NCBI RefSeq assembly: GCF_014698235.1
Contig: NZ_JACJSP010000002.1
Location: 310,001 to 374,000 of the forward strand
From: Limnothrix sp. FACHB-406
GTDB taxonomy: Bacteria > Cyanobacteriota > Cyanobacteriia > CACIAM-69d
Length of the DNA: 64,000 nt
Reading direction: 5' to 3'
In this document: positions 1 to 64,000 of the stretch, piece by piece
Layout of the letters: every line of letters starts with the position of its first letter
Numbering within the stretch: the stretch's first letter is position 1
Made by a program: the position numbers and the translations under genes
Notes under the pieces: model-generated
Told to the model about the DNA's origin: nothing
Databases searched by the model: none
Seen by the model: the letters and a program-made list of their open reading frames with translations, nothing else

Positions 1-1700
1 CGGAGCTGGCCCAAGTGGTGGGCGGAGGCCGATCGCCCTATTTCCGCGTGTTGCAACAAGTGCCGCCGGCCCTGGAGCAATTGGGCGATCGCCTACGCAG
101 CCACCTGGTTGATGAGCCGCCCCTGTCGGTCACCGAAGGCGGCCTGGTTCGGGATGGTGTGAACCATGCCTTGGACACCATGCGCCAGCAATCGGCGGGC
201 GATCGGGACTGGCTGGCCAACTTGGAGGCGATCGAGCGGCAACGCACCGGCATCAACACCCTAAAAGTGGGCTACAACAAAACCTTTGGCTACTTCATTG
301 GCGTGTCCCGGGCCAAGGCGGATCTCGTGCCCGAGGACTATATCCGCAAGCAAACCCTCGTGAACGAAGAGCGCTACATCACCCCGGAGCTGAAGGAGCG
401 GGAAGCGCGAATTTTGTCGGCCCGCGAAGACCTGAACCGGTTGGAATACGAGATTTTCTGTGAGTTGCGATCAGCTACGGGGGAGCTGGCGAATCAAATT
501 CGCAAGGTGGCCCTGGCGGTAGCGGCGATCGATGTGTTGACCAACTTTGCCGAACTGGCGATCGCCCGGGGCTATTGCCGACCCGTGATTGATCGAGGCC
601 GCACGATCGAGATTCGGCAGGGTCGCCACCCGGTGGTTGAACAATCCCTACCGGAAGGGTTCTTTGTGCCCAACTCGACCCAGTTGGGGTATGAACGATC
701 GGGCGATCGGGCGGGGAGCCAGTCTGGTGCGCTGGTGGCTGCTTCCTTGGGTGCATCGATTGATTTATCAATCGATGTATCAATTAATACTCGACTTGAT
801 TCGGGCGATCGTGACTTTGATCAACACTTTGATCAACTGTCCGATCGCCCAAAAAATCCACCCCTTAGGTCAGACCTTAATCCAGCCCTTGACTCGGCTG
901 GCCATGCCACTTTTGATCCATCCCTTGCGCCCTCGCCTGGGTCATCGACCAATCAGCCTCAGGCCGATTTACCCGACGGGCCCCATTTGCCCGATTTAGT
1001 GGTGCTCACGGGGCCCAACGCCAGCGGCAAGAGTTGCTATTTGCGGCAAGTGGGCCTCATTCAGCTCATGGCCCAGGTGGGATCCTACGTGCCAGCCCAG
1101 GCGGCCCATTTGGGAATCTGTGATCGAATCTTTACCCGGGTGGGGGCGGTGGATGACTTGGCCACCGGGCAATCGACCTTCATGGTGGAAATGAACGAAA
1201 CGGCTAATATTCTCAACCACGCCACCGATCGATCCCTGGTCTTGCTCGATGAAATTGGGCGCGGAACGGCCACCTTTGATGGACTGGCGATCGCCTGGTC
1301 GGTGGCGGAATATTTGGCCAGTGAACTGCGCGCGCGATCGATCTTTGCCACCCACTACCACGAGCTAAACGAACTGGCCACCCTGTTGGACAACGTGGCT
1401 AACTACCAAGTGGCCGTCAAAGAATTGCCCGATCGCATTGTGTTTTTGCATCAGGTGCAACCGGGCGGAGCCGATCGCTCCTACGGCATCGAAGCGGCCC
1501 GCCTGGCTGGGTTGCCCCCCAGCACGATCGCCCGGGCCCGCGAAATCATGGCCCAAATTGAAAAACACTCAAAAATCGCCGTAGGCCTGCGCAAAACCGC
1601 CCAAACGGGGCCTCGGACTCACTCAAAAACTGCTAATGAGCTAAACAGCGCCTCAGAGCCGCCCATCGCCCAATTAGACATTTTTGGAAATGGGAGTTAG
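1..1700 (+). CDS. mutS: DNA mismatch repair protein MutS (5' end outside the window)
   Basis: Mismatch-recognition ATPase. The reading frame is open from base 3, so the N-terminal mismatch-binding domain lies upstream and about 565 C-terminal residues are present. Visible are the core/clamp region, the GRHPVVEQ motif, the Walker A sequence GPNASGKS (near base 1011), the Walker B-like LLDEIGRGT (near 1243) and FATHYHEL. Between HPVVEQ and GPN there are about 122 residues, against roughly 23 in E. coli MutS as I recall it. The extra ~100 residues (bases ~690-990) are low-complexity, rich in D, S and P, and carry short repeats and an inverted repeat at DNA level. The family is certain; whether the insertion is tolerated or affects function is unknown. 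Confidence 0.96.
755..776. repeat. Inverted repeat inside the mutS insertion
   Basis: ATCGATTGAT and ATCAATCGAT are perfect 10-base arms separated by TT. They lie within the region encoding the extra low-complexity segment of MutS. A pair of 12-base direct repeats (TTTGATCAACAC and TTTGATCAACTG, 816-839) follows. Such short repeats are otherwise seen in the intergenic regions of this window. Confidence 0.85.
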
Positions 1701-2680
1701 GCGTGAGGTTAGTTGACCAGTGTGATGGCTGGGTTAATCACCAGGTTGATTGCTGAGTTGAATTTGGGGCTTTATTTGGAGATCAATTTGAGATTGAAGA
1801 TTGGGCTGGGTTTTGAGTTAAACGTTGGGCTTGACTGGCTACTCGCTTTTGGGGGCTAACGGCTGGTGGCTGATTTTCTGGACTGAACCTGGCGCGATCG
1901 CGATCCGGTTTCTCCAAGACTTCAGCGTGATCTCAGGATAGTTCCCCTCAATTCAGACGAATTCTGTCACCGCAATCCTGAAAAATTTCGCCAAATCCAG
2001 CGCACCCAATCAATACCGAATTAGCATCGATCGGGACTAATGCGGAGATCGATCGCCTTGACCGACCCAGGAGATAGTTTTGGCTTCTGCTCAGGCATTG
2101 ACCCACCTCAGATCAATCCTTATGCTCAAAAAGATCACAAGAAATTTGGCAGCCGATCACACAGCGACAGCAGCTCCCTTGACAGGATAGAGGGGAACCC
2201 CCGTTCATCCTCAAAAGCAATCGACAAATGGCAGATCGATCGGCTAAAGATAAAACAGCAACGCGCCAAGGCTGAAGCCGTTGCCAGCAAAGCGAACCGG
2301 TTCTACGGTTGCCCATCTACCCTTGCTGAAAGTGTATCTATTTCCTTGGGATCTCATCGGAATGCCTCGCTCCGTGAAGTTTCGGACGCGCCCTCGCGGT
2401 TGATCGCTGTTGATTTCGGCAGTTTTCCCAAGATTTCTTGGGTTATCTCCGTACTTTTCCGTACTTTGTCGAATCGGTTGGCTAGGATTTGGACAGGTCT
2501 AAACCCCCTGACCCAAAATTGGCTGTGGAATCTGGATCTGCGGCCCACCCACAAAGGGCGGATAGCCTGCTGTTTGGTGTGGGGATAGGGATTAGACTCA
2601 ATCGCCCCGCTACCGGTCTTGAAGGTGATCAGGGTCTCTAGGTTGGTCTACGTCTCCTAGCTCACTATCTTTGCGGATCC
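1701..2680. other. Intergenic region without a supported gene
   Basis: About 980 bases between mutS and the GGDEF-EAL gene. A 182-codon open frame (2040-2588, plus) exists, but its translation shows no recognisable domain, is rich in S, R and P, and has no clear ribosome binding site. The first 150 bases after mutS are rich in loosely repeating GTTGA/GGGTT words. No RNA gene was recognised. Confidence 0.5.
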
Positions 2681-5182
2681 ATGACGGAAGCGTTTAATCC
2701 CCTTCGCACTAGTTCAATCTTGACTCCGCCACCCCTGCAACTACTGGATCAACTGACTTCGCCCATTTGGGTGATTGATCTGTTCGCCATGCGGCTCCAC
2801 TGGGCCAATCGATCGGGGAGCGAACTCTGGAGCCGGTCGAGCCTGCGGGCCTGGGTGAAACATGCCCAGCATGGCCGCCACGAGCAAGTGCGGATGCGCC
2901 TAGAGCGAATTCAGCAAGCCCTCAGCAAGCGGCAGACCTGGACAGAACATTGGACGTTTTATCGCCAAGGGGAGCTGGTGTCGCTGCCCTGTCTTTGTTC
3001 GCGGTTGACTTTGCCGGATCACGGGGAACCCCTGCTGCTGATTGAGGGGCTAGACGAGCGGTTGGAACCCACCTTAGCCAAGGCCTTGCGCCTGGCGGAA
3101 CAGGACTTGGAACAGCGGGATGCGACGGCGCTGGCGGTGGGGGAAGCCATGCGCTGTTTGATGCTGTTGCCCGATGGCGATCGCGCCATTACCCAAACCC
3201 TACAGATGCTGGGCAGCATGACCCAGGCCGATCGAGCCTATGTGTTTCGGAACCATCCCCACCCGGTCACGGGCGAGCTGCTCACCAGCCAGCGTTGGGA
3301 ATGGACTCGCGCCGGCCTGACGCTGCAAATGGAGCATTTGGAGCTGCAAAACATTGCCTACAAAGATTTAGACCCCAGTTGGCATGAATACCTCAGCACC
3401 GATCGGGTGTTGAATTTCCGGCTGCAAGATTTGCCCGCCAACTATGCCTATCGCAGCTTTTGGCATGGGCAGACGGTTCATGGGGTTTTGATGTTGCCCA
3501 TGATTTTGCAAGGGGAATTTTGGGGGTTCTTGGGGTTCGATCGCTGCCGAACCGATCGGCTCTGGACGGATGCGGAATGCAACCTGCTGCGGTTGGCGGC
3601 CGCGGGCATTGGCTGCACCATCTTGCGCCACCAAAGCGATGTGAAGCTGGCCAGCTTCAACATGCAAATTGAGAGCCTGGTGGAACAGCGCACCCTGAAG
3701 CTGCGGGCGGCGGTGCAACAACTGCAACAGGAAATTCAGGAGCGGGAACGGGCCGAATCGCAATTGCGCTACAACGCCCTGCACGATCGGCTCACCGGGT
3801 TGCCCAACCGCACCTTTTTGATGGAAGAGTTGGCCAAAACCATCCGCCTGATGCAAGTGACGGAACAGGGGGGTTTTGCGATCCTGTTTGTGGATATCGA
3901 TCGCTTCAAGGTGATTAACGACAGCCTGGGCCATCAAGCGGGGGATGAACTCTTGGTGGCGATCGCCCACCGATTGCGGCGCTGCTTGCGGCCCACCGAC
4001 TCGATCGCCCGGTTGGATGGCGATGAATTTGCCATTTTGCTGCAAGACGTGACCACCCGGGCCCAGGCGGAACAGGTGGCCGAATCGATCCATCGCTCCT
4101 TGGCGCGGCCGGTGACCTTGGGCAGCCAAGAAATTTTCACCAGTGTCAGCATTGGCATTGCCCTGGGATCTCGGGAATATGACTGTGCGGAGCTGCTGTT
4201 GCGGGATGCGGATATTTTCATGCGCCGGGCCAAGGCCATGCGATCGCGCCATGAGGTGTTCGATCGGGCCGTTCACCAACAGGTGCTCACCACCCTGCGC
4301 CTAGAACATGACCTGCGCCGGGCGATCGCTCAAATTGAGGACATGGGCATTGATCGAGCCGGTCACCCGGAAGTGCCCATGCCCTTCAGCTTGCGCTATC
4401 AACCGATCGCCGAGGCCCGCACGGGCGAAATTCAGTGTTTTGAAGCCCTGTTGCGCTGGCATCACCCGGAATTGGGGCCCATTTCCCCCGATCGGTTCAT
4501 TGCGATCGCCGAAGAAACGGGCCTGATCATTACCCTCGGCCTGTGGACGCTCTATCGCGCCTGCTATCAGCTTCGGGAGTGGCAACAACTTTTCCCGCAA
4601 CTGGGCCATTTGCAAATTGCCGTTAATCTTTCCGCCAAGCAATTTTCCCGCCTTGACCTGATGGAGCAAATTGATCAGGTTTTGCATCGCACCGGCATCA
4701 ATCCCGGAACCCTGAAGCTGGAGCTGACGGAAACCACCATCGCCGACAATTCCGATCTGGCAGCCGCCACCATGTATGAGCTGCGATCGCGCCAGATCGT
4801 CCTTTGTCTCGATGACTTTGGCACGGGCTACTCTTCCCTCAGCTATCTGCATCGGTTCCCGTTGGATGTGCTGAAAATCGATCAGTCTTTCATTTCCCAA
4901 CTGGGCGGGCGCGACAACACCCAAGCGATCGTCCGCGCCATCATCACCCTGGCGGAACAGTTGGGCATGGCCACGATCGCTGAGGGGGTGGAAACCGCTG
5001 AGCAATTGGTGTGGCTGGCCAACCTGGGTTGCACCTACATCCAAGGCTATTGGCTGGCCCAGCCGCTCCAGGCCAGCGCCGCTACTCAACTGCTGGAGCA
5101 GCACGATCCTCGCCTAATTGCGGATTTGGAATCTAACCTGCAAGAGAGCGATCGCCCGTTGGATCTGTTGGCCCGCTCCTAG
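2681..5182 (+). CDS. GAF-GGDEF-EAL cyclic-di-GMP signalling protein
   Basis: Predicted cytoplasmic regulator of c-di-GMP, 833 residues. The N-terminal ~130 residues look PAS-like; a GAF-like sensor follows at about 140-315 and a short coiled coil (QQEIQERERAESQLRY) links to a GGDEF domain at about 365-530. The signature reads DGDEF rather than GGDEF, so cyclase activity is uncertain, but an RxxD inhibitory-site motif (RPTD) sits five residues before it. The EAL domain at about 560-815 keeps EALLRW, the N of VNLSAKQF, LELTET, the DD of LDDFGTGYSS, the K of VLKIDQSFI and EGVET, so phosphodiesterase activity is likely. It converges with the histidine kinase downstream. The input ligand is unknown. 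Confidence 0.93.
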   Translation: MTEAFNPLRTSSILTPPPLQLLDQLTSPIWVIDLFAMRLHWANRSGSELWSRSSLRAWVKHAQHGRHEQVRMRLERIQQALSKRQTWTEHWTFYRQGELVSLPCLCSRLTLPDHGEPLLLIEGLDERLEPTLAKALRLAEQDLEQRDATALAVGEAMRCLMLLPDGDRAITQTLQMLGSMTQADRAYVFRNHPHPVTGELLTSQRWEWTRAGLTLQMEHLELQNIAYKDLDPSWHEYLSTDRVLNFRLQDLPANYAYRSFWHGQTVHGVLMLPMILQGEFWGFLGFDRCRTDRLWTDAECNLLRLAAAGIGCTILRHQSDVKLASFNMQIESLVEQRTLKLRAAVQQLQQEIQERERAESQLRYNALHDRLTGLPNRTFLMEELAKTIRLMQVTEQGGFAILFVDIDRFKVINDSLGHQAGDELLVAIAHRLRRCLRPTDSIARLDGDEFAILLQDVTTRAQAEQVAESIHRSLARPVTLGSQEIFTSVSIGIALGSREYDCAELLLRDADIFMRRAKAMRSRHEVFDRAVHQQVLTTLRLEHDLRRAIAQIEDMGIDRAGHPEVPMPFSLRYQPIAEARTGEIQCFEALLRWHHPELGPISPDRFIAIAEETGLIITLGLWTLYRACYQLREWQQLFPQLGHLQIAVNLSAKQFSRLDLMEQIDQVLHRTGINPGTLKLELTETTIADNSDLAAATMYELRSRQIVLCLDDFGTGYSSLSYLHRFPLDVLKIDQSFISQLGGRDNTQAIVRAIITLAEQLGMATIAEGVETAEQLVWLANLGCTYIQGYWLAQPLQASAATQLLEQHDPRLIADLESNLQESDRPLDLLARS

Positions 5183-5222
5183 CACGGTCGATCGAGCAGC
5201 GCGAAGAATTTTGAGCCTGTGG

Positions 5223-5239
5223 GGTGGGCATTGCCCACC
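5223..5239. repeat. Palindrome GGTGGGCATTGCCCACC
   Basis: Perfect 8-bp arms around one base, in the 95-base gap between two convergent genes. It could be a bidirectional hairpin for transcription end, although no T-run follows. GC-rich palindromes of this kind are dispersed in many cyanobacterial genomes. Confidence 0.7.
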
Positions 5240-5277
5240 TGTAACCCGTTGCTCAACTGATCCTGATTCTCCCACTG

Positions 5278-6945
5278 CTAAGTGGATTGCCCTTCTTGCT
5301 TCAGGGGCATCACGATCGTAAACGTCGATCCTGCACCCGGCACAGAGCTAAACCGAAGCTGGCCCTGGTGTTGCTCCGTCACAATTTGATAGCTAATCGA
5401 CATTCCCAGCCCCGTGCCTTTGCCAATCGGCTTCGTCGTGAAAAAGGGATTAAAAATTTGTGATTGGATGCTGTCCGGCATCCCCACCCCATTATCGGTA
5501 ATTTGAATTTGCACCCGATCGCCCCGCAAAAGGCGTGTTTGAATTTCAATACAGCCCTTAAATTGCCCCCTAGCTGATGAATCAGGGTTCGTAGCCCCCA
5601 ACGAATCCGTTTGATATTTTTCAGTAATTGCCTCGATCGCATTGGCAATCAAATTCATAAAGACCTGATTTAAATTGCTGGCATAGCATTCCACCGCCGG
5701 TAAATCGCCATAGTCACATTTCACCTGAATTTCCGGGTGGTCGGGTGCAGCCTTCATCCGATGTTGCAAAATTGCCAAGGTGCTGTCAATGCCTTCATGG
5801 ATGTTGACCGGTTTGTAGCAAGCCTCATCCATCCGCGAAAAATTGCGCAAGGACAGAATAATTTGGCGAATTCGCTCGGTTCCTAAATTCATGGAAGATA
5901 GGATTTTGGGTAAATCTTCCTGAATAAATTCAAAATCCGATTCTTCATCTAAATCAGCAATCATCCGCACCAATTCAGGATGCTTGGCACAAGAACTGGA
6001 CTGGGCCCAGTTCCGGAGTTTTTCTGTCCAACCTAACAGCAACTCCACATGACTTTGCACATGTTTGAGGTTGCCATGAATAAAATTCACCGGATTATTA
6101 ATTTCATGGGCCATGCCGGCCACTAACTGGCCCAAGGAAGACATTTTCTCGCTTTGTACCATCCAGAGCTGGGCTTTTTTCAGCTCATCCAAGGTGGCTT
6201 CCAGTTCGATCGTCCGTTGGCGCAATTGATCTTCGGCGCGTTCCCGTTCCTGCATTTCCCGCTGCAAACGGGTCACAACCAATTGCAAATCTTGAGTGCG
6301 TTTGGTGACCTGTCGTTCCAAGTCTTCATTTGCCGCTTGCAGGGCCTTTTCGGTTTGGTGTCGTTCGATCACCACACGGGCCAAATAGGTGGCCTTAATC
6401 AGCAATTTGCGATCGTGGGGATGGGGGCGATGGGGAAAGGGGTTATACATGGCAAAGGTTCCCAACACCTGACCTTCACAGGACAAAATGGGCGTGGACC
6501 AACAAGCCCGCAGGCCAAAGCCGATCGCCAAATCCCGAAATTCAGCCCACAACGGATCGATCGCAATATCTTCAACAATTACGGAAGCTTTGTGATAGGC
6601 AGCCGTGCCGCAGGATCCCACCGCAGGCCCGATCGGGATGCCATCAATGCATTGGTTATAGTCGGGTGGCAGGCTGGGTGCTGCCCCATGGCGTAATCGT
6701 TGGGTTTCTGCTTCTAGTAATAAGAAAGCGCAAAAAGTTTGACAGGACGTGTGGGCTTCAATGAGTAAAGCTAATTCCGTGAGCACGGTTTCTAAGGGTT
6801 GGCCTTGGGCAATTAGCTCCAAAATATGATTTTGACCATCTGCCAGGGCCACCAAATTTTGGTGATAGATCAGGGGAATCGTTTTACCCTGCACCGAGTT
6901 GCTGACCGGGTATAAGTCCGCCACTTGAAGAGGAGAAAATTGCAT
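5278..6945 (-). CDS. GAF-domain sensor histidine kinase
   Basis: Soluble sensor kinase, about 555 residues. The N-terminal GAF domain (about 40-200) contains PIGPAVGSCGTAAYH, the GAF pattern common in cyanobacterial kinases. A long coiled coil (about 205-275) carries the REMQERERAEDQLRQ stretch. The phospho-acceptor H-box is GMAHEINNPVNFI near residue 278. The HATPase domain has the N-box NLIANAIEAI, the G1 box DNGVGMP and the G2 box GKGTGLGMS. There is no transmembrane segment and no receiver domain, and no response-regulator gene is adjacent, so the partner is unknown. The ATG at 6945 was chosen over an in-frame GTG at 6954; neither has a clear ribosome binding site. Confidence 0.92.
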   Translation of the reverse strand: MQFSPLQVADLYPVSNSVQGKTIPLIYHQNLVALADGQNHILELIAQGQPLETVLTELALLIEAHTSCQTFCAFLLLEAETQRLRHGAAPSLPPDYNQCIDGIPIGPAVGSCGTAAYHKASVIVEDIAIDPLWAEFRDLAIGFGLRACWSTPILSCEGQVLGTFAMYNPFPHRPHPHDRKLLIKATYLARVVIERHQTEKALQAANEDLERQVTKRTQDLQLVVTRLQREMQERERAEDQLRQRTIELEATLDELKKAQLWMVQSEKMSSLGQLVAGMAHEINNPVNFIHGNLKHVQSHVELLLGWTEKLRNWAQSSSCAKHPELVRMIADLDEESDFEFIQEDLPKILSSMNLGTERIRQIILSLRNFSRMDEACYKPVNIHEGIDSTLAILQHRMKAAPDHPEIQVKCDYGDLPAVECYASNLNQVFMNLIANAIEAITEKYQTDSLGATNPDSSARGQFKGCIEIQTRLLRGDRVQIQITDNGVGMPDSIQSQIFNPFFTTKPIGKGTGLGMSISYQIVTEQHQGQLRFSSVPGAGSTFTIVMPLKQEGQST

Positions 6946-7499
6946 AGTAATCACAATTAATATTGACTAGGTGTTTTAGGTGTTTAGGGTTGGTCATCAA
7001 AGCACTTGAAACCCTGATGCTGCTGTTAGCAAATCCTTAGGCAGTCAGGAACTTCAGACCCTTGTTGCAACGATTGGTATCGACGACTGTTACGACGATC
7101 ACAGAGCAATTCTGGAGGTAAAGAGCTTGCGAATTTTGTCTGCGATGGTTTGAACTAGAAAATTAGCGATTAGTTTGCCCACAAGAGGCAAGGCGCACCC
7201 AATGATCGATAGCTCAACAATGGCTCAACAGAGTCGCCAGTGAGAAAACCGACGAGTTTAGATATAGCGGTCAGGGGTGAAAATCTGGTGAAAGCCGATT
7301 TTGGTTTGATGGCAAATCCGCCCCGAGTGGGTAGCGCAGGAGTCGCGTTAGAGACCTAGACACGACAAGATGGCGCTGATCCTAAACGCGAGTTTCAGCC
7401 ACCAACGGTAGATTCTGATTTCTCTCTAGTTTTGACCAAAATTCCGCTGTTTTAGAGAAATTTTGGCTTTTCTGCTGAATCAGCGCACAAAAGTGCCAC
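6946..7499. other. Intergenic region, nothing recognised
   Basis: About 550 bases upstream of the minus-strand histidine kinase and downstream of the minus-strand glycosyltransferase. It must carry the kinase promoter. No convincing ORF, RNA gene or strong hairpin was seen. Confidence 0.5.
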
Positions 7500-8654
7500 C
7501 TAAGCGGCAGCGGATACCGAAGGGGGCAAGCGATCGGGGCGGAATCCCAGGGCGGCCAATTGCTGTTGGGCCGTGTGGGCGGCTCGTTCCCAAGTCCAGA
7601 GGCTGGCGGCTTCGTCTCGGGCGATCGCCCCGCGTTGTTGGGCCGCTTCCCGATCGTGATAAACCTGCCGCATCAAGGCCACCAGAGCATCCAAGTCCGG
7701 CTCGGCCCAGTGGCCCCAGTCCAAGGCGGGGTCAAAAAACTGCGGATCATTGACGGGAATTAGGTTTTTGACCGGAATCAGGTAAGCATTGCCCGGGTGA
7801 GCATAGGCCCGCAGGCCGCTCCAGTCCGTGACAATGCAGGGCAGTCCACAGGCCATGGCTTCCAAAATGGGCAATCCCCAAGCCTCGCCCCGGGTGGGCA
7901 ACACAAAGGCATCGGCTTTTTGCAGAACTTGCACTAGGCCTGATCGTCCGGCTGGATGGCTGGGCAAAATGCGATAGGCCTCGGCCCCCAGCAGCCGCGC
8001 GGCATAGTCGATCGATTCCTGGAGGTCAAAGTGGGGAATGTAGCCGTTGTGGGCGTGCAACACCAGTTCCACGGGATCTTGGGGTTCAAAGGCTTTGGCA
8101 AAGGCTTGGATCAGCAGATCGATCCCCTTGCGTCGTTCCCATTTGCCCACACAAAGGAACCGGAAGGGCCGCTGCCGCAAGTCGCGATTCAGGGCTGAGG
8201 GGCGGTGGGGATGGGGCTGAAAGACTTGGGGGTCAACCCCTTCCGGCACAACGGCTAGGCGCTGGGGGTCAAGCCCGGACTCGATCGCCACCTGGCGCTG
8301 CCAAAGGGACGGAACCCAAAGGTAATCGAACCGATCGAGCAATTGCTGAAATTTTTGATGAATGTGGGTGGTTTCCCACACAAACAGCCCAATTTGGCAG
8401 CAACCGGGAAAGGGCGGCATCGGCAACCCGGACACAATGACCAGGGTGGGGGCATTGGCCGCCGGTTTCAGGCCGGCCGCTAACAGTTCCGGCACGCCCC
8501 GTTCCCAGTCGGCCAGGGGCTGGGGAGGCTGCCAATCACAAAGGGCGATCGGCTCGATGGGGTGCAGTGCTCCCGCGAGCGATCGGGCATGGGTTCCCCA
8601 GCCACCGGGGGCAAAAAAATAGCTCGCAAAATTCAACACAAGCGATCGCAGCAA
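7500..8654 (-). CDS. Glycosyltransferase, GT4-like (glycosyl transferases group 1)
   Basis: Predicted GT-B retaining glycosyltransferase of about 384 residues, transferring a sugar from a nucleotide donor to an envelope or polysaccharide acceptor not deducible here. The N-terminal domain has the acceptor-side glycine-rich loop in FFAPGGWGTHARSL. The C-terminal Rossmann half has VGKWERRKGIDLLIQAF and the donor-binding EAWGLPILEAMACGLP (EX7E pattern), typical of the family. The open frame starts at TTG (8654); a GTG 15 bases further in (8639) is an equally plausible start. It stands alone between the kinase and polA. Confidence 0.88.
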   Translation of the reverse strand: MLRSLVLNFASYFFAPGGWGTHARSLAGALHPIEPIALCDWQPPQPLADWERGVPELLAAGLKPAANAPTLVIVSGLPMPPFPGCCQIGLFVWETTHIHQKFQQLLDRFDYLWVPSLWQRQVAIESGLDPQRLAVVPEGVDPQVFQPHPHRPSALNRDLRQRPFRFLCVGKWERRKGIDLLIQAFAKAFEPQDPVELVLHAHNGYIPHFDLQESIDYAARLLGAEAYRILPSHPAGRSGLVQVLQKADAFVLPTRGEAWGLPILEAMACGLPCIVTDWSGLRAYAHPGNAYLIPVKNLIPVNDPQFFDPALDWGHWAEPDLDALVALMRQVYHDREAAQQRGAIARDEAASLWTWERAAHTAQQQLAALGFRPDRLPPSVSAAA

Positions 8655-9119
8655 TGGTTGAGGACAAAAGACGCAGCTTGCTGTCTCGATCGGTTGGAAT
8701 CAACTGGAATTAACAAACCTCAGAGGATGGCTGAAGCGACTGGGGGCAATGGTCAAGCCCTAACGGTCTTGGGATCAAGGGACTTGATCAGCTTTGCTTT
8801 GTCGGTGCATGAGACCCACAAGCAAGGTAGCCATTGCGGCTTTTCAGACATCCTCTCAGGCTATTTCAAGTGCATTCGCACGATCGCCTCAATCCTATGG
8901 GGGTTCTCAATTGAAATCCATCAATTCTGTGCCAATCTGTAACTGTCTATGCCAACTTTAATTGACTAGAATTTAATTGACTGAAAGTGGGGCTGACTCT
9001 AACAATTGGTCGCAACAAAGTTGTGGACTTAAAAAGAAAACATTTCTAAGCGTGATAGAAGTCAACGGGTTTAAGTAGGGTTAAATTCACCCCTAATTGC
9101 ATCACTCATTCCCGATCGG
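8655..9119. other. Intergenic region, nothing recognised
   Basis: About 465 bases between two minus-strand genes (polA upstream, glycosyltransferase downstream). Open frames here are short and lack recognisable features. It is AT-richer near 8930-9060. It probably holds the polA transcription end and the glycosyltransferase promoter. Confidence 0.45.
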
Positions 9120-12065
9120 CTATTTCGCTTCCATCCAGTTTTGACCCGCATGAACTTCCACCGCCAGGGGCACACTCAAGGTGACCGCTGATTCCATGGT
9201 TTCCTGAATGATTGGGCGTACAAAGTCCCACTCTTCCGGAGGCACTTCAAAGATCAATTCATCATGCACTTGCAACAGTAAAGTTGCCTGGGTGGATTGC
9301 AACCGTTGATGAAGTTGAATCATGGCAATTTTGATGATGTCGGCGCTGGAACCCTGAATGGGAGCGTTGGCCGCCGCCCGCAGCAATTGGGCATCATTTT
9401 GACCATTGACCCGCAACCGATCGAGGTCAATCGCCTGGGGATCGGAGCCGCGCAATTGATTCAACGAAGGACTCATGAATTGAAAATAGCGCCGTCGGCC
9501 CAGGAGTGTATGCACATAGCCCAGGGCGATCGCCTCGCGCTGCATTTGTTGCAAATACTCAAACACTTGGGGATAGCGCTGGTTAAAGCGATCGATAAAT
9601 TCCTTGGCTTCCATGCGCGACACGCCCGCTTCCCGAGCAAACCGTTGCGCCCCCATGCCGTAAATCACCCCAAAATTGATGATTTTTCCCAGTCGTCGTT
9701 CTTCGGGGGTAATGTCAGGGCGATCGAGCAATAATTGCGCGGTCAAAGCATGGACATCTCGCCCCGTTTGATAGGCCTCAATTAAGACCGGTTCCTGACT
9801 CAAATGGGCCAAGATTCGTAGCTCAATTTGGGAATAGTCTGCTGCGGCCAACAGCCAGCCCGCTTTGGGTAAAAAAGCCCGCCGAATTTGCCGACTAAAG
9901 GCCGTCCGAATTGGGATATTTTGCAAGTTGGGATTGGATGAAGAGAGGCGACCCGTGGCCGTCACCGTTTGATTAAAGTCCGTATGGACGCGATCGGTTT
10001 GGGGCGAAACCAACTGCGGCAGCGCATCCACATAGGTAGACTTCAGTTTGGCTAAGGTGCGATGCTCCACGATCGCTTCCACAACGGGATGATCATCCTT
10101 TAACTTTTCCAAGGTGGCGGCATCCGTGGAATAGCCGGTTTTGGTTTTGCGAGACTTTTTGGGATCAAGACCCAATTTGCCAAACAATAATTCACTGAGT
10201 TGCTTGGGCGAACCTAAATTAAAAGTCTCCCCAGCCGCTGCGTAGGCCCGCTGTTCGATCGCCAATAAATCTGTTTCTAATTGCTTAGAAAATTCCGCCA
10301 AATAGGCCGTGTCAATCCGAATGCCTCGCCCTTCCATGGCTGACAAAACCGGCTCAAGGGGCAGTTCCACCTGCTCAAACAGTGGCAACAAATCCTGCTC
10401 GCTAGACAGTTGCGATCGCAGGATACTGACCAAATGAAATGCACTATAAACATCCGTGCCGCAATAGTTGGCAACGGCAGCAATGCTCACCGCTGCAATG
10501 GTTTGTCCCTTCGGCACCAGATCTTGGTAGCTGGTGGCGCTGATTCCTAAATAGCGCAATCCCAAATCTGTTAGGTTATGGCTGGCTTCTGGATTCAGCA
10601 CATAACTGGCAAGCATTGGGTCAAAAATTACCCCGGCCAGTTGAATTCCTTGGTTGCGCAAAATTGCCCGATCGAACTTGGCATTTTGCAGCACCTTGGG
10701 ATGGTTTTCACTTTCCAAAATTGGTTTCAGCGCTTGCAACACCAGCGATCGATCGAGCTGTTTTCCCGTACTGTGTCCCACGGGAATATAAGCCACCGTG
10801 AATTGTTCCGCATTGCCATAGCAAACCCCAATTCCCACCAAGGCCGCTTTTCGGGGATCTAGGTCAGTGGTTTCTGTGTCCCAAGCGGTGGGATAGTCAC
10901 GGTTTTGGCAGTGCAACAGTGCGGCAACCAGCGCCTCCAATTGATCGGGTGTAGTAATAATTTCTGGGGTGAATTCGGCCGGTAGTGGCGGATTTTCCTT
11001 GAGCAAATCGGTCTCTTCGGCACTGAAAAACCAAGTATCTTCTGCTTCTAAGGTCGAAGCTGGGGAACTGCCCGCTAATTGGGGCGATCGGCCCGCAGAA
11101 CTCGTTTCATGGCCTGTCCCTTGCTCCGCTCCCAAGGTTAACTGACCATTACCAAATCGAGCCTCCAAACGTTCAATTTGCTTCAGAAACTGATTCAGTT
11201 CTAGTTTTTCCAGCAGGGGAGTGAGGGCAGCGCGATCGAATCCGCTTAATTCACAGTCGGCCAAGGCCAAATCTAAGGGCACATCACATTTAATTTGCGC
11301 CAAAAACTGAGAATGGTAAGCAGCGTCTCGATCGGCTTCCAATTTGCTCTTGACGGATTTTTTCAGAGAGTCTAGTGCCTGATAAATCCCATCCAAGGAC
11401 TCATGCTCTTGCAGAAGCTGGGCGGCGGTTTTTTCGCCAATGCCTTTCACCCCCGGAATATTATCGGATTTATCGCCGCAAAGGGCTTTGAAATCCACCA
11501 CCTGATCCGGACGAACGCCCCATTTTTCCACCACTTGGGCTGCACGATATTCGCTGTAGCGGGAAGACTTCACATCACGCCCACCCAAGTGCAAAACGCT
11601 GATGCCTTGTTGGTCATTAATGAGTTGAAATAAGTCCCGATCGCCGCTCAAGATTTTGACCCGATAGCCCGCCGCGATGCCCTGTTGGGTCATTGTCCCG
11701 ATCGCGTCATCTGCTTCAAAACCTGGCGTTTTAACAATGGTTAAATTCAGCGCCACCAACAGGGTTTCGAGATGCTGAATATCTTCAATAAACTCCACGG
11801 GAGTTTCCGGCCGCCCATCCTTGTAGGTCGCATCGGCTTCGTGGCGAAAGGTGGGCTGACGAGTATCAAAAGCCAGGGCGATCGCTTGGGGTTTTTCAAG
11901 GGCGATCGTGTCCAATAGGGCCTTAATAAATCCGTAGCAAATGCTGGTGGGAATGCCTGTGGAAGTACGTAGTCCACCATCTCGTCCATTCACGAAGGCA
12001 TAGAATGCTCGGAAAGCCAAGGAATGGCCATCTACCAAAAGCAAGGTCTTTGCGGAGTCGGTCAT
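9120..12065 (-). CDS. polA: DNA polymerase I
   Basis: Repair and Okazaki-maturation polymerase, 981 residues, with all three domains. The 5'-nuclease/flap domain (about 1-300) begins LLLVDGHSLAFRAF and contains the helix-hairpin-helix GVKGIGEKTA. The 3'-5' exonuclease domain (about 375-565) retains the exo I motif WDTETTDLDP and the exo III region YCGTDVYSAF, so proofreading is probably active. The polymerase domain (about 590-981) has motif A DYSQIELRILAH, motif B RLGKIINFGVIYG and motif C VHDELIFEVP. A linker of about 60 residues rich in S, G and E (near 310-370) joins the first two domains. Start is ATG at 12065. It is divergent from the Uma2 gene. Confidence 0.98.
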   Translation of the reverse strand: MTDSAKTLLLVDGHSLAFRAFYAFVNGRDGGLRTSTGIPTSICYGFIKALLDTIALEKPQAIALAFDTRQPTFRHEADATYKDGRPETPVEFIEDIQHLETLLVALNLTIVKTPGFEADDAIGTMTQQGIAAGYRVKILSGDRDLFQLINDQQGISVLHLGGRDVKSSRYSEYRAAQVVEKWGVRPDQVVDFKALCGDKSDNIPGVKGIGEKTAAQLLQEHESLDGIYQALDSLKKSVKSKLEADRDAAYHSQFLAQIKCDVPLDLALADCELSGFDRAALTPLLEKLELNQFLKQIERLEARFGNGQLTLGAEQGTGHETSSAGRSPQLAGSSPASTLEAEDTWFFSAEETDLLKENPPLPAEFTPEIITTPDQLEALVAALLHCQNRDYPTAWDTETTDLDPRKAALVGIGVCYGNAEQFTVAYIPVGHSTGKQLDRSLVLQALKPILESENHPKVLQNAKFDRAILRNQGIQLAGVIFDPMLASYVLNPEASHNLTDLGLRYLGISATSYQDLVPKGQTIAAVSIAAVANYCGTDVYSAFHLVSILRSQLSSEQDLLPLFEQVELPLEPVLSAMEGRGIRIDTAYLAEFSKQLETDLLAIEQRAYAAAGETFNLGSPKQLSELLFGKLGLDPKKSRKTKTGYSTDAATLEKLKDDHPVVEAIVEHRTLAKLKSTYVDALPQLVSPQTDRVHTDFNQTVTATGRLSSSNPNLQNIPIRTAFSRQIRRAFLPKAGWLLAAADYSQIELRILAHLSQEPVLIEAYQTGRDVHALTAQLLLDRPDITPEERRLGKIINFGVIYGMGAQRFAREAGVSRMEAKEFIDRFNQRYPQVFEYLQQMQREAIALGYVHTLLGRRRYFQFMSPSLNQLRGSDPQAIDLDRLRVNGQNDAQLLRAAANAPIQGSSADIIKIAMIQLHQRLQSTQATLLLQVHDELIFEVPPEEWDFVRPIIQETMESAVTLSVPLAVEVHAGQNWMEAK

Positions 12066-12194
12066 GGGGCGATTGCAGAATGCTCGCCCTCAGCATAGCA
12101 GCCCCTTTGCGCACCGGGCGATCGGGCAGCTCGCCCACTGCTTGGCCCCATTGGCGATAATAGAACTAATCAACCGTTTCAGGAGTTGTGAGCA

Positions 12195-12842
12195 ATGATT
12201 GCGATCGCCCCGCTGGCTCCCACCCAACTCATCGGCGAAAAACGTGTGACGCTGCGTGGCCTAACTTGGCAAACTTACCAACAGGTTCTCCATGCCCTGC
12301 CGTTCCGTCGTTCTGCTCGCTTGACCTATGATCATGGAGTTTTAGAAATCACTATGCCCTTGGAAGATCATGAATTTTCGATTCGTCTCATTGAGCGCTT
12401 TATCATCATCATGATCTTTGAGATGGGTCTGAAAATTAAAACAATGGGATCTACTCGGATTGAGCGTGAAGAGCTTGATCGCAGCTCAGAACCTGATTGT
12501 GCTTACTACATTCAAAATCACGCACGGGTTGCGGGTCGAAGAGTTGATTTTGCGACTGATCCTCCGCCAGATCTGGTGGTTGAAGTGGATATCACCCACA
12601 CGGATATTGACAAAAATCGGCTCTATGCCGCGATGGGTGTTCCAGAATTGTGGCGATATAACGGCCGTGATTGGCGCATTTTTATTTTAGAAAATGGGGA
12701 TTATCAAGAATCGGAATTCAGCCCCATTTTTCCTTGGGTGCAAAAAGCGTATTTATATCAATTTTTGGCAGAGGCTCAGCAAGATGAAATTGCTGCTGAA
12801 CAAGCATTGCGCCAGTTGGTGCGTGATCACTTAGCCCAGTAA
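12195..12842 (+). CDS. Uma2 family (DUF820) putative restriction-endonuclease-fold protein
   Basis: A 215-residue member of the Uma2 family, greatly expanded in cyanobacteria and predicted to have a PD-(D/E)XK nuclease fold. The likely active-site pattern is EPDCAYY near residue 97, PPDLVVEVD near 123 and the lysine of DIDKNRLYAAMGVPELWRY. AGGAG ends about 10 bases before the ATG. The biological role of the family is not established; it may derive from mobile elements. The nearby IS607 element and tiny ORF make this the accessory part of the window. Confidence 0.9.
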   Translation: MIAIAPLAPTQLIGEKRVTLRGLTWQTYQQVLHALPFRRSARLTYDHGVLEITMPLEDHEFSIRLIERFIIIMIFEMGLKIKTMGSTRIEREELDRSSEPDCAYYIQNHARVAGRRVDFATDPPPDLVVEVDITHTDIDKNRLYAAMGVPELWRYNGRDWRIFILENGDYQESEFSPIFPWVQKAYLYQFLAEAQQDEIAAEQALRQLVRDHLAQ

Positions 12843-13144
12843 GTAATTTGGGCTGGGATTCCTTGGACAACTCTGGAAACTTCATTCCTGAGGAATCAGG
12901 ATCCGTGAGTCGCTGCCCCTGAGAAAAAGCGGTACGATCGAACCGGGGGCTTCTGGCGAAGTTAACCGGATTGGGTTCCCGATTCGCAGAACAATACCCT
13001 AGAGATTTGCGTCCACATCCCTAGCTCGCTTCGATGATGAAGCTGGATTGCACTGGGATCATTCCATCGACGACGGGGCTGCATCTCTGAAGTCAGCAAC
13101 TGGGCTGGCAATTCCCCCAACGTCAATTTTGGGAGGTCAGAATC
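12843..13144. other. Intergenic region, possible leader of the 64-codon ORF
   Basis: About 300 bases. The final stretch contains GGGAGG ahead of the ATG at 13145. I see no tRNA or recognised ncRNA, though the short GC-rich segments near 12930-13060 could fold. Confidence 0.4.
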
Positions 13145-13339
13145 ATGACTCAGCGAACTTTCCCTGACCGATTTCATTCTTGGGACGATGCGATCGACCT
13201 GAGGAAAATTGTGGTTGATAAGCGATCGCGGAAACGCTCGAATGCTGCTAAATCCCGCCGCCGCAATCGGCGATCGGAAAATGGATTATTGAGCAGCCAA
13301 TTGCGCCACAGTTGGGAATCCATGGCCGACTGGGTGTAG
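13145..13339 (+). CDS. Small basic hypothetical protein (64 aa)
   Basis: The ORF is preceded by a strong ribosome binding site (GGGAGG about 9 bases before the ATG), the main reason to call it. The protein is very basic in the middle (KRSRKRSNAAKSRRRNRRS) and has tryptophans near each end (FHSWDDAID; SWESMADW). No domain is recognised. The basic patch suggests nucleic-acid or membrane-surface binding, but that is inference. It lies just upstream of the IS607 element and outside its inverted repeats. Confidence 0.5.
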   Translation: MTQRTFPDRFHSWDDAIDLRKIVVDKRSRKRSNAAKSRRRNRRSENGLLSSQLRHSWESMADWV

Positions 13340-13420
13340 GGTCAATTCAATGCAATTGCTCAAGAATTGTTCACAACAATTGCTCAAAATTGTCACTGAC
13401 CAGTTCCATCGGTCAATTTT

Positions 13421-13448
13421 GTGGGGGCGTATGGCCGTACGCCCCCAC
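13421..13448. repeat. 28-bp near-perfect GC-rich palindrome
   Basis: Arms GTGGGGGCGTA and TACGCCCCCAC flank a GGCC centre, with one G-T wobble pair. It lies about 55 bases upstream of the IS607 left end. It resembles the dispersed GTRGGGGCGYAnGGCCNTRCGCCCC-type palindromes of cyanobacteria, a recollection that needs a genome search. No T-run follows, so it is not a typical terminator. Confidence 0.75.
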
Positions 13449-13503
13449 TTGGACTGCTTGAGTTGGACTGTTTCTGTTGAGGTTGATCAACAGTAATTAA
13501 TTT

Positions 13504-13519
13504 ACTAACGTTCGCTAAC
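13504..13519. repeat. IS607 left inverted repeat
   Basis: ACTAACGTTCGCTAAC. It contains the word TAACG twice (ACTAACG and GCTAAC), so it may be a pair of recombinase-binding half sites. Confidence 0.65.
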
Positions 13520-13546
13520 GTATGCCAATATTTAGATATGGCATAC
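13520..13546. promoter_or_regulatory. Palindrome over the tnpA start codon
   Basis: GTATGCC (13520-13526) and GGCATAC (13540-13546) are perfect 7-bp arms with a 13-base AT-only-rich spacer; the tnpA ATG lies at 13538, inside the structure. It could be an operator for the MerR-like domain of TnpA or a hairpin that hides the start codon. Both are inference. Confidence 0.55.
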
Positions 13547-14113
13547 ATTCCTCTCAGAAAAGCGGTCGAATTTCTGGGATTGCATCCAAATACGCTAAGG
13601 AAGTACGCAGATGAAGGGAAGATCGAAACCATCCGAAACGAGGCGGGCCAGCGGCTCTACAACGTCGAGTCATATGGACGCAACGCAACTCGATCTACCG
13701 TTGTTTGCTACTGCCGCGTCAGTTCTGCCAAGCAACGAGACGATCTCGCTAGACAAGTCCAGTTCATGCGAGACCGCTACCCCGATGCCGAAATCATCCA
13801 AGACATCGGATCAGGTCTTAACTTCAAGCGAAAAGGATTGCAATCCCTACTGGTCAGACTCATGCGCGGCGATCAGCTCCAAATTGTGGTTGCCTGTCGA
13901 GACCGATTGTGTCGATTCGGATTCGAGTTGTTCGAGTTCATGGTTCAACAAAACGGTGGCGAACTCATGGTTCTTGACCCATCTGTTCACTGCCCAGAAT
14001 CCGAACTCACAGCGGATCTGCTCGCCATCCTTCACCTCTTCTCTCGTCGAATGCCCGGACTCAGAAGTTACCGGAAAGCGATCCAGGAAGATCCGAATCT
14101 TCCTAAACCCTGA
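13538..14113 (+). CDS. tnpA: IS607 transposase TnpA (serine recombinase)
   Basis: Serine recombinase of 191 residues that moves the element through double-strand breaks with a phosphoserine link. Residues about 4-45 form a MerR/Xis-like helix-turn-helix (LRKAVEFLGLHPNTLRKYAD). The catalytic domain from about 55 has the nucleophile motif VCYCRVSSAKQ and the conserved RDRLCRFGFELFEF. The length is normal for the family and the frame is intact. Its 3' part overlaps tnpB in the +1 frame. Neighbours are host genes, so the target-site context gives no function. Confidence 0.93.
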   Translation: MAYIPLRKAVEFLGLHPNTLRKYADEGKIETIRNEAGQRLYNVESYGRNATRSTVVCYCRVSSAKQRDDLARQVQFMRDRYPDAEIIQDIGSGLNFKRKGLQSLLVRLMRGDQLQIVVACRDRLCRFGFELFEFMVQQNGGELMVLDPSVHCPESELTADLLAILHLFSRRMPGLRSYRKAIQEDPNLPKP

Positions 14114-15194
14114 TCAAAAAGCACTCCTGAAGCAATGGTTTGGTGTTTCTAGATACGTCTACAACGCCACGATCAAACATCTTCAGGAACCGGGAACCAA
14201 AGCCAATTGGATGGCAGTTGCGCCCATCATCTTGGGTGCGCTTCCTGAATGGGCCAAGCCAGTTCCCTACCAGATCAAAAAGATTGCGGTCAAAGATGCT
14301 TGCACTGCCGTTCGAGAAGCAAAGAAAGGTTTCAAAAAAGACGGGCAAATTCGCAAGTGCCGTTTCCGCAGTCGCAAAGATCGACAACAAACGATCTACA
14401 TCCCCAAATCAGCCATCAGTGAAAACGGTGTCTATTACACCATTCTGGGAAAAGCAGCCCTGAAAGAATCAATTCCTGATGGCTTTAGTGATGGTCGGTT
14501 AACACTTGCCTATGGTGAGTATTACCTGATCACCTCAACAGAAGTGCAACCCATTCAGTCCGAAAACCAAGGGCGAGTGGTTGCCTTAGATCCCGGTGTC
14601 CGCACATTCATGACCTTCTTTGCTGAATCCTCCTATGGATGGATTGGCAATGACTCGAACTTGCTGATTCAAAAGCTGTGCTTCAAGCTGGATCGCCTGA
14701 TTTCCAAAATTACCAAGGCTAAATCAGCTCAAAAGCGTCGCCTTAAGAAAGCCGCTGATCGCCTGCGTTCCAAGGTGCAACACCTGGTGAAAGAACTTCA
14801 CCACAAAACCGCACGGTTTCTGACTGAAAACTTTGATGTGATCTTGCTACCCAGTTTTGAGTCCTCTCAAATGGTGAGCAAATCACGTCGAAAAATTAAG
14901 TCGAAAACCGTGCGGCAAATGTTGACCCTATCGCATTACCAGTTCAAGAGACATTTAGAATGGAAAGCTTGGGAGTTGGGCAAGATTGCTTTGACCAATA
15001 TCAACGAAGCCTACACCTCTAAAACCGTTTCGTGGACAGGTGAGATCGTCAAGATTGGCGGCTCTCGGGTCATCAAGTCGAAGGTTGATGGGCGGTCAAT
15101 GAATCGGGATCTAAATGGTGCTCGTGGGATTTTTCTACGGGCATTGGTTGATACGCCTTGGTTGAGAGACCACCTCAACTTATGCATTTGTTAG
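13956..15194 (+). CDS. tnpB: TnpB, RNA-guided nuclease of IS607 type, lacking the zinc-finger cysteines
   Basis: About 412 residues from a GTG at 13956; the frame is open back to 13611, but that part overlaps tnpA and looks non-native, so the start is uncertain. The catalytic RuvC residues are present: D in VALDPGVRTF, E in LLPSFESSQ and D in NRDLNGARG. The usual TSxxCSxCG...CxxCG zinc finger is replaced by AYTSKTVSWTGEIV and GGSRVIKSKVDG, with no cysteine. TnpB of this superfamily is known to be guided by an RNA from the element's right end. The stop codon lies within the right inverted repeat. Confidence 0.88.
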   Translation: MANSWFLTHLFTAQNPNSQRICSPSFTSSLVECPDSEVTGKRSRKIRIFLNPDQKALLKQWFGVSRYVYNATIKHLQEPGTKANWMAVAPIILGALPEWAKPVPYQIKKIAVKDACTAVREAKKGFKKDGQIRKCRFRSRKDRQQTIYIPKSAISENGVYYTILGKAALKESIPDGFSDGRLTLAYGEYYLITSTEVQPIQSENQGRVVALDPGVRTFMTFFAESSYGWIGNDSNLLIQKLCFKLDRLISKITKAKSAQKRRLKKAADRLRSKVQHLVKELHHKTARFLTENFDVILLPSFESSQMVSKSRRKIKSKTVRQMLTLSHYQFKRHLEWKAWELGKIALTNINEAYTSKTVSWTGEIVKIGGSRVIKSKVDGRSMNRDLNGARGIFLRALVDTPWLRDHLNLCIC

Positions 15195-15205
15195 CATCCG
15201 TTAGC
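15190..15205. repeat. IS607 right inverted repeat, overlapping the tnpB stop
   Basis: GTTAGCATCCGTTAGC; its first TAG (15192-15194) is the tnpB stop codon. By analogy with other TnpB elements, the 3' end of a guide RNA would lie at about this point. Confidence 0.65.
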
Positions 15206-15247
15206 AAAAAAGTATCGGGAATGGAACTTGCCTCAACAGAATTAGTC

Positions 15248-15329
15248 CAGTTGATTGATCTTTAGTTTGTTGATCCAGTCCGTTGTTGATCTAGCTCGTT
15301 GATCTTTAGTTCGTTGATCGTTACTGATC
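15248..15329. repeat. Degenerate tandem array ending at the trpA stop codon
   Basis: Six contiguous units, each ending in TGATC on the plus strand (for example TTTAGTTTGTTGATC, TAGCTCGTTGATC, TTTAGTTCGTTGATC), with lengths 13, 15, 16, 13, 15 and 10. Read on the trpA strand, the first unit (GATCAGTAAC) contains the last Asp-Gln codons and the TAA of trpA, and the following units are variants of GATCAACnnnCTAAA. Confidence 0.8.
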
Positions 15330-16121
15330 AAGGGCGGCTCGCAAATCCCGGCAGAATGCTTCAACGGCGGCTAGACCCGCTTCCGGCGTGCCGTCGGCCA
15401 GTCGCTTCACAAAGGCACTGCCCACGATCGCCGCATCAGCCCCCCAAGCACGCACCTGCACCGCTTGCTCCGGCGAGGAAATGCCAAAGCCTACCCCGAT
15501 CGGTTTATCGGTAACCTGGCGCATGGCGGCCAAAATTTCGGACACGCGCCCGTGCATTTCGCTGCGCATCCCCGTTACCCCGGTCACACTGACCAGATAG
15601 ATAAATCCTTGGGACTGCTGGGCAATGGCTTCAATCCGATCCTTGGAACTCGTCGGAGCCACCAACAGCGTGACTTCCAAACCCGCTGCTGCCGCTGGCT
15701 TCAGCAGGCCGTCTGCTTCTTCGAGGGGCAAGTCTGGCACGACCAGGCCCGCCGCCCCGGCCGCTTTCACATCTTGAATGAATTGCTCAATTCCTCGATT
15801 CAGAATTGGGTTGTAGTAGGTGAACAGGACGATCGGGGCGGACAGTTCCGGCGACACCCGCTGCACCAGTGCCAACACATCATCAAGGCGAGTGCCGTTT
15901 GCCAAGGCCCGAGTGGCGGCCGCTTGGATGGTGGGGCCGTCCGCTAGGGGGTCGGAGTAGGGCACGCCCAGTTCAATCAGGTCGGCTCCTGCCCGATCGA
16001 GTCGCCGCAGGGCCTCCTCCGTTGTTGCCAAATTCGGATCCCCGGCGGTGATGAAAGGGATCAGGGCACAGCGTTCTGCTTGGCGCAGGGTGGCAAAACG
16101 TTCAGAAACAGAGACGGTCAT
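15321..16121 (-). CDS. trpA: Tryptophan synthase alpha subunit
   Basis: Cleaves indole-3-glycerol phosphate to indole and glyceraldehyde-3-phosphate; indole passes to the beta subunit. 266 residues, full length. The catalytic Glu lies in [18 protein letters not shown] and the catalytic Asp in [11 protein letters not shown]; the phosphate-binding [12 protein letters not shown] and the IVGSAFV motif near the C-terminus are present. It is the last gene of the minus-strand run ndhL-DUF3007-trpA, an arrangement I recall from many cyanobacteria, so co-transcription is plausible. Start is ATG at 16121. No trpB is in the window, as expected for dispersed trp genes. Confidence 0.97.
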
Positions 16122-16277
16122 GGTGGCAGGCGATCGATCAACTCGGTGGTCAGGACATCAAAAACGGCCAGCAACTTCACCCACAGGCTGGATTCAGGGT
16201 GAACCCTTGTTGGGGGCTGAGGATGCTGGCTTTGAATTGGGGGGAACGGGCGGCGCGTTGGTGGCGAAGAATGCGGA

Positions 16278-16616
16278 TTAGGGTGACGGATGGGTCGGGT
16301 TCGATCGATCCGTTTCCGCCGCTTCCGCTTCCAAGCGAGCTTCCAAGGCGGCCAACTCCTCTGGTGACAGTGCTTCCAACTGCTTCTGCAAAACCGCGTC
16401 TTTGTAGTCTTGCAATTGCTGGGAGTAGGTCATCTTTTGGGTCAGGGCCCGCACCAGATAGGTCAGCAACCAGCCCATCAATCCTACTACCAACGCGGCC
16501 TGAGTCCAGATGCCCGCATTGGTGGCATCAATGCCCACCAGTTGCAGGAGACCATAGACCAGCCCCCCACCCAAAAAGACACCTAACCCAATCAGAATCG
16601 CGTCAATTCGCCGCAT
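16278..16616 (-). CDS. DUF3007 family membrane protein
   Basis: 112 residues. Two transmembrane helices (about 6-28, LIGLGVFLGGGLVYGLLQLVG, and 38-60, AALVVGLMGWLLTYLV) are followed by a charged helical tail (QQLQDYKDAVLQKQLEALSPEELAAL), probably coiled coil. This matches the cyanobacterial/plastid DUF3007 family, often encoded between ndhL and trpA. Function is unestablished; the constant proximity to ndhL invites a link with NDH-1 or thylakoid membranes, which is inference. Confidence 0.85.
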   Translation of the reverse strand: MRRIDAILIGLGVFLGGGLVYGLLQLVGIDATNAGIWTQAALVVGLMGWLLTYLVRALTQKMTYSQQLQDYKDAVLQKQLEALSPEELAALEARLEAEAAETDRSNPTHPSP

Positions 16617-16734
16617 GTTTGCTCGATCGCCCCTGTCAATTGCTCACGATTGCTCACCATCATCCAACCCATCACCCTGGCTCGATCGCCCAAGCGGGAC
16701 AATCGAGGCATCCTAGGCATTAAGTGGCCAGACG

Positions 16735-16959
16735 TTAAATGGCCCGACGTTGGGGACGCAGATTCAAAAACGGCGACAACAACAGCAGCCCGGGGAAGAA
16801 CAAAAACACCGCAAAGTAGGCCAAGAGCCGCTCGATCGAGCTAGCCACATACCACCGTTTTTGGAGATAAACGTAGAGGCCCAGCGGCAACACCACCAGG
16901 TAAGCCCCCGCCAGCGCCACATACAGAATCAGCGCGATCGGCAAATCCGTCAAAGCCAT
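16735..16959 (-). CDS. ndhL: NAD(P)H-quinone oxidoreductase subunit L
   Basis: Small cyanobacterial/plastid-specific subunit of the thylakoid NDH-1 complex, needed for respiration, cyclic electron flow and CO2 uptake. 74 residues from the ATG at 16959; the frame is open 21 codons further, but the homologous sequence begins [14 protein letters not shown]. Two transmembrane helices (about 6-28 and 45-65) and the conserved [11 protein letters not shown] between them are visible. It is probably the first gene of the ndhL-DUF3007-trpA transcription unit. Its large partner NdhF is encoded at 43172 in this window. Confidence 0.93.
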
Positions 16960-17022
16960 AAACCAGACCCTCGCCTGAACGTCATCCTGACAGCCCGCAC
17001 GGACAACCGCAGCCCCTTGCAA

Positions 17023-17452
17023 CCCATTAGCAGCCAGCGATCGGCCCCTAATTTCCGGTTGCGATCCTCAGCGCTGCGCCCTTGTCCGTAACCAGACCAC
17101 AACCAGACCATATTTTATCGTTCCCCTTCCCCTTCCAAGGGCGATCGGCCCCTCAAAAAATACAATTGCAACCATTAGTCGATCGCCATTCAAGAGTGGG
17201 GACAAGGGGCTTAAGCCCCTTGTCTGTGCGGATTGCGGGGGCGCACAGAGCAGTCATTGCGACTTTTCAAAGATCTAGCCAAGAGATCCCGTCAAGACTG
17301 AGGAGTTGCTCAACTCTTGCCTCTCTTCCCCCTTTGCGAGGTATGATGGGACGGCTCAACGTTACCCGTTAACTTGAGTTGTCCTTAGGGGCGAGTCAGC
17401 TTAATTGATTCGGTCTAATCGATCGGTCTAATTAATCAATTGGCTCCACTAA
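17023..17452. other. Intergenic region with a dispersed palindrome and the tRNA-Leu promoter
   Basis: 430 bases between the divergent ndhL and tRNA-Leu genes. It holds the 24-bp palindrome at 17201-17224. Short open frames here show nothing recognisable. Confidence 0.5.
17201..17224. repeat. 24-bp perfect palindrome, also found near 55.86 kb
   Basis: GACAAGGGGCTT followed by its exact reverse complement AAGCCCCTTGTC. The central 20 bases (CAAGGGGCTTAAGCCCCTTG) recur exactly at 55857-55876 in another intergenic region. Two identical palindromes 38 kb apart suggest a dispersed repeat family rather than gene-specific regulation. Confidence 0.85.
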
Positions 17453-17849
17453 GGGGGCATGGCGGAATGGTAGACGCTACGGACTTAAGACAATTGAGCC
17501 TCGGTTGAGAAATTGATCGAGTGGCAGCTCTCAAACTCAGGGAAACCTAAGGCACGGAACCAATTCTGGGACGTTGTTCGCAGATCACCCCGATCGCTAC
17601 GGCAATCCTGAGCCAAGCCGAAGGCACAAAAAGCTTACGGGCTTTTTCTTCGGAAGGTGCAGAGACTCGACGGGAGCTACCCTAACGTAACCAGCCGAGG
17701 GTAAAGGGAGAGTCCAATCTTCAACGCCAAACGGTCGATCGAGCAGTTTTGCTGACTCACGAGCCGAATTGTGCAGGGGCGAAAGCCACAGGAAGATGAA
17801 AATCCGTTGACCCTAAACGGTCGTGAGGGTTCGAGCCCCTCTGCCCCCA
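17453..17849 (+). tRNA. tRNA-Leu(UAA), interrupted by a group I intron
   Basis: The acceptor arms GGGGGCA (17453-17459) and TGCCCCC (17842-17848) pair perfectly, with discriminator A at 17849; CCA is not encoded. The exons are 17453-17486 and 17799-17849. After splicing, the anticodon arm reads ACGGA-CTTAAAA-TCCGT with anticodon TAA; the T-arm GAGGGTTCGAGCCCCTC and a long variable arm typical of tRNA-Leu are present. The intron splits the anticodon after its first U, the classic cyanobacterial position. Confidence 0.96.
17487..17798 (+). ncRNA. Group I intron of tRNA-Leu(UAA)
   Basis: 312-nt self-splicing intron with no ORF. Conserved core segments are recognisable: CTCAAACTCAGGGAAACC near 17532, AATCCTGAGCCAAGCCGAA near 17604, GGTGCAGAGACTCGACGG near 17656 and GGGAGAGTCCAA near 17707. 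The 5' splice site follows the U of GGACTT; the last base is the conserved G at 17798. It belongs to the subgroup shared by cyanobacteria and plastids, regarded as ancient and largely vertically inherited. Confidence 0.94.
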
Positions 17850-17922
17850 TCCTTAAACCCATTTATCATCCAAAGCTCCGGCCAGTGCTTCTGGTCGGAG
17901 CTGCGCGTGGTTAACCGGCAAT

Positions 17923-18738
17923 TTAACTAGAGGCGCTGGTGTAGAACCGGAGGGCAAACCGCCAAAATTGATTGGACAAATACAACAGCCCGATCGCCAG
18001 CAACCCTGAAACTCCTACCAAAACCCAAGCATCGCGGCCCAAGGCAATTTCCGCCGGCACAGTAGTCATAAACAACACCGGCACAATGAAGGTGAAGAAG
18101 AAGCGAAATGCCGCCGGATAGGCCGTGAGGGGATAGCGCCCAGCTTCCAACAGCCCCCGCAATACTTCCGTGATGTTATAGATTTTGGTAAACCAAATGC
18201 TGGTGGCTCCTAACACAAACCAGAGACTATATAAAATGAGCAATCCAAAGCTGAGGGGCAACATTGCCCAGCCATATTGCCACCAGGGAAGTTGTAGATT
18301 GATCCCCGCATAGGAAATCAACCCCAAACCGAGGGCAATGTCAGGAAAGCCCCAAAGGGAAACGGCGCGGGTGGATAGCCAAAATTGGCTGCTGATGGGT
18401 TTCAGCAACACAAAATCCAGGGTTCCTAGCTCCACCTGGCGCACGATGCTGTTGAGGTTGGGAGCTAAAAAGGTGTTGGAAAAGCCTTGTAAAAACAGAA
18501 AAAGACCTAACACCAAAAGTGCTTCATGCCAGTTCCAGTTTTGGAAGGTGTAGCCCGTTCGATAAAACAAAAAAAGCCCAAAGCCGCTGGCAATTCCCCC
18601 GCCAATGGAGGAAATGCTGGCTAAGAGAAAGTTGCCGCGATATTCCATTTCGGCCGCGATCGCGGTGGTGACAAACAACCGCAGAAGTTTCCAGTGATGG
18701 AGCAGCATGGGTGCGAGGGTGGTAAGGGCCGATTTCAT
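17923..18738 (-). CDS. ABC-2 type transporter permease (DUF990-like)
   Basis: Integral membrane protein of 271 residues with about six predicted helices, including ASISSIGGGIASGFGLFLF, EALLVLGLFLFLQG, LPLSFGLLILYSLWFVLG and VLVGVSGLLAIGLLYLS. The patterns VELGTLDFVLLKPI and MTTVPAEIALG match the DUF990/ABC-2 permeases that act with a second permease and an ATPase. Neither partner is adjacent here: the upstream gene is the large GH15-like protein 72 bases away, same strand. The substrate cannot be predicted. Confidence 0.88.
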   Translation of the reverse strand: MKSALTTLAPMLLHHWKLLRLFVTTAIAAEMEYRGNFLLASISSIGGGIASGFGLFLFYRTGYTFQNWNWHEALLVLGLFLFLQGFSNTFLAPNLNSIVRQVELGTLDFVLLKPISSQFWLSTRAVSLWGFPDIALGLGLISYAGINLQLPWWQYGWAMLPLSFGLLILYSLWFVLGATSIWFTKIYNITEVLRGLLEAGRYPLTAYPAAFRFFFTFIVPVLFMTTVPAEIALGRDAWVLVGVSGLLAIGLLYLSNQFWRFALRFYTSASS

Positions 18739-18810
18739 CCGGGGCGATCGGGTTGGGCGATCGCCCTCAGGATGGGCGGTTGAAGCGGGTGGGCGGGAAT
18801 GGCTAACCCA

Positions 18811-21800
18811 TTACCCCACCGGCTCCAGGGACTCATCGATCGCCTGTTCAGCGCGATCGCGGGCCGATTGTTCCGCCATTTCGATCAGGAACTGGAAGGC
18901 CTTCACCATAAAGGTGGCGCAATTGTAGGGCGACGTTTCATAGAACTGTTGCCAGGCCTGACCCTTACGCTCGTTGTAAATGGGTTCATCCTGGGGATGG
19001 CGATCGAGCCAGGCCAACCGCACCGCGTGGCCCACCAACACATCCAACACCAGGTAATCATCAATTTGCAGCTCGGGGTTGCGATCGGTCAGGGCTGCCA
19101 GCTCCGCCAACGCCTCCATGCAAACCTGTCGGTAAAGCGGCGCACCAATCTTGTTCAGCAGGTGTTCCACTTGCAGGGCGAAGTTCTTTTCGCCGGGGGT
19201 CATTTCCGCCAACACCAAGGCACTGTCGAGCCGGTTGCGACGTTCCAGCTTGTCCCCAATCACCAGGCCCTTGCAGTGGCCCAACAGGTTCCAAACCTGG
19301 GGATAGAAATCCTTAGGCACGCGGTTCAATGCGCCGTCCAATTCCCGCTGGCGGGCCCAACTCCCAGCGGGGGGCAAACCCTCTTCCCGCTGCGGCACAA
19401 TTGTCCATTCGATCGCCCGGCCCGTGGCCCGCAGGTGCAACGATTCCTGCTGTTGCAAGGCCAAGGTTGCGCCCTGATAGCCTTCCAGCACGTGGCGCAA
19501 CCGCAATTGCACCTCGTAGGGACTGAGTTCCATCAGTTGCTCGTAGGCCTCATCGGGCGTGACGAGCATTTCGCGACCCAATTCACTCACCAACAGCAGC
19601 AGAAAATAGCTGGTGCGGAGGGTCAAAAAGCCTTTGAACAGGGCTGGATTGGACTTAATGAGCACGCCCAAGGCCACCAAAATTTCCTGGCTCAAGACCC
19701 GATCGCGGATGTCTTCTCCACAAAACTCATCAATCTTGGCCATGATCTCGTCGTGGGGCATGGGGCGATCGATCAAGGATCCCTCGCTGTAGGCGCGGCC
19801 CACGGCGATGAACTTTTGCCGCACCAGCAAATCCGTCACCGCATCCGAAAGGTTAATATCCGCCTTGTTCAGCAGGCCCGCCGCCCGCCGCACAATTGCC
19901 CAATAGGGCCGACGGCGAGCAATCCCGTCAGATTCCACGACGCTGTAGCCCTGAAGGGCCCGGTTATAGATTTCCTCCACCAGCAGATTGAGCGGCACGG
20001 CGCGATCGTCCCCGGCAAAGCCCGTCTCAAAATCCGGGCCCACCAATCGCCACAGGTCTTGAATTAGCTCAATTTGCTCATACAGGTTCACCGTGGCCCG
20101 CAACCGGGTGAGCAAGCTCTTGGGATTGGTTTCCGACTCCAGTTGAAATTCCTGGCGGCTGCTGAGGGGTTTGGTGTCCGCTGCCGAAAAAGCCAGGTAT
20201 TGGGACAGGGGCAAGGGTGCGCCATTGGCCACGGATTGCTCGAATTCGTAGCCGTGGAGAAAGTCAATCCGCTCGCTCCCGGCGGTGAGCACAAAGGACT
20301 GCAGCCGTCCCAGGCGAATCGGCACATTGTTGCATTTGCCAGCTTTGAAGTCCGCAATCAGGGAGAGCAGGGGCGATCGGGTGTCGAGGTCGGCTTCTGT
20401 GGATCCCAACATTTCCCGAGTCAGCAACAGGGTCATGGTCGGTCGCCCCAACTGTCGCCACTGGCGGGCAATGTAAGCCAGTTCGCTGCGAATTTGGGAG
20501 GTCAAAAACTCCGGATCTGCGCCCGAATAGAACTGCTCTTGATCCAGGAAGGAGGGCAGAAAGACCATGGTTTTGCCGCAAATTGAAAAAATCCGCGACG
20601 TGGTGAGGGTGCGCAGCCGCCGCAGGGGCCGCCCCGTGAGGCCCAGGGCTTCGTTGCGGCCGATTTGGGCATAGGCCGCCGAAAGATCCCGCGCGGGCCG
20701 CACCTCGATCGGGGCCACTTGATCCGGCGTTTGGGTTTCAATCCCGTAAATTGCCAGTTGATGCTGCAAGGCCGCATCTTCCGATAGCAACACCATTTGC
20801 ACCAACGGTTCCCGCACGGCTCCCGGGCGTGATCGCCGGCCAAGGGGATCCAAATCCGCCACATCGATCAGCTCTTCCAACACCAACTGACCCAGCAGCC
20901 ACAGGGATTGGGCCCAAACCAGGGGTACGTTGTCGTTGGGCAAGCGGGTTTGGGAACCGGGGTTGGCCTGTTCGGCGGCGATCGCCTCCTCTGGCACGTA
21001 ATAGACCTCCGGCAAGAGGGCGAATCCCTCCCGCTCCACGGCTACCCCTTGCAATCGGTGGTGATAGTCCAAGGCCCTGTCCCGATCGCCCCGAAACAGG
21101 GCATCCAGCAACAGATAGGTCCAAAACAGCGGCCACTCACACTCAATATGCTCAAAGCGCTTGAGTTCGTAGGGTTCGTAATGCAGGCGGCTGGTGTCTT
21201 CAAGGACGGTTTGGTGACCATCCCGCAGGAACCGCTTGCAGCCGTAGTGCCCCTCTAGTTTTTCGACAATTTGCCGCCGTGTGCGATCGACCAAGTTCGC
21301 ATCATCTACCGCAAACGCCGGGAAACCAATGATGCTCAACAGGGCCCCATCCACCTCCTTAGAGGCCGACTCGCGCGGCAACAGGGATTCCAGCGTGGCC
21401 CGCGATCGGGCAATTTCATCCTCCAGCACATGCAGCACGGATGATTGCGATCCCCTTGCCCCAAACAGATCAAAGCCATTCAGCGCTTCCAATGCCGCCT
21501 TCGCCATCCCGATCGAGCTGGCGTTTAGCTCTGGGTTGCCGTGATTAATCTTGTTGCCCCGTTCCCAAATGCCGTAATCGGCCGTGCGGTAGGCGCGTCC
21601 AATGTAATAGACCAGATTTTGGACAAAATTCACCTCGTCGGTGGTGTAAATCACCTCCAAGCCCGAGGCCGTCATTTGCGCCAAGATCAACAAAAACACC
21701 GAGGTGGCATCAATCTGTAGATGGCCCCAGCCGTCATCGGCCACCACCGTGTTGCCTGTGCTCGTGTCGTACTTGGCATGGAGCGCATCCAATGGATCTT

Positions 21801-22125
21801 GGGTGTGCTTAAAGCGCTCCACCTTGGGGGCTTGTCGCATCATCGATGACAACAGCCCCCGCATCAGCTTCACCACGCTCTGCTGAATTTCGTAGCCGCG
21901 TCCCGCTTCGAGTCCCGCCTTGCGATAGGCCAGCGCCAGCCCCCAGGCCGCCAAGATGCTGTAAACGTTATCGCGTACCCAAGCATCGGTGTAGTCCCCA
22001 TGGATATTAACGGCGGTGCTGGCAGGCATCAGGCCGCTGATGGGGTGTTGGCGGTTCAAAATGACCTGGGAAATCAGCCGATCGAAATACTCCAGGCGAT
22101 CGCGACGGGACTGAGAGGCGGTCAT
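18811..22125 (-). CDS. GH15 / phosphorylase-kinase alpha-beta-like protein
   Basis: A very large cytoplasmic protein, 1104 residues. The N-terminal half matches the (alpha/alpha)6 glucoamylase-like fold shared by glycoside hydrolase family 15 and eukaryotic phosphorylase kinase alpha/beta subunits: GDYTDAWVRDNVYSI near 45, DDGWGHLQIDATSVFLL near 130, YGIWERGNKINHGN near 185 and DGWG/WP-type motifs near 330. The C-terminal ~450 residues have no recognised domain. No signal peptide is present. A role in glycogen or other glucan metabolism is the usual guess for such cyanobacterial proteins. The next gene downstream on the strand is the ABC-2 permease. Start is ATG 22125. Confidence 0.88.
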   Translation of the reverse strand: MTASQSRRDRLEYFDRLISQVILNRQHPISGLMPASTAVNIHGDYTDAWVRDNVYSILAAWGLALAYRKAGLEAGRGYEIQQSVVKLMRGLLSSMMRQAPKVERFKHTQDPLDALHAKYDTSTGNTVVADDGWGHLQIDATSVFLLILAQMTASGLEVIYTTDEVNFVQNLVYYIGRAYRTADYGIWERGNKINHGNPELNASSIGMAKAALEALNGFDLFGARGSQSSVLHVLEDEIARSRATLESLLPRESASKEVDGALLSIIGFPAFAVDDANLVDRTRRQIVEKLEGHYGCKRFLRDGHQTVLEDTSRLHYEPYELKRFEHIECEWPLFWTYLLLDALFRGDRDRALDYHHRLQGVAVEREGFALLPEVYYVPEEAIAAEQANPGSQTRLPNDNVPLVWAQSLWLLGQLVLEELIDVADLDPLGRRSRPGAVREPLVQMVLLSEDAALQHQLAIYGIETQTPDQVAPIEVRPARDLSAAYAQIGRNEALGLTGRPLRRLRTLTTSRIFSICGKTMVFLPSFLDQEQFYSGADPEFLTSQIRSELAYIARQWRQLGRPTMTLLLTREMLGSTEADLDTRSPLLSLIADFKAGKCNNVPIRLGRLQSFVLTAGSERIDFLHGYEFEQSVANGAPLPLSQYLAFSAADTKPLSSRQEFQLESETNPKSLLTRLRATVNLYEQIELIQDLWRLVGPDFETGFAGDDRAVPLNLLVEEIYNRALQGYSVVESDGIARRRPYWAIVRRAAGLLNKADINLSDAVTDLLVRQKFIAVGRAYSEGSLIDRPMPHDEIMAKIDEFCGEDIRDRVLSQEILVALGVLIKSNPALFKGFLTLRTSYFLLLLVSELGREMLVTPDEAYEQLMELSPYEVQLRLRHVLEGYQGATLALQQQESLHLRATGRAIEWTIVPQREEGLPPAGSWARQRELDGALNRVPKDFYPQVWNLLGHCKGLVIGDKLERRNRLDSALVLAEMTPGEKNFALQVEHLLNKIGAPLYRQVCMEALAELAALTDRNPELQIDDYLVLDVLVGHAVRLAWLDRHPQDEPIYNERKGQAWQQFYETSPYNCATFMVKAFQFLIEMAEQSARDRAEQAIDESLEPVG

Positions 22126-23429
22126 AGGCTACAGCAGGGACTTAAAGACACTATAGACGGTTTATTTTCCTGGATCGCGGCAACGCTGCAGCCGTTGATG
22201 AACCCTTGAGGGAGACCCAGGGGCCACCAGCTGTGCCGGGGCGATCGGGAATATCGGTCAAAGGAGTGGGGGCAATTGTGATCGGAATCTCCCTGGCTAG
22301 CCAGGCGATCGCCGTAAAATTGGCTCAAGGGGATTGCAACGGTTGTCAATTTCTTGTCAGCCCTTGGTCAGCAATATTGCAGCCACCAACGGTCAGCCGC
22401 TCCTAGCCCTGCCTCCAATAGCCCCCCAAAACGGGCCCAAGCTTCCCTATCCAGCGCGCTAAATTTCGACTAAATGAATGGGCCTTGCTTGTTCACGAAG
22501 TTCGAGGAGGGGAATTGAGATCTAACTCGAAATTCTACGGAGTCTTGCTCTGGGAACCGTTAGAATCGATTTTTAGATCTCAATGATGGGTCTCACCCCC
22601 CATAGGGGTTGATCGGGGGAGTCCGCACCGGGGACAACGGGGAGCCTATTCAACTTCAATGGGATGGGGGCTGGTCGAAAGTGATGCAACAAAACCGTTT
22701 GGGAGGCAAATCGGTTCGGGGAATTCGGCAAAATCGGGGTCGAATAGAGCGATCATTGCTGTTGGGGGCCGCAGAGTCCACAATCCCGCAAGAGTCTACG
22801 GCTGGGTTAAACCTTGGGGTTGCTTGTCTGATGTTGGGGGTAAAGGCGCAAGTTGATGCAAGGCTGCAACAATCTACGCGGCTCGCTATGCGGCTCTCTA
22901 TGCGGCTCTGTGCGAATCGATTGAGGCATTATCCCGACCATTGCCTCGCTGCTGTGGCAATTGAGGAGTAGCAACGCAAACACCTGCCTGAGTAATTCTT
23001 GTTGGACGAGTGAATGGTTAGTAATTGCTCGCGACTAGGGCAATTTGAAGCTAGGGGTTTCACCCCTCCTATGCTTGAGTTAGAACCCTACGGGATCACA
23101 CTAGGGTTAAGTTGGGCGTGGGAGTGCGCTCCGAACCATTGTCGCGAATTGATTGGTCGCCAATTAAGTCTCCAATTGATCGATCGCGAATTTATTCAGG
23201 TGCATTTGCCGTTGCTGTTGCAAATCGTTGTGCAGTCGCCATGGCAGCTTCCAAGTCAGGTTCGACCGAAACCACCGGCCGAGACCCAGGGGTCTCCAGC
23301 CGATCGGGGGCAGTGGATCGATCAACCCTGTGGTCAACCATGGGTCAGGTCAGGTCAGCGATGTTGGCCCGAATCCATTGGCCAAGGGCTGATGTGGCGG
23401 AACTATCAGGGGGCCAGGAGGGTGATCGC
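22126..23429. other. Long intergenic region with inverted and tandem repeats
   Basis: 1.3 kb upstream of two divergent large genes, with no convincing ORF. It contains a 12-bp inverted repeat (22514-22525 with 22573-22584), three 12-bp tandem units (CGGCTCGCTATG, CGGCTCTCTATG, CGGCTCTGTGCG, 22879-22914), a short hairpin AGGGGTTTCACCCCT near 23053, and AACCCTA/TAGGGTT arms near 23084-23108. An open frame continues upstream of the kinase start from 23112, but looks untranslated. Confidence 0.55.
22514..22584. repeat. Spaced 12-bp inverted repeat
   Basis: ATTGAGATCTAA at 22514-22525 and its exact reverse complement TTAGATCTCAAT at 22573-22584, enclosing 47 bases. It could be a tiny non-autonomous element, an operator pair or a stem-loop; nothing decides between these. 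Confidence 0.6.
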
Positions 23430-26400
23430 GTGAACTTACGCCGAAAAACCTTGGCGATTGTGGGGATGGCGGCGGTGGTGTCGATCGTGACGCTCTGCAT
23501 TGCGCTGTCGGTGTTGGTCTCTGGGGACTTTCGGGCCCTGGAGGTGCAATATGCGCGCCAAGATGCTCAACGGGCCATGGATGCCCTCTCGGCGGATTTC
23601 GACAGTCTGGCGGTGGCGGCTCAGGAATATGCGGAGTGGGACGATACCTATGAATTCATTGAAACGCGCAACCCTGCTTATATCCAGTCCAATCTGATTG
23701 ATCGCACGTTTACGGCTTTGCGGCTGAATGCGATCGCGATTGTGAATCGCCAGAAGCAAGTGCTTTACAGCCAAGGATTTGATGCGACGCGGGGCCGGTT
23801 GCAACCGGCCGATCGCTCCCTGTTGGACTATTTGGCTGGGCCGGGACAAACGACGCTTTTACAACAGGATCAGCCCGATCGCGTAATTTCAGGGTTGGTG
23901 TCCCTGCCGGAAGGGGTGTTGATGGTGGCGGCCCGCCCGATCGTCACCAGTCAAGGAGCCGGCCCCATTCGTGGCGCGCTGGTGGTGGGCCGCTGGTTGG
24001 ATCAGGCGGAAATTGATCGCCTGGCGGAGGGGGTGGAATTACAGCTTTCCCTGCGGCCGGCGGTCAGCCTAGAACAATTTCAGACCGCGGACTCTGGAAC
24101 CCTCGGTCAGCCCATGACCCTGGAGGTGAGCCGGCCCGGTTTGGCCCGCAGCCCAATCTCCATCACGGCCCTGGAATCCTTGGATCTGTTGCGGGCGGAA
24201 ATTCTGCTGCGGAACTTGGAAGGGGAACCGGCCCTGATTTTGGAGGTGACGCTGCCTCGGGAGATTGATCACCGTAGCCAACAGGCTATCCGCTACTTGG
24301 GAGCCGCCACGGTGTTTTGTGGGGTGCTCTTTGGGGGCGTGGCCCTGCTGTCGATCGAGAAATTGGTGCTTGCCCGCTTAACCCGCCTCAGCACTGCGGT
24401 GGCCACCATTGGCCAGAGCGGCAACCTGGCCACTCGCCTAGAAATGCCTGGTAGCGACGAGCTGGGTCTCCTGGCCAACAATATCGATGAGATGCTGGAG
24501 GCGCTCGATCGATTCCAACGGGAGCGATCGAGTGTCGAAGAGCGCTACCGGATCATGGCGGAGAACTCCACCGACCTGATCTCCCGGCAAACGGCCGACA
24601 ATGTTTATATCTATGCCTCCCCCGCCTGCATGGCCCTGTTGGGCTATCACCCGGAAGAAATGGTGGGGCAACAACGTTGGGACTTCATCCATCCGGCCGA
24701 TCGCGCTCGCCTCATTGAAGAAGACCAGCACGCCCGCGATCGCAAAGCCACCTACACCACCCAATATCGAATTCGCCGCCACGATGGGTTCTACATCTGG
24801 TTTGAAACCACCAGCCGCGCCATCTACGACTCCCACAACGGCGAATTTCAGGGCACGTTGTCCGTTTCGCGGGACATCACCCCCCGCAAACAGGTGGAGC
24901 AAGATCTGCGTGACAGCGAAAGTTCCATCCGTCGCCTCTATCAAATTGCCGCCGCCCGACAACTGACCTTTGACGATCGATTGCAACGGTTGCTGCAAAT
25001 GGGTTGCGAGCAATTTGGCTTGGAACTGGGGCTGCTGGTGGAAATTGACGATCGATTTGCCACCCTCCCGGATCCAGACCCTGCGGACTACAACGGCGGC
25101 ATGGCCGCCGTGGGCGATCTGCAATGTCGCGTTGTGGGCATCTTTCACACGGGCGATCGCGCCCAAATGCCCAGCACCTGGGACTGGCAAGCGGGCGATC
25201 GGTTCCCCCTGCGCAACACCATCTTTCAAATTGCCGTTGCCCGCGAAGAGCCGCTGTATTTCGAGTCCAAATCCCTGGCCCAGCTCGGCCCCACCGCCGT
25301 CGATGCGGCCCTGGAAATCGAAGCCTACCTCGGCACACCCATCACCGTCGGCCGTCGGGGCTACGGCACCCTCTGTTTTTGGAGCAATCAAACCCGTAAC
25401 CAGCCCTTCAAAGCCGTTGATATTGGTCTGTTGGAGCTGATGGGGCAATGGATCGGCGGCGAACTGGAACGCAAACAAGCCGCCGACGACCTGGCCCGGG
25501 CCCGCGACCAAGCCCTAGAGGCCACCCGAGCCAAGAGCGAATTTTTGGCCACCATGAGCCACGAAATCCGCACTCCCATGAACGCCGTCATTGGGATGAC
25601 CGGATTGCTGTTGGATACGGAACTGACCAGTCAGCAGCGGGACTTTGTGGAAACCGTTCGCAGTAGCGGCGATGCCCTGTTGGCCATCATCAACGACATC
25701 CTGGACTTTTCCAAAATCGAATCCGGCAAGTTGGATTTGGAGTCGCAACCCTTCGATCTGCGCAGTTGTATTGAAGAGTCCCTGGATTTGTTAGCCGCCA
25801 AAGCCAGCGACAAGGGCTTGGACTTGGCCTACTGGATGGGATCCGCCGTTCCCAACCTAATCGTGGGGGACATCACGCGCCTGCGCCAAATTTTCGTGAA
25901 CTTGGTGGGCAATGCGGTCAAGTTCACGGCCCGGGGGGAAGTGGTGATTCAGGTGGAAGCCAAGCCCCACACCACCAGCGACGAATCGAATGCCTTGCTG
26001 CAAAGCGATAGCACCCTTCCGCCAACCCGTTCCCACGACTACAACGCACCGCTGTACGACATTCACTTTGCGGTGCGAGACACAGGCATCGGTATTCCGA
26101 GCGATCGCATGAACCGCCTGTTCAAATCCTTCAGCCAAGTGGACTCTTCCACCACTCGCCAATACGGCGGCACAGGGTTGGGGCTAGCCATCAGCAAGCG
26201 GCTCTCGGAAATGATGGGCGGGCGCATGTGGGTGGAAAGCGAACTGGGCAAAGGTTCCGTTTTTCACTTCACGATCGTGGCGGCGGCGGCTCCCTATGCA
26301 TCCCTGGTGGATTTCTACGAAGTCCAGCCCTATCTGCAAGGGAAGCGGGTGTTGATTGTGGACGACAACGCTACCCATCGGGATATTTTGGTGCGGCAGG

Positions 26401-27782
26401 TGGAGGCCTGGGGCACGGTGACCCAAAGCACCGCTTCACCCCAGGAGGCGATCGCCTGGATGATGCAAGGACAATCCTTTGATTTGGCGCTGCTGGATTT
26501 GCAAATGCCGCAGATGGACGGCTTGCAGTTGGCCCAACGGTTGCAGGATTTGGCGCTGCCCAAAACAACGCCGTTGCGGATGATTGCCATGGCTCCGATG
26601 GGCTACCAGGAGCGCAGTGCCTCACCGGTTTTTGCGGCAGTGGTGAACAAACCCATCAAGCAATCTCAGCTTTACAACGCGATCGTGACGGTGTTGGGTG
26701 GGCGCACGGCGGAAACGGTGGCCGCTCGATCGGTCATGGCCGATGTGGATTCCCATATGGCCGAGTTCCACCCGCTGCGGATTTTGCTGGCGGAAGACCA
26801 TGCGGTGAACCAAAAGGTGGCGTTGCAGATTTTGCAGCGCATGGGATATCGGGCTGATGTGGCGGGTAATGGGATTGAGGTGCTAGAGGCCCTGCGTCGT
26901 CAACCCTATGATGTGGTGTTGATGGATATGCAGATGCCGGAGATGGACGGGCTGGAAGCCACGGAGCGGATCCGACAGGAATGGGTGACGGAGCAAGGGC
27001 CCTACATCATTGCCATGACCGCTAACGCGATGCAGGGCGATCGGGAGGCTTGTATTCGAGCAGGGATGGATGATTACATCAGCAAGCCGATCCGGATTCA
27101 GAAGCTGGCAGAGGCTTTGGGGCGCTGTCCTTCCCGGGGGTTTGTTCAGGGGGGAACCGGCGAAACTGCGCCGGAACCGCCAACCTTGTCCGATGCGGTG
27201 TTGCCTGCGGTGGCGGAGAACGGTGCGGGAGCCGTGGCGATCGCCCTGCCGCAGTTGGTGACGGCCCTGGTGAGTGGTGACTCGGAACCGGTTGCCCCTG
27301 AGGCGCTAACCCATACCAGCCATGGGGAGCGAAATGGGGTTGGGTCGGAGGTTGACCTGGCGGTTAACCGAACAGCCCCGGAGCCGGCCGGGTTGCCCTT
27401 GCCTTCGGGGTGGGCGGCCAATCAGGAACCCATTTTGGATGAGCAAATCCTGAGCAGTTTGCGGGAAGTGGAGGTGCTAGATGAGGCGATCGAACTCTAT
27501 TTGCGCGATTCCCCCATGCTGCTGGAAAAGGTGCGATCAGCCCTGAGCAACGGCAACACAGCCCATCTGAAGGATGCGGCCCATTCCCTCAAGTCCACCA
27601 GCGGAACCATGGGGGCCCTGTTGGTGTATCAAACCAGCCAGCAAATTGAAACCGCTGCAAAACAAGGAGACCTTGCCCTCGCCCAGCGATGGTTACCCGC
27701 CGTGGAGCAAGAACACCAACGGGCTGTGGCCCGGCTCCAAAGTTTGGGTTTGGTGTTCCAGTCTTTGGAAGCGGAGGCTTGA
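23430..27782 (+). CDS. Hybrid sensor histidine kinase: CHASE4-HAMP-PAS-GAF-HK-REC-REC-HPt
   Basis: Membrane phosphorelay kinase, about 1450 residues. Start is GTG 23430, preceded by AGGAGG (23416-23421, spacing 8) and followed directly by the first transmembrane helix; the frame is open further upstream to 23112 but lacks such signals. Order: TM1 about 5-28, CHASE4-like periplasmic sensor, TM2 about 287-307, HAMP, PAS about 370-485, GAF about 500-680, H-box [14 protein letters not shown] near 705, HATPase with NLVGNAVKF and [17 protein letters not shown]1 has [11 protein letters not shown] (Asp near 1022) and REC2 [11 protein letters not shown] near 1166. The C-terminal HPt has [14 protein letters not shown] (His near 1385). 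The complete His-Asp-Asp-His chain could pass phosphate to an unlinked regulator. The signal is unknown. Confidence 0.93.
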
Positions 27783-27800
27783 GCAGCGCAGAAGTCAAGC

Positions 27801-27824
27801 CATTGCCATTGCCATTGCCATTGC
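27801..27824. repeat. (CATTGC)4 hexanucleotide repeat
   Basis: Four perfect CATTGC units begin 18 bases after the stop codon of the hybrid kinase gene. Confidence 0.95.
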
Positions 27825-27830
27825 ATCGTG

Positions 27831-27956
27831 GCCTTGGACTGCTTGTCGGGATCGCTTGGATGGCTGGCATCACTCGCACTGCTGAATTGCCCCGCCTTGG
27901 ACTGCTTGTCGGGATCGCTTGGATGGCTGGCATCACTCGCACTGCTGAATTGCCCC
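27831..27956. repeat. Perfect tandem duplication, 2 x 63 bp
   Basis: 27831-27893 and 27894-27956 are identical. Each unit begins GCCTTGGACTGCTTGTCGGG. The identity implies a recent duplication or active homogenisation. The unit length is a multiple of three and stays open in several frames, but no start site or protein feature supports coding. Confidence 0.95.
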
Positions 27957-28240
27957 TTGGTTGAGCGGGTTGGTTCAGATCTGCCTCTGAATTAAGGCCG
28001 AGGGGCGTTGGGGGCTGCGATCGGGTGTTTTGCGATACTTGACCAGTGAAATGAAATCCATCAACGGGATCAGCGACTGGGGCCGAAGTCTGATGGATCG
28101 GTGATCCCGGGCAGAATGCCTAGAAAACCACAATGCGGTTTTGCTGTGCTATGAATCACAGCGATCGGGTAGTAATGGCCATACACTAAGAAACAGGGTG
28201 TCAGACCCCCTAAAGTCAACGCACTACCCTGCTAGTAACC

Positions 28241-29029
28241 ATGGCTGCTCGTCCTGCTTGTATTGCGCCCAACGACCTGCGCGCCCGCAGTTTGGAGTTG
28301 CTGAACGCCTATCGGGCCTGTCCCTCAACGGAACTGCGCAATCGCTTGGTTGAGCTAAACTTTGGCCTGGTGAAGAAAGAAGCGGCCCACTGGGTTGCCC
28401 AATGCCAGGAAAGCTACGAAGATCTGCTCCAAATTGGCAGCATTGGCCTAATTCGGGCGATCGAGCGGTTTGATGCTAGCAAGGGCAACGCCTTTAGCTC
28501 CTTCGCCCTTCCCTACATTCGGGGCGAAATTCAGCACTACCTCCGTGATCGCAGTAGTTCAATTCGGATTCCTCGCCGCTGGTTGGAACTCCAGCAGCAA
28601 TCCGCCACCATCACCCGCAACTTACGGGATTCACTCGGCCGCCAGCCCAATGATTGGGAAATTGCGGAAGCTCTCGGGATTGAGCTGAGTGAGTGGCAGC
28701 ATGTGGAGCTGGCTCGTCAAAATCGATCGCCCCTTAGCCTGGATGCGCCGGTACGCAGCGACGAAGAGGAACCGTCATCCTTGGGGGACACGCTCCCCGA
28801 TCGTAAATATCGCAGCTTCCAACTGGCCGAAGAAGACCGCCTGCGTTTGAACCAAGCCTTGGTCAAGCTAGAAGAGCGCACTCGCCAGATTCTAGAATTT
28901 GTTTTTCTCCATGACTTGACCCAAAAAGAAGTGGCCGATCGAATGGGGATTAGCGCTGTGACCGTTTCCCGTCGGGTGCGCAAGGGTCTCGAGTCCTTGA
29001 AGGACATGATGGAACCCGTTGACGATTAG
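28241..29029 (+). CDS. sigF: RNA polymerase sigma factor, SigF-type (group 3)
   Basis: Alternative sigma factor of 262 residues. Region 2 spans about 35-110 (NRLVELNFGLVKKEA, EDLLQIGSIGLIRAIERFD, FSSFALPYIRGEIQHYLRD), region 3 about 115-165 (RIPRRWLELQQ, GRQPNDWEIAEALGI) and region 4 about 200-258 (LTQKEVADRMGISAVTVSRRVRKGLESL). The absence of region 1 and the FALPYIRGEIQHYLRD pattern fit the SigF/SigB/WhiG class, which in cyanobacteria controls pilus and motility genes. A PilP-like gene lies 305 bases downstream on the same strand. The start ATG 28241 has no strong ribosome binding site. Confidence 0.9.
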   Translation: MAARPACIAPNDLRARSLELLNAYRACPSTELRNRLVELNFGLVKKEAAHWVAQCQESYEDLLQIGSIGLIRAIERFDASKGNAFSSFALPYIRGEIQHYLRDRSSSIRIPRRWLELQQQSATITRNLRDSLGRQPNDWEIAEALGIELSEWQHVELARQNRSPLSLDAPVRSDEEEPSSLGDTLPDRKYRSFQLAEEDRLRLNQALVKLEERTRQILEFVFLHDLTQKEVADRMGISAVTVSRRVRKGLESLKDMMEPVDD

Positions 29030-29082
29030 TTAATGATTAAGCGTTGACGATTAACCGTTGATGACTAACCCTTGACCACTCA
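29016..29082. repeat. Degenerate 14-bp tandem array containing the sigF stop codon
   Basis: Consecutive units: CCGTTGACGATTAG (the TAG is the sigF stop), TTAATGATTAA (11 bp), GCGTTGACGATTAA, CCGTTGATGACTAA and CCCTTGACCACTCA. Unit 1 is coding; the rest are downstream copies. Extra in-frame and out-of-frame stop codons are repeated with the unit. Confidence 0.85.
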
Positions 29083-29334
29083 GCGGCTCAGGTTGAACCT
29101 TTGGGTAATCACCTAGCCCCGTTCTGATCGCTTAGGAGTTGATCTCATCAAGCTCCAGAGGCCAGTTCTCAACCCGATTGAGGTCGCTTTCAAAGCAGCA
29201 TTGCCAAACCCGAGGCCAATCGGAGATCAGGACTCAGAAAACGAGACGATCGCCTAGCCATTGGTTACAATGCTGGGCAGCTCAGTCCCTTGGACTCAAC
29301 CATCCCGCGGACTCAACCATCGGAGAATTCACCT

Positions 29335-30180
29335 ATGCCCAGCCTGGTACGGTTTGGGGCAGCCGTAGCCCTGCTGGTGGCAGCCACCAGTTGTGGTGGC
29401 CCCACAGACACTGCAACCACTGACGAGGCCAGCCCAACTGCGTCCCCCGCCAGCGGCACGGATGCGCCCACTGCCACCGTGCCCAAGGCTGACTTCAAAT
29501 CACCCATGGTTGCCGGTCGCCCCAAGACGGCCGTACCCACCATCCAGCGGTTTATTCAGCCCACCAACATTGACGCAAGGGCCAAGCAAACCCAAACCGA
29601 AATTCAGCAAAATAGCAAGAACAGTCGGCGCGATCCCTTTGCGATTCCGCTGCAAGTGCAGCCCCTGGCCAAGTTGCCGGATGGCAGCCCTGTGGGCCCC
29701 AGCGTGACCCAATCTCCCCGACCGATTGCCATTCCCTCCCCCACTCGGCAAGAACCAGAAACCGATGTGGAAGGCCGCGATTTCCGAGGCTATCCACCGC
29801 CAACGCTGGTTGATCCGCCCAAGCCGCGGCCGGCAGTGCGTCGTCCCACGCCTGCCCGCTCTCCGGTGGCTGCGCGGCCGCAAGTGCCGCCTGTGACGGT
29901 TCCCAGCCAGCCGCCTGCGCCTCCTTCGCCCACGGATGCCCTCAGTTTGCGGGTGACTGGTGTGGTGCAAGTGGGCGATCGATTCCAAATCATTGTGCAA
30001 ATTCCCGGTGAGAACTCCGAGCGCTACGTGAATGTGGGCGATCGAATTGCCAATGGCCAGGTGTTGGTGAAGCGGGTAGAACTGAGCAAGACTCTGGATC
30101 CGGTGGTGATTTTTGAGCAATACGGCCAAGAAGTGGCGAAAAATGTGGGCGACAGTGCCCAACCGATCGCCATGCGTTAG
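29335..30180 (+). CDS. Putative exported PilP/GspC-like protein
   Basis: 281 residues from ATG 29335 (GGAG nine bases upstream); the open frame starts 15 codons earlier without such a signal. The N-terminus LVRFGAAVALLVAATSC is a signal peptide, perhaps a lipoprotein signal, though the residues before Cys are not an ideal lipobox. A long Pro/Thr/Ala-rich linker contains SRRDPFAIPLQ, like the RDPF motif of PilP. The C-terminal ~75 residues (LSLRVTGVVQVGDRFQIIVQ, YVNVGDRIANGQVLVKRV) resemble the small beta domain of type IV pilus PilP and type II secretion GspC. A pilus-assembly or periplasmic scaffold role is inferred; proximity to sigF fits. No other pil gene is nearby. Confidence 0.65.
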   Translation: MPSLVRFGAAVALLVAATSCGGPTDTATTDEASPTASPASGTDAPTATVPKADFKSPMVAGRPKTAVPTIQRFIQPTNIDARAKQTQTEIQQNSKNSRRDPFAIPLQVQPLAKLPDGSPVGPSVTQSPRPIAIPSPTRQEPETDVEGRDFRGYPPPTLVDPPKPRPAVRRPTPARSPVAARPQVPPVTVPSQPPAPPSPTDALSLRVTGVVQVGDRFQIIVQIPGENSERYVNVGDRIANGQVLVKRVELSKTLDPVVIFEQYGQEVAKNVGDSAQPIAMR

Positions 30181-30181
30181 G

Positions 30182-30349
30182 GATTGCTTCAGCAAGATCG
30201 CTCAAGCAATTGCCGAACCCAATTGGCCTAGCCAAATTTCCCTAACCCGATTTGCTCAGCCAGAATTGCCCAACCAGAATTGCCCAACCAGAATTATTCA
30301 GCCAAAATTGCTTAATCAAGTTTGCTGAACCAAGTTTGCTGAACCAAAT
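30182..30349. repeat. 12-unit degenerate 14-bp tandem array
   Basis: Twelve contiguous 14-base units start two bases after the stop codon of the preceding gene. Central copies are GCTCAGCCAGAATT, GCCCAACCAGAATT (twice), GCTTAATCAAGTTT, GCTGAACCAAGTTT and GCTGAACCAAATTT; the rough consensus is GCYNAACCARAWTT. The first three units are the most diverged. The period is not a multiple of three, so it is not coding. Confidence 0.9.
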
Positions 30350-30562
30350 TTGCCTGACGGTCTGTTATCAAATTTCTAAAACCCTGATGTTGTTGTTTGG
30401 GTGACTGGTGGCTGCTGATGGTTTTGGGTATCCGCAGTTCCCGACTCTTCATGGTTAAAGGCTGTGGAGAGAGTCCTCGGGTGCTCAAGGTTTAGAACGG
30501 TTCAGCGATGGTTGAGCCACGCATCCGAGCGAGGAAGAAGTGAACCAGAAAGGAGTGAGGAC

Positions 30563-31096
30563 ATGGCTGGTTTAACGCGAACAACGTGGATTCGGGCCGT
30601 TTTGGCCACAACTTGCATGGCGGCCACCGCTGCGGTGGTCATGGTTGGTAACTCGTTACCGAGCAACGCCCAGCAAAGTTGGCCGCCGGGCTTTTATCGG
30701 CGAATGAGCGATTCCACTATCCGTTGGGTTGCGGGTGATGGTCGCATGTGCCGTGTGATGAATCGCGATCAGTTGACGGCTTTTGGGGGCGATGGTGTGG
30801 TGCGAGTGGTGGGCGATCGCTCCACGTTCGATCGGGGCCGGACGGATACAGGGATTTGCCCTTGGCCCGATGGCATCTATCGCGAAACCAACTGGCGTAA
30901 CATCTGGCAGTTTCTCTACACCGTGGGTAGCCGTCGGTATTACTGCAACATCACCACTCAGCAACACCTCCAGGCTTACAACCTGGTCGATGAGCAAACA
31001 AACCCTGTGATTTTGACGGTTCCCAATCGATCGCGCCTGGGCTTCAAGCGGGAATGGGCGGGAGATTGTGTTTGGCCCAACGTTGGCAACAACTAG
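30563..31096 (+). CDS. Secreted protein of unknown function
   Basis: 177 residues from ATG 30563, with AAGGAG seven bases upstream; an in-frame upstream start would add 33 residues in front of the signal peptide. Residues about 8-38 form a signal peptide (AVLATTCMAATAAVVMVG) with cleavage probably after SNAQ. The mature part has four cysteines, in MCRV, GICPWPDG, YYCNI and GDCVWPN, and several aromatic/proline motifs (WPPGFYR, WPDGIYR) that look like an internal repeat. No family is recognised. The export signal suggests a periplasmic or outer-surface location. Confidence 0.7.
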   Translation: MAGLTRTTWIRAVLATTCMAATAAVVMVGNSLPSNAQQSWPPGFYRRMSDSTIRWVAGDGRMCRVMNRDQLTAFGGDGVVRVVGDRSTFDRGRTDTGICPWPDGIYRETNWRNIWQFLYTVGSRRYYCNITTQQHLQAYNLVDEQTNPVILTVPNRSRLGFKREWAGDCVWPNVGNN

Positions 31097-31541
31097 ACGG
31101 GTAAGGATTCCGATCCAGGGTTCTCAGGTCAGTTCTCAGATCAATAGCCCGATCGACCATGGCTTGATCAACGGCCAAATCAATGCCCTGGTTGGCTGTC
31201 CTCGGTTTAGCGAGTAATAAAACTTAAAACCTCACCCCTTTAGTCGTTGGCTGGGCGATAGTAGCCTAGAGAGCAGCCACTTCACCCTAAACGGGACTCA
31301 ACAGGACTGGCCTTCTGGGCTGTCCTTCCGATGTGGGTGCGATCGTCACGGGCAGTCAGTCCGAGACTCAACATCGACGCGCCGATCGGGTTCATCCAGA
31401 TTTCTGGGGGCGATCAAGGCAGCGTCAACCCATGGATGAATTAAACAGTTTCGGCTGTTTAATTTAGGGCCAAAGTCCCTGAGTCTTAGACCTGGGGATA
31501 GGGTCAAAAGAGAGAAAAATAAACCAAAGGAAGATAAACCT
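31097..31541. other. Intergenic region: psaE upstream region
   Basis: About 445 bases containing the presumed psaE promoter and leader. Two near-identical 12-base words (GTTCTCAGGTCA, GTTCTCAGATCA) occur near 31122-31145. A 10-bp hairpin lies at 31439-31464. No ORF on the plus strand is supported. Confidence 0.55.
31439..31464 (+). promoter_or_regulatory. 10-bp hairpin in the psaE upstream region
   Basis: AATTAAACAG and CTGTTTAATT are perfect arms around a TTTCGG loop, ending 77 bases before the psaE ATG. No T-run follows, which argues against a simple terminator. It could be a leader structure affecting psaE mRNA stability or translation, or an operator. Transcript start is unknown. Confidence 0.5.
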
Positions 31542-31757
31542 ATGGCGGTTCAACGCGGTGCTAAGGTGCGGGTTCTGCGCCCCGAGTCGTACTGGTATCG
31601 GGATGTGGGCACGGTTGCTTCGGTCGACCAAAGCGGCATCAAATACCCGGTAATTGTCCGTTTTGAGAAGGTCAATTACTCGGGCATTAACACCAACAAC
31701 TTTGCGCCCGAAGAGCTGGAAGTGGTGGAAGCACCGAAAGCTGCTCCGAAAAAATAG
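31542..31757 (+). CDS. psaE: Photosystem I reaction center subunit IV
   Basis: Stromal-side (cytoplasmic) extrinsic PSI subunit that, with PsaC and PsaD, docks ferredoxin and supports cyclic electron flow. 71 residues with the SH3-like beta-barrel sequence: [38 protein letters not shown] and a short Lys/Ala/Pro tail. AAGGAAG precedes the ATG. mutM follows 110 bases downstream on the same strand, a psaE-mutM arrangement also known in other cyanobacteria; the pairing fits the need for oxidative-damage repair alongside photosynthesis. Confidence 0.98.
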
Positions 31758-31867
31758 GCGAATCACCGCTGCGATCGCCCGTTGGGGATGGTGGCAGCGT
31801 TGCGCAAACCAGGGCGCTGGCCTTGGTCTGATTCGTGGGTTGGTTCTTTGCAAGGCTGGGGGATGTT

Positions 31868-32734
31868 GTGCCAGAGCTGCCAGAGGTAGAAACCGTCCGG
31901 CGGGGGTTGGCCACAGCAACTCCCGGCTGGCTGATTGTGGGGGGTGAAGTGCTGCTCGATCGAGCGGTGGCGGCTCCGGAACCCGAGGCGTTTTTAGCGG
32001 GCTTGCAAGGCTGTTGCTTGGTGAGCTGGAAACGACGGGGCAAGTATTTGCTGGGCGAGTTGCAGCGAGAGCAACGGCCGGCCGGCTGGTTGGGGGCCCA
32101 TTTGCGAATGACGGGCCAGTTTTTGTGGGTGGATCCGGCGACTCCGGTACATCAGCACACGCGGATTCGGTTGCGACTGCGCTCCAACGCGATCGAGCGA
32201 GAATTGCGGTTTGTGGATCAGCGCACGTTTGGGCATTTGTGGTGGGTGTCACCCGATCGCCCGATCGAACAAGTGATCACCGGTTTGGCGAAGTTGGGCC
32301 CAGAACCCTTTGACCCGGCTTTTTCGATCGATTACTTTGCGGAGCGGCTGCGAAAACGCCACAAAACCATCAAAGCCACCCTGCTAGATCAAGACCTGGT
32401 GGCCGGTTTGGGCAATATCTACGCCGATGAATCCCTTTTTTTGGCAGGCATTTGGCCAGAAACAAGGGCCGCAGACCTGAGCATGGAACAGGTTGGCAAG
32501 CTCCATCAGCAAATTCGGCAAGTGCTGGAAGCCAGCTTGGCGGCGGGCGGCACAACCTTTAGCGATTTTGTGAACCTGGAAGGGGTAAACGGTAACTACG
32601 GCGGGGAAGCTTGGGTGTATAACCGCAAGGGGCAACCCTGCCGCGTTTGTGGCACGGCGATCGAGCGGTTGCGGATTGCGGGGCGATCGAGCCATGTTTG
32701 CCCTCAATGTCAGCCCCGATCGCCCCAAGCCTGA
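31868..32734 (+). CDS. mutM: Formamidopyrimidine-DNA glycosylase (Fpg)
   Basis: Bifunctional glycosylase/AP lyase removing 8-oxoguanine and formamidopyrimidines. The catalytic residue is the N-terminal proline left after Met removal, so the GTG at 31868 giving (V/M)PELPEVETVRRGL is the real start even though the frame is open 33 bases further. 288 residues. Also present are the lysine of KRRGKYLL, the helix-two-turn-helix GLGNIYADESLF, and the C-terminal zinc finger CRVCG...HVCPQCQ. It lies 110 bases after psaE. Its end faces the minus-strand CapA gene. Confidence 0.97.
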   Translation: MPELPEVETVRRGLATATPGWLIVGGEVLLDRAVAAPEPEAFLAGLQGCCLVSWKRRGKYLLGELQREQRPAGWLGAHLRMTGQFLWVDPATPVHQHTRIRLRLRSNAIERELRFVDQRTFGHLWWVSPDRPIEQVITGLAKLGPEPFDPAFSIDYFAERLRKRHKTIKATLLDQDLVAGLGNIYADESLFLAGIWPETRAADLSMEQVGKLHQQIRQVLEASLAAGGTTFSDFVNLEGVNGNYGGEAWVYNRKGQPCRVCGTAIERLRIAGRSSHVCPQCQPRSPQA

Positions 32735-32762
32735 ACCTGGAACTATGGGAGCGAACCAATCG

Positions 32763-35687
32763 CTACGGTTCCAGGATGGCCTGGGCCCGATCAGCCGCTG
32801 ACTTCACCAACGCGGGCAGGCTAAGGCTGCTGTAGTTGGTGGGCATCGAAGATGGTGCAGCCGTGAACCCGTTGTCCTGGGTGGCTCCCGATTGGGTAGG
32901 GGCCGTAAAGGGCAGTTGAGGGCTGGTGGTCGATCGCCCGGTGGCTGGCTCTGAGCTGGTGGCCTCTGGGCCAATTTCAAAGGAAATCGATCGGCGCGGG
33001 CCGCTGCCCATGGGGCTAGGTGTTGCTGATGGGTTTCCTGCCGGAGCCGTGATGGCCGCCACGGAACGGTTGCTAGACCCCAACGCTTCATCCGTGGGGG
33101 CTTCTGCATTGCGCACCAGTTCGCTCAGTTCCACGGCGGTCATCAATTGCGCCAGTCGATCGCGTGCCGATTGGCCAGTGGCTTGGATTCGCTGGCCGAT
33201 CGCGCTGCCGTCAGAAGAACTGATGGGGTTAGCCCCCGCTTGAGAGGGGCGCTGAGGAGCGATCGGGGCACTGGCCACGGCGGGCGAGCTGCTAGGCATC
33301 GGAGCCGCTGCGGGGCTGGGCAAGGGGGCGACCACGATCGGCGATTGCCCGTTGGTGGTTGCGGCCGATCGGGTAAAGCTCGGCAGTTGGGGTTGGGGGC
33401 GATCTCCGGTGGCTGTCAGTGGAGCCGTTGGGGCGATCGTCATTGGGAGGGCACTGGAGCTAGGATTACCAGAACCGGGATTACCAGAATCGGGATTGCC
33501 AGAATCGGGATTGCTTGAAACGAAATCACCCGAGCCAGAATTGGGAGTCAGATTGGGAGCCGATCGCGCCGTCAACACCATGGATTGGGTCAGGGGTTGG
33601 TCAAACCGGCGGGAAATGTAGGTTAGCTCCTGCAAAATCTCCTTCGCCCGATCGCCCTTAGCCACCCGGGGTTGGTAGTTTTGCACCCGCACCGGCACAA
33701 AGTCCACCTTCATTTGGCGATCTCGCAGGGCCACCTTCAGCACCGCCGTATCGTAGGTGCTGCGCGAGTGGCCACCAAAAATGAAGTTACCTAGGGAATA
33801 GACGATCGCCCGATCCTTGTAAACCTCAGCGCCTTGCAGCACATGGGGATGGTGACCCACCACCAAATCCGCCCCCGCATCAATAGCTCGCCGGGCGATC
33901 GACCGTTGGTAGGGAGCGGGATAGCGTGCCAATTCTTCGCCCCAGTGGAAATTCACCACCACCCAATCCACCTGATCGCGCACGGCTTGGATATCTGCCG
34001 CCAAGGCCTCATTTTCGCGTGGGTTAGTGCCCGCGCTGGTTTCCGTGGCCGCGTGCCAATGGGCGTTGTAATAGCCAAAGTAGGCAATCCGTTGACCCTT
34101 CACGTCCAAGATTTTGGGGCGACGGGCTTCGGTGATGTTTTCCCCGGCCCCGATCGCGTGGATGTCGCTTTGATCTAAGGCTGCCAAGGTGTCCAACAAA
34201 CCCGGCCGGTTATAGTCCATCGTGTGGTTGTTGGCCAGCGTCACCAGGTCAATGCCCCCCGCCTCCAGGGCGGCCACCGATTCCGGTTCCGCACGGAAAT
34301 TGAAACGCTTGCCCGATCGCTTACGGTCAGCATCCGTAATTGGGTTTTCCAAATTCACCATGGCCACATCGACCGATCGGGACTCGGGAAACTGGGCCAA
34401 CGCCGCCGACCAATCTCCCCCTAACCGCCGCTTCACCCGATCGCTCAGGGTCACATCTCCCCCAAACATCAAGGTCACCGCCGGATCGGTGGGATTGGCG
34501 GGTGGGTGATTCACCACCGGCAACAGTTCCAAAGCGCCCTGAACCACGGGCGGCCGAACCTGCCGCACCCGATTGGCCACGGGGGCGATCGCCGGGCGCA
34601 GGGGCAAGACCTGTTCCGTGGAATTGCCGCTGCGAGGGCTGGCCAAGGGTTGTTGGGGGCGCGATCGGGTGGCATCGGGTGACGAACTAGCCAGCCACAG
34701 GGCCAACACAAAGGGCACGATCGTCGCCCCGCCCAACAGCACCGATCGCCAAATGGGTTCCAGGGCCGGATCCGTAGCCCATTGGGTTAATCCCGCTAGC
34801 CCTAACTCCCGCCGGCCCGCCGGAGCCGCAATCCGAATCGTTTGTTGCCAGAGGGGATCCACCTGCCCTGACACCGTGGCCCGAATCCGCACGCCGCTGA
34901 CTTGGCCTTGTTCTGAGGCGTTGAATTGCCACAGTCGTCGGCAAATGGTTTGCACGATGTGGGGTTGGCTCAGGGATTCTGAGGTACTGCCTGAAGCGCT
35001 GTCTGAGGTGCTGTCTGAAGGGCTGCCTGAAGTGTTTGAGGTCGCCAGACTTTCCCCATCACTGGAGATGACTTCGGCGGCCGTTGCTGCCATCGCGGCC
35101 TCTGGCGGTAACTGCACTTCCACCACCAAGCAGCGACCATTGAGCCGATCGACCGTTAGCCCAGCCCCCAAGCTTTGCCCCACCGGCTGCAACCATTGGG
35201 AAATAGTGCCCAGATCCATGCCAACGGGCGATCGCCAGCGATCGCGCGTGGCCGTCGCCAGCGCTGACCAACCATCTCGCGCCACCAGCCAGCTATGGGC
35301 CAAGCGTTGCATCACCTGCTGCTCGGGCGATCGGGGCAACACCTGCTGATAATAGGCCGTGGAACTGAGGCCCGGCCGCTGCTCCAACTGCACCGACTGC
35401 TGCCACAGCAATTCCGGCTGACCCACGCGCCGGGCCATGATCCGCACCCCTTCCACCGCCGCCAAATTCAAGCCATGGAGTCGGTGGCAAATGAACCGCA
35501 CCAACCGATCGCGCTCCGGTTCTTGCTGGCACTCCACCCACACATCAATCTGGCCGGTCATTTGCGCCGAAACCTTGGTGCGGATGCCATGGGGAGCCAG
35601 GTAGCGATCGAACCAACTCGCCAACGTGCCCGCATCCCACGTCAACCCGATGCTTCCCGAACCACTAACCCCAGCCGCATAAACCAT
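32763..35687 (-). CDS. CapA-family protein with duplicated N-terminal domain and long disordered tail
   Basis: 974 residues. Residues about 15-115 and 160-305 resemble each other (WFDRYLAPHGIRTKVSAQMT versus WLQPVGQSLGAGLTVDRL; LLWQQSVQLEQRPG versus PLWQQTIRIAAPAG), so the cytoplasmic N-terminus seems duplicated; the second copy carries an S/T/D-rich insertion. A transmembrane helix follows at about 315-335 (LLGGATIVPFVLALWLA). The CapA/PgsA metallophosphoesterase-like domain spans about 410-690: LMFGGDVTLSDR, VNLENPIT, LANNHTMDY, NFHWGEE, VGHHPHVLQG, YSLGNFIFGG. The last ~270 residues are low-complexity and rich in S, P, A and G. CapA proteins are linked to poly-gamma-glutamate or envelope polymers; a precise role here is not deducible. 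Confidence 0.88.
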   Translation of the reverse strand: MVYAAGVSGSGSIGLTWDAGTLASWFDRYLAPHGIRTKVSAQMTGQIDVWVECQQEPERDRLVRFICHRLHGLNLAAVEGVRIMARRVGQPELLWQQSVQLEQRPGLSSTAYYQQVLPRSPEQQVMQRLAHSWLVARDGWSALATATRDRWRSPVGMDLGTISQWLQPVGQSLGAGLTVDRLNGRCLVVEVQLPPEAAMAATAAEVISSDGESLATSNTSGSPSDSTSDSASGSTSESLSQPHIVQTICRRLWQFNASEQGQVSGVRIRATVSGQVDPLWQQTIRIAAPAGRRELGLAGLTQWATDPALEPIWRSVLLGGATIVPFVLALWLASSSPDATRSRPQQPLASPRSGNSTEQVLPLRPAIAPVANRVRQVRPPVVQGALELLPVVNHPPANPTDPAVTLMFGGDVTLSDRVKRRLGGDWSAALAQFPESRSVDVAMVNLENPITDADRKRSGKRFNFRAEPESVAALEAGGIDLVTLANNHTMDYNRPGLLDTLAALDQSDIHAIGAGENITEARRPKILDVKGQRIAYFGYYNAHWHAATETSAGTNPRENEALAADIQAVRDQVDWVVVNFHWGEELARYPAPYQRSIARRAIDAGADLVVGHHPHVLQGAEVYKDRAIVYSLGNFIFGGHSRSTYDTAVLKVALRDRQMKVDFVPVRVQNYQPRVAKGDRAKEILQELTYISRRFDQPLTQSMVLTARSAPNLTPNSGSGDFVSSNPDSGNPDSGNPGSGNPSSSALPMTIAPTAPLTATGDRPQPQLPSFTRSAATTNGQSPIVVAPLPSPAAAPMPSSSPAVASAPIAPQRPSQAGANPISSSDGSAIGQRIQATGQSARDRLAQLMTAVELSELVRNAEAPTDEALGSSNRSVAAITAPAGNPSATPSPMGSGPRRSISFEIGPEATSSEPATGRSTTSPQLPFTAPTQSGATQDNGFTAAPSSMPTNYSSLSLPALVKSAADRAQAILEP
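33463..33522. repeat. 4 x 15-bp coding minisatellite in the CapA-family gene
   Basis: Units GGATTACCAGAACCG, GGATTACCAGAATCG, GGATTGCCAGAATCG and GGATTGCTTGAAACG on the plus strand encode the pentapeptide series (N/S)PDSG, NPDSG, NPGSG in the disordered tail of the minus-strand protein. The period keeps the frame, so the copy number can change without truncation. Confidence 0.9.
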
Positions 35688-36191
35688 TGTGTTCTAACTC
35701 CTCAACATCACGCGATCGGGCCCTGGGCGATCGGGGAATCGATCGACCGGGGTGAGCGCTGGCGATGAACCCACTCAGTTGCTTGCACTGTTTGAATTGC
35801 TTGGATTGCCGGAACTGCTGAAATTTTGGGAGTTGCGGGAACTGTTTGCCCAGCACCGCTATCCAGCCGCGATTTAAAACCTGCCCACACCAAGCTCCTA
35901 TGGGCAAGCTTGTTTGAGCAGTCTCTCAACAGTATTTCAGCAGGATCGCAATCTCAATCTCAATCGGTTTTAAACGATATATGCGCCGGTTGCATATTTT
36001 TGGGGCCGTCCCCTTGGGCGATTGCGAGCGCCTATAGCATCGCACCGATCGCTCCAAATCGGCTAACCAGCGCCCCAGCCCCACGGCTTTGCGAGCCGTT
36101 AGCCATCGCCATTCGCCAAGCTTGGGAGAATGAAATCAGGAATTAGGACAAGACCTTGAGACCAGAAATTAGGCAAAAAATCAGCCAAAAC
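35688..36191. other. Intergenic region, degenerate repetitive
   Basis: About 500 bases upstream of the CapA gene and downstream of coaBC, both on the minus strand. The part at 35775-35850 shows loosely repeating TTGCTTG/GGAACTG words. No gene or RNA was recognised. Confidence 0.45.
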
Positions 36192-37499
36192 CTAGAACAG
36201 GCTTTCCAGCCAATCGGCAATGCCCATGGCAATTCCCGGCTTGTCTAACATCCGCAGGGGCGATCGATCCCGGGTGACCAAATAGGCCACTTGCTCCCCT
36301 CGGGGCCCCGTCTCATTCCCCCGATTGGCCACCACTGCCAAGTGACCCCGCTGGAGTCGATCGTGGGCAATTTGCATCAGGGCTTCGTGAGTCACCCCCT
36401 CTTGATACTTGAAGCTGATCAAACCCAACTGGGGAGCCAACTCGCTCACCAGGTCAATCACCTTCTCTGTGGGTTGCAGTTGAATCGTCTTCCACTGGCC
36501 GCCGCTGGGAATTTTGCCCGGGTGAATCTGCACGGGTTGATAGTCCGCCACGGCCGCCGAAAAAATCCCAAACCGATAATCCCGTTCCTGCAACAGCGAT
36601 AACACCCGATCGCGATAGTCGTGATAGGTCGGTGTAATGGTGTGGGGGATCCAGTCCGGTGGCGCGGTGCTGCCCGCCCCATGCACCAGATGCACTTGGG
36701 ATCCCCGGAGATAGAGTTCTTTGGCGATTTCAATTCCCAGTTGCCCCGTGAAGCAGTTGGTAATTCGACGAATGGCATCCAAGGGAACCGGCGTTGGCCC
36801 ACCGGTCACCATCACCGGCACACCGTGTAGGGGCGATCGACTCAGCACCCGACAGACCTGCACCACAAGGGTTTGCGGATCGGGCAAATTGTTCTTGCCA
36901 TAGGCGCGGCGGGGTTGAATCATCCGTACCCCAATCGATCGCAGGGCCTGCAACGAATCCGTCAGGAGGGAGTTGTGCATCGTGCCATGCATCGTCGGAG
37001 CCACCAACACCTCCGTGCGGCCCGCCTCCATGCGCCCAATGGCCGAAGCCAGGGTCGCCGTCACCACGCCATCGGCAATCCCCAGCCGCATTTTATTAAT
37101 CGTGTCGTAGGTGGCGGGGGCCACTAAGTAAGCCGCGAAGGGGTGCGCATCGCTGAGGTGTTCGGCCGCGGCCGTGAGTTTGGTGACAACGGGGTTCGTG
37201 GTGCTCCATTCCAGGGCCTCCAAGGTGACGTAGCGGCGGGCCTCCTTCGACACAAAGGCCACCACATCCGCTCCTTGGCGACGCAGGGCCCGGGCCACAT
37301 CGGGCGATCGATAGGCGGCAATGCTGCCACAAACGAGGAGGGCAATGCGCCGGCCGGCCAGATGCATCCCATCCAACAGCACCTCGCGATCCCCCATTTC
37401 AGAGGGCGGCGGAGGCGACAAATCCCAATCATCCATAGGGGGATTGATAGGTCTAAACGAGGGGTCAAAATCCCAGGAAAATGAGTCGGCAACGGTCAT
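36192..37499 (-). CDS. coaBC: CoaBC-like bifunctional flavoprotein (divergent phosphopantothenoylcysteine decarboxylase / synthetase)
   Basis: 435 residues with a ~45-residue Pro/Asp-rich N-terminal extension. The flavoprotein half starts RRIALLVCGSIAAYRSPDVA; the ligase half has MVTGGPTPVPLDAIRRITN, LVHGAGS and FSAAVADYQPVQIHPGKIP. CoaBC makes 4'-phosphopantetheine for coenzyme A. Several signature residues differ: the decarboxylase PxMNxxMW motif reads PTMHGTMH (Asn replaced by His), no C-terminal substrate-clamp Cys motif is evident, and the synthetase KxKK is KIPS. It may be a specialised paralogue or a functional divergent enzyme. It is followed on the minus strand by nothing related; lepB lies upstream. 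Confidence 0.75.
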   Translation of the reverse strand: MTVADSFSWDFDPSFRPINPPMDDWDLSPPPPSEMGDREVLLDGMHLAGRRIALLVCGSIAAYRSPDVARALRRQGADVVAFVSKEARRYVTLEALEWSTTNPVVTKLTAAAEHLSDAHPFAAYLVAPATYDTINKMRLGIADGVVTATLASAIGRMEAGRTEVLVAPTMHGTMHNSLLTDSLQALRSIGVRMIQPRRAYGKNNLPDPQTLVVQVCRVLSRSPLHGVPVMVTGGPTPVPLDAIRRITNCFTGQLGIEIAKELYLRGSQVHLVHGAGSTAPPDWIPHTITPTYHDYRDRVLSLLQERDYRFGIFSAAVADYQPVQIHPGKIPSGGQWKTIQLQPTEKVIDLVSELAPQLGLISFKYQEGVTHEALMQIAHDRLQRGHLAVVANRGNETGPRGEQVAYLVTRDRSPLRMLDKPGIAMGIADWLESLF

Positions 37500-37798
37500 G
37501 GAGCGATCGGGGTCAGGAAGCTACCTGGATGGCTGGAAGGGTTGCCAACGGATGATGAAAAGTCTATTGAAAAATGGCTATGGCGTGAAAAAAGTCTTCA
37601 GAAATCGAGTCAATAGAATTCAAACGGCTGAAATAGTCGAATCAATAATTAAAAACGATTCAAAATGATTAAAAACGATTGAAACAGTTGAATTTAAGTT
37701 GCATCTGAGCGAGATCAACTTCAATCCAAGAAAACTTACACGGAGTCATCTTGGATTTAAGCGGTGGGTTGGGTCGCGCTTCCGGCCAGTGGCTGGGG

Positions 37799-38395
37799 CT
37801 AGCGGCTGGTGAGACCGAACCGATCGAGCGGCCAAAACCGCCACCAGGCCCGCCCGATCGCGTTCTCGATCGGCAAAAAGCCCCACACATGGGAATCATT
37901 GCTATTGTTGCGGTTATCACCCATGACAAACAACATTTGTGCAGGAACGGTGACGGGCGCTAACTCGTAGGTGGGTGGTTCCAGGGTGTAAGGCTCCGTG
38001 AGGGGTTGGTCATCCAAATAAACCTGGCCGTTTTTGACGGCGATGGTTTGGCCCGGAAACCCAATAACCCGCTTAATAAACGCTTGATCGCGGGGGTAAC
38101 CCAGGGCTTGCAGTTGGGGCGGCGGCGCAAAAACCACAATGTCGCCCCGTTGCAGGGGCCGGAACCAGTGGGAAATTTTTTCCACCACCAACCGATCGCC
38201 CACGGCCAAGGTGGGATACATCGACTCAGAAGGAATGACGCGCGGTTCTGCCACAAAGGTGCGAATCAACAGGGCCAGCACTAGGGCAATGCCGATAATT
38301 TGCACGCTTTCCCGCCACCGCTGCCAACCGGATGGGCGATCGGGGAGGGGGCTGGACTTGGGGCGATCGACTGAATCCTGACTCAGTGGGGCCAT
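37799..38395 (-). CDS. lepB: Signal peptidase I
   Basis: Membrane serine-lysine protease removing Sec/Tat signal peptides, 198 residues from ATG 38395 (GGAGA about ten bases upstream); the open frame extends 19 codons further. One transmembrane helix (about 30-48, IIGIALVLALLIRTFV) precedes the nucleophile motif IPSESMYPTL. The general-base lysine is in DQAFIKRVIGFPG, and the conserved MGDNRNNSNDSHVWGF follows. Genes upstream are divergent (aminotransferase). Confidence 0.96.
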   Translation of the reverse strand: MAPLSQDSVDRPKSSPLPDRPSGWQRWRESVQIIGIALVLALLIRTFVAEPRVIPSESMYPTLAVGDRLVVEKISHWFRPLQRGDIVVFAPPPQLQALGYPRDQAFIKRVIGFPGQTIAVKNGQVYLDDQPLTEPYTLEPPTYELAPVTVPAQMLFVMGDNRNNSNDSHVWGFLPIENAIGRAWWRFWPLDRFGLTSR

Positions 38396-38481
38396 GAACA
38401 ACGTTCTCCAAAAGTTCTGTTGATTAACCCCCAACAGCATGGGTGGGAACAATGGGGCTGTGTGCCTTGTGGGGTTCCGGA

Positions 38482-38523
38482 CGGTGTTGCCTGAATGGTG
38501 TTGCCTGAACGGTGTTGCCTCGA
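38482..38523. repeat. 3 x 14-bp tandem repeat
   Basis: CGGTGTTGCCTGAA, TGGTGTTGCCTGAA and CGGTGTTGCCTCGA, contiguous, in the divergent region between lepB and the aminotransferase gene. Confidence 0.92.
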
Positions 38524-38719
38524 AGATTAAGTGCCCGAGACAGTTACCTAAAGATGGTTGCCGGAGGCGATTCGGGACGATTCAGGAAACCGCAAACGGG
38601 ACACTGAACGCATGGTACAGGAGCAACTACCACCCGGTGCACACCAATTGGCGAAATCAGGCTCCAAAATCGAGATACTGAACGATCTTCCCGCTACTTT
38701 TTGGATTGAGCAATTGACT

Positions 38720-41019
<2,300 letters not shown>

Positions 41020-41115
41020 TCAGTGCGATCGAGATGGCGCGGTTCGAGACGGTGCTGTTAGAGACGGTGTGGTTAGGTATGGCGCGATCGATGGGTCAGC
41101 CTCTCGCTTCAGCCG

Positions 41116-41154
41116 GCATCAGCGATCTGTATTAGCGATCTGCATCAGCAATTT
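41116..41154. repeat. 3 x 13-bp tandem repeat between hemB and folE
   Basis: GCATCAGCGATCT, GTATTAGCGATCT and GCATCAGCAATTT, contiguous, 20 bases before the Fur-box-like site. A second short array with 15-base units (GTTCGAGACGGTGCT, GTTAGAGACGGTGTG) lies near 41040-41070. Confidence 0.85.
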
Positions 41155-41173
41155 GATGCAAAAGTGATTGTAT

Positions 41174-41192
41174 GAGAATGATTATCATTATA
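41174..41192. promoter_or_regulatory. Fur-box-like operator between hemB and folE
   Basis: GAGAATGATTATCATTATA matches the 19-base Fur consensus GATAATGATAATCATTATC at 16 of 19 positions. It lies in the divergent hemB/folE region. Cyanobacterial FurA is known to influence tetrapyrrole genes, which makes hemB the likelier target; folE could be co-regulated. Binding is inferred from sequence only. Confidence 0.75.
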
Positions 41193-41393
41193 ATTTCTCA
41201 AGGGAAATTCAAGCCAGTTGCTCCAAATAACTGGTCTGATGCCAACCCAAGTCATGGAGCCAATGCTGGTTTCTAGGGCTGGATGGGTTGCGCCGCCCAA
41301 ACTCTGAATCTCTTCAACCTGCACGCTCACCTACCCGATCGGGCTGGGTGGGCGTTTCCCAATCCACTCCAATTCACCGCGATCTCAATTCCT

Positions 41394-42029
41394 ATGACCC
41401 TTTCGATCGAGTCACCTCGGCCCAACCTGATCACCACGGCGGCCAAACCCCCCGTCAGCCAGGCCGAGATGGAGCAAGCTGTGCGGACGCTGTTAATTGG
41501 ATTGGGGGAAGATCCCGATCGCGAAGGCCTGCGCGACACCCCCAAGCGAGTGGTCAAAGCCTTGCAGTTTCTGACTTCGGGCTATCGACAATCCCTAGAT
41601 GAACTGCTCAATGGTGCTGTTTTTCACGAAAACGCCAATGAGATGGTCTTGGTGCGCGATATTGACCTGTTTAGCTCCTGTGAGCACCACATCCTGCCGA
41701 TCATTGGCCGGGCCCACGTGGCCTACATTCCTGATGGCCGAGTGATTGGCCTGTCCAAAATTGCTCGGATTTGCGAAATGTATGCCCGACGGCTCCAGGT
41801 GCAAGAGCGGCTGACGGCCCAAATTGCCGATGCGATTCAAGGGTTGCTGATGCCCCAAGGAGTGGCCGTGGTGGTGGAAGCAACCCACATGTGCATGGTG
41901 ATGCGTGGGGTGCAAAAGCCAGGATCCTGGACTGTGACCAGCGCGGTGCGTGGAGTGTTTGCGGAAGATCCGAAAACCCGCCAGGAATTCATGGATTTGG
42001 TGATGCACCAACGAGGATTCCGCGCCTAG
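41394..42029 (+). CDS. folE: GTP cyclohydrolase I
   Basis: Converts GTP to 7,8-dihydroneopterin triphosphate for folate, biopterin and (in many bacteria) queuosine synthesis. 211 residues from ATG 41394; the open frame runs 37 codons further upstream but the sequence there looks unconserved. The zinc/active-site motif [40 protein letters not shown] and the second zinc ligand in [12 protein letters not shown] are all present. Divergent from hemB across a Fur-box-like site. Its stop codon forms part of a tandem array. Confidence 0.97.
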
Positions 42030-42106
42030 ATCTCTAGGCTCTAGATTTTTAGGCTAGGTCTCTAGGCCTGGGTCTCTGGGCCTGGGTCTCTAGGCTACAG
42101 ATCTAG
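42024..42106. repeat. Degenerate 13-15-bp tandem array beginning at the folE stop codon
   Basis: Six contiguous units: GCCTAGATCTCTA (contains the folE TAG), GGCTCTAGATTTTTA, GGCTAGGTCTCTA, GGCCTGGGTCTCTG, GGCCTGGGTCTCTA and GGCTACAGATCTAG. The last three are 14 bp. Confidence 0.88.
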
Positions 42107-42183
42107 AAGTCTCTTGCTGGCGGCGATATTTGGGGGGCTGTTGGCCCCCTGCCAGCCAATCTGGTCTTTTGAGGTGGCTGATT

Positions 42184-42356
42184 AGACCTCTTGCACGAAT
42201 CAGCTCGTTGCCCTCATCCCCCAACCCCTTCTCCCAAGGTGGGCGAAGGGGAGCCAGAACTGCTGGGTTACGGCGATCTCGTGGCGGGTGATCAAGTCCC
42301 TCTCCCGACTTGGGAGAGGGATTTAGGGTGAGGGTCTTGATTAATGCAAGAGGTCT
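42184..42356. mobile_element. MITE-like element with perfect 12-bp terminal inverted repeats
   Basis: AGACCTCTTGCA at the left end is matched exactly by TGCAAGAGGTCT at the right; ATT flanks both sides (42181-42183 and 42357-42359), consistent with a 3-bp target duplication. Subterminal sequences (CCCTCATCCCCCAACCCC and, inverted, the GGGATTTAGGGTGAGGG side) continue the imperfect inverted repeat with CCTTCTCCCA / TGGGAGAGGG stems. 173 bp, no ORF. The termini resemble those of IS5-type cyanobacterial insertion sequences, from memory, so an IS could mobilise it in trans. Confidence 0.8.
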
Positions 42357-42484
42357 ATTGGGCCAAATTAGGCAACCCCAATCCATCGCCGCCAGGGCTG
42401 TAACCAGCAAGGAATTGATCAAAAAAGGGATGAATCCAATAAAGAATTCAGAAATCAAAAATAGAGCAGTAAAAATAGAGCAGT

Positions 42485-42516
42485 AAAAAATAAAAAAGGA
42501 CTGCCTAGGCAGCCCT
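42485..42516 (-). terminator. Rho-independent terminator of the hli gene
   Basis: On the minus strand a GGGCTGCC-TA-GGCAGTCC hairpin (42498-42516) is followed by a T-rich run (TTTTTTATTTTTT). It lies 131 bases after the hli stop codon, on the correct strand. Confidence 0.85.
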
Positions 42517-42646
42517 GGATGATTCCTTAGGTGATGGATTCTTTAGAGATCGAAGGGAAACTTAATGTTGATTGACCAAAAGAAGACTTGCTGAGAACGG
42601 ATCCCCTGAAAAATGAGAATCCGTGAGTCTTGGGGTGGTGGGTCAA

Positions 42647-42859
42647 TTACAGGTTGGTGAGCCAAGTTACAACGCCATGGCCGGTGACCAATTCCACAGC
42701 CAGGGCAGACAGGAAGCCAATCATTGCCAGGCGGCCGTTCAGTTGTTCGGCGTATTGGGTGAAGCCCACACGCTGCACGTCGTCTACATAGACCTTGGGT
42801 TCAACGGCGAAGTTGTTCAAACGACCCAGTTCTTCCGTGGTGTAGCCGCGTTGCGTCAT
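42647..42859 (-). CDS. High-light-inducible protein (HLIP/SCP, CAB/ELIP superfamily)
   Basis: Single-helix chlorophyll-binding thylakoid protein of 70 residues that protects photosystems and chlorophyll-synthesis complexes under light stress. The generic LHC motif is in EQLNGRLAMIGFLSALAVEL (E, N and R ligate and bridge chlorophyll). ATG 42859 (MTQRGYTTEELGRL) was preferred to a TTG start 11 codons upstream. A hairpin terminator follows. Genes of this family are usually strongly induced by high light; no HLR-type element could be recognised upstream. Confidence 0.95.
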   Translation of the reverse strand: MTQRGYTTEELGRLNNFAVEPKVYVDDVQRVGFTQYAEQLNGRLAMIGFLSALAVELVTGHGVVTWLTNL

Positions 42860-43171
42860 GGTGGTTGCTCTCGGTTGGGGTGCTGTAAACAATTGTAACT
42901 GCTTTTTAAGAAATGTAAAGAGGTTTGTAACTCGTTTTTAACTCAGGGGCTGCCCGATCGCCCCGTGATCCCAAATACCAACGCAAAACTGCCCGATCGC
43001 CCTCGGCCACCCATGCCACAATAGTCACTGGTTTTGCCGGATCGTGACGATTACTCTGGGGCCGTTTGTTGGCTGCATCCGTCACTGGCTGCATTCCCCG
43101 CCACCAGCCCCAGCCCGATCGCCCGGCCAGACAACTTTTGAACGTCCTGTCTTGTAACACAGGCTTGTGCG

Positions 43172-45229
43172 ATGGAACCGCTTTACGAGTATGCGTGGCT
43201 CGTGCCGGTCTTGCCGTTGCTTGGTGCAGCGCTGGTCGGCCTGGGTCTGATTTCCTTTAACCAATTCACCAACAAGCTGCGGCAAATTAACGCGATCGTC
43301 ATCCTCACCACGATCGGTGGGGCCATGACCATGGCCTTTGCCCTGTTTTGGAGCCAACTCAACGGCCACGAAGCCTTCGCCCGCAGCATCGAATGGGCAG
43401 CCGCCGGAGACTTCCACATCACGATGGGCTACACGATCGACCACCTGAGCGCCCTGATGTTGGTGATTGTCACCACCGTGGCGTTCTTGGTGATGATCTA
43501 CACCGATGGCTACATGGCCCATGATCCGAGCTATGTGCGGTTCTATGCCTACCTCAGCCTGTTCAGCTCCTCGATGCTGGGCCTGGTGATCAGCCCCAAC
43601 CTGGTTCAGATCTATGTGTTCTGGGAACTGGTGGGGATGTGCTCCTATTTGCTGATCGGCTTTTGGTTCGATCGCAAACCCGCCGCCGAAGCCTGCCAAA
43701 AGGCCTTCGTGACCAACCGGGTGGGTGACTTTGGCCTGTTGTTGGGGCTGTTGGCGCTCTACTGGTGTACCGGCAGCTTTGACTTCAACGTGATGGGCGA
43801 TCGCCTGCAAGAGCTGGTGTCTTCCGGCTCCCTGAGCGCGGGCGTGGCCAGCCTGTTTTGCATCCTCGTATTCCTCGGCCCCGTCGCCAAGTCTGCCCAA
43901 TTCCCGTTGCATGTCTGGCTACCGGACGCAATGGAAGGCCCCACGCCGATTTCTGCCCTGATCCACGCGGCAACGATGGTGGCGGCGGGTGTGTTCCTGA
44001 TTGCTCGGATGATTCCGGTGTTTGAAGGGCTGCCCGACGTGATGACCGTGATCGCCTGGACGGGTGGTTTCACGGCCCTGCTGGGCGCTTCGATCGCGAT
44101 CACCCAAAACGACATCAAAAAAGGCCTCGCCTACTCCACCATGTCCCAGTTGGGCTACATGGTGATGGCCATGGGCGTTGGCGCATCCAGCGCCGGGATG
44201 TTCCACCTAATGACCCACGCCTACTTCAAGGCGATGCTGTTCCTCGGTTCCGGCTCCGTGATCCACGGGATGGAAGCGGTGGTGGGCCACAACGCCGTGT
44301 TGGCGCAGGATATGCGCTTGATGGGCGGTTTGCGGAAATATATGCCGATTACGGCGGGCACGTTCTTTATTGGAACGCTGGCCATTTGCGGAATTCCGCC
44401 CTTTGCCGGGTTCTGGTCGAAGGATGAAATTCTGGGTCTGACCTTTGAGGCCAACCCTGCTCTCTGGGCGATCGCCTGGGTCACGGCCGGTGTGACCGCG
44501 TTCTACATGTTCCGGATGTACTTCAACACCTTTGAAGGCGAATTCCGGGGCAATGACAAGGCGATCCAAGAACAACTGCTGGCGGCGGCCGCTGTGCCCG
44601 TGCCCGTGGAAGTGGCCCCGAACTTCGGGCCCGGCGCGATGGATCCCAAGGAACTGAGCCACGACCACGACCATCACCACGCCCACGAGCCGCACGAGTC
44701 GCCCACCACGATGGTGTTGCCTCTGGTGGTGTTGGCGATTCCCTCGATGCTGATTGGGTTGCTGGGTGTGCCCTGGAACAACTTGTTTGAGCATTTCCTG
44801 GAGTCGCCCCACGCCGCCGAGCACGCGGAGCACGCCTTTAACCTCACCGAGTTTTTGGTGATGGGCGGCAACTCCGTGGGCATTGCGCTGATCGGGATTA
44901 CCTTGGCTTCCTTGATGTATTTCAAGAAGTCGATCGACCCCAGCGCGATCGCCCAAAAGATTCCCTTCTTCTATCGCCTGTCCCTGAACAAGTGGTACTT
45001 CGATGAAATCTACGATCGACTGTTTGTCCAAGGCAGCCGCCGCCTGGCCCGCCAGGTGATGGAAGTGGATTTCCGAATCGTCGATGGCGCGGTGAACCTG
45101 ACCGGTTTCGTCACCCTGATTTCCGGCGAAGGTCTGAAGTACTTCGAGAACGGTCGCGCCCAGTTCTATGCGTTGATCGTGTTTGCGGCGGTTTTGGGCT
45201 TCGTGGTGCTATCGGGCATCACGGGCTAG
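43172..45229 (+). CDS. ndhF: NAD(P)H-quinone oxidoreductase subunit 5 (NdhF)
   Basis: Distal proton-pumping subunit of thylakoid NDH-1, 685 residues, with about 15-16 transmembrane helices. Family motifs include ELVGMCSYLLIGFWFDR, NRVGDFGLLLGLLALYW, SAQFPLHVWLPDAMEGPTP, SALIHAATMVAAGVFL and GIPPFAGFWSKDEIL. A cytoplasmic loop holds a His/Asp/Glu-rich run (SHDHDHHHAHEPHESP) before the C-terminal amphipathic-helix region; such His-rich loops vary between homologues. It pairs functionally with ndhL in this window. The gene ends with FVVLSGITG, echoed in the downstream DNA. A hairpin terminator lies 92 bases after the stop. Confidence 0.96.
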   Translation: MEPLYEYAWLVPVLPLLGAALVGLGLISFNQFTNKLRQINAIVILTTIGGAMTMAFALFWSQLNGHEAFARSIEWAAAGDFHITMGYTIDHLSALMLVIVTTVAFLVMIYTDGYMAHDPSYVRFYAYLSLFSSSMLGLVISPNLVQIYVFWELVGMCSYLLIGFWFDRKPAAEACQKAFVTNRVGDFGLLLGLLALYWCTGSFDFNVMGDRLQELVSSGSLSAGVASLFCILVFLGPVAKSAQFPLHVWLPDAMEGPTPISALIHAATMVAAGVFLIARMIPVFEGLPDVMTVIAWTGGFTALLGASIAITQNDIKKGLAYSTMSQLGYMVMAMGVGASSAGMFHLMTHAYFKAMLFLGSGSVIHGMEAVVGHNAVLAQDMRLMGGLRKYMPITAGTFFIGTLAICGIPPFAGFWSKDEILGLTFEANPALWAIAWVTAGVTAFYMFRMYFNTFEGEFRGNDKAIQEQLLAAAAVPVPVEVAPNFGPGAMDPKELSHDHDHHHAHEPHESPTTMVLPLVVLAIPSMLIGLLGVPWNNLFEHFLESPHAAEHAEHAFNLTEFLVMGGNSVGIALIGITLASLMYFKKSIDPSAIAQKIPFFYRLSLNKWYFDEIYDRLFVQGSRRLARQVMEVDFRIVDGAVNLTGFVTLISGEGLKYFENGRAQFYALIVFAAVLGFVVLSGITG

Positions 45230-45263
45230 CGGTCTTTTGCTTTGTGGTGCTCTCGGGTATCAC
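45199..45263. repeat. Two-copy echo of the ndhF 3' end
   Basis: The 24 bases at 45199-45222 inside ndhF recur at 45240-45263, after the stop, with three mismatches. The offset is 41 bases, so the second copy is in another frame relative to the gene, yet on its own still reads FVVLSGIT followed by His and a stop. Confidence 0.85.
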
Positions 45264-45320
45264 CCATTAACAACTGAATTGACGGTTGAACGACCTGTTG
45301 AATTGCCGGTCAATTCATCA

Positions 45321-45355
45321 CCCCCTGAACTGGTTCCTGGTTCAGGGGGTTTTTT
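45321..45355 (+). terminator. Rho-independent terminator of ndhF
   Basis: Perfect 10-bp stem CCCCCTGAAC / GTTCAGGGGG, loop TGGTTCCTG, then six T. It is 92 bases downstream of ndhF. Confidence 0.93.
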
Positions 45356-45360
45356 GTTGA

Positions 45361-45941
45361 GCGATCCAAACCCTTGAACTCAGCCTGATAGAAATTCCAG
45401 TGTCCCCACGTAGAGCTAGGGAATTTTCCCCAAACCCATGACAGCCAACAAAGCTTGATTGTTGAACTGTTAGTGGCTAATGGTGAAGTATTTGGGGGGG
45501 AGGGCTGACAACACTCTACCGATAGTGAATCTGAATTTGCTAGACTCGGAATATGTTCATACTTAAGTGTTATTAAGTGCCTTTTTTTACACCAATTTGC
45601 TGGTGCTCGTGGTTGCCCCCTGGTTGTCATCACAAACCTTCGCGACTGATGAGCCAGAATTGGCAGAACTTGTCAGGAATTGGCGCTGACCAATGCAAAT
45701 CCCTACTGAATTGATGTTGATTAAGTTGCTCAACTGTAATCATCAAGCAGCGGCCCTCAACAGCGATCACACAGCTATCACTGAGACTGATGGCTGCGAT
45801 TTCAGTGAGTGAAGGTTCCGGGCTAATGCGGCAGGTTGGTGATCAGTTTGGAATGAGCAATTTCCAACATTCAACCCCATTTAACGTATTGTTTCTGTTT
45901 CATTGCATCTACAACCGATGGGTTTTCGGCACAACTCCACC
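45361..45941. other. Intergenic region, nothing firm
   Basis: About 580 bases. ACTTAA and TTAAGT arms followed by GCCTTTTTTT near 45562-45590 could be a weak terminator of an unrecognised short transcript. No ORF is supported until the start of the next gene. Confidence 0.45.
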
Positions 45942-47558
45942 ATGGACGCTCTCCTGCCCTCCTCTCCTCTTTCTGCCATGAGCGATCGATCTGCCAGCCG
46001 CCATCAGTCCGATTCTCAGGGACTGGGAGCTTCGCCTGCGCCCAAGGGTGAACTTCCAAGCCGTTTAACGGTTCCGCAAATTCAAGACATTATTTTTCAA
46101 CACCTGATTCGATCGGTGCAGAATCTTTCGCCGGAGGAAGTTCTGCACGAATTTTGCTGCTTGTTTATCAACTGCTGTGACACAACCGATAGCAAGCCTT
46201 TACATGCTTTATATCAACTGGTTTTTCTCAATAATCAAGAGGCCTTTCAAACTACTCTCAAGCGGTCTTGCTACATCTTGATTAATAACTGGGCTAGTCG
46301 TCGGAATGAGGCTTTTATTTATCGCCTGATTGCGATGTTTGAGCATTCCCATGAACATAGTGATAGCGCGTCCTTGTCGTTGAATCGGGTGCGCCAGTGG
46401 GTTGCGGATTTCATTAGTAGTAATGACTATGATGAGCTAAAACTTTTCATTGCGCGTCACGAACTGGATCACTCCCAAGCTTCTGACCAAAGCCAGTCGG
46501 AAATGACGGCCACGCGCACTCGATTACAGTCCGATCAGATCACGGAAACTGCCATTGCGCCCGAGGAGCAGCATTGGAGCAGTCGTTATGTGGGACAACT
46601 ATTGGTGGCTCAATCGGTGGATCCCAACAATCCCTTGGAGCAACGGGAAGCGGCGGCGGCCTATGCGCGACAGTGGCGGGAGCGTTTTAAGTTTGATTTG
46701 GCGATGTATATGGCCAAGTCTCAATCGAGCCGGAGCGATCGAGAGCGCCTGAAAAATCCAACCAATTTGGGTGATCAGGTGCTCAAAATTGTGAAGTCAA
46801 TTGTTTTGCGGACGGGAAAATATAGCTACTCCAGTTTGGCCAATTTGTTTTTGCAACAAACGGAAGGGCTGAGGTATCACGGCTATAAAAAAAGTCTGCT
46901 GAAATACATCATCTTGGAAAGTACCCAAGATCACATGACGAAGGTGGTTCGCCAAAAGTTACAAGACAAGTTAGCGAGCTTGCTGGCGGAACATCATGAT
47001 GAGGTGATTACGGAAGATTTGCAGGCGGAGACCTGCCGCCACTTAATTCAGTTTCTGACGACGGAAGATTTGCATAATCCCTCGCGGCTTTTTCTGCTCA
47101 TTTTGTCGAATGGCAGTGCGTTAACGCTGACCATTTTTCTGTTGAAGTTGGTTTTGATTGCCCCCAGCACCCGATCGCACTTGGATTTGTGTATTGCGCG
47201 ATTGGTGAAATATTACGAACAGTTTGATGAGGAAAAATGTCGCTGGGCCATTTATTTCTTTGACATTTTCAATGTGACGTTTGCAATTTACACGGAAAAT
47301 GTCCAGTACAACCTGGTTTCGATCGATGGGCCGGAGCCATTACCCTTGGCCCCGGAAACCACCCAGAAGGAAGATCGGGTGGTGTTCGAAGGGTTGTATG
47401 ACAATGAGTTGCGCCGCAGCCTGCGATCGGCCCAGTTAGATCGCTATCGGCTGTTTTTGCAAATGGCTCCCCATGCTCAGTTGCCGTCCACGGGGGATTT
47501 GTTGGAAACGGATCCGGTGCTCGCGGATTCGCTGATTGCCGATGGGCCCGATCACTAG
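45942..47558 (+). CDS. Hypothetical protein, largely helical, no recognised domain
   Basis: About 538 residues from ATG 45942; in-frame alternatives are TTG 45903, ATG 45918 and ATG 45978 (MSDRSAS), none with a clear ribosome binding site. The N-terminal ~40 residues are S/P-rich and probably disordered. The rest is predicted alpha-helical with leucine-rich segments (IIFQHLIRSVQNLSPEEVLHE, LFLLILSNGSALTLTIFLLK) and a Cys-containing EFCCLFINCCDTTD. A central acidic/Gln stretch (about 170-210) separates two helical halves. No signal peptide is present. Codon use looks like that of its neighbours. Its stop overlaps the stop of hisZ (shared CTAG). Confidence 0.8.
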   Translation: MDALLPSSPLSAMSDRSASRHQSDSQGLGASPAPKGELPSRLTVPQIQDIIFQHLIRSVQNLSPEEVLHEFCCLFINCCDTTDSKPLHALYQLVFLNNQEAFQTTLKRSCYILINNWASRRNEAFIYRLIAMFEHSHEHSDSASLSLNRVRQWVADFISSNDYDELKLFIARHELDHSQASDQSQSEMTATRTRLQSDQITETAIAPEEQHWSSRYVGQLLVAQSVDPNNPLEQREAAAAYARQWRERFKFDLAMYMAKSQSSRSDRERLKNPTNLGDQVLKIVKSIVLRTGKYSYSSLANLFLQQTEGLRYHGYKKSLLKYIILESTQDHMTKVVRQKLQDKLASLLAEHHDEVITEDLQAETCRHLIQFLTTEDLHNPSRLFLLILSNGSALTLTIFLLKLVLIAPSTRSHLDLCIARLVKYYEQFDEEKCRWAIYFFDIFNVTFAIYTENVQYNLVSIDGPEPLPLAPETTQKEDRVVFEGLYDNELRRSLRSAQLDRYRLFLQMAPHAQLPSTGDLLETDPVLADSLIADGPDH

Positions 47559-48814
47559 GGGGCTTCAGGCCCTTTGCGTTTGGTGATCGTTTCCGTTTCG
47601 ATCGAGCCGTCCTCTTGCACCCAAGCCAGCCGCCCGATGCGACGGGCCCGGGCGCGATCGCGGGCCGACTCCCGCGTCACGGTGGCTTGCAAGTCCAATT
47701 CCACCCGAATCAAGCTGGGGGCTTCCGTGCGCAGACGACGGGCATAGACAAAGGCCGCGGCCCGGGCGCGCGGCCCCGCTGGAACCACTAACCAGTCACT
47801 GGCGGGCAGTTGATTGGGCAGGCGCTCTCCGCTGGAAAGGACGCGGTGCAAAGGTTCCAGGTTTAAGCAAAAGCCAATGCCGGGATAGCTGTTGCCGTCG
47901 GGGTCGTATAGGCCCAGCAGTTGATCGTAGCGCCCCCCTTGGCCGAGGATTTCGTGACCGGTGTCGGCGCTGCTGATCGCTTCAAAGACGATGCCAGTGT
48001 AGTAGTCAAAGGTTTGAATGAGGCTCAGATCCAGGACGATCGGCAGGGTTTGTTCGGTGGCTCGACCGTAATCTTGCAGCAGGTCAACGGTGGTTTTGAG
48101 CCGATCGAGCATGGCTTGCTGGTCGGGGGTTAAGTCCAGTTGGCCCACCTGTTGAATCACGTCCATGGGGCGGCCGCGCAGATCAAACAAAATCAAAGCC
48201 CGATCGCGCAGGGCGGGGTCAAGGGGCATGGCTTCGATGGCCAGGCGATCAAGCCGCGCCATGGCTGAACGCACCCGATCTCGCCAGGGTTGGGGGAAGG
48301 GTTCCAGGAGCGATCGGGTTAAGCCCGCCTCACTCAAAAGCAAATGCCAATCGGCCACGCCCGATCGCTCCAGGCAGTCCGTCAGCAGCAACAGCACCTC
48401 CACATCAGCCGCCACGCCCCCAACACCCAACAGCTCCACCCCCGATTGGAAAAACTCCTGCTGGCGGCTGGCGCTGCCCTTGGGGGGCTTGCGAAACACA
48501 TTGGCGCTGTAGCAAAGGCGCTGGGGGTGAGTCACGCCGGCCATGCGGGTAACGGCGGCCCGGGCGATCGAAGCCGTCAGCTCCGGCCGCAGCCCCAGAT
48601 CCTCACTTTCGCTGTCATAGATTTGAATCACCTTGTCCCGGCGCACCGAACCGCCCGCCACCAATGCATCGACCCGTTCCAGGGTGGACGTGACAATCCA
48701 CTGATAGCCCCAGCGCTGAAACACATCTTGCAGCTTGGTTTCGATCCAATGCTTCTGGGCCACATCAAGGGGCAACAGATCGCGCGCGCCGGTCGGGGGT
48801 TGGTGAATTGCCAT
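47555..48814 (-). CDS. hisZ: ATP phosphoribosyltransferase regulatory subunit
   Basis: Catalytically inactive HisRS-like paralogue that associates with a short-form HisG to make the first enzyme of histidine synthesis active and feedback-regulated. 419 residues. It starts PTGARDLLPLDVAQK and retains class II synthetase motif 2-like CYSANVFRKPPKGSASRQQEFFQSGVELLG, FDYYTGIVFEA and GGRYDQLLGLYD; no anticodon-binding domain of HisRS length follows. It is the last gene of a minus-strand run; the J-domain gene lies 47 bases upstream, so co-transcription is plausible. Confidence 0.92.
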   Translation of the reverse strand: MAIHQPPTGARDLLPLDVAQKHWIETKLQDVFQRWGYQWIVTSTLERVDALVAGGSVRRDKVIQIYDSESEDLGLRPELTASIARAAVTRMAGVTHPQRLCYSANVFRKPPKGSASRQQEFFQSGVELLGVGGVAADVEVLLLLTDCLERSGVADWHLLLSEAGLTRSLLEPFPQPWRDRVRSAMARLDRLAIEAMPLDPALRDRALILFDLRGRPMDVIQQVGQLDLTPDQQAMLDRLKTTVDLLQDYGRATEQTLPIVLDLSLIQTFDYYTGIVFEAISSADTGHEILGQGGRYDQLLGLYDPDGNSYPGIGFCLNLEPLHRVLSSGERLPNQLPASDWLVVPAGPRARAAAFVYARRLRTEAPSLIRVELDLQATVTRESARDRARARRIGRLAWVQEDGSIETETITKRKGPEAP

Positions 48815-48861
48815 GGTGTCAGGGGGGAAACGAAATCGATCGGGCAGTGAACATCGGCCCC

Positions 48862-49842
48862 CTACTTCTTACGGCCAAACAGGCCCCCAAACAACCCACC
48901 GCCGGGTTTATCTTTGCCGCCCCCGATCGTTTTGGGCTGTGGTTTGTTGGGTTTGGCGGTTTGGCCCGTGGCTTGGCCCGTGGCTTGGCCGCCCGTGGCG
49001 CGATCGAGTTCCTGCTTAGCGGCCAGGGCGATCGCATTGCGCGGATCAATCGCCAACGCCCGTGTCAAATGCACCTTGGCCAAGGTTCCTTGCTTTTGAG
49101 CCAAATACACCTTGCCCAACCAGGCATGGCAATCGGCATTGTTCCCATCAATCTTCAGCGCATCCTTCAACTCCTGCATCGCCATCGCAAATTGGCCCTT
49201 TGCGGTTAATTCCTCCGCCCGTTGCAAAGCCCGCACCACAAACTGCGTATTGCTGGCGGCCCCTTCTCGGGCCCCCGTGGTTTCCCCGCCGCTGGTGGGA
49301 GGGGATGCTGGTCGCTGGGCCGGCGGCGGGGGAGCAGCGGCCGGACGCGCTGGGCTGGCGCTGCCCGATGTGGTTTTGAGCAGGTAAACCAAATTCAGTT
49401 CGCTAATTTCGGCAATCCGGTTCAGCACCTGTTCCAAATCGTCGTATTGGTTGGCCGTGAGGGTTTGTAACGCCTTGAGATAAGTACCCTGTACATTGGC
49501 AGCCTGACTTAGCTCGCGGGCCAGGGCCCCTTGGATGGCCACCTTGTTGGCCTGCTGGGGCAAGCGGCTATGCAACGTGCGCAACACGGCCTCGTAATCT
49601 GCCCGCTTGGCATCGTTGGAGAGGGTAGCGTAGGCGGGGTTCACCAGCCGCGACATCAGTTGCTGGGCATAGGCTTTGCCCTGAGCATTGGCAGCGGAGC
49701 AGGTGTCGGGATGCAGTCGGGGGGCAATTTGTAAAAACCGCTTGCGCACGGTTTTGGGATCTGTCCCCAACGGAATGCCCAGGATGGCATAGTGATCCGT
49801 CACATCGTGACCAAAAAGCCCTCGTTGAATCTCGAATGACAT
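48862..49842 (-). CDS. J-domain protein with TPR repeats
   Basis: 326 residues. The N-terminal J-domain (about 15-80: DHYAILGIPLGTDPKTVRKRF...PRLHPDTC) includes the HPD tripeptide needed to stimulate Hsp70 ATPase. A helical middle (about 80-165) and a P/A/G-rich linker (about 165-195) follow; TPR-like helices at about 205-285 (RAEELTAKGQFAMAMQEL, ADCHAWLGKVYLAQKQGTLA, HLTRALAIDP) come next. The C-terminal tail has ATGQ repeats and ends KPGGGLFGGLFGRKK. Probably a DnaK co-chaperone with a client- or partner-binding TPR; the client is unknown. Start is ATG 49842. Confidence 0.9.
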   Translation of the reverse strand: MSFEIQRGLFGHDVTDHYAILGIPLGTDPKTVRKRFLQIAPRLHPDTCSAANAQGKAYAQQLMSRLVNPAYATLSNDAKRADYEAVLRTLHSRLPQQANKVAIQGALARELSQAANVQGTYLKALQTLTANQYDDLEQVLNRIAEISELNLVYLLKTTSGSASPARPAAAPPPPAQRPASPPTSGGETTGAREGAASNTQFVVRALQRAEELTAKGQFAMAMQELKDALKIDGNNADCHAWLGKVYLAQKQGTLAKVHLTRALAIDPRNAIALAAKQELDRATGGQATGQATGQTAKPNKPQPKTIGGGKDKPGGGLFGGLFGRKK

Positions 49843-50121
49843 AGCGCGCCGCCGGTGCTGTGAGTCGCTAAAGGGGGATGGGAGCAGGAGAAGTAGACGA
49901 GACAGGGGCAGAGCCTGGCCGGATAGAGCCGGGCTGAATGCCGTTGGGATGGATGCAGCCTGAGGGGCAATCGGAAAGATCGCCGTTGAATTGCTATTTG
50001 GTTAATCGCTATCTAGTAGTGTATCGGGTTCCTGGGTTGACCATGGTGATCAGTGACTATGGTGATCTGGGTTGCGGGTGGGGACTGAGGAATCTGGCGG
50101 TTGATTAACCCCCAATGGGCC

Positions 50122-50982
50122 CTATTGACCAACTTTCGGCCAGGTGGCAGGGGGCTGGTGCCACAGGTCAAGCTTGGGAACCGTTGCCAGGGCCGCACAG
50201 AGTTGATCATGTAGGTGGCCGTTGGTGGCCACGAGTCGGCCGCTGCTGGGATTGACGGGGCTGCCATCGTAGGCGCTGACTTGGCCGCCAGCCTCTTGCA
50301 CTAACACGATGCCGGCGGCAATGTCCCAGAGGGAGAGGCCCCGTTCCCAATAGCCATCCAACCGCCCACAGGCCACATAGGCCAGGTCGATCGAGGCGGA
50401 TCCGCCGCGTCGTACCCCTTGGGTTAAGTGGGTGAGGTAGCAGAATTCAGGATAGTTGGTGTCGTTGGTGTCGCGGCGATCGTAGGCAAAACCGGTCACC
50501 AATAGGCTGCGGCTTAGTTGATCGGTGCGTGATACCCGCATTGGGATCCGATCGCGCGTGGCCCCGAGTCCTTTGGCCGCTCTAAACAGTTCCCCGCGCT
50601 CGGGATCGGCCACGACCCCAACGATCGGTTGACCCTGAAAGAGCAGCCCGATCGAAACGGCAAAAAATGGGTATTGGTGAGCAAAATTGGTGGTTCCATC
50701 CAGGGGATCAATCGCCCAAAGATAGTCACTGTTTTGGGTTCCCCCGATCGCCCCGGACTCTTCCGCCAAAATGGGAATTTGCGGACAGTGGCGACTCAGT
50801 ACCTCAATGGTGGCGGTTTCCGAGGCGCGATCGGCCGCAGTCACCAGGTCGCCCGATCGCCCCTTTTCCTCGGCCTCAATTTTGCCCAAAAACGATCGCA
50901 CCACTGCCGCTCCGGCCAGGGCCGCTTCCGTGGCAATTTCCAGCAGTCGTTGCAACGTTGCCTGATCCGGTAACTGACTCAT
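50122..50982 (-). CDS. Inositol monophosphatase family protein
   Basis: Mg-dependent phosphatase of 286 residues. Metal-ligand motifs: ILAEESGA (Glu), WAIDPLDGTTNFAHQYPFF (DPLDGT) and LSLWDIAAGIVLVQEAGG (WD). GGSASIDLAYVACGRLDGYWE is the usual substrate-lining segment. Likely substrates include inositol phosphates, histidinol phosphate or 3'-phosphoadenosine phosphate; family members cannot be separated by eye. The same-strand proximity to hisZ makes histidinol-phosphate phosphatase activity worth considering, as inference. The ORF begins at ATG 50982, 75 bases downstream of the nuclease-lipoprotein stop. Confidence 0.93.
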   Translation of the reverse strand: MSQLPDQATLQRLLEIATEAALAGAAVVRSFLGKIEAEEKGRSGDLVTAADRASETATIEVLSRHCPQIPILAEESGAIGGTQNSDYLWAIDPLDGTTNFAHQYPFFAVSIGLLFQGQPIVGVVADPERGELFRAAKGLGATRDRIPMRVSRTDQLSRSLLVTGFAYDRRDTNDTNYPEFCYLTHLTQGVRRGGSASIDLAYVACGRLDGYWERGLSLWDIAAGIVLVQEAGGQVSAYDGSPVNPSSGRLVATNGHLHDQLCAALATVPKLDLWHQPPATWPKVGQ

Positions 50983-51057
50983 GCTTCAATCCGACGTTGT
51001 TTAAGGTTATGCATCCTGCAAAAGCTGTTGATTAACCTCGCAGTCTGTTTCCGCCAG

Positions 51058-51762
51058 TTAGGAGGGGTTTTGGCGACGGAATTCGCTGGGCCGCAACCGC
51101 ATGGGCGATCGGGGATCCCAAACACCCAACTCCAAAATCCGCGCATATTCCTGGGCGTAGAAAATGCGGCGATCGTACTTCAGCAGTCCCGATCGACTGG
51201 CCGGAACCGCATAGCCCGCCTTGGTCAGTTGCTCATTCACAAGCTGCCCATCCCGCCAAACATAGGCCAAGAGCCGACCGAGGCGATCGCGTGCTTCCCC
51301 GGACTCAAATTCCAACCAAACCGTTTGCCCCGCCACCAACTCCATCAGGGTTTGTTGGGCCTTAATCCCCCAGGGCTGTTGGCGCAAGTCCGGAGCATCA
51401 ATGCCCAGAAGGCGGACGGTTTCCAGCCGCTTGGCATCGGCTCCCGTGCCGCGCACCTCCAGGGTGTTACCGCTGGGCACGCGGTTCACCACCACCTGCA
51501 CCCCGGTGAGGGCCGAATTGCCACAACCGGTGAGCAACCCCAGGATCAGGCCAAGGGCGATCGCCCTTGGCCAAGGCTGGCTGCGAATGACTTGCGGGAG
51601 TGGCCCGGTGCGGGGTTGAGTGGGTATGTTGGCGAGCTGTTTGGGGCTGGTGGCTGTCCCGATGCGTGGGATTGCTGATGGGGTCGCGAATGGGCTGGTT
51701 GATGGGGTGCTCGATCGCCCTTGGGGCAATGGTTGACCCCGATCCAATGGCTTAATCTTCAT
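51058..51762 (-). CDS. Thermonuclease (SNase-like) lipoprotein
   Basis: Putative exported nuclease, 234 residues from ATG 51762, which overlaps the ferredoxin stop by 11 bases. A ~60-residue Pro/Ser/Thr-rich stretch precedes the hydrophobic signal AIALGLILGLLTGC with a good lipobox (LLTGC), so a later start nearer the signal peptide is possible. The SNase OB-fold follows: VNRVPSGNTLEV, ETVRLLGIDAPDLRQQPWG (catalytic Arg and Asp region), FESGEARDRLGRLLAYVW (Glu/Arg) and LVNEQLTKAGYA. These match the staphylococcal nuclease catalytic pattern. Presumably anchored in the plasma membrane, acting in the periplasm. Confidence 0.87.
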   Translation of the reverse strand: MKIKPLDRGQPLPQGRSSTPSTSPFATPSAIPRIGTATSPKQLANIPTQPRTGPLPQVIRSQPWPRAIALGLILGLLTGCGNSALTGVQVVVNRVPSGNTLEVRGTGADAKRLETVRLLGIDAPDLRQQPWGIKAQQTLMELVAGQTVWLEFESGEARDRLGRLLAYVWRDGQLVNEQLTKAGYAVPASRSGLLKYDRRIFYAQEYARILELGVWDPRSPMRLRPSEFRRQNPS

Positions 51763-52165
51763 CCAGGGGCAGGCCGCGGCGGACTTTGCCCTTGCCAAAA
51801 TAGCGGCCAAATTGCAGTTCATATACTTCGTCTTCGTCCTGGGTTTCCACCACCAGATCCGATTCGGCATAGCTGACACAAAGCAAGGCATAGCCCCGAT
51901 CGCGCAAAGCAGGCGACAGGCCCATGGCCTCCGGCTGGCTCAGTTTGCCTTCCAGCACGCGCACCGCACAGGCCGTGCAAGCCCCGTTGCGACAGGAAAA
52001 AGGTAGTGTTGCCCCTTGATTTTCTGAGGACTGCAAAATGTAGCGATCGCCGGGCACTTGCACTTCATGAACCGTGCCCCGCTGGCGGTTATGAATCCGC
52101 ACCCGATAGGTTTGGGTGGCGGTCGATCGATCTTCAGCACTGTAGGTCATGGGGGATTTGGGCAT
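51752..52165 (-). CDS. [2Fe-2S] ferredoxin with C-terminal extension (FdC2-like)
   Basis: Plant-type ferredoxin fold, 137 residues. The cluster ligands are CRNGACTAC (CX4CX2C) near residue 59 and the Cys of YALLCVSYAES. Compared with a ~97-residue photosynthetic PetF, it has a ~20-residue N-terminal part and a conserved-looking C-terminal tail (DEVYELQFGRYFGKGKVRRG), as in FdC2-type ferredoxins of plants and cyanobacteria, from memory. Electron donor and acceptor are unknown. It is probably the first gene of the minus-strand run reaching hisZ. An alternative start is ATG 52150. Confidence 0.9.
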   Translation of the reverse strand: MPKSPMTYSAEDRSTATQTYRVRIHNRQRGTVHEVQVPGDRYILQSSENQGATLPFSCRNGACTACAVRVLEGKLSQPEAMGLSPALRDRGYALLCVSYAESDLVVETQDEDEVYELQFGRYFGKGKVRRGLPLDED

Positions 52166-52284
52166 CTAGGGGCCAACCAGCACAGCGCGATCGGGTCGCA
52201 GGGATTGCCGCCGCGCTGAAGCTAGATTTTATCGTTCTCTTCCCATAACCGGCATCAGCCTGATAAGATAACGTCCTGTCATCT

Positions 52285-52371
52285 GGAGAGATGGCCGAGC
52301 GGTTGAAGGCGCAGCACTGGAAATGCTGTTTAGGGGTAACTCTAACGAGGGTTCGAATCCCTCTCTCTCCG
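52285..52371 (+). tRNA. tRNA-Ser(GGA)
   Basis: Acceptor arms GGAGAGA and TCTCTCC pair; discriminator G at 52371 and no encoded CCA. The anticodon stem CAGCA/TGCTG encloses the loop CTGGAAA with anticodon GGA. The D-arm GCCGAGCGGTTGAAGGC, a long variable arm (TAGGGGTAACTCTA) and T-arm GAGGGTTCGAATCCCTC complete a class II tRNA. Confidence 0.97.
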
Positions 52372-52473
52372 TTTCTGCGATCGCGTTTTGCGATCGAGCG
52401 ACCTAAACCACAAGAACGACGCTGTACTAAGCTGGCAGAGTCGTTTAGTTGCCAATCAGTTGCCAAAGTTGTC

Positions 52474-53613
52474 ATGGTGACATCTGCCAATCAGACTCCT
52501 GAGCAGTCTGCCAATTCGGCCTTGGGTGATTCCAGCGACGGAGCAGCCCCCATCAGGGCGATCGCCCTAGAGCAGCACGAGGTGCAAAACAGCGTGCGCC
52601 AGGCGGGAATTAATCCCAATTTCTGGTATGCGGTGGCTTGGTCTAGCCAGTTGGCAGCGGGGCAAGTGTTGGGCGTGGAAGTGTGGCAGCAAAAAATAGC
52701 CCTCTATCGGGATCGATCGGGAGCCGTCCAGGCCCTCGAAGATGCCTGCCCCCATCGCGGCGTGGAACTGAGCCGGGGCAAGGTGATGGGCGACCATCTC
52801 GCCTGTCGTTACCATGGCTGGGAGTTTGACGGAGCGGGCCAATGTCGCAAAATTCCTTACTTGCCACCGAGCCAAAAGCTGCCCTGTGCCCAAGCCCAGA
52901 GCTATCGAGCGGTCGATCGCTACGGGATCATTTGGGTGTTTCCCGGCGACCAGAGCCTAGCGGATCAAATGCCGCTGCCGGAAATTCCTGAATTTGACGA
53001 TCCCCAATGGCTGGCCGTGCCGGTGACGGGACAGTTTCGGGCCCATTTTTCGGTTTGTAATGAAAACTCGATGGATGTGTTCCACGGGTTTTTGCACGAA
53101 GAATTGCAGGGCTGGTTTGATCCGGTGTTGCTGAAGCTCAAGGACGAAGGCAACGCGATCGTGGCCGATTACCAAGTGTCCTATAAGGGGCAAATGGCCA
53201 AGTTTTTGGGCTTTACGGAGTCGGCCGATCAAGTCACCACCAAAACCGTGACGGTGCAATATCGCTATCCGCACTTTTTCAGTCGCCTAGAAGGGGTTTC
53301 GAGCCTTTATCTAATGCGCCTGCCGGTGGGGCTGCGGGAGAGCCGATCGTTTGCGATTTTCTTTTTGCGGTTAGGGCTGCCCGGTTGGCTGGTGCAGGCG
53401 TTGCGGCCCTGGGCTGCCAAGCTCATTGAGCAAAAAATCTTTATGCGCTTTCTGAATCAAGACATTGAAATGATGGAAAGCGAGCAACGGGCGATCGATC
53501 GCGATCCGCAACGGCGGTATGTGGAAATCAATCCGGCAATTATTGCGGTTCAGCGCATGATTTTGCGCCAATATCAGCAATTTTTGAACGGCCAAGCCAA
53601 ACCCTCGCGGTGA
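52474..53613 (+). CDS. Rieske [2Fe-2S] aromatic ring-hydroxylating oxygenase, alpha-subunit type
   Basis: 379 residues from ATG 52474; the open frame runs back into the tRNA-Ser gene, which excludes earlier starts. Rieske cluster motifs: EDACPHRGVELSRG and LACRYHGWEFDG (CXH...CXXH). The mononuclear-iron motif is probably N-E-N-S-M-D-V-F-H-G-F-L-H near 195, with the third ligand Asp in RFLNQDIEMMESEQ near 330, the pattern of PaO/ACD1-like oxygenases. In cyanobacteria such enzymes act on chlorophyll derivatives, carotenoids or choline-like substrates; which applies is unknown. Two hydrophobic segments near the C-terminus (FFLRLGLPGWLVQALRPW) may attach it to the membrane. The electron donor could be a ferredoxin such as the divergent one upstream. 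Confidence 0.9.
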   Translation: MVTSANQTPEQSANSALGDSSDGAAPIRAIALEQHEVQNSVRQAGINPNFWYAVAWSSQLAAGQVLGVEVWQQKIALYRDRSGAVQALEDACPHRGVELSRGKVMGDHLACRYHGWEFDGAGQCRKIPYLPPSQKLPCAQAQSYRAVDRYGIIWVFPGDQSLADQMPLPEIPEFDDPQWLAVPVTGQFRAHFSVCNENSMDVFHGFLHEELQGWFDPVLLKLKDEGNAIVADYQVSYKGQMAKFLGFTESADQVTTKTVTVQYRYPHFFSRLEGVSSLYLMRLPVGLRESRSFAIFFLRLGLPGWLVQALRPWAAKLIEQKIFMRFLNQDIEMMESEQRAIDRDPQRRYVEINPAIIAVQRMILRQYQQFLNGQAKPSR

Positions 53614-53928
53614 AGCAACGCCAACAAACAAACTGGATCGCCAACCCGAAGCGGAGCAGAAACCTTAAGCGGATCGAAAATTTGTGATCTACATCACTCT
53701 TTGATCCTGAACGGGGGATCACCACAGCGTCCCAATCACAACCGAATTGCCCCCATGCCCAAACTCGCGATCGGGGCCAGAAAACCTTGACAGAGACCTA
53801 GCTTCCAATCCCGATCAATCGGTAAACTAGGTTACGATCGCACCGATCGAAGTCATGTTGTGGTAGAGCTTTCCTTCGATGTGATCGTTTGCCCACCGTT
53901 TACTCTTCGCCTTTAGAGGTTCCTGCTC
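53614..53928. other. Intergenic region upstream of ilvB
   Basis: 315 bases, presumably the ilvB promoter and leader. I see no leader peptide rich in Ile/Leu/Val codons and no attenuator-like terminator, so no evidence for attenuation. Confidence 0.45.
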
Positions 53929-55785
53929 GTGCGATCGCGAAACGCTTCCCAAATTGACTCTTCGATCGTGCCTGTGACGCGGCGCACGGGCGCTTATGCT
54001 CTGCTCGATAGCCTGTGCCGTCATGGTGTGAAGCACATTTTCGGCTATCCCGGCGGCGCGATCCTGCCGATCTATGACGAACTCTACGGCTTTGAAGTAT
54101 CGGGCCAACTGAAACATATTTTGGTGCGCCATGAACAGGGCGCGGCCCACGCGGCGGATGGTTACGCCCGCGCCACCGGTCAGGTAGGGGTTTGCTTCGG
54201 AACTTCTGGCCCCGGAGCCACCAACCTGGTGACGGGGATTGCCACGGCCCACATGGACTCGATTCCCTTGGTGGTGATTACAGGCCAAGTACCGCGCACG
54301 GCGATCGGGACTGATGCGTTCCAAGAAACGGATATTTGGGGCATTACGCTGCCGATCGTTAAGCATTCCTACGTGGTGCGCGATCCGGCCGATATGGCGG
54401 CGATCGTGGCGGAAGCGTTCTATATCGCCTCTTCCGGTCGTCCGGGCCCGGTGCTGATTGACGTGCCCAAGGATGTGGGCCTGGAAGAATTTGACTATGT
54501 GCCGGTGGAGCCAGGATCGATCCGGCCGGCGGGCTACAAGCCGACCGTGAAGGGCAACCCGCGCCAAATCACCCAGGCGATCGAACTGATTCGCCATAGT
54601 CAGCGTCCCTTGCTCTATGTGGGTGGCGGGGCGATCGCGGCTGGGGCCCACGCGGAAATTGCCCGTTTGGCCGACCATTTCCGCCTGCCCACCACCACGA
54701 CTCTGATGGGTAAGGGGGCCTTTGATGAGCATCACCCTCTGGCCTTGGGCATGTTGGGGATGCATGGCACGGCCTACGCCAACTTCGCCGTGACCGAGTG
54801 CGATTTGTTGATTGCGGTGGGGGCGCGGTTTGACGATCGCGTCACCGGCAAGCTCGATGAGTTCGCCAGCCGTGCCAAGGTGATCCACATCGACATCGAC
54901 CCGGCCGAGGTGGGCAAAACCCGCGTGCCCGATGTGCCGATCGTCGGTGATGTGAAGCAAGTGCTGATTGAACTGCTCGATCGGGTGCGGGAGCTGGAAA
55001 TCGTCAGCGATCCGGCCCAAACGGCCGCTTGGCACACCCGCATCAACCAATGGAAAACTGACTATCCCTTGGTAGTCCCCAGCTACGACAACGAAATCGC
55101 CCCCCAAGAAGTGATCGTCGAACTGGGTCGCCAAGCCCCCGATGCTTACTACACCACCGATGTGGGGCAGCACCAAATGTGGGCGGCGCAGTTCCTGAAG
55201 AACGGCCCCCGTCGTTGGATTTCCAGCGCTGGCTTGGGAACCATGGGCTTCGGGATTCCGGCGGCCATGGGCGCGAAGGTGGCCTTGCCAGATCACCAAG
55301 TGATTTGTGTGGCCGGCGATGCCAGTGTGCAAATGAACATTCAAGAGCTGGGAACCCTGGCCCAGTTTGGAATCAACGCCAAGACCGTGATTGTGAACAA
55401 CGGCTGGCAAGGGATGGTGCGCCAATGGCAGGAAGCCTTCTATGGTGAGCGCTACTCGTCGTCCAACATGGAAGTGGGGATGCCCGACTTTGGCAAGTTG
55501 GCCGAAGCCTTTGGCATCAAGGGCATCTTGGTGACGGAGCGCAGCCAGCTTGCGCCGGCCGTCGCAGAAATGCTGGCTTATGATGGCCCGGTGCTGTTGG
55601 ATGTGCGGGTGCGGCGCGATGAAAACTGTTACCCGATGGTGGCTCCTGGTAAGAGCAATGCCCAAATGTTGGGTTTGCCGGAAGTGAAGCGGGAAACCCC
55701 CGTGAGCCACCAAACTTGCACCAACTGTCAGACGGATAATCACCCGAGCCACCAGTTCTGTTCCCATTGCGGGGCCAAGCTGTAG
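53929..55785 (+). CDS. ilvB: Acetolactate synthase large subunit with C-terminal zinc ribbon
   Basis: ThDP-, FAD- and Mg-dependent enzyme that makes acetolactate/acetohydroxybutyrate, the first shared step to Val, Leu and Ile. 618 residues; start GTG 53929 with AGAGG upstream. The catalytic Glu lies in [46 protein letters not shown] and the ThDP motif [11 protein letters not shown]...NN are present. After the usual C-terminus, a ~25-residue tail carries [19 protein letters not shown], a CXXC-X12-CXXC zinc ribbon not present in enterobacterial enzymes. The regulatory subunit ilvN is not in the window. Confidence 0.96.
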
Positions 55786-55856
55786 GGCTTGAGAGTTGGC
55801 TAGTAGCGTGACAGGCTTAAGGCATTGGGTCAAAGTTGCGGAGCCAGTCGTGGTAA

Positions 55857-55876
55857 CAAGGGGCTTAAGCCCCTTG
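55857..55876. repeat. Perfect palindrome, second copy of the 17.2-kb repeat
   Basis: CAAGGGGCTTAAGCCCCTTG, identical to the centre of 17201-17224. It lies 72 bases downstream of ilvB; no T-run follows directly. Confidence 0.85.
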
Positions 55877-56258
55877 CTGCTTAACGATTAGGTGACGGTA
55901 ACAGTCATGTGCTTTGACCAAGCGAATTAAGGTAGCCGCGCTACTAGGAACTGTTGAAAAAGCCTGTTGGATCTATTGGATCTATCAGAGTTGGCTCTAG
56001 TTGGCTCTAATAGACCGCTTTCGATGGGTCTATCCGATCAAAAACAATCAACAGGTTTCAACGGCCCGGCTCGCAATCACTGCCCAAGTCTGAAATTACA
56101 GCGGCGATCGACCCATTCTCCATACCCAGATCTACGCGATCGGGCTGGAGGTGAGTTGGTGGCCGCTCTTTGTTGTGGGTTTGGATTCCCGGTTTCCCGG
56201 TTGCCCGATTGCCTGGCCCTTGCTGACGATCGCGTTATGGATCGTGCTCTTCAATCTA

Positions 56259-56286
56259 TTTGATCTATTCAGTTTGATCTATTCAA
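56259..56286. repeat. 2 x 14-bp tandem repeat
   Basis: TTTGATCTATTCAG followed by TTTGATCTATTCAA, ending 38 bases before the phosphoribosyltransferase start. Confidence 0.92.
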
Positions 56287-56323
56287 TGTTTGTTTGATGA
56301 TTTGATCGATACTCCTCCTGGAT

Positions 56324-56953
56324 ATGGTTGCCATGCCCTCTGATTCGCCCTGCAATTCCCAAGCCCCATCCCCGATCGCCCCTGGAACCCCGATCGAGAC
56401 TGAAACACCCAAGCGGCAATTACGGATAGAAAATAACGATCTAAGTAATGATTTATACATCTCATGGGAGGACTATCACCGGGCGATCGAACGGTTAGCC
56501 TGTTCAGTGCATCAATCGGGCTGGGCATTTGACCAAATTGTCTGTTTAGCCCGTGGGGGCCTGCGAGTGGGTGATATTTTCTCGCGCCTGTTTCACAAAC
56601 CCTTAGCCATTCTGTTTGCCAGTTCCTATGCCGGAGAGTTGGGGCGGGAACGGGGGCAGCTCAAATTTGCCCAAAGCTTGGCTATGACGGGCGATCGCCT
56701 GGGGCCGAGGGTGTTGGTGGTGGATGATTTAGCCGACTCGGGAGCAACCCTGAAGGCTTCGATTCAGTGGCTGCGCGATCGCTACGATCTCAGCGACCTG
56801 CGCACGGCCGTGATTTGGTACAAGGGCTGTTCATCGATCGCCCCGGATTATTACGACTGTTATTTACCCCATAATCCCTGGATTCATCAGCCATTTGAGC
56901 GCTATGACGTGATGGAACTGGCTGAGCTTGCTTCCTCGATCGAGGCAGATTAA
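56324..56953 (+). CDS. Phosphoribosyltransferase (purine PRTase-like)
   Basis: 209 residues. Type I PRTase fold: the PRPP-binding loop is VLVVDDLADSGATLKAS near 130-146, preceded by FDQIVCLARGGLRVGDIFS and ILFASSYAG. It resembles Gpt/Hpt-type xanthine-(hypo)xanthine-guanine PRTases, so purine salvage is the best guess; the base specificity cannot be read. The first ~38 residues are Pro/Ser-rich and likely disordered; ATG 56333 (MPSDSP) is an alternative start. No purine genes adjoin. Confidence 0.88.
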   Translation: MVAMPSDSPCNSQAPSPIAPGTPIETETPKRQLRIENNDLSNDLYISWEDYHRAIERLACSVHQSGWAFDQIVCLARGGLRVGDIFSRLFHKPLAILFASSYAGELGRERGQLKFAQSLAMTGDRLGPRVLVVDDLADSGATLKASIQWLRDRYDLSDLRTAVIWYKGCSSIAPDYYDCYLPHNPWIHQPFERYDVMELAELASSIEAD

Positions 56954-57318
56954 TCAAAGTTAACGACAATTCATGGGGCGATCGCATGACCGGGGGGCAC
57001 TATTGGGGCATGTTACGCTTGAGGCGGAGCCTGAAATCTCGAAAATTCTCCGTAATTACTCGGATGACAAATCCAGTGCCATAATATTCTGAACATGACC
57101 AGATTCAACGATGGCAACCCCCTAGGGGGCTAAACCCCACTGAACCCTCCGTTAACTCTGTAATAACGTGGATGGTCAGTTCCGTTGCTTCGTTGCAATC
57201 CAGTTCCTTTCCTTCTCTGGTGGTTCCCGAATTCGGCTTTTGCGGAGGGACGCATCTGGATTCTGCCCTGCCATGATCGCGCTCCCGCTTGTATCCCTTG
57301 TCGTAGTAGAGGTTGGCT
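56954..57318. other. Intergenic region with a short palindrome
   Basis: 365 bases. CCCCCTAGGGGG (57119-57130) is a perfect palindrome followed by CTAAACCCC. No gene or RNA was recognised. Confidence 0.5.
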
Positions 57319-57993
57319 ATGGAGAATCAACCGTCTCCCAGCACAGATCGATCGGTCTCAGGACAGCCAGCAGCGCGGCCCCGGTCGATCGGCCTTAAGC
57401 CCCTGGGTCAATACCTTGTGGAGGCGGGTTTGCTCGCGCCCGCTCAAGTCACGGTTGCTCTGAATGATCAGAGTGTGACGGGGTTGCGGTTTGGGGAAAT
57501 TTTGTCGAAACGGGGTTGGGTTCGCGAGCAAACCATCGAATATTTCATGGACAAAGTGATCGAGCCGGAACGTCGATCGCTCCGTCAGTCCATGGCTGTG
57601 GCAACCCAGCGCACCAGTGCCGCCCGGGCCGCCGCGCCCGCCAGTCCCCACCGCAAAGGGTTTGTGCGATCGGCCTCGACCTCGGTGGAACCTAACAAGC
57701 GGCCCCCGGCTCCCCCATCTGCCAGAATGCCGATTGCTGTGTCGGATCCGGCGGGCAGTTTCCGCACCGATGATGCTAGTTTGCGCCACCGCAAGCATTA
57801 CGGCCCCACCAGCGCAAAAACCACGGCGGGCTTAACTCCACCACCGCCGCCGCCGCCTTCCTTTCCACCACCGCCGCCCCCACCCGATCGCCCCCGCGAT
57901 GGTGAGGAGTCCCCGGAAATTACCACCTGTAATGGTGTGTCTGCGTCCGACGATTTTCGAGACGCGGCTGAGAACTTGGTCTGGATTGGCTAG
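57319..57993 (+). CDS. Proline-rich protein with an MshEN/GspE-N-like domain
   Basis: 224 residues from ATG 57319 (AGAGG six bases upstream). Residues about 27-80 (LGQYLVEAGLLAPAQVTVAL, GLRFGEILSKRGWVREQTIEYFMDKVI) resemble the two-helix module found at the N-terminus of GspE/PilB ATPases (MshEN), which in some proteins binds c-di-GMP; the characteristic RLGEIL-x-G-like core is present here only in part. The rest is disordered, with basic and Ser/Ala segments and two polyproline runs (near 175-195). A scaffold or signalling adaptor is a guess. No ATPase is encoded. Confidence 0.7.
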   Translation: MENQPSPSTDRSVSGQPAARPRSIGLKPLGQYLVEAGLLAPAQVTVALNDQSVTGLRFGEILSKRGWVREQTIEYFMDKVIEPERRSLRQSMAVATQRTSAARAAAPASPHRKGFVRSASTSVEPNKRPPAPPSARMPIAVSDPAGSFRTDDASLRHRKHYGPTSAKTTAGLTPPPPPPPSFPPPPPPPDRPRDGEESPEITTCNGVSASDDFRDAAENLVWIG

Positions 57994-58043
57994 CAAGTCG
58001 CTCATGGTGCGTTAGAGCGCGACTAGGAATCATGAGGGCGTTT

Positions 58044-58073
58044 GGGTAGTGCCGTAATGGGTAGTGCCGTAAT
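58044..58073. repeat. 2 x 15-bp perfect tandem repeat
   Basis: GGGTAGTGCCGTAAT occurs twice in succession, 50 bases after the stop codon of the MshEN-like gene. Confidence 0.93.
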
Positions 58074-58166
58074 TCAGGCACGATCAGCTCGTGAAAGCCT
58101 TGCAATGTCAGCGCTCACTCGCTGTAAATCATCACCTCACAGGCACTCCCCAACTTCAGGCCATCC

Positions 58167-58190
58167 GCCCCAGCAGAGCGGGGCCTTTTT
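58167..58190 (+). terminator. Probable rho-independent terminator
   Basis: GCCCC (58167-58171), loop AGCAGAGC, GGGGC (58180-58184), then CTTTTT. It is 174 bases after the MshEN-like gene, on its strand, and just before the convergent Ycf20-like gene. Confidence 0.65.
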
Positions 58191-58200
58191 CCTATTTGGG

Positions 58201-58551
58201 TTAGCTTCCCAACTTGAAAGCCTCTAAGAACAGGCCGTAAACCATTCCTAATTTCAGTAAATTCAAAACCGACAGCCACAGGGGCGATCGCCCGTTAAAA
58301 TCTGTAGCCCGAGCATTCCAGCGGCGATAGACCACAATGCTCACCACCTCGCAGAACACTGCCAAAATGCCCGCCATGGACAAGTCCCAGGCGGCTTCCT
58401 GGCCTGCTGTGGTGATCAAGGCGGAAGCCCCAAAGAACCCCACCAACACCGCCAAACACTGTACAGAAGTGCGCCGCCAAGGATTTTGGAGCCATCCTCC
58501 TAATCCCCGGGCGATCGCGCCTAGGAGGTTGTTGAGCCTGGTATCTTGCAC
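58201..58551 (-). CDS. Ycf20-like membrane protein (DUF565)
   Basis: 116 residues, GTG start at 58551. Three hydrophobic segments (QCLAVLVGFFGASALITTAG, LSMAGILAVFCEVVSIVVY, LSVLNLLKLGMVYGLFLEAF) and the conserved RLNNLLGAIARGLGGWLQNPWRR match the Ycf20/DUF565 family of cyanobacteria and plastids. In algae and plants, family members have been connected with thermal dissipation of light energy; the cyanobacterial role is open. It stands alone. Confidence 0.9.
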   Translation of the reverse strand: MQDTRLNNLLGAIARGLGGWLQNPWRRTSVQCLAVLVGFFGASALITTAGQEAAWDLSMAGILAVFCEVVSIVVYRRWNARATDFNGRSPLWLSVLNLLKLGMVYGLFLEAFKLGS

Positions 58552-59315
58552 GGTTTCAACGCCAGCTTCAATAGTGTTAACGCCGGTTCAATTCAATATT
58601 GCATCTCAATATTGCATTCCAATATCGCATCTCAGCATCGCCTCAACAGCGCCTTAACATCGAATCGCCACCAACTCGCCATCGAATTGCCACCAAGTCG
58701 CTACTAAATCAAGACTCAAACAAGACCCGCTAGCAGTCAGGTTCCCAGCTTGGCGGCTGCCAACAGCCTGCAATCATGAGCTGGCCCAACCCTACCCCAA
58801 ACAAATCTGGGGCCGATCCTGGACTGATTCCCAACCCATCCTGAGCAGCCCTGAAAAGAGCTGAGATCTAGGAATGGGATTTGGGAATGATGATCGGGAA
58901 CCGCTTGGGGAATCGCATTTTCGGCTGAACTCTCAGTCAAAGCTAGTTAAATCCTGCTAAAAAGTTCCGGCGAATTTTTGCTCAGTCTTCTCCGGATGAT
59001 CCACCGCGATCGCACCAAAACGCCGCTAAAATGACGGCAGTTTTGCGCACCCATCCCCGATGATTGCGCTACGGCAGTTGCACCTAGTGGTTTTCCCCGC
59101 CGATGCGGCCGGGTCGCTGTGCTCTGCTTTCCATGGTCAGAACGGTCAGATTGGTGTCTGGGCAGCCACCCCACACCGCACTCCTAGCGGTTCTCAGAGC
59201 CTCATCAAGTGGAGATCGCCCTGCCAGAGCCACCTGAGTGCCCCTGCCCGATCGCCCATTCAGTGCGCTACTCTCTCATCAACTCTCCGCCCTTGACCCC
59301 CTTTTGAGGAATTCC
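58552..59315. other. Intergenic region with 13-bp tandem repeats
   Basis: About 760 bases between divergent genes. It carries the 13-bp array and further loosely repeating CGCCA/ATCGAAT words to about 58705. A frame from 59060 looks non-coding. It must contain the LCP gene promoter. Confidence 0.5.
58594..58645. repeat. 4 x 13-bp degenerate tandem array
   Basis: CAATATTGCATCT, CAATATTGCATTC, CAATATCGCATCT and CAGCATCGCCTCA, contiguous, 43 bases upstream of the Ycf20-like start codon. Diverged units may continue downstream. Confidence 0.9.
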
Positions 59316-60743
59316 GTGTCCACTCGCCATTCCAACCGCGCCTCCTCACCCTTGACCGATCGACATCCCCAAACCAACGCTACCGATATGTCTCGCTCCC
59401 CAGCGCCGCAACCCAAGCCTCGGGCCAATCGCTTCCGCTGGTTCTGGTTGTTGTTTAGCCTCTTGGGCGTGGCCACCATCTCCGCAACCACGGGGGCGTT
59501 GCTGGCCGTTTCCCTCAGTTCCCCCAGCCTCAGTCAGCGGGAATTGAGCAAAGAGGAAAAGGCGGTTTTTGGGAACAATCAACCCATTTCCAGCCTGGGT
59601 CTGCAACTGCCGCAGCTCACCCGGCCGGTCAATATTTTGGTGCTGGGGATTAAGGTCATTACCTCCGACGTGGATGATAGCCTGAGTCGCAAGTATGGCT
59701 ACCATGCGCTGGTGAACTCCTTTGAGGGTCTGTCGGACACGATGTTTTTGGTGCGGTTTGACCCCAGCCAGAAAAAACTATCGGTGCTGTCGATTCCTCG
59801 GGATACGCGGGCTTGGGTGGATGGCCTGGGGATGACCAAAATTAATGCTGCTAACAGTCGTGGGGGGCCGGCCCTGAGCGCCAAGGCGGTGAGCGAGCTG
59901 CTGGGGGGTGTGCCGATCGACCGCTACATGCGGATTAATGTCCAAGGGGTGGAAAAGCTGCTGGATGCTTTGGGGGGCTTAACGGTCTATGTTCCCCGTG
60001 ACATGAAGTATCAAGACGACAGCCAACACCTTTACATCAATCTGAAACAGGGACGGCAACACCTGAATGGGGAACAGGCGCTGGCGTTTTTGCGGTTCCG
60101 CCACGATGAGTATGGAGACATTGGCCGGGTCCAGCGCCAGCAGATGGCCATGCGCAGCCTGAAGGAACAGGCCCTGAACCCCACCACGCTGCTGAAGTTA
60201 CCGGACATTTTGTCGGTGATTCGGGAGAATTTGGACACCAACCTCAGCATGGAGGAGATTGTGGCGCTGGCGGGCTTTGCCACTCAGGTCGATCGCCAAA
60301 ATGTGCAAATGCTGGTGACTCCGGGGGATTACGGAGATATTGCCCGTTACGGCACGAGCTATTGGTTGCCCTACCCGAATCAGATTCGGGACATGATGGC
60401 TAAGCATTTTGAACATGGGGTCGGTTCCGGCGACAGTCGATCGATGTCGCAGGTGCGTGTGGCGGTGCAGGATGCCAGCGGCAATCCGGAGGCCGCTAGG
60501 GCGGTGGCGCGGCAATTAGAAGCGATGGGCTATCGCCAAACGTTTGTGGCGCGGTCTTGGAAGGAAACGATCAGCACGACGCGGGTGATTGCCCAAAATG
60601 GGGATGCGGATACGGCGGAACAGGTGAAGGCAGCGATCGGGCGGGGTGATGTGCGGGTGGATAGCTCGGGCATTTTGGGATCCGACGTGACGATTCAAAT
60701 CGGCAGCGACTGGCAAGGCACGGGTTCCAACGCAAATCCTTAA
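59316..60743 (+). CDS. LCP (LytR-CpsA-Psr) family protein
   Basis: Membrane-anchored phosphotransferase type that attaches glycopolymers to peptidoglycan. 475 residues from GTG 59316 (GAGGA five bases upstream); ATG 59388 is an alternative. A cytoplasmic Arg/Pro-rich tail precedes one transmembrane helix (about 45-68, FWLLFSLLGVATISATTGAL). The LCP domain (about 105-270) has NILVLGIKV, LSDTMFLVRFDPSQKKLSVL, IPRDTRAWV, KINAANSRGGPA and LNGEQALAFLRFRHDE..D.GRVQRQQ; a LytR_C domain (about 375-470) follows. In cyanobacteria LCPs may ligate extracellular or wall polysaccharides. The next gene is a lipid-linked-sugar glycosyltransferase, which suits envelope glycosylation. Confidence 0.93.
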   Translation: MSTRHSNRASSPLTDRHPQTNATDMSRSPAPQPKPRANRFRWFWLLFSLLGVATISATTGALLAVSLSSPSLSQRELSKEEKAVFGNNQPISSLGLQLPQLTRPVNILVLGIKVITSDVDDSLSRKYGYHALVNSFEGLSDTMFLVRFDPSQKKLSVLSIPRDTRAWVDGLGMTKINAANSRGGPALSAKAVSELLGGVPIDRYMRINVQGVEKLLDALGGLTVYVPRDMKYQDDSQHLYINLKQGRQHLNGEQALAFLRFRHDEYGDIGRVQRQQMAMRSLKEQALNPTTLLKLPDILSVIRENLDTNLSMEEIVALAGFATQVDRQNVQMLVTPGDYGDIARYGTSYWLPYPNQIRDMMAKHFEHGVGSGDSRSMSQVRVAVQDASGNPEAARAVARQLEAMGYRQTFVARSWKETISTTRVIAQNGDADTAEQVKAAIGRGDVRVDSSGILGSDVTIQIGSDWQGTGSNANP

Positions 60744-60807
60744 GCGTCCGTTCGCGGGGCCTCGCAATTGCGGCCGCTGCAATGGCCCTTAAAATGGCCT
60801 TTTTTCC

Positions 60808-62556
60808 ATGGGTTTTGTCATGGCTGATGTGCGATCGCCCCTAGACCACTCACCACACCAGGAAGCTCAAGCCGATCGGGGGGATTTTCCAAGATCTTCC
60901 AGGTTGCGATGGGACTGGGAATCCCATTGGTGGTGGATTCTGGGGGCGATCGTGCTGGCGGGGGCGATCGTTCGATTTTGGCACTTGGGCCACCTGAACA
61001 CCTTGGTGTTTGATGAGGTTTACTTTGCCCAGTTTGCCCGCGATTACTTGGTGGGCAAACCCGTTGAAGATGGCCATCCCCCCCTCAGTAAGTATCTGAT
61101 TGCGATCGGGATTGCCATCAGTGAGCATTTTCAGTGGGGGCGCGACAACACCAACCAAGCAACCGGTTCCCTGCTAGCCACGGTCAGCTATCGCTGGCTG
61201 AATGCGCTGGTGGGATCTTTGATGCCGTTGGTGGTGGCCTGGTTGGCTTGGTTAATTTCCGGGCGGCGGCTGTTGGCCCTGGTGGCGGCGGGGGCGATCG
61301 CCCTGGATGGGCTGTTTTTGGTGGAATCCCGCTATGGGTTAAACAATGTTTACCTGGTGATCTTTGGCCTGTTGGGCCACTGTGGCTGGCTGATGGCGGC
61401 GCGGGCCATGGCCGGGCGATCGCGCTATCACTGGCAGGTGTGGGCCTGGCTGGTGGTGGCGGGCTTGGGGTTTGGTTGCACAGCCAGCGTGAAGTGGAAT
61501 GGCTTGGCCTTTTTGGTGGGGGCTTGGGGCAGTTGGGCCCTGTGGCGAGTGTGGCATTGGCTCGATCGCCCTGGTTTCACGACCCGGCAATCAACCGAGT
61601 CGATCGAGAATGCCGAACCACCCGAGAGCATTGAAAACAGCCCCAGTTCCCGCATGGGGCGATCGGCCGCAAATCCCTTAACACTCCTTCAGCGCTTCAG
61701 CCCGATCCAAATGGGATTGATGTTGGGGCTGCTGCCGTTGGTGATTTATTGGCTGCTGTGGATTCCCCATGCCCAAATGAATCCCGGCAAAAGCATTTGG
61801 GAATTTAACCAAGACTTGTTGCGCTACCACCATCGGGTTGGGGGTGATGATGCCCATCCCTACTGTTCCCGTTGGTTCACTTGGCCCCTGCTGTTGCGCC
61901 CGATCGCCTATTTCTATGCCCGCACCAGCGGCCCCAACGCCCCGATCGATTATCAAAACCCGATTCCCAAGGATCTCCCGGCCGGTACGCCAACGGTTTA
62001 TGACGTACATGCCCTGGGAAATCCACTGCTTTGGTGGCTGACGGCGGGGGCGTTGGTTGTGGCCCTGTGGTGGTTGGGGCGGTACAGGTGGCGATCGATC
62101 GCGCAACCGGCCGCTTTGGCGAACCCCTTGGTCAGCACCGATTATTTGGAAAGTCCCGTGGTGCGGTTGGGATCCCACCGCTGGCAATTGCGGCTGATGT
62201 GGGAACGATCGGGCGCGATCGGGGCCGCCGCGCGATCGCCTGAAGTTTTGATGCTGACCTATTGCCTGGTGAACTACGGGGCGAACTGGCTGCCCTGGGC
62301 CAAGGTCTCTCGTTGCACCTTTCTCTACCACTACATGGGAGCGTTTGTGTTTTCGAGCTTGGTCTTGGCTTGGCTGCTCGATCGGCTCTGGCAATCCCGC
62401 TCCGATCGCCCCCTCTCGATCGCCGCCATGATTTTGATTGGGCTGTCTTTTCTGTTTTGGCTGCCCGTTTATTTGGGCTGGCCCCTCACCCCCTTTGACT
62501 GGCAACTGCGGATTTGGGGAATTGAGGGTGTGCGCTGGTTGCCTTACTGGATTTAA
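60808..62556 (+). CDS. Phospholipid carrier-dependent glycosyltransferase (PMT / GT39-like)
   Basis: GT-C fold membrane enzyme of about 582 residues with roughly ten or more helices. The luminal acidic motif is in TLVFDEVYFAQFARDYL (DE near residue 69-70) after the first helix, and DGHPPLSKYLIAIG follows, the signature of protein O-mannosyltransferases and ArnT-like enzymes. ALDGLFLVESRYGLNN and the C-terminal ...YHYMGAFVFSSLV also fit. It would use a polyprenyl-phosphate sugar to modify a protein or lipid. Starts ATG 60808 and 60820 are both possible. Transcribed 64 bases after the LCP gene. Confidence 0.9.
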   Translation: MGFVMADVRSPLDHSPHQEAQADRGDFPRSSRLRWDWESHWWWILGAIVLAGAIVRFWHLGHLNTLVFDEVYFAQFARDYLVGKPVEDGHPPLSKYLIAIGIAISEHFQWGRDNTNQATGSLLATVSYRWLNALVGSLMPLVVAWLAWLISGRRLLALVAAGAIALDGLFLVESRYGLNNVYLVIFGLLGHCGWLMAARAMAGRSRYHWQVWAWLVVAGLGFGCTASVKWNGLAFLVGAWGSWALWRVWHWLDRPGFTTRQSTESIENAEPPESIENSPSSRMGRSAANPLTLLQRFSPIQMGLMLGLLPLVIYWLLWIPHAQMNPGKSIWEFNQDLLRYHHRVGGDDAHPYCSRWFTWPLLLRPIAYFYARTSGPNAPIDYQNPIPKDLPAGTPTVYDVHALGNPLLWWLTAGALVVALWWLGRYRWRSIAQPAALANPLVSTDYLESPVVRLGSHRWQLRLMWERSGAIGAAARSPEVLMLTYCLVNYGANWLPWAKVSRCTFLYHYMGAFVFSSLVLAWLLDRLWQSRSDRPLSIAAMILIGLSFLFWLPVYLGWPLTPFDWQLRIWGIEGVRWLPYWI

Positions 62557-62905
62557 CGATCTTCGGGTGGGCCGCAGCGGGTCGATCGGGTCGATCGTCC
62601 CGATCATGATCAACCGTCGCGCCGCAGGAAGTCACAAGCTGCGCCTAGGTGTATCACCCCACAAGTTCCCCCGAGAATGCCAGAATCAAACCACCGTCCT
62701 CAGCGATTCTGATGCCTGCGCGAAGGCTGTAACCCAGACTCGTTCAAGTCTCGGCACGTTTTTCATCGGAGCACTTTCGTCGGCTGCTGCAATTTGCTGC
62801 GCAGGTTTCTCTCAGCCGCAACAAATTGCAACATGGAAACCCAAGCGAGGCCTGGTTTTCCATTCCTGATCCTGACCATGCCCCACCCGCACCGTTAGAC
62901 ACCCT
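62557..62905. other. Intergenic region, nothing recognised
   Basis: About 350 bases between same-strand genes. An open frame across 62438-62869 overlaps the PMT gene out of frame and has no protein features. Confidence 0.5.
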
Positions 62906-64000
62906 ATGAAACTCGTGCAACCCATCCAGTCGATCCCGAAGCGGTTCCGACAACTACGCTTGCGCTGGTTGGTCGTGCCGCTCGTCCTGCAAGTGGCCGG
63001 GGCCGTTGGACTCACGGGATGGCTCTCACTGCGAAATGGCCAGCGGGCCGTGAATGACCTCGCGGCCAGGCTCAGTGGCGAAATTGCGGCCAAGGTGGAA
63101 CAGCATGTGCAGGGGTATTTGGGCACATCCGAGCTGTTTTTGCGCATTGATGCCGCATCCGTGGCGGCGGGTAACCTCAACCTCAACGACTTCGCCGCCC
63201 TTCAGCGCTACTTTTGGCATCAGGTACACATCACACCGGCGGTCTCCACCCTCTACTACGGCAACGCGGAGGGCAATTTTTTGCAGGTTGAGCGCGGCAA
63301 CCCTTCCACGGTCTCCGTGCGAACAACGGCAACGGCTCCCAACTGGAGAATTTACACCCTGAACAAGCAGGGCCAGCGCGATCGCTTCGTTAGCTCCCGG
63401 CCCTACGACCCCCGTAAACGCCCTTGGTATCGGGCTGCTGTGGCTCGGGGGGGCTTGGCCTGGTCGCCCATTTATGTGTTCACGGAGCCGCCGGTTTTGG
63501 GCATTACTCCGGCCTTGCCCGTTTACACCAGCAACCCCAGTACGGTGACCGCCAGTGGCACACCGCTGACCACGGAAACGCTCAAGGGTGTGCTGGCGAT
63601 CGACCTTCCCTTGGAGCAGCTTTCCACCTTTTTACGGGGTCTGAAGGTAGGGCGAACCGGAGAAATGTTTATTGTGGAGCGGTTGACCGGGGCCCTGGTG
63701 GCCACGTCATCCGAGGAACCCCTGTTCTTGCGGGATGCCCAAAACCAACCCCAGCGGCTGAAACCGGAGGAGAGCCGCGATCCTCGAATTCGGGCAGCGG
63801 GTGAGTTTTTGCGGGAGCGCTTTGGCACCTATCGCCAGGTCAGCAAGCGATATCAGGGCATTGTGCGACCGAAGGGGAGCGATCGTGTCTTCATCGATGT
63901 GTTGCCCCTGGAAAATGACTATGGACTTGACTGGGTGACTGTGACGGTTGTCCCCGAGCGGGATTTCACATCCCAAATCCAGGAAAATACCCGCATCACC
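62906..64000 (+). CDS. Membrane sensor with periplasmic dCache domain (3' end outside the window)
   Basis: The frame from ATG 62906 is open to the last base (365 codons). Residues about 19-42 (RWLVVPLVLQVAGAVGLTGWL) form the first transmembrane helix; a periplasmic double-Cache domain follows, with the typical DPRKRPWYRAAV near 175 and WSPIYVFTEPPVLGITPALPVY. GVLAIDLPLEQLSTFLRGL and GEMFIVERLTGALVATS mark the second Cache lobe. The missing C-terminus should contain TM2 and an output module (HAMP plus kinase, GGDEF or cyclase), which cannot be told from this window. dCache domains bind small ligands such as amino acids. Confidence 0.9.
   Translation, partial: MKLVQPIQSIPKRFRQLRLRWLVVPLVLQVAGAVGLTGWLSLRNGQRAVNDLAARLSGEIAAKVEQHVQGYLGTSELFLRIDAASVAAGNLNLNDFAALQRYFWHQVHITPAVSTLYYGNAEGNFLQVERGNPSTVSVRTTATAPNWRIYTLNKQGQRDRFVSSRPYDPRKRPWYRAAVARGGLAWSPIYVFTEPPVLGITPALPVYTSNPSTVTASGTPLTTETLKGVLAIDLPLEQLSTFLRGLKVGRTGEMFIVERLTGALVATSSEEPLFLRDAQNQPQRLKPEESRDPRIRAAGEFLRERFGTYRQVSKRYQGIVRPKGSDRVFIDVLPLENDYGLDWVTVTVVPERDFTSQIQENTRIT

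Follow-up and report, generated by a model that had tools for sequence, protein, structure and literature searches.

The sigF locus and the array at its 3' end

The window, by which we mean the whole stretch of 64,000 nucleotides analyzed here, corresponds to positions 310001-374000 of contig C2 in the genome of a Limnothrix-group cyanobacterium (G000). Its sigF gene (Table 1) encodes a protein that matches the NCBIfam model NF005644 ('RNA polymerase sigma factor SigF') with 404.3 bits against a cut-off of 261, and in which sigma-70 regions 2, 3, and 4 are matched by Pfam. Between a gene for a hybrid histidine kinase and sigF lie 289 nt (27783-28071) that are missing from G001, a genome of the same genus; this segment contains a perfect 63-bp tandem duplication (27831-27956) and the sequence GCCATT repeated 4.3 times.

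The 3' end of sigF is the beginning of a degenerate array of five units (29016-29082), with unit lengths of 14, 11, 14, 14, and 14 nt; the first unit consists of the gene's final 11 coding bases plus its stop codon. Tandem Repeats Finder (TRF) reports it at 29016-29076 with a period of 14, 4.6 copies, 72% matches, and a score of 59. When the region 28976-29334 is compared to itself, the highest number of matches over 36 positions at a single lag is 28, found at lag 14, and none of 5000 dinucleotide-preserving shuffles reached this value (shuffle maximum 24, mean 17.7). TRF and the shuffles thus agree on head-to-tail copies beyond chance, as in a minisatellite-type array. They confirm what the first-pass annotation had read from the letters, namely that a tandem array has its first unit in the last codons and stop of sigF. 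The 14 bases it had called coding do open the array, but the final three are the stop codon and only 11 are coding; likewise, the echoes of this unit that it listed are real, but the list lacks the 11-nt unit at 29030-29040.

The array stands alone in its genome. No second complete copy was found there, the other DNA matches being 14-19 nt long with E-values of 1.9-3.6, and a search for plasmid homologues of the sigF region gave no match. The unit pattern, allowing up to one mismatch, occurs 49 and 48 times in the own genome, fewer than the 67 and 61 occurrences of the reversed control. A dispersed repeat family (REP- or MITE-like) was rejected on these grounds, the array having a single full genomic match and its pattern falling below the control. 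A heptamer repeat (STRR) of the TAACTGA type was also rejected, as the period is 14/11 and not 7 nt.

Table 1. Features of the sigF region (positions within the window).
Feature	Position	Strand	Description
sigF CDS	28241..29029	+	ORF; 262 aa; ends ...MMEPVDD-TAG
Unit 1	29016..29029	+	CCGTTGACGATTAG; 11 coding bases + stop TAG; sequence, TRF array
Unit 2	29030..29040	+	TTAATGATTAA; shortened, 11 nt; coincides with 11-nt indel relative to G001
Unit 3	29041..29054	+	GCGTTGACGATTAA
Unit 4	29055..29068	+	CCGTTGATGACTAA
Unit 5	29069..29082	+	CCCTTGACCACTCA; most decayed of the five
TACAAT block	29238..29289	+	-10-like TACAAT at 29266-29271; conserved in three Limnothrix-group genomes (alignment)
Second tandem duplication of the sigF spacer	29286..29321	+	Period 17; unrelated to the sigF array
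Downstream gene	29335..30180	+	281 aa; no NCBIfam/Pfam match; N-terminus lipoprotein-like by sequence reading
Period-14 degenerate array 3' of the downstream gene	30208..30353	+	TRF; longer; sequence unrelated to the sigF array

The end of SigF in G000 and its relatives

The SigF protein of G001 is 99% identical to that of G000. Its gene ends in four units (CCGTTGACGATTAA, CCGACGATTAA, ACGTTGATGACTAA, and ACGTTGACCACTCA) with TAA as stop codon, and the alignment of both genomes places an 11-nt indel beside the sigF stop, at 29029, with the extra 11 nt in G000. Unit number thus varies between close relatives, as the first-pass annotation had anticipated: there are five units in G000 and four in G001 (one pair only), and the array is absent in G002 (SigF 88% identical), where the tail reads MPED.

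The suggestion that the repeats could affect the C-terminus of SigF or the end of its translation found no support, since the tail EPVDD is identical in G000 and G001 despite the different stop codons and unit numbers. A duplication across a stop retains its first copy intact and therefore leaves the protein end unchanged; by this geometry a gain of units should be unable to lengthen SigF, the upstream copy staying the coding end, and the identical tails agree with the argument. A phase-variable contingency locus, in which gain and loss of units would toggle the SigF C-terminus, could draw on the differing unit number of the two genomes and on a unit length not divisible by 3. On the other hand, the first unit alone is coding, a duplication over the stop leaves that copy unaltered, and in the 40 nt that follow the stop the downstream units have a stop codon in each reading frame. 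Changes in unit number do not alter the frame of either tail, and we regard such a switch as extremely improbable.

Alignment of SigF ends had been proposed as a way to see whether the terminal VDD and stop arise from the repeat. An end was obtained for 85 of 100 SigF loci (the other 15 were missed by the motif used), and these merged to 76 distinct ends, 6 from the family and 70 from outside. The last 12 nt of sigF are echoed at 11/12 positions in G000, at 10/12 in G001, and at 6-8/12 in four other family members, while the 70 ends from outside reach 5-9/12, about what shuffled downstream sequence gives. One acidic final residue is present in 27/70 of the latter and two in 19/70, with array echoes near chance. 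An origin of the tail in the repeat is therefore not required: acidic SigF ends are common without an array, and the gene end appears to have been the source from which the repeat was copied.

According to the first-pass annotation, a downstream sequence conserved in distant species would imply a functional site and not a duplication; for the array, such conservation was looked for and not found. A conserved regulatory site was rejected, as the array is absent in G002 and its echoes elsewhere are at chance. GACGAY-like sequence does occur 3' of the stop in G003, G004, and G005 and seemed shared on inspection by eye; at 7-8/12, which is the chance level, it was rejected as an ancestral repeat. 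It could represent a shared element and to that extent speaks against a neutral duplication, though its score is at chance.

RNA folding and promoter elements in the spacer

An 81-nt RNA starting at 29010 folds better than its shuffles in G000 (z -2.61, with 2 of 200 shuffles as good), and a 151-nt fold at the array has a z of -1.94. The core of the unit, CGTTGACG, is nearly self-complementary, which means that neighbouring units can pair, and the array could act as an RNA hairpin 3' of the stop, terminating or protecting the sigF transcript. The same region gives z -0.50 in G001 and 0.90 in G002, and nothing comparable is present in G003 or G004; a conserved RNA fold was rejected accordingly. 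The array sequence itself is not conserved in G002, and no intrinsic terminator (a G+C-rich stem followed by a T run) was found in 28900-29450. We consider a hairpin function unlikely. The fold in G000 nevertheless counts against a purely neutral reading, as it would be compatible with such a 3' role in this genome, with G001 and G002 lacking it. Rfam matches no RNA at the array, its matches in the window being restricted to tRNA and a group I intron. The intron lies at 17477-17739 (66.7 bits against a cut-off of 50).

The conserved element of the spacer is, by alignment, the TACAAT block, which is probably the promoter of the next gene. Its core, GGTTACAAT or GGTTAGAAT, is also present in G003, G004, and G005. 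The consensus scan did not score the block and found no full-consensus sigma-70 promoter in 28900-29450. The repeats could govern the downstream gene, either as binding sites or, with TTGAC every 14 nt, as -35-like elements, since TTGACG, TTGATG, and TTGACC recur among the units and a GACG-like sequence lies closely 5' of the -10-like TACAAT in G003 and G005. In the window, however, about 184 nt separate the end of the array from the conserved TACAAT downstream, the block is conserved in G002 where the array is absent, no sigma-70-like site was detected, and the rest of the genome has no enrichment of the unit. We consider such a control of the downstream gene very unlikely, slightly more so than a hairpin.

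Short tandem duplications in the G000 genome

The genome-wide sample of G000 comprised 20 stretches of 20 kb and the window, together 464 kb with 297 called genes and 102,307 bp of intergenic DNA. Genes were called with a simple purpose-made caller (73% coding in G000), and the intergenic fraction includes some missed genes. First-order Markov resamples served as shuffles for the counts of events, of exact duplications, and of events per lineage, and dinucleotide-exact shuffles were used for the lag profile and the sigF test.

The intergenic DNA contains 161 tandem duplications with a period of 11-16 nt, against 3.3 in shuffles, or about one event per 600 bp. Most have two copies (116), followed by three (41), four (3), and five (1). 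Self-matching by lag is low at 5-8 nt and climbs steeply at 11-16 nt (271 vs 0.6 at lag 14; 309 vs 1.6 at lag 15). Detection is stricter for periods <10, and the lower edge of the size range thus rests on the counts of exact duplications. These amount to 13 observed vs 4.0 shuffled at 8 nt, 12 vs 0 at 9 nt, 13 vs 0 at 11 nt, 10 vs 0 at 14 nt, and 3 vs 0 at 16 nt; each length from 9 to 15 nt has 9-13 of them against 0-0.2 in shuffles, and lengths of 17-40 nt have one altogether. No excess was found at 7 nt in the intergenic DNA (9 vs 8.2). At 6 nt there are 53 vs 27.6, an excess that falls outside the range of 8-16 nt and counts against it. In coding sequence, periods of 12 (27 events) and 15 nt (21) dominate over 9 (11) and 18 nt (1). 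These are the in-frame sizes of the same range, and protein repeats may contribute to them.

Arrays with periods of 10-17 nt cover 0.4-2% of the last 60 nt of genes, 8% of the first 20 nt after stops, 10-12% at 20-100 nt after stops, and 3-8% beyond. Upstream of starts, the coverage is 3-9%, with 3% immediately before them. Thirteen of the 297 stops lie inside duplications, in 12 arrays with unrelated units, one array being common to two convergent genes; the sigF stop is not among the 13, owing to its 11-nt unit. At 4.4%, this fraction exceeds the coverage immediately before stops (2%) and falls short of that immediately after them (8%), and a special link between arrays and stop codons was rejected. 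Given the 3' density of arrays, a stop within a first unit is therefore expected without such a link. The density of events with periods of 11-16 nt in G000 is 25.7 per 10 kb between convergent genes, 15.2 between genes in the same direction, and 13.0 between divergent genes, an order with which smaller samples of other genomes disagreed. The concentration at 3' ends may come from weaker constraint or from a process tied to gene ends. The G+C content of the arrays is 41%, compared with 50% in intergenic DNA overall.

Two further loci deserve mention. At 14780-14800 of stretch L118, one 14-nt tandem duplication holds the stop codons of two convergent genes. A dispersed MITE-like repeat of about 175 nt is present in the window at 42183-42361, where it adjoins a period-14 array; it also occurs twice in stretch L114 (686-868 and 7770-7950) and in some 35 copies in G001.

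Indels between close relatives and distribution among lineages

The comparison of G000 and G001 covered 76 kb of aligned sequence, including 16.8 kb of non-coding DNA, and the 11-nt sigF indel was added by hand. Among the non-coding indels, 9 are 4-7 nt long, 11 are 8-10 nt, 18 are 11-16 nt, 1 is 17-20 nt, and 5 are 21-40 nt. An adjacent copy of at least 70% identity accompanies 8 of the 18 indels of 11-16 nt and 2 of the 11 indels of 8-10 nt, so not every 11-16-nt indel is a clean duplication. Of 31 arrays, 9 overlap an 8-32-nt indel, whereas 6-8% of randomly placed intervals do.

The lineage survey included 27 genomes, with small samples (40-120 kb each) beyond G000. It omits intergenic stretches >1500 bp or with runs of N, which reduces the events in G000 from 161 to 147. 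Per 10 kb of intergenic DNA, events with periods of 11-16 nt number 16.2 in G000, 11.9 in G001, 16.8 in G002, 19.2 in G013, 19.4 in G028, and 9.9 in G010. Genera of the same family have fewer (4.4 in G003 and 5.3 in G004), and the remaining 19 sampled genomes range from 0 to 5.9, with 0 in G016, G023, G030, G050, and G057. Escherichia coli K-12 has 1 event in 18,337 bp. Four sampled lineages (the Limnothrix group and those of G010, G013, and G028) are thus rich in these duplications, while most other cyanobacteria and E. coli have few or none. The pooled loci of other cyanobacteria have a peak at 7 nt (19) and a smaller group at 10-16 nt.

Origin of the array and of the wider pattern

The sigF array is very probably a young and decaying tandem duplication that is selectively neutral, and as such an ordinary instance of a lineage-specific process acting across the genome. 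About 14 nt over the last codons and the stop of sigF would have been copied head to tail, after which the array would have gained or lost further units. The copies 3' of the stop, being non-coding, would have drifted freely, while the first copy was presumably kept under selection as the end of the protein, leaving the SigF tail unaltered. The lineage appears to make tandem duplications of about 8-16 nt often, and those that survive would do so mainly in unconstrained sequence, most densely 20-100 nt after stops, so that a few duplications include a stop. The comparison behind this reading includes one close relative.

The molecular step is most likely slipped-strand synthesis or the re-ligation of a short displaced flap or patch, with the loop or flap bounded at about 8-16 nt. 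The narrow size range would argue against slippage with an unlimited loop and for a step that handles a strand of this length. Ku-dependent end-joining of staggered breaks was judged unlikely, as no Ku gene was found in any of the 16 genomes searched (six with high and ten with low density), high and low alike; a control search over 14 genomes did find Ku in Bacillus subtilis. Slippage or flap re-ligation is thus the likelier route. Duplications are less frequent in genera of the same family and absent from several lineages of similar base composition, which would point to a repair or replication trait that varies between lineages. We tentatively propose, with the balance leaning somewhat against, that an undescribed mutational process producing bounded tandem duplications of about 8-16 nt operates in the Limnothrix group and the lineages of G010, G013, and G028, and that such a trait should explain it.

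Levinson and Gutman reportedly described in 1987 how tandem duplications form by slipped-strand mispairing. Like slippage minisatellites, the arrays of G000 have head-to-tail units and drifted copies, differ in unit number between relatives, and are mostly non-coding or in-frame within genes. Repeats made by slippage generally fall steadily in number with length; the sizes in G000 are instead confined to a narrow range of about 8-16 nt, and lineages differ strongly. For rice, Vaughn and Bennetzen are said to have put forward in 2014 a patch-mediated model of short tandem duplication. The rice and mammalian cases resemble ours in that short tandem duplications arise in a single step as a mutation class. 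In mammals, small tandem duplications form at breaks with overhangs by a route that largely needs Ku-type end-joining (PMC8355091), unlike the 16 genomes tested here, which have no Ku.

The tandem repeats of Borgs in archaea are fast-evolving, independently arisen, and either intergenic or located in genes with units divisible by 3, and arrays can begin within the end of an ORF (PMC9879509). The arrays of G000 resemble them in these respects. Borg arrays, however, have more units, and these are perfect (18-21 nt in the examples, with six or more copies), whereas 116 of the 161 events in G000 have two copies and units are often degenerate. TAACTGA heptamer repeats are reported from intergenic regions of Beggiatoaceae and cyanobacteria (PMC4679880; see also the SPADE survey, PMC6344855). 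They too are intergenic direct repeats in cyanobacteria, and some overlap upstream stops and carry stops in three frames. Unlike those of G000, which has no 7-nt signal and whose units are unrelated between loci, these repeats have 7-nt units of one shared sequence. PMC8619395 deals with units of 1-6 nt. In the open-licence literature, judged mostly by titles or the beginnings of abstracts, no earlier account of tandem duplications confined to 8-16 nt in cyanobacteria came to light.

The array exists as described, yet at the sigF locus it is nothing out of the ordinary; taken alone it is minor, and it shows that a stop codon can be copied downstream with the protein left untouched. The genome-wide signature is more interesting and merits a survey. 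A sharp size range combined with a large difference between lineages is what a specific enzyme step might leave, unlike generic slippage. The wider pattern would explain part of the intergenic growth in such genomes, would caution against calling such repeats regulatory sites, and bears on the origin of short tandem duplications in bacteria that lack Ku.
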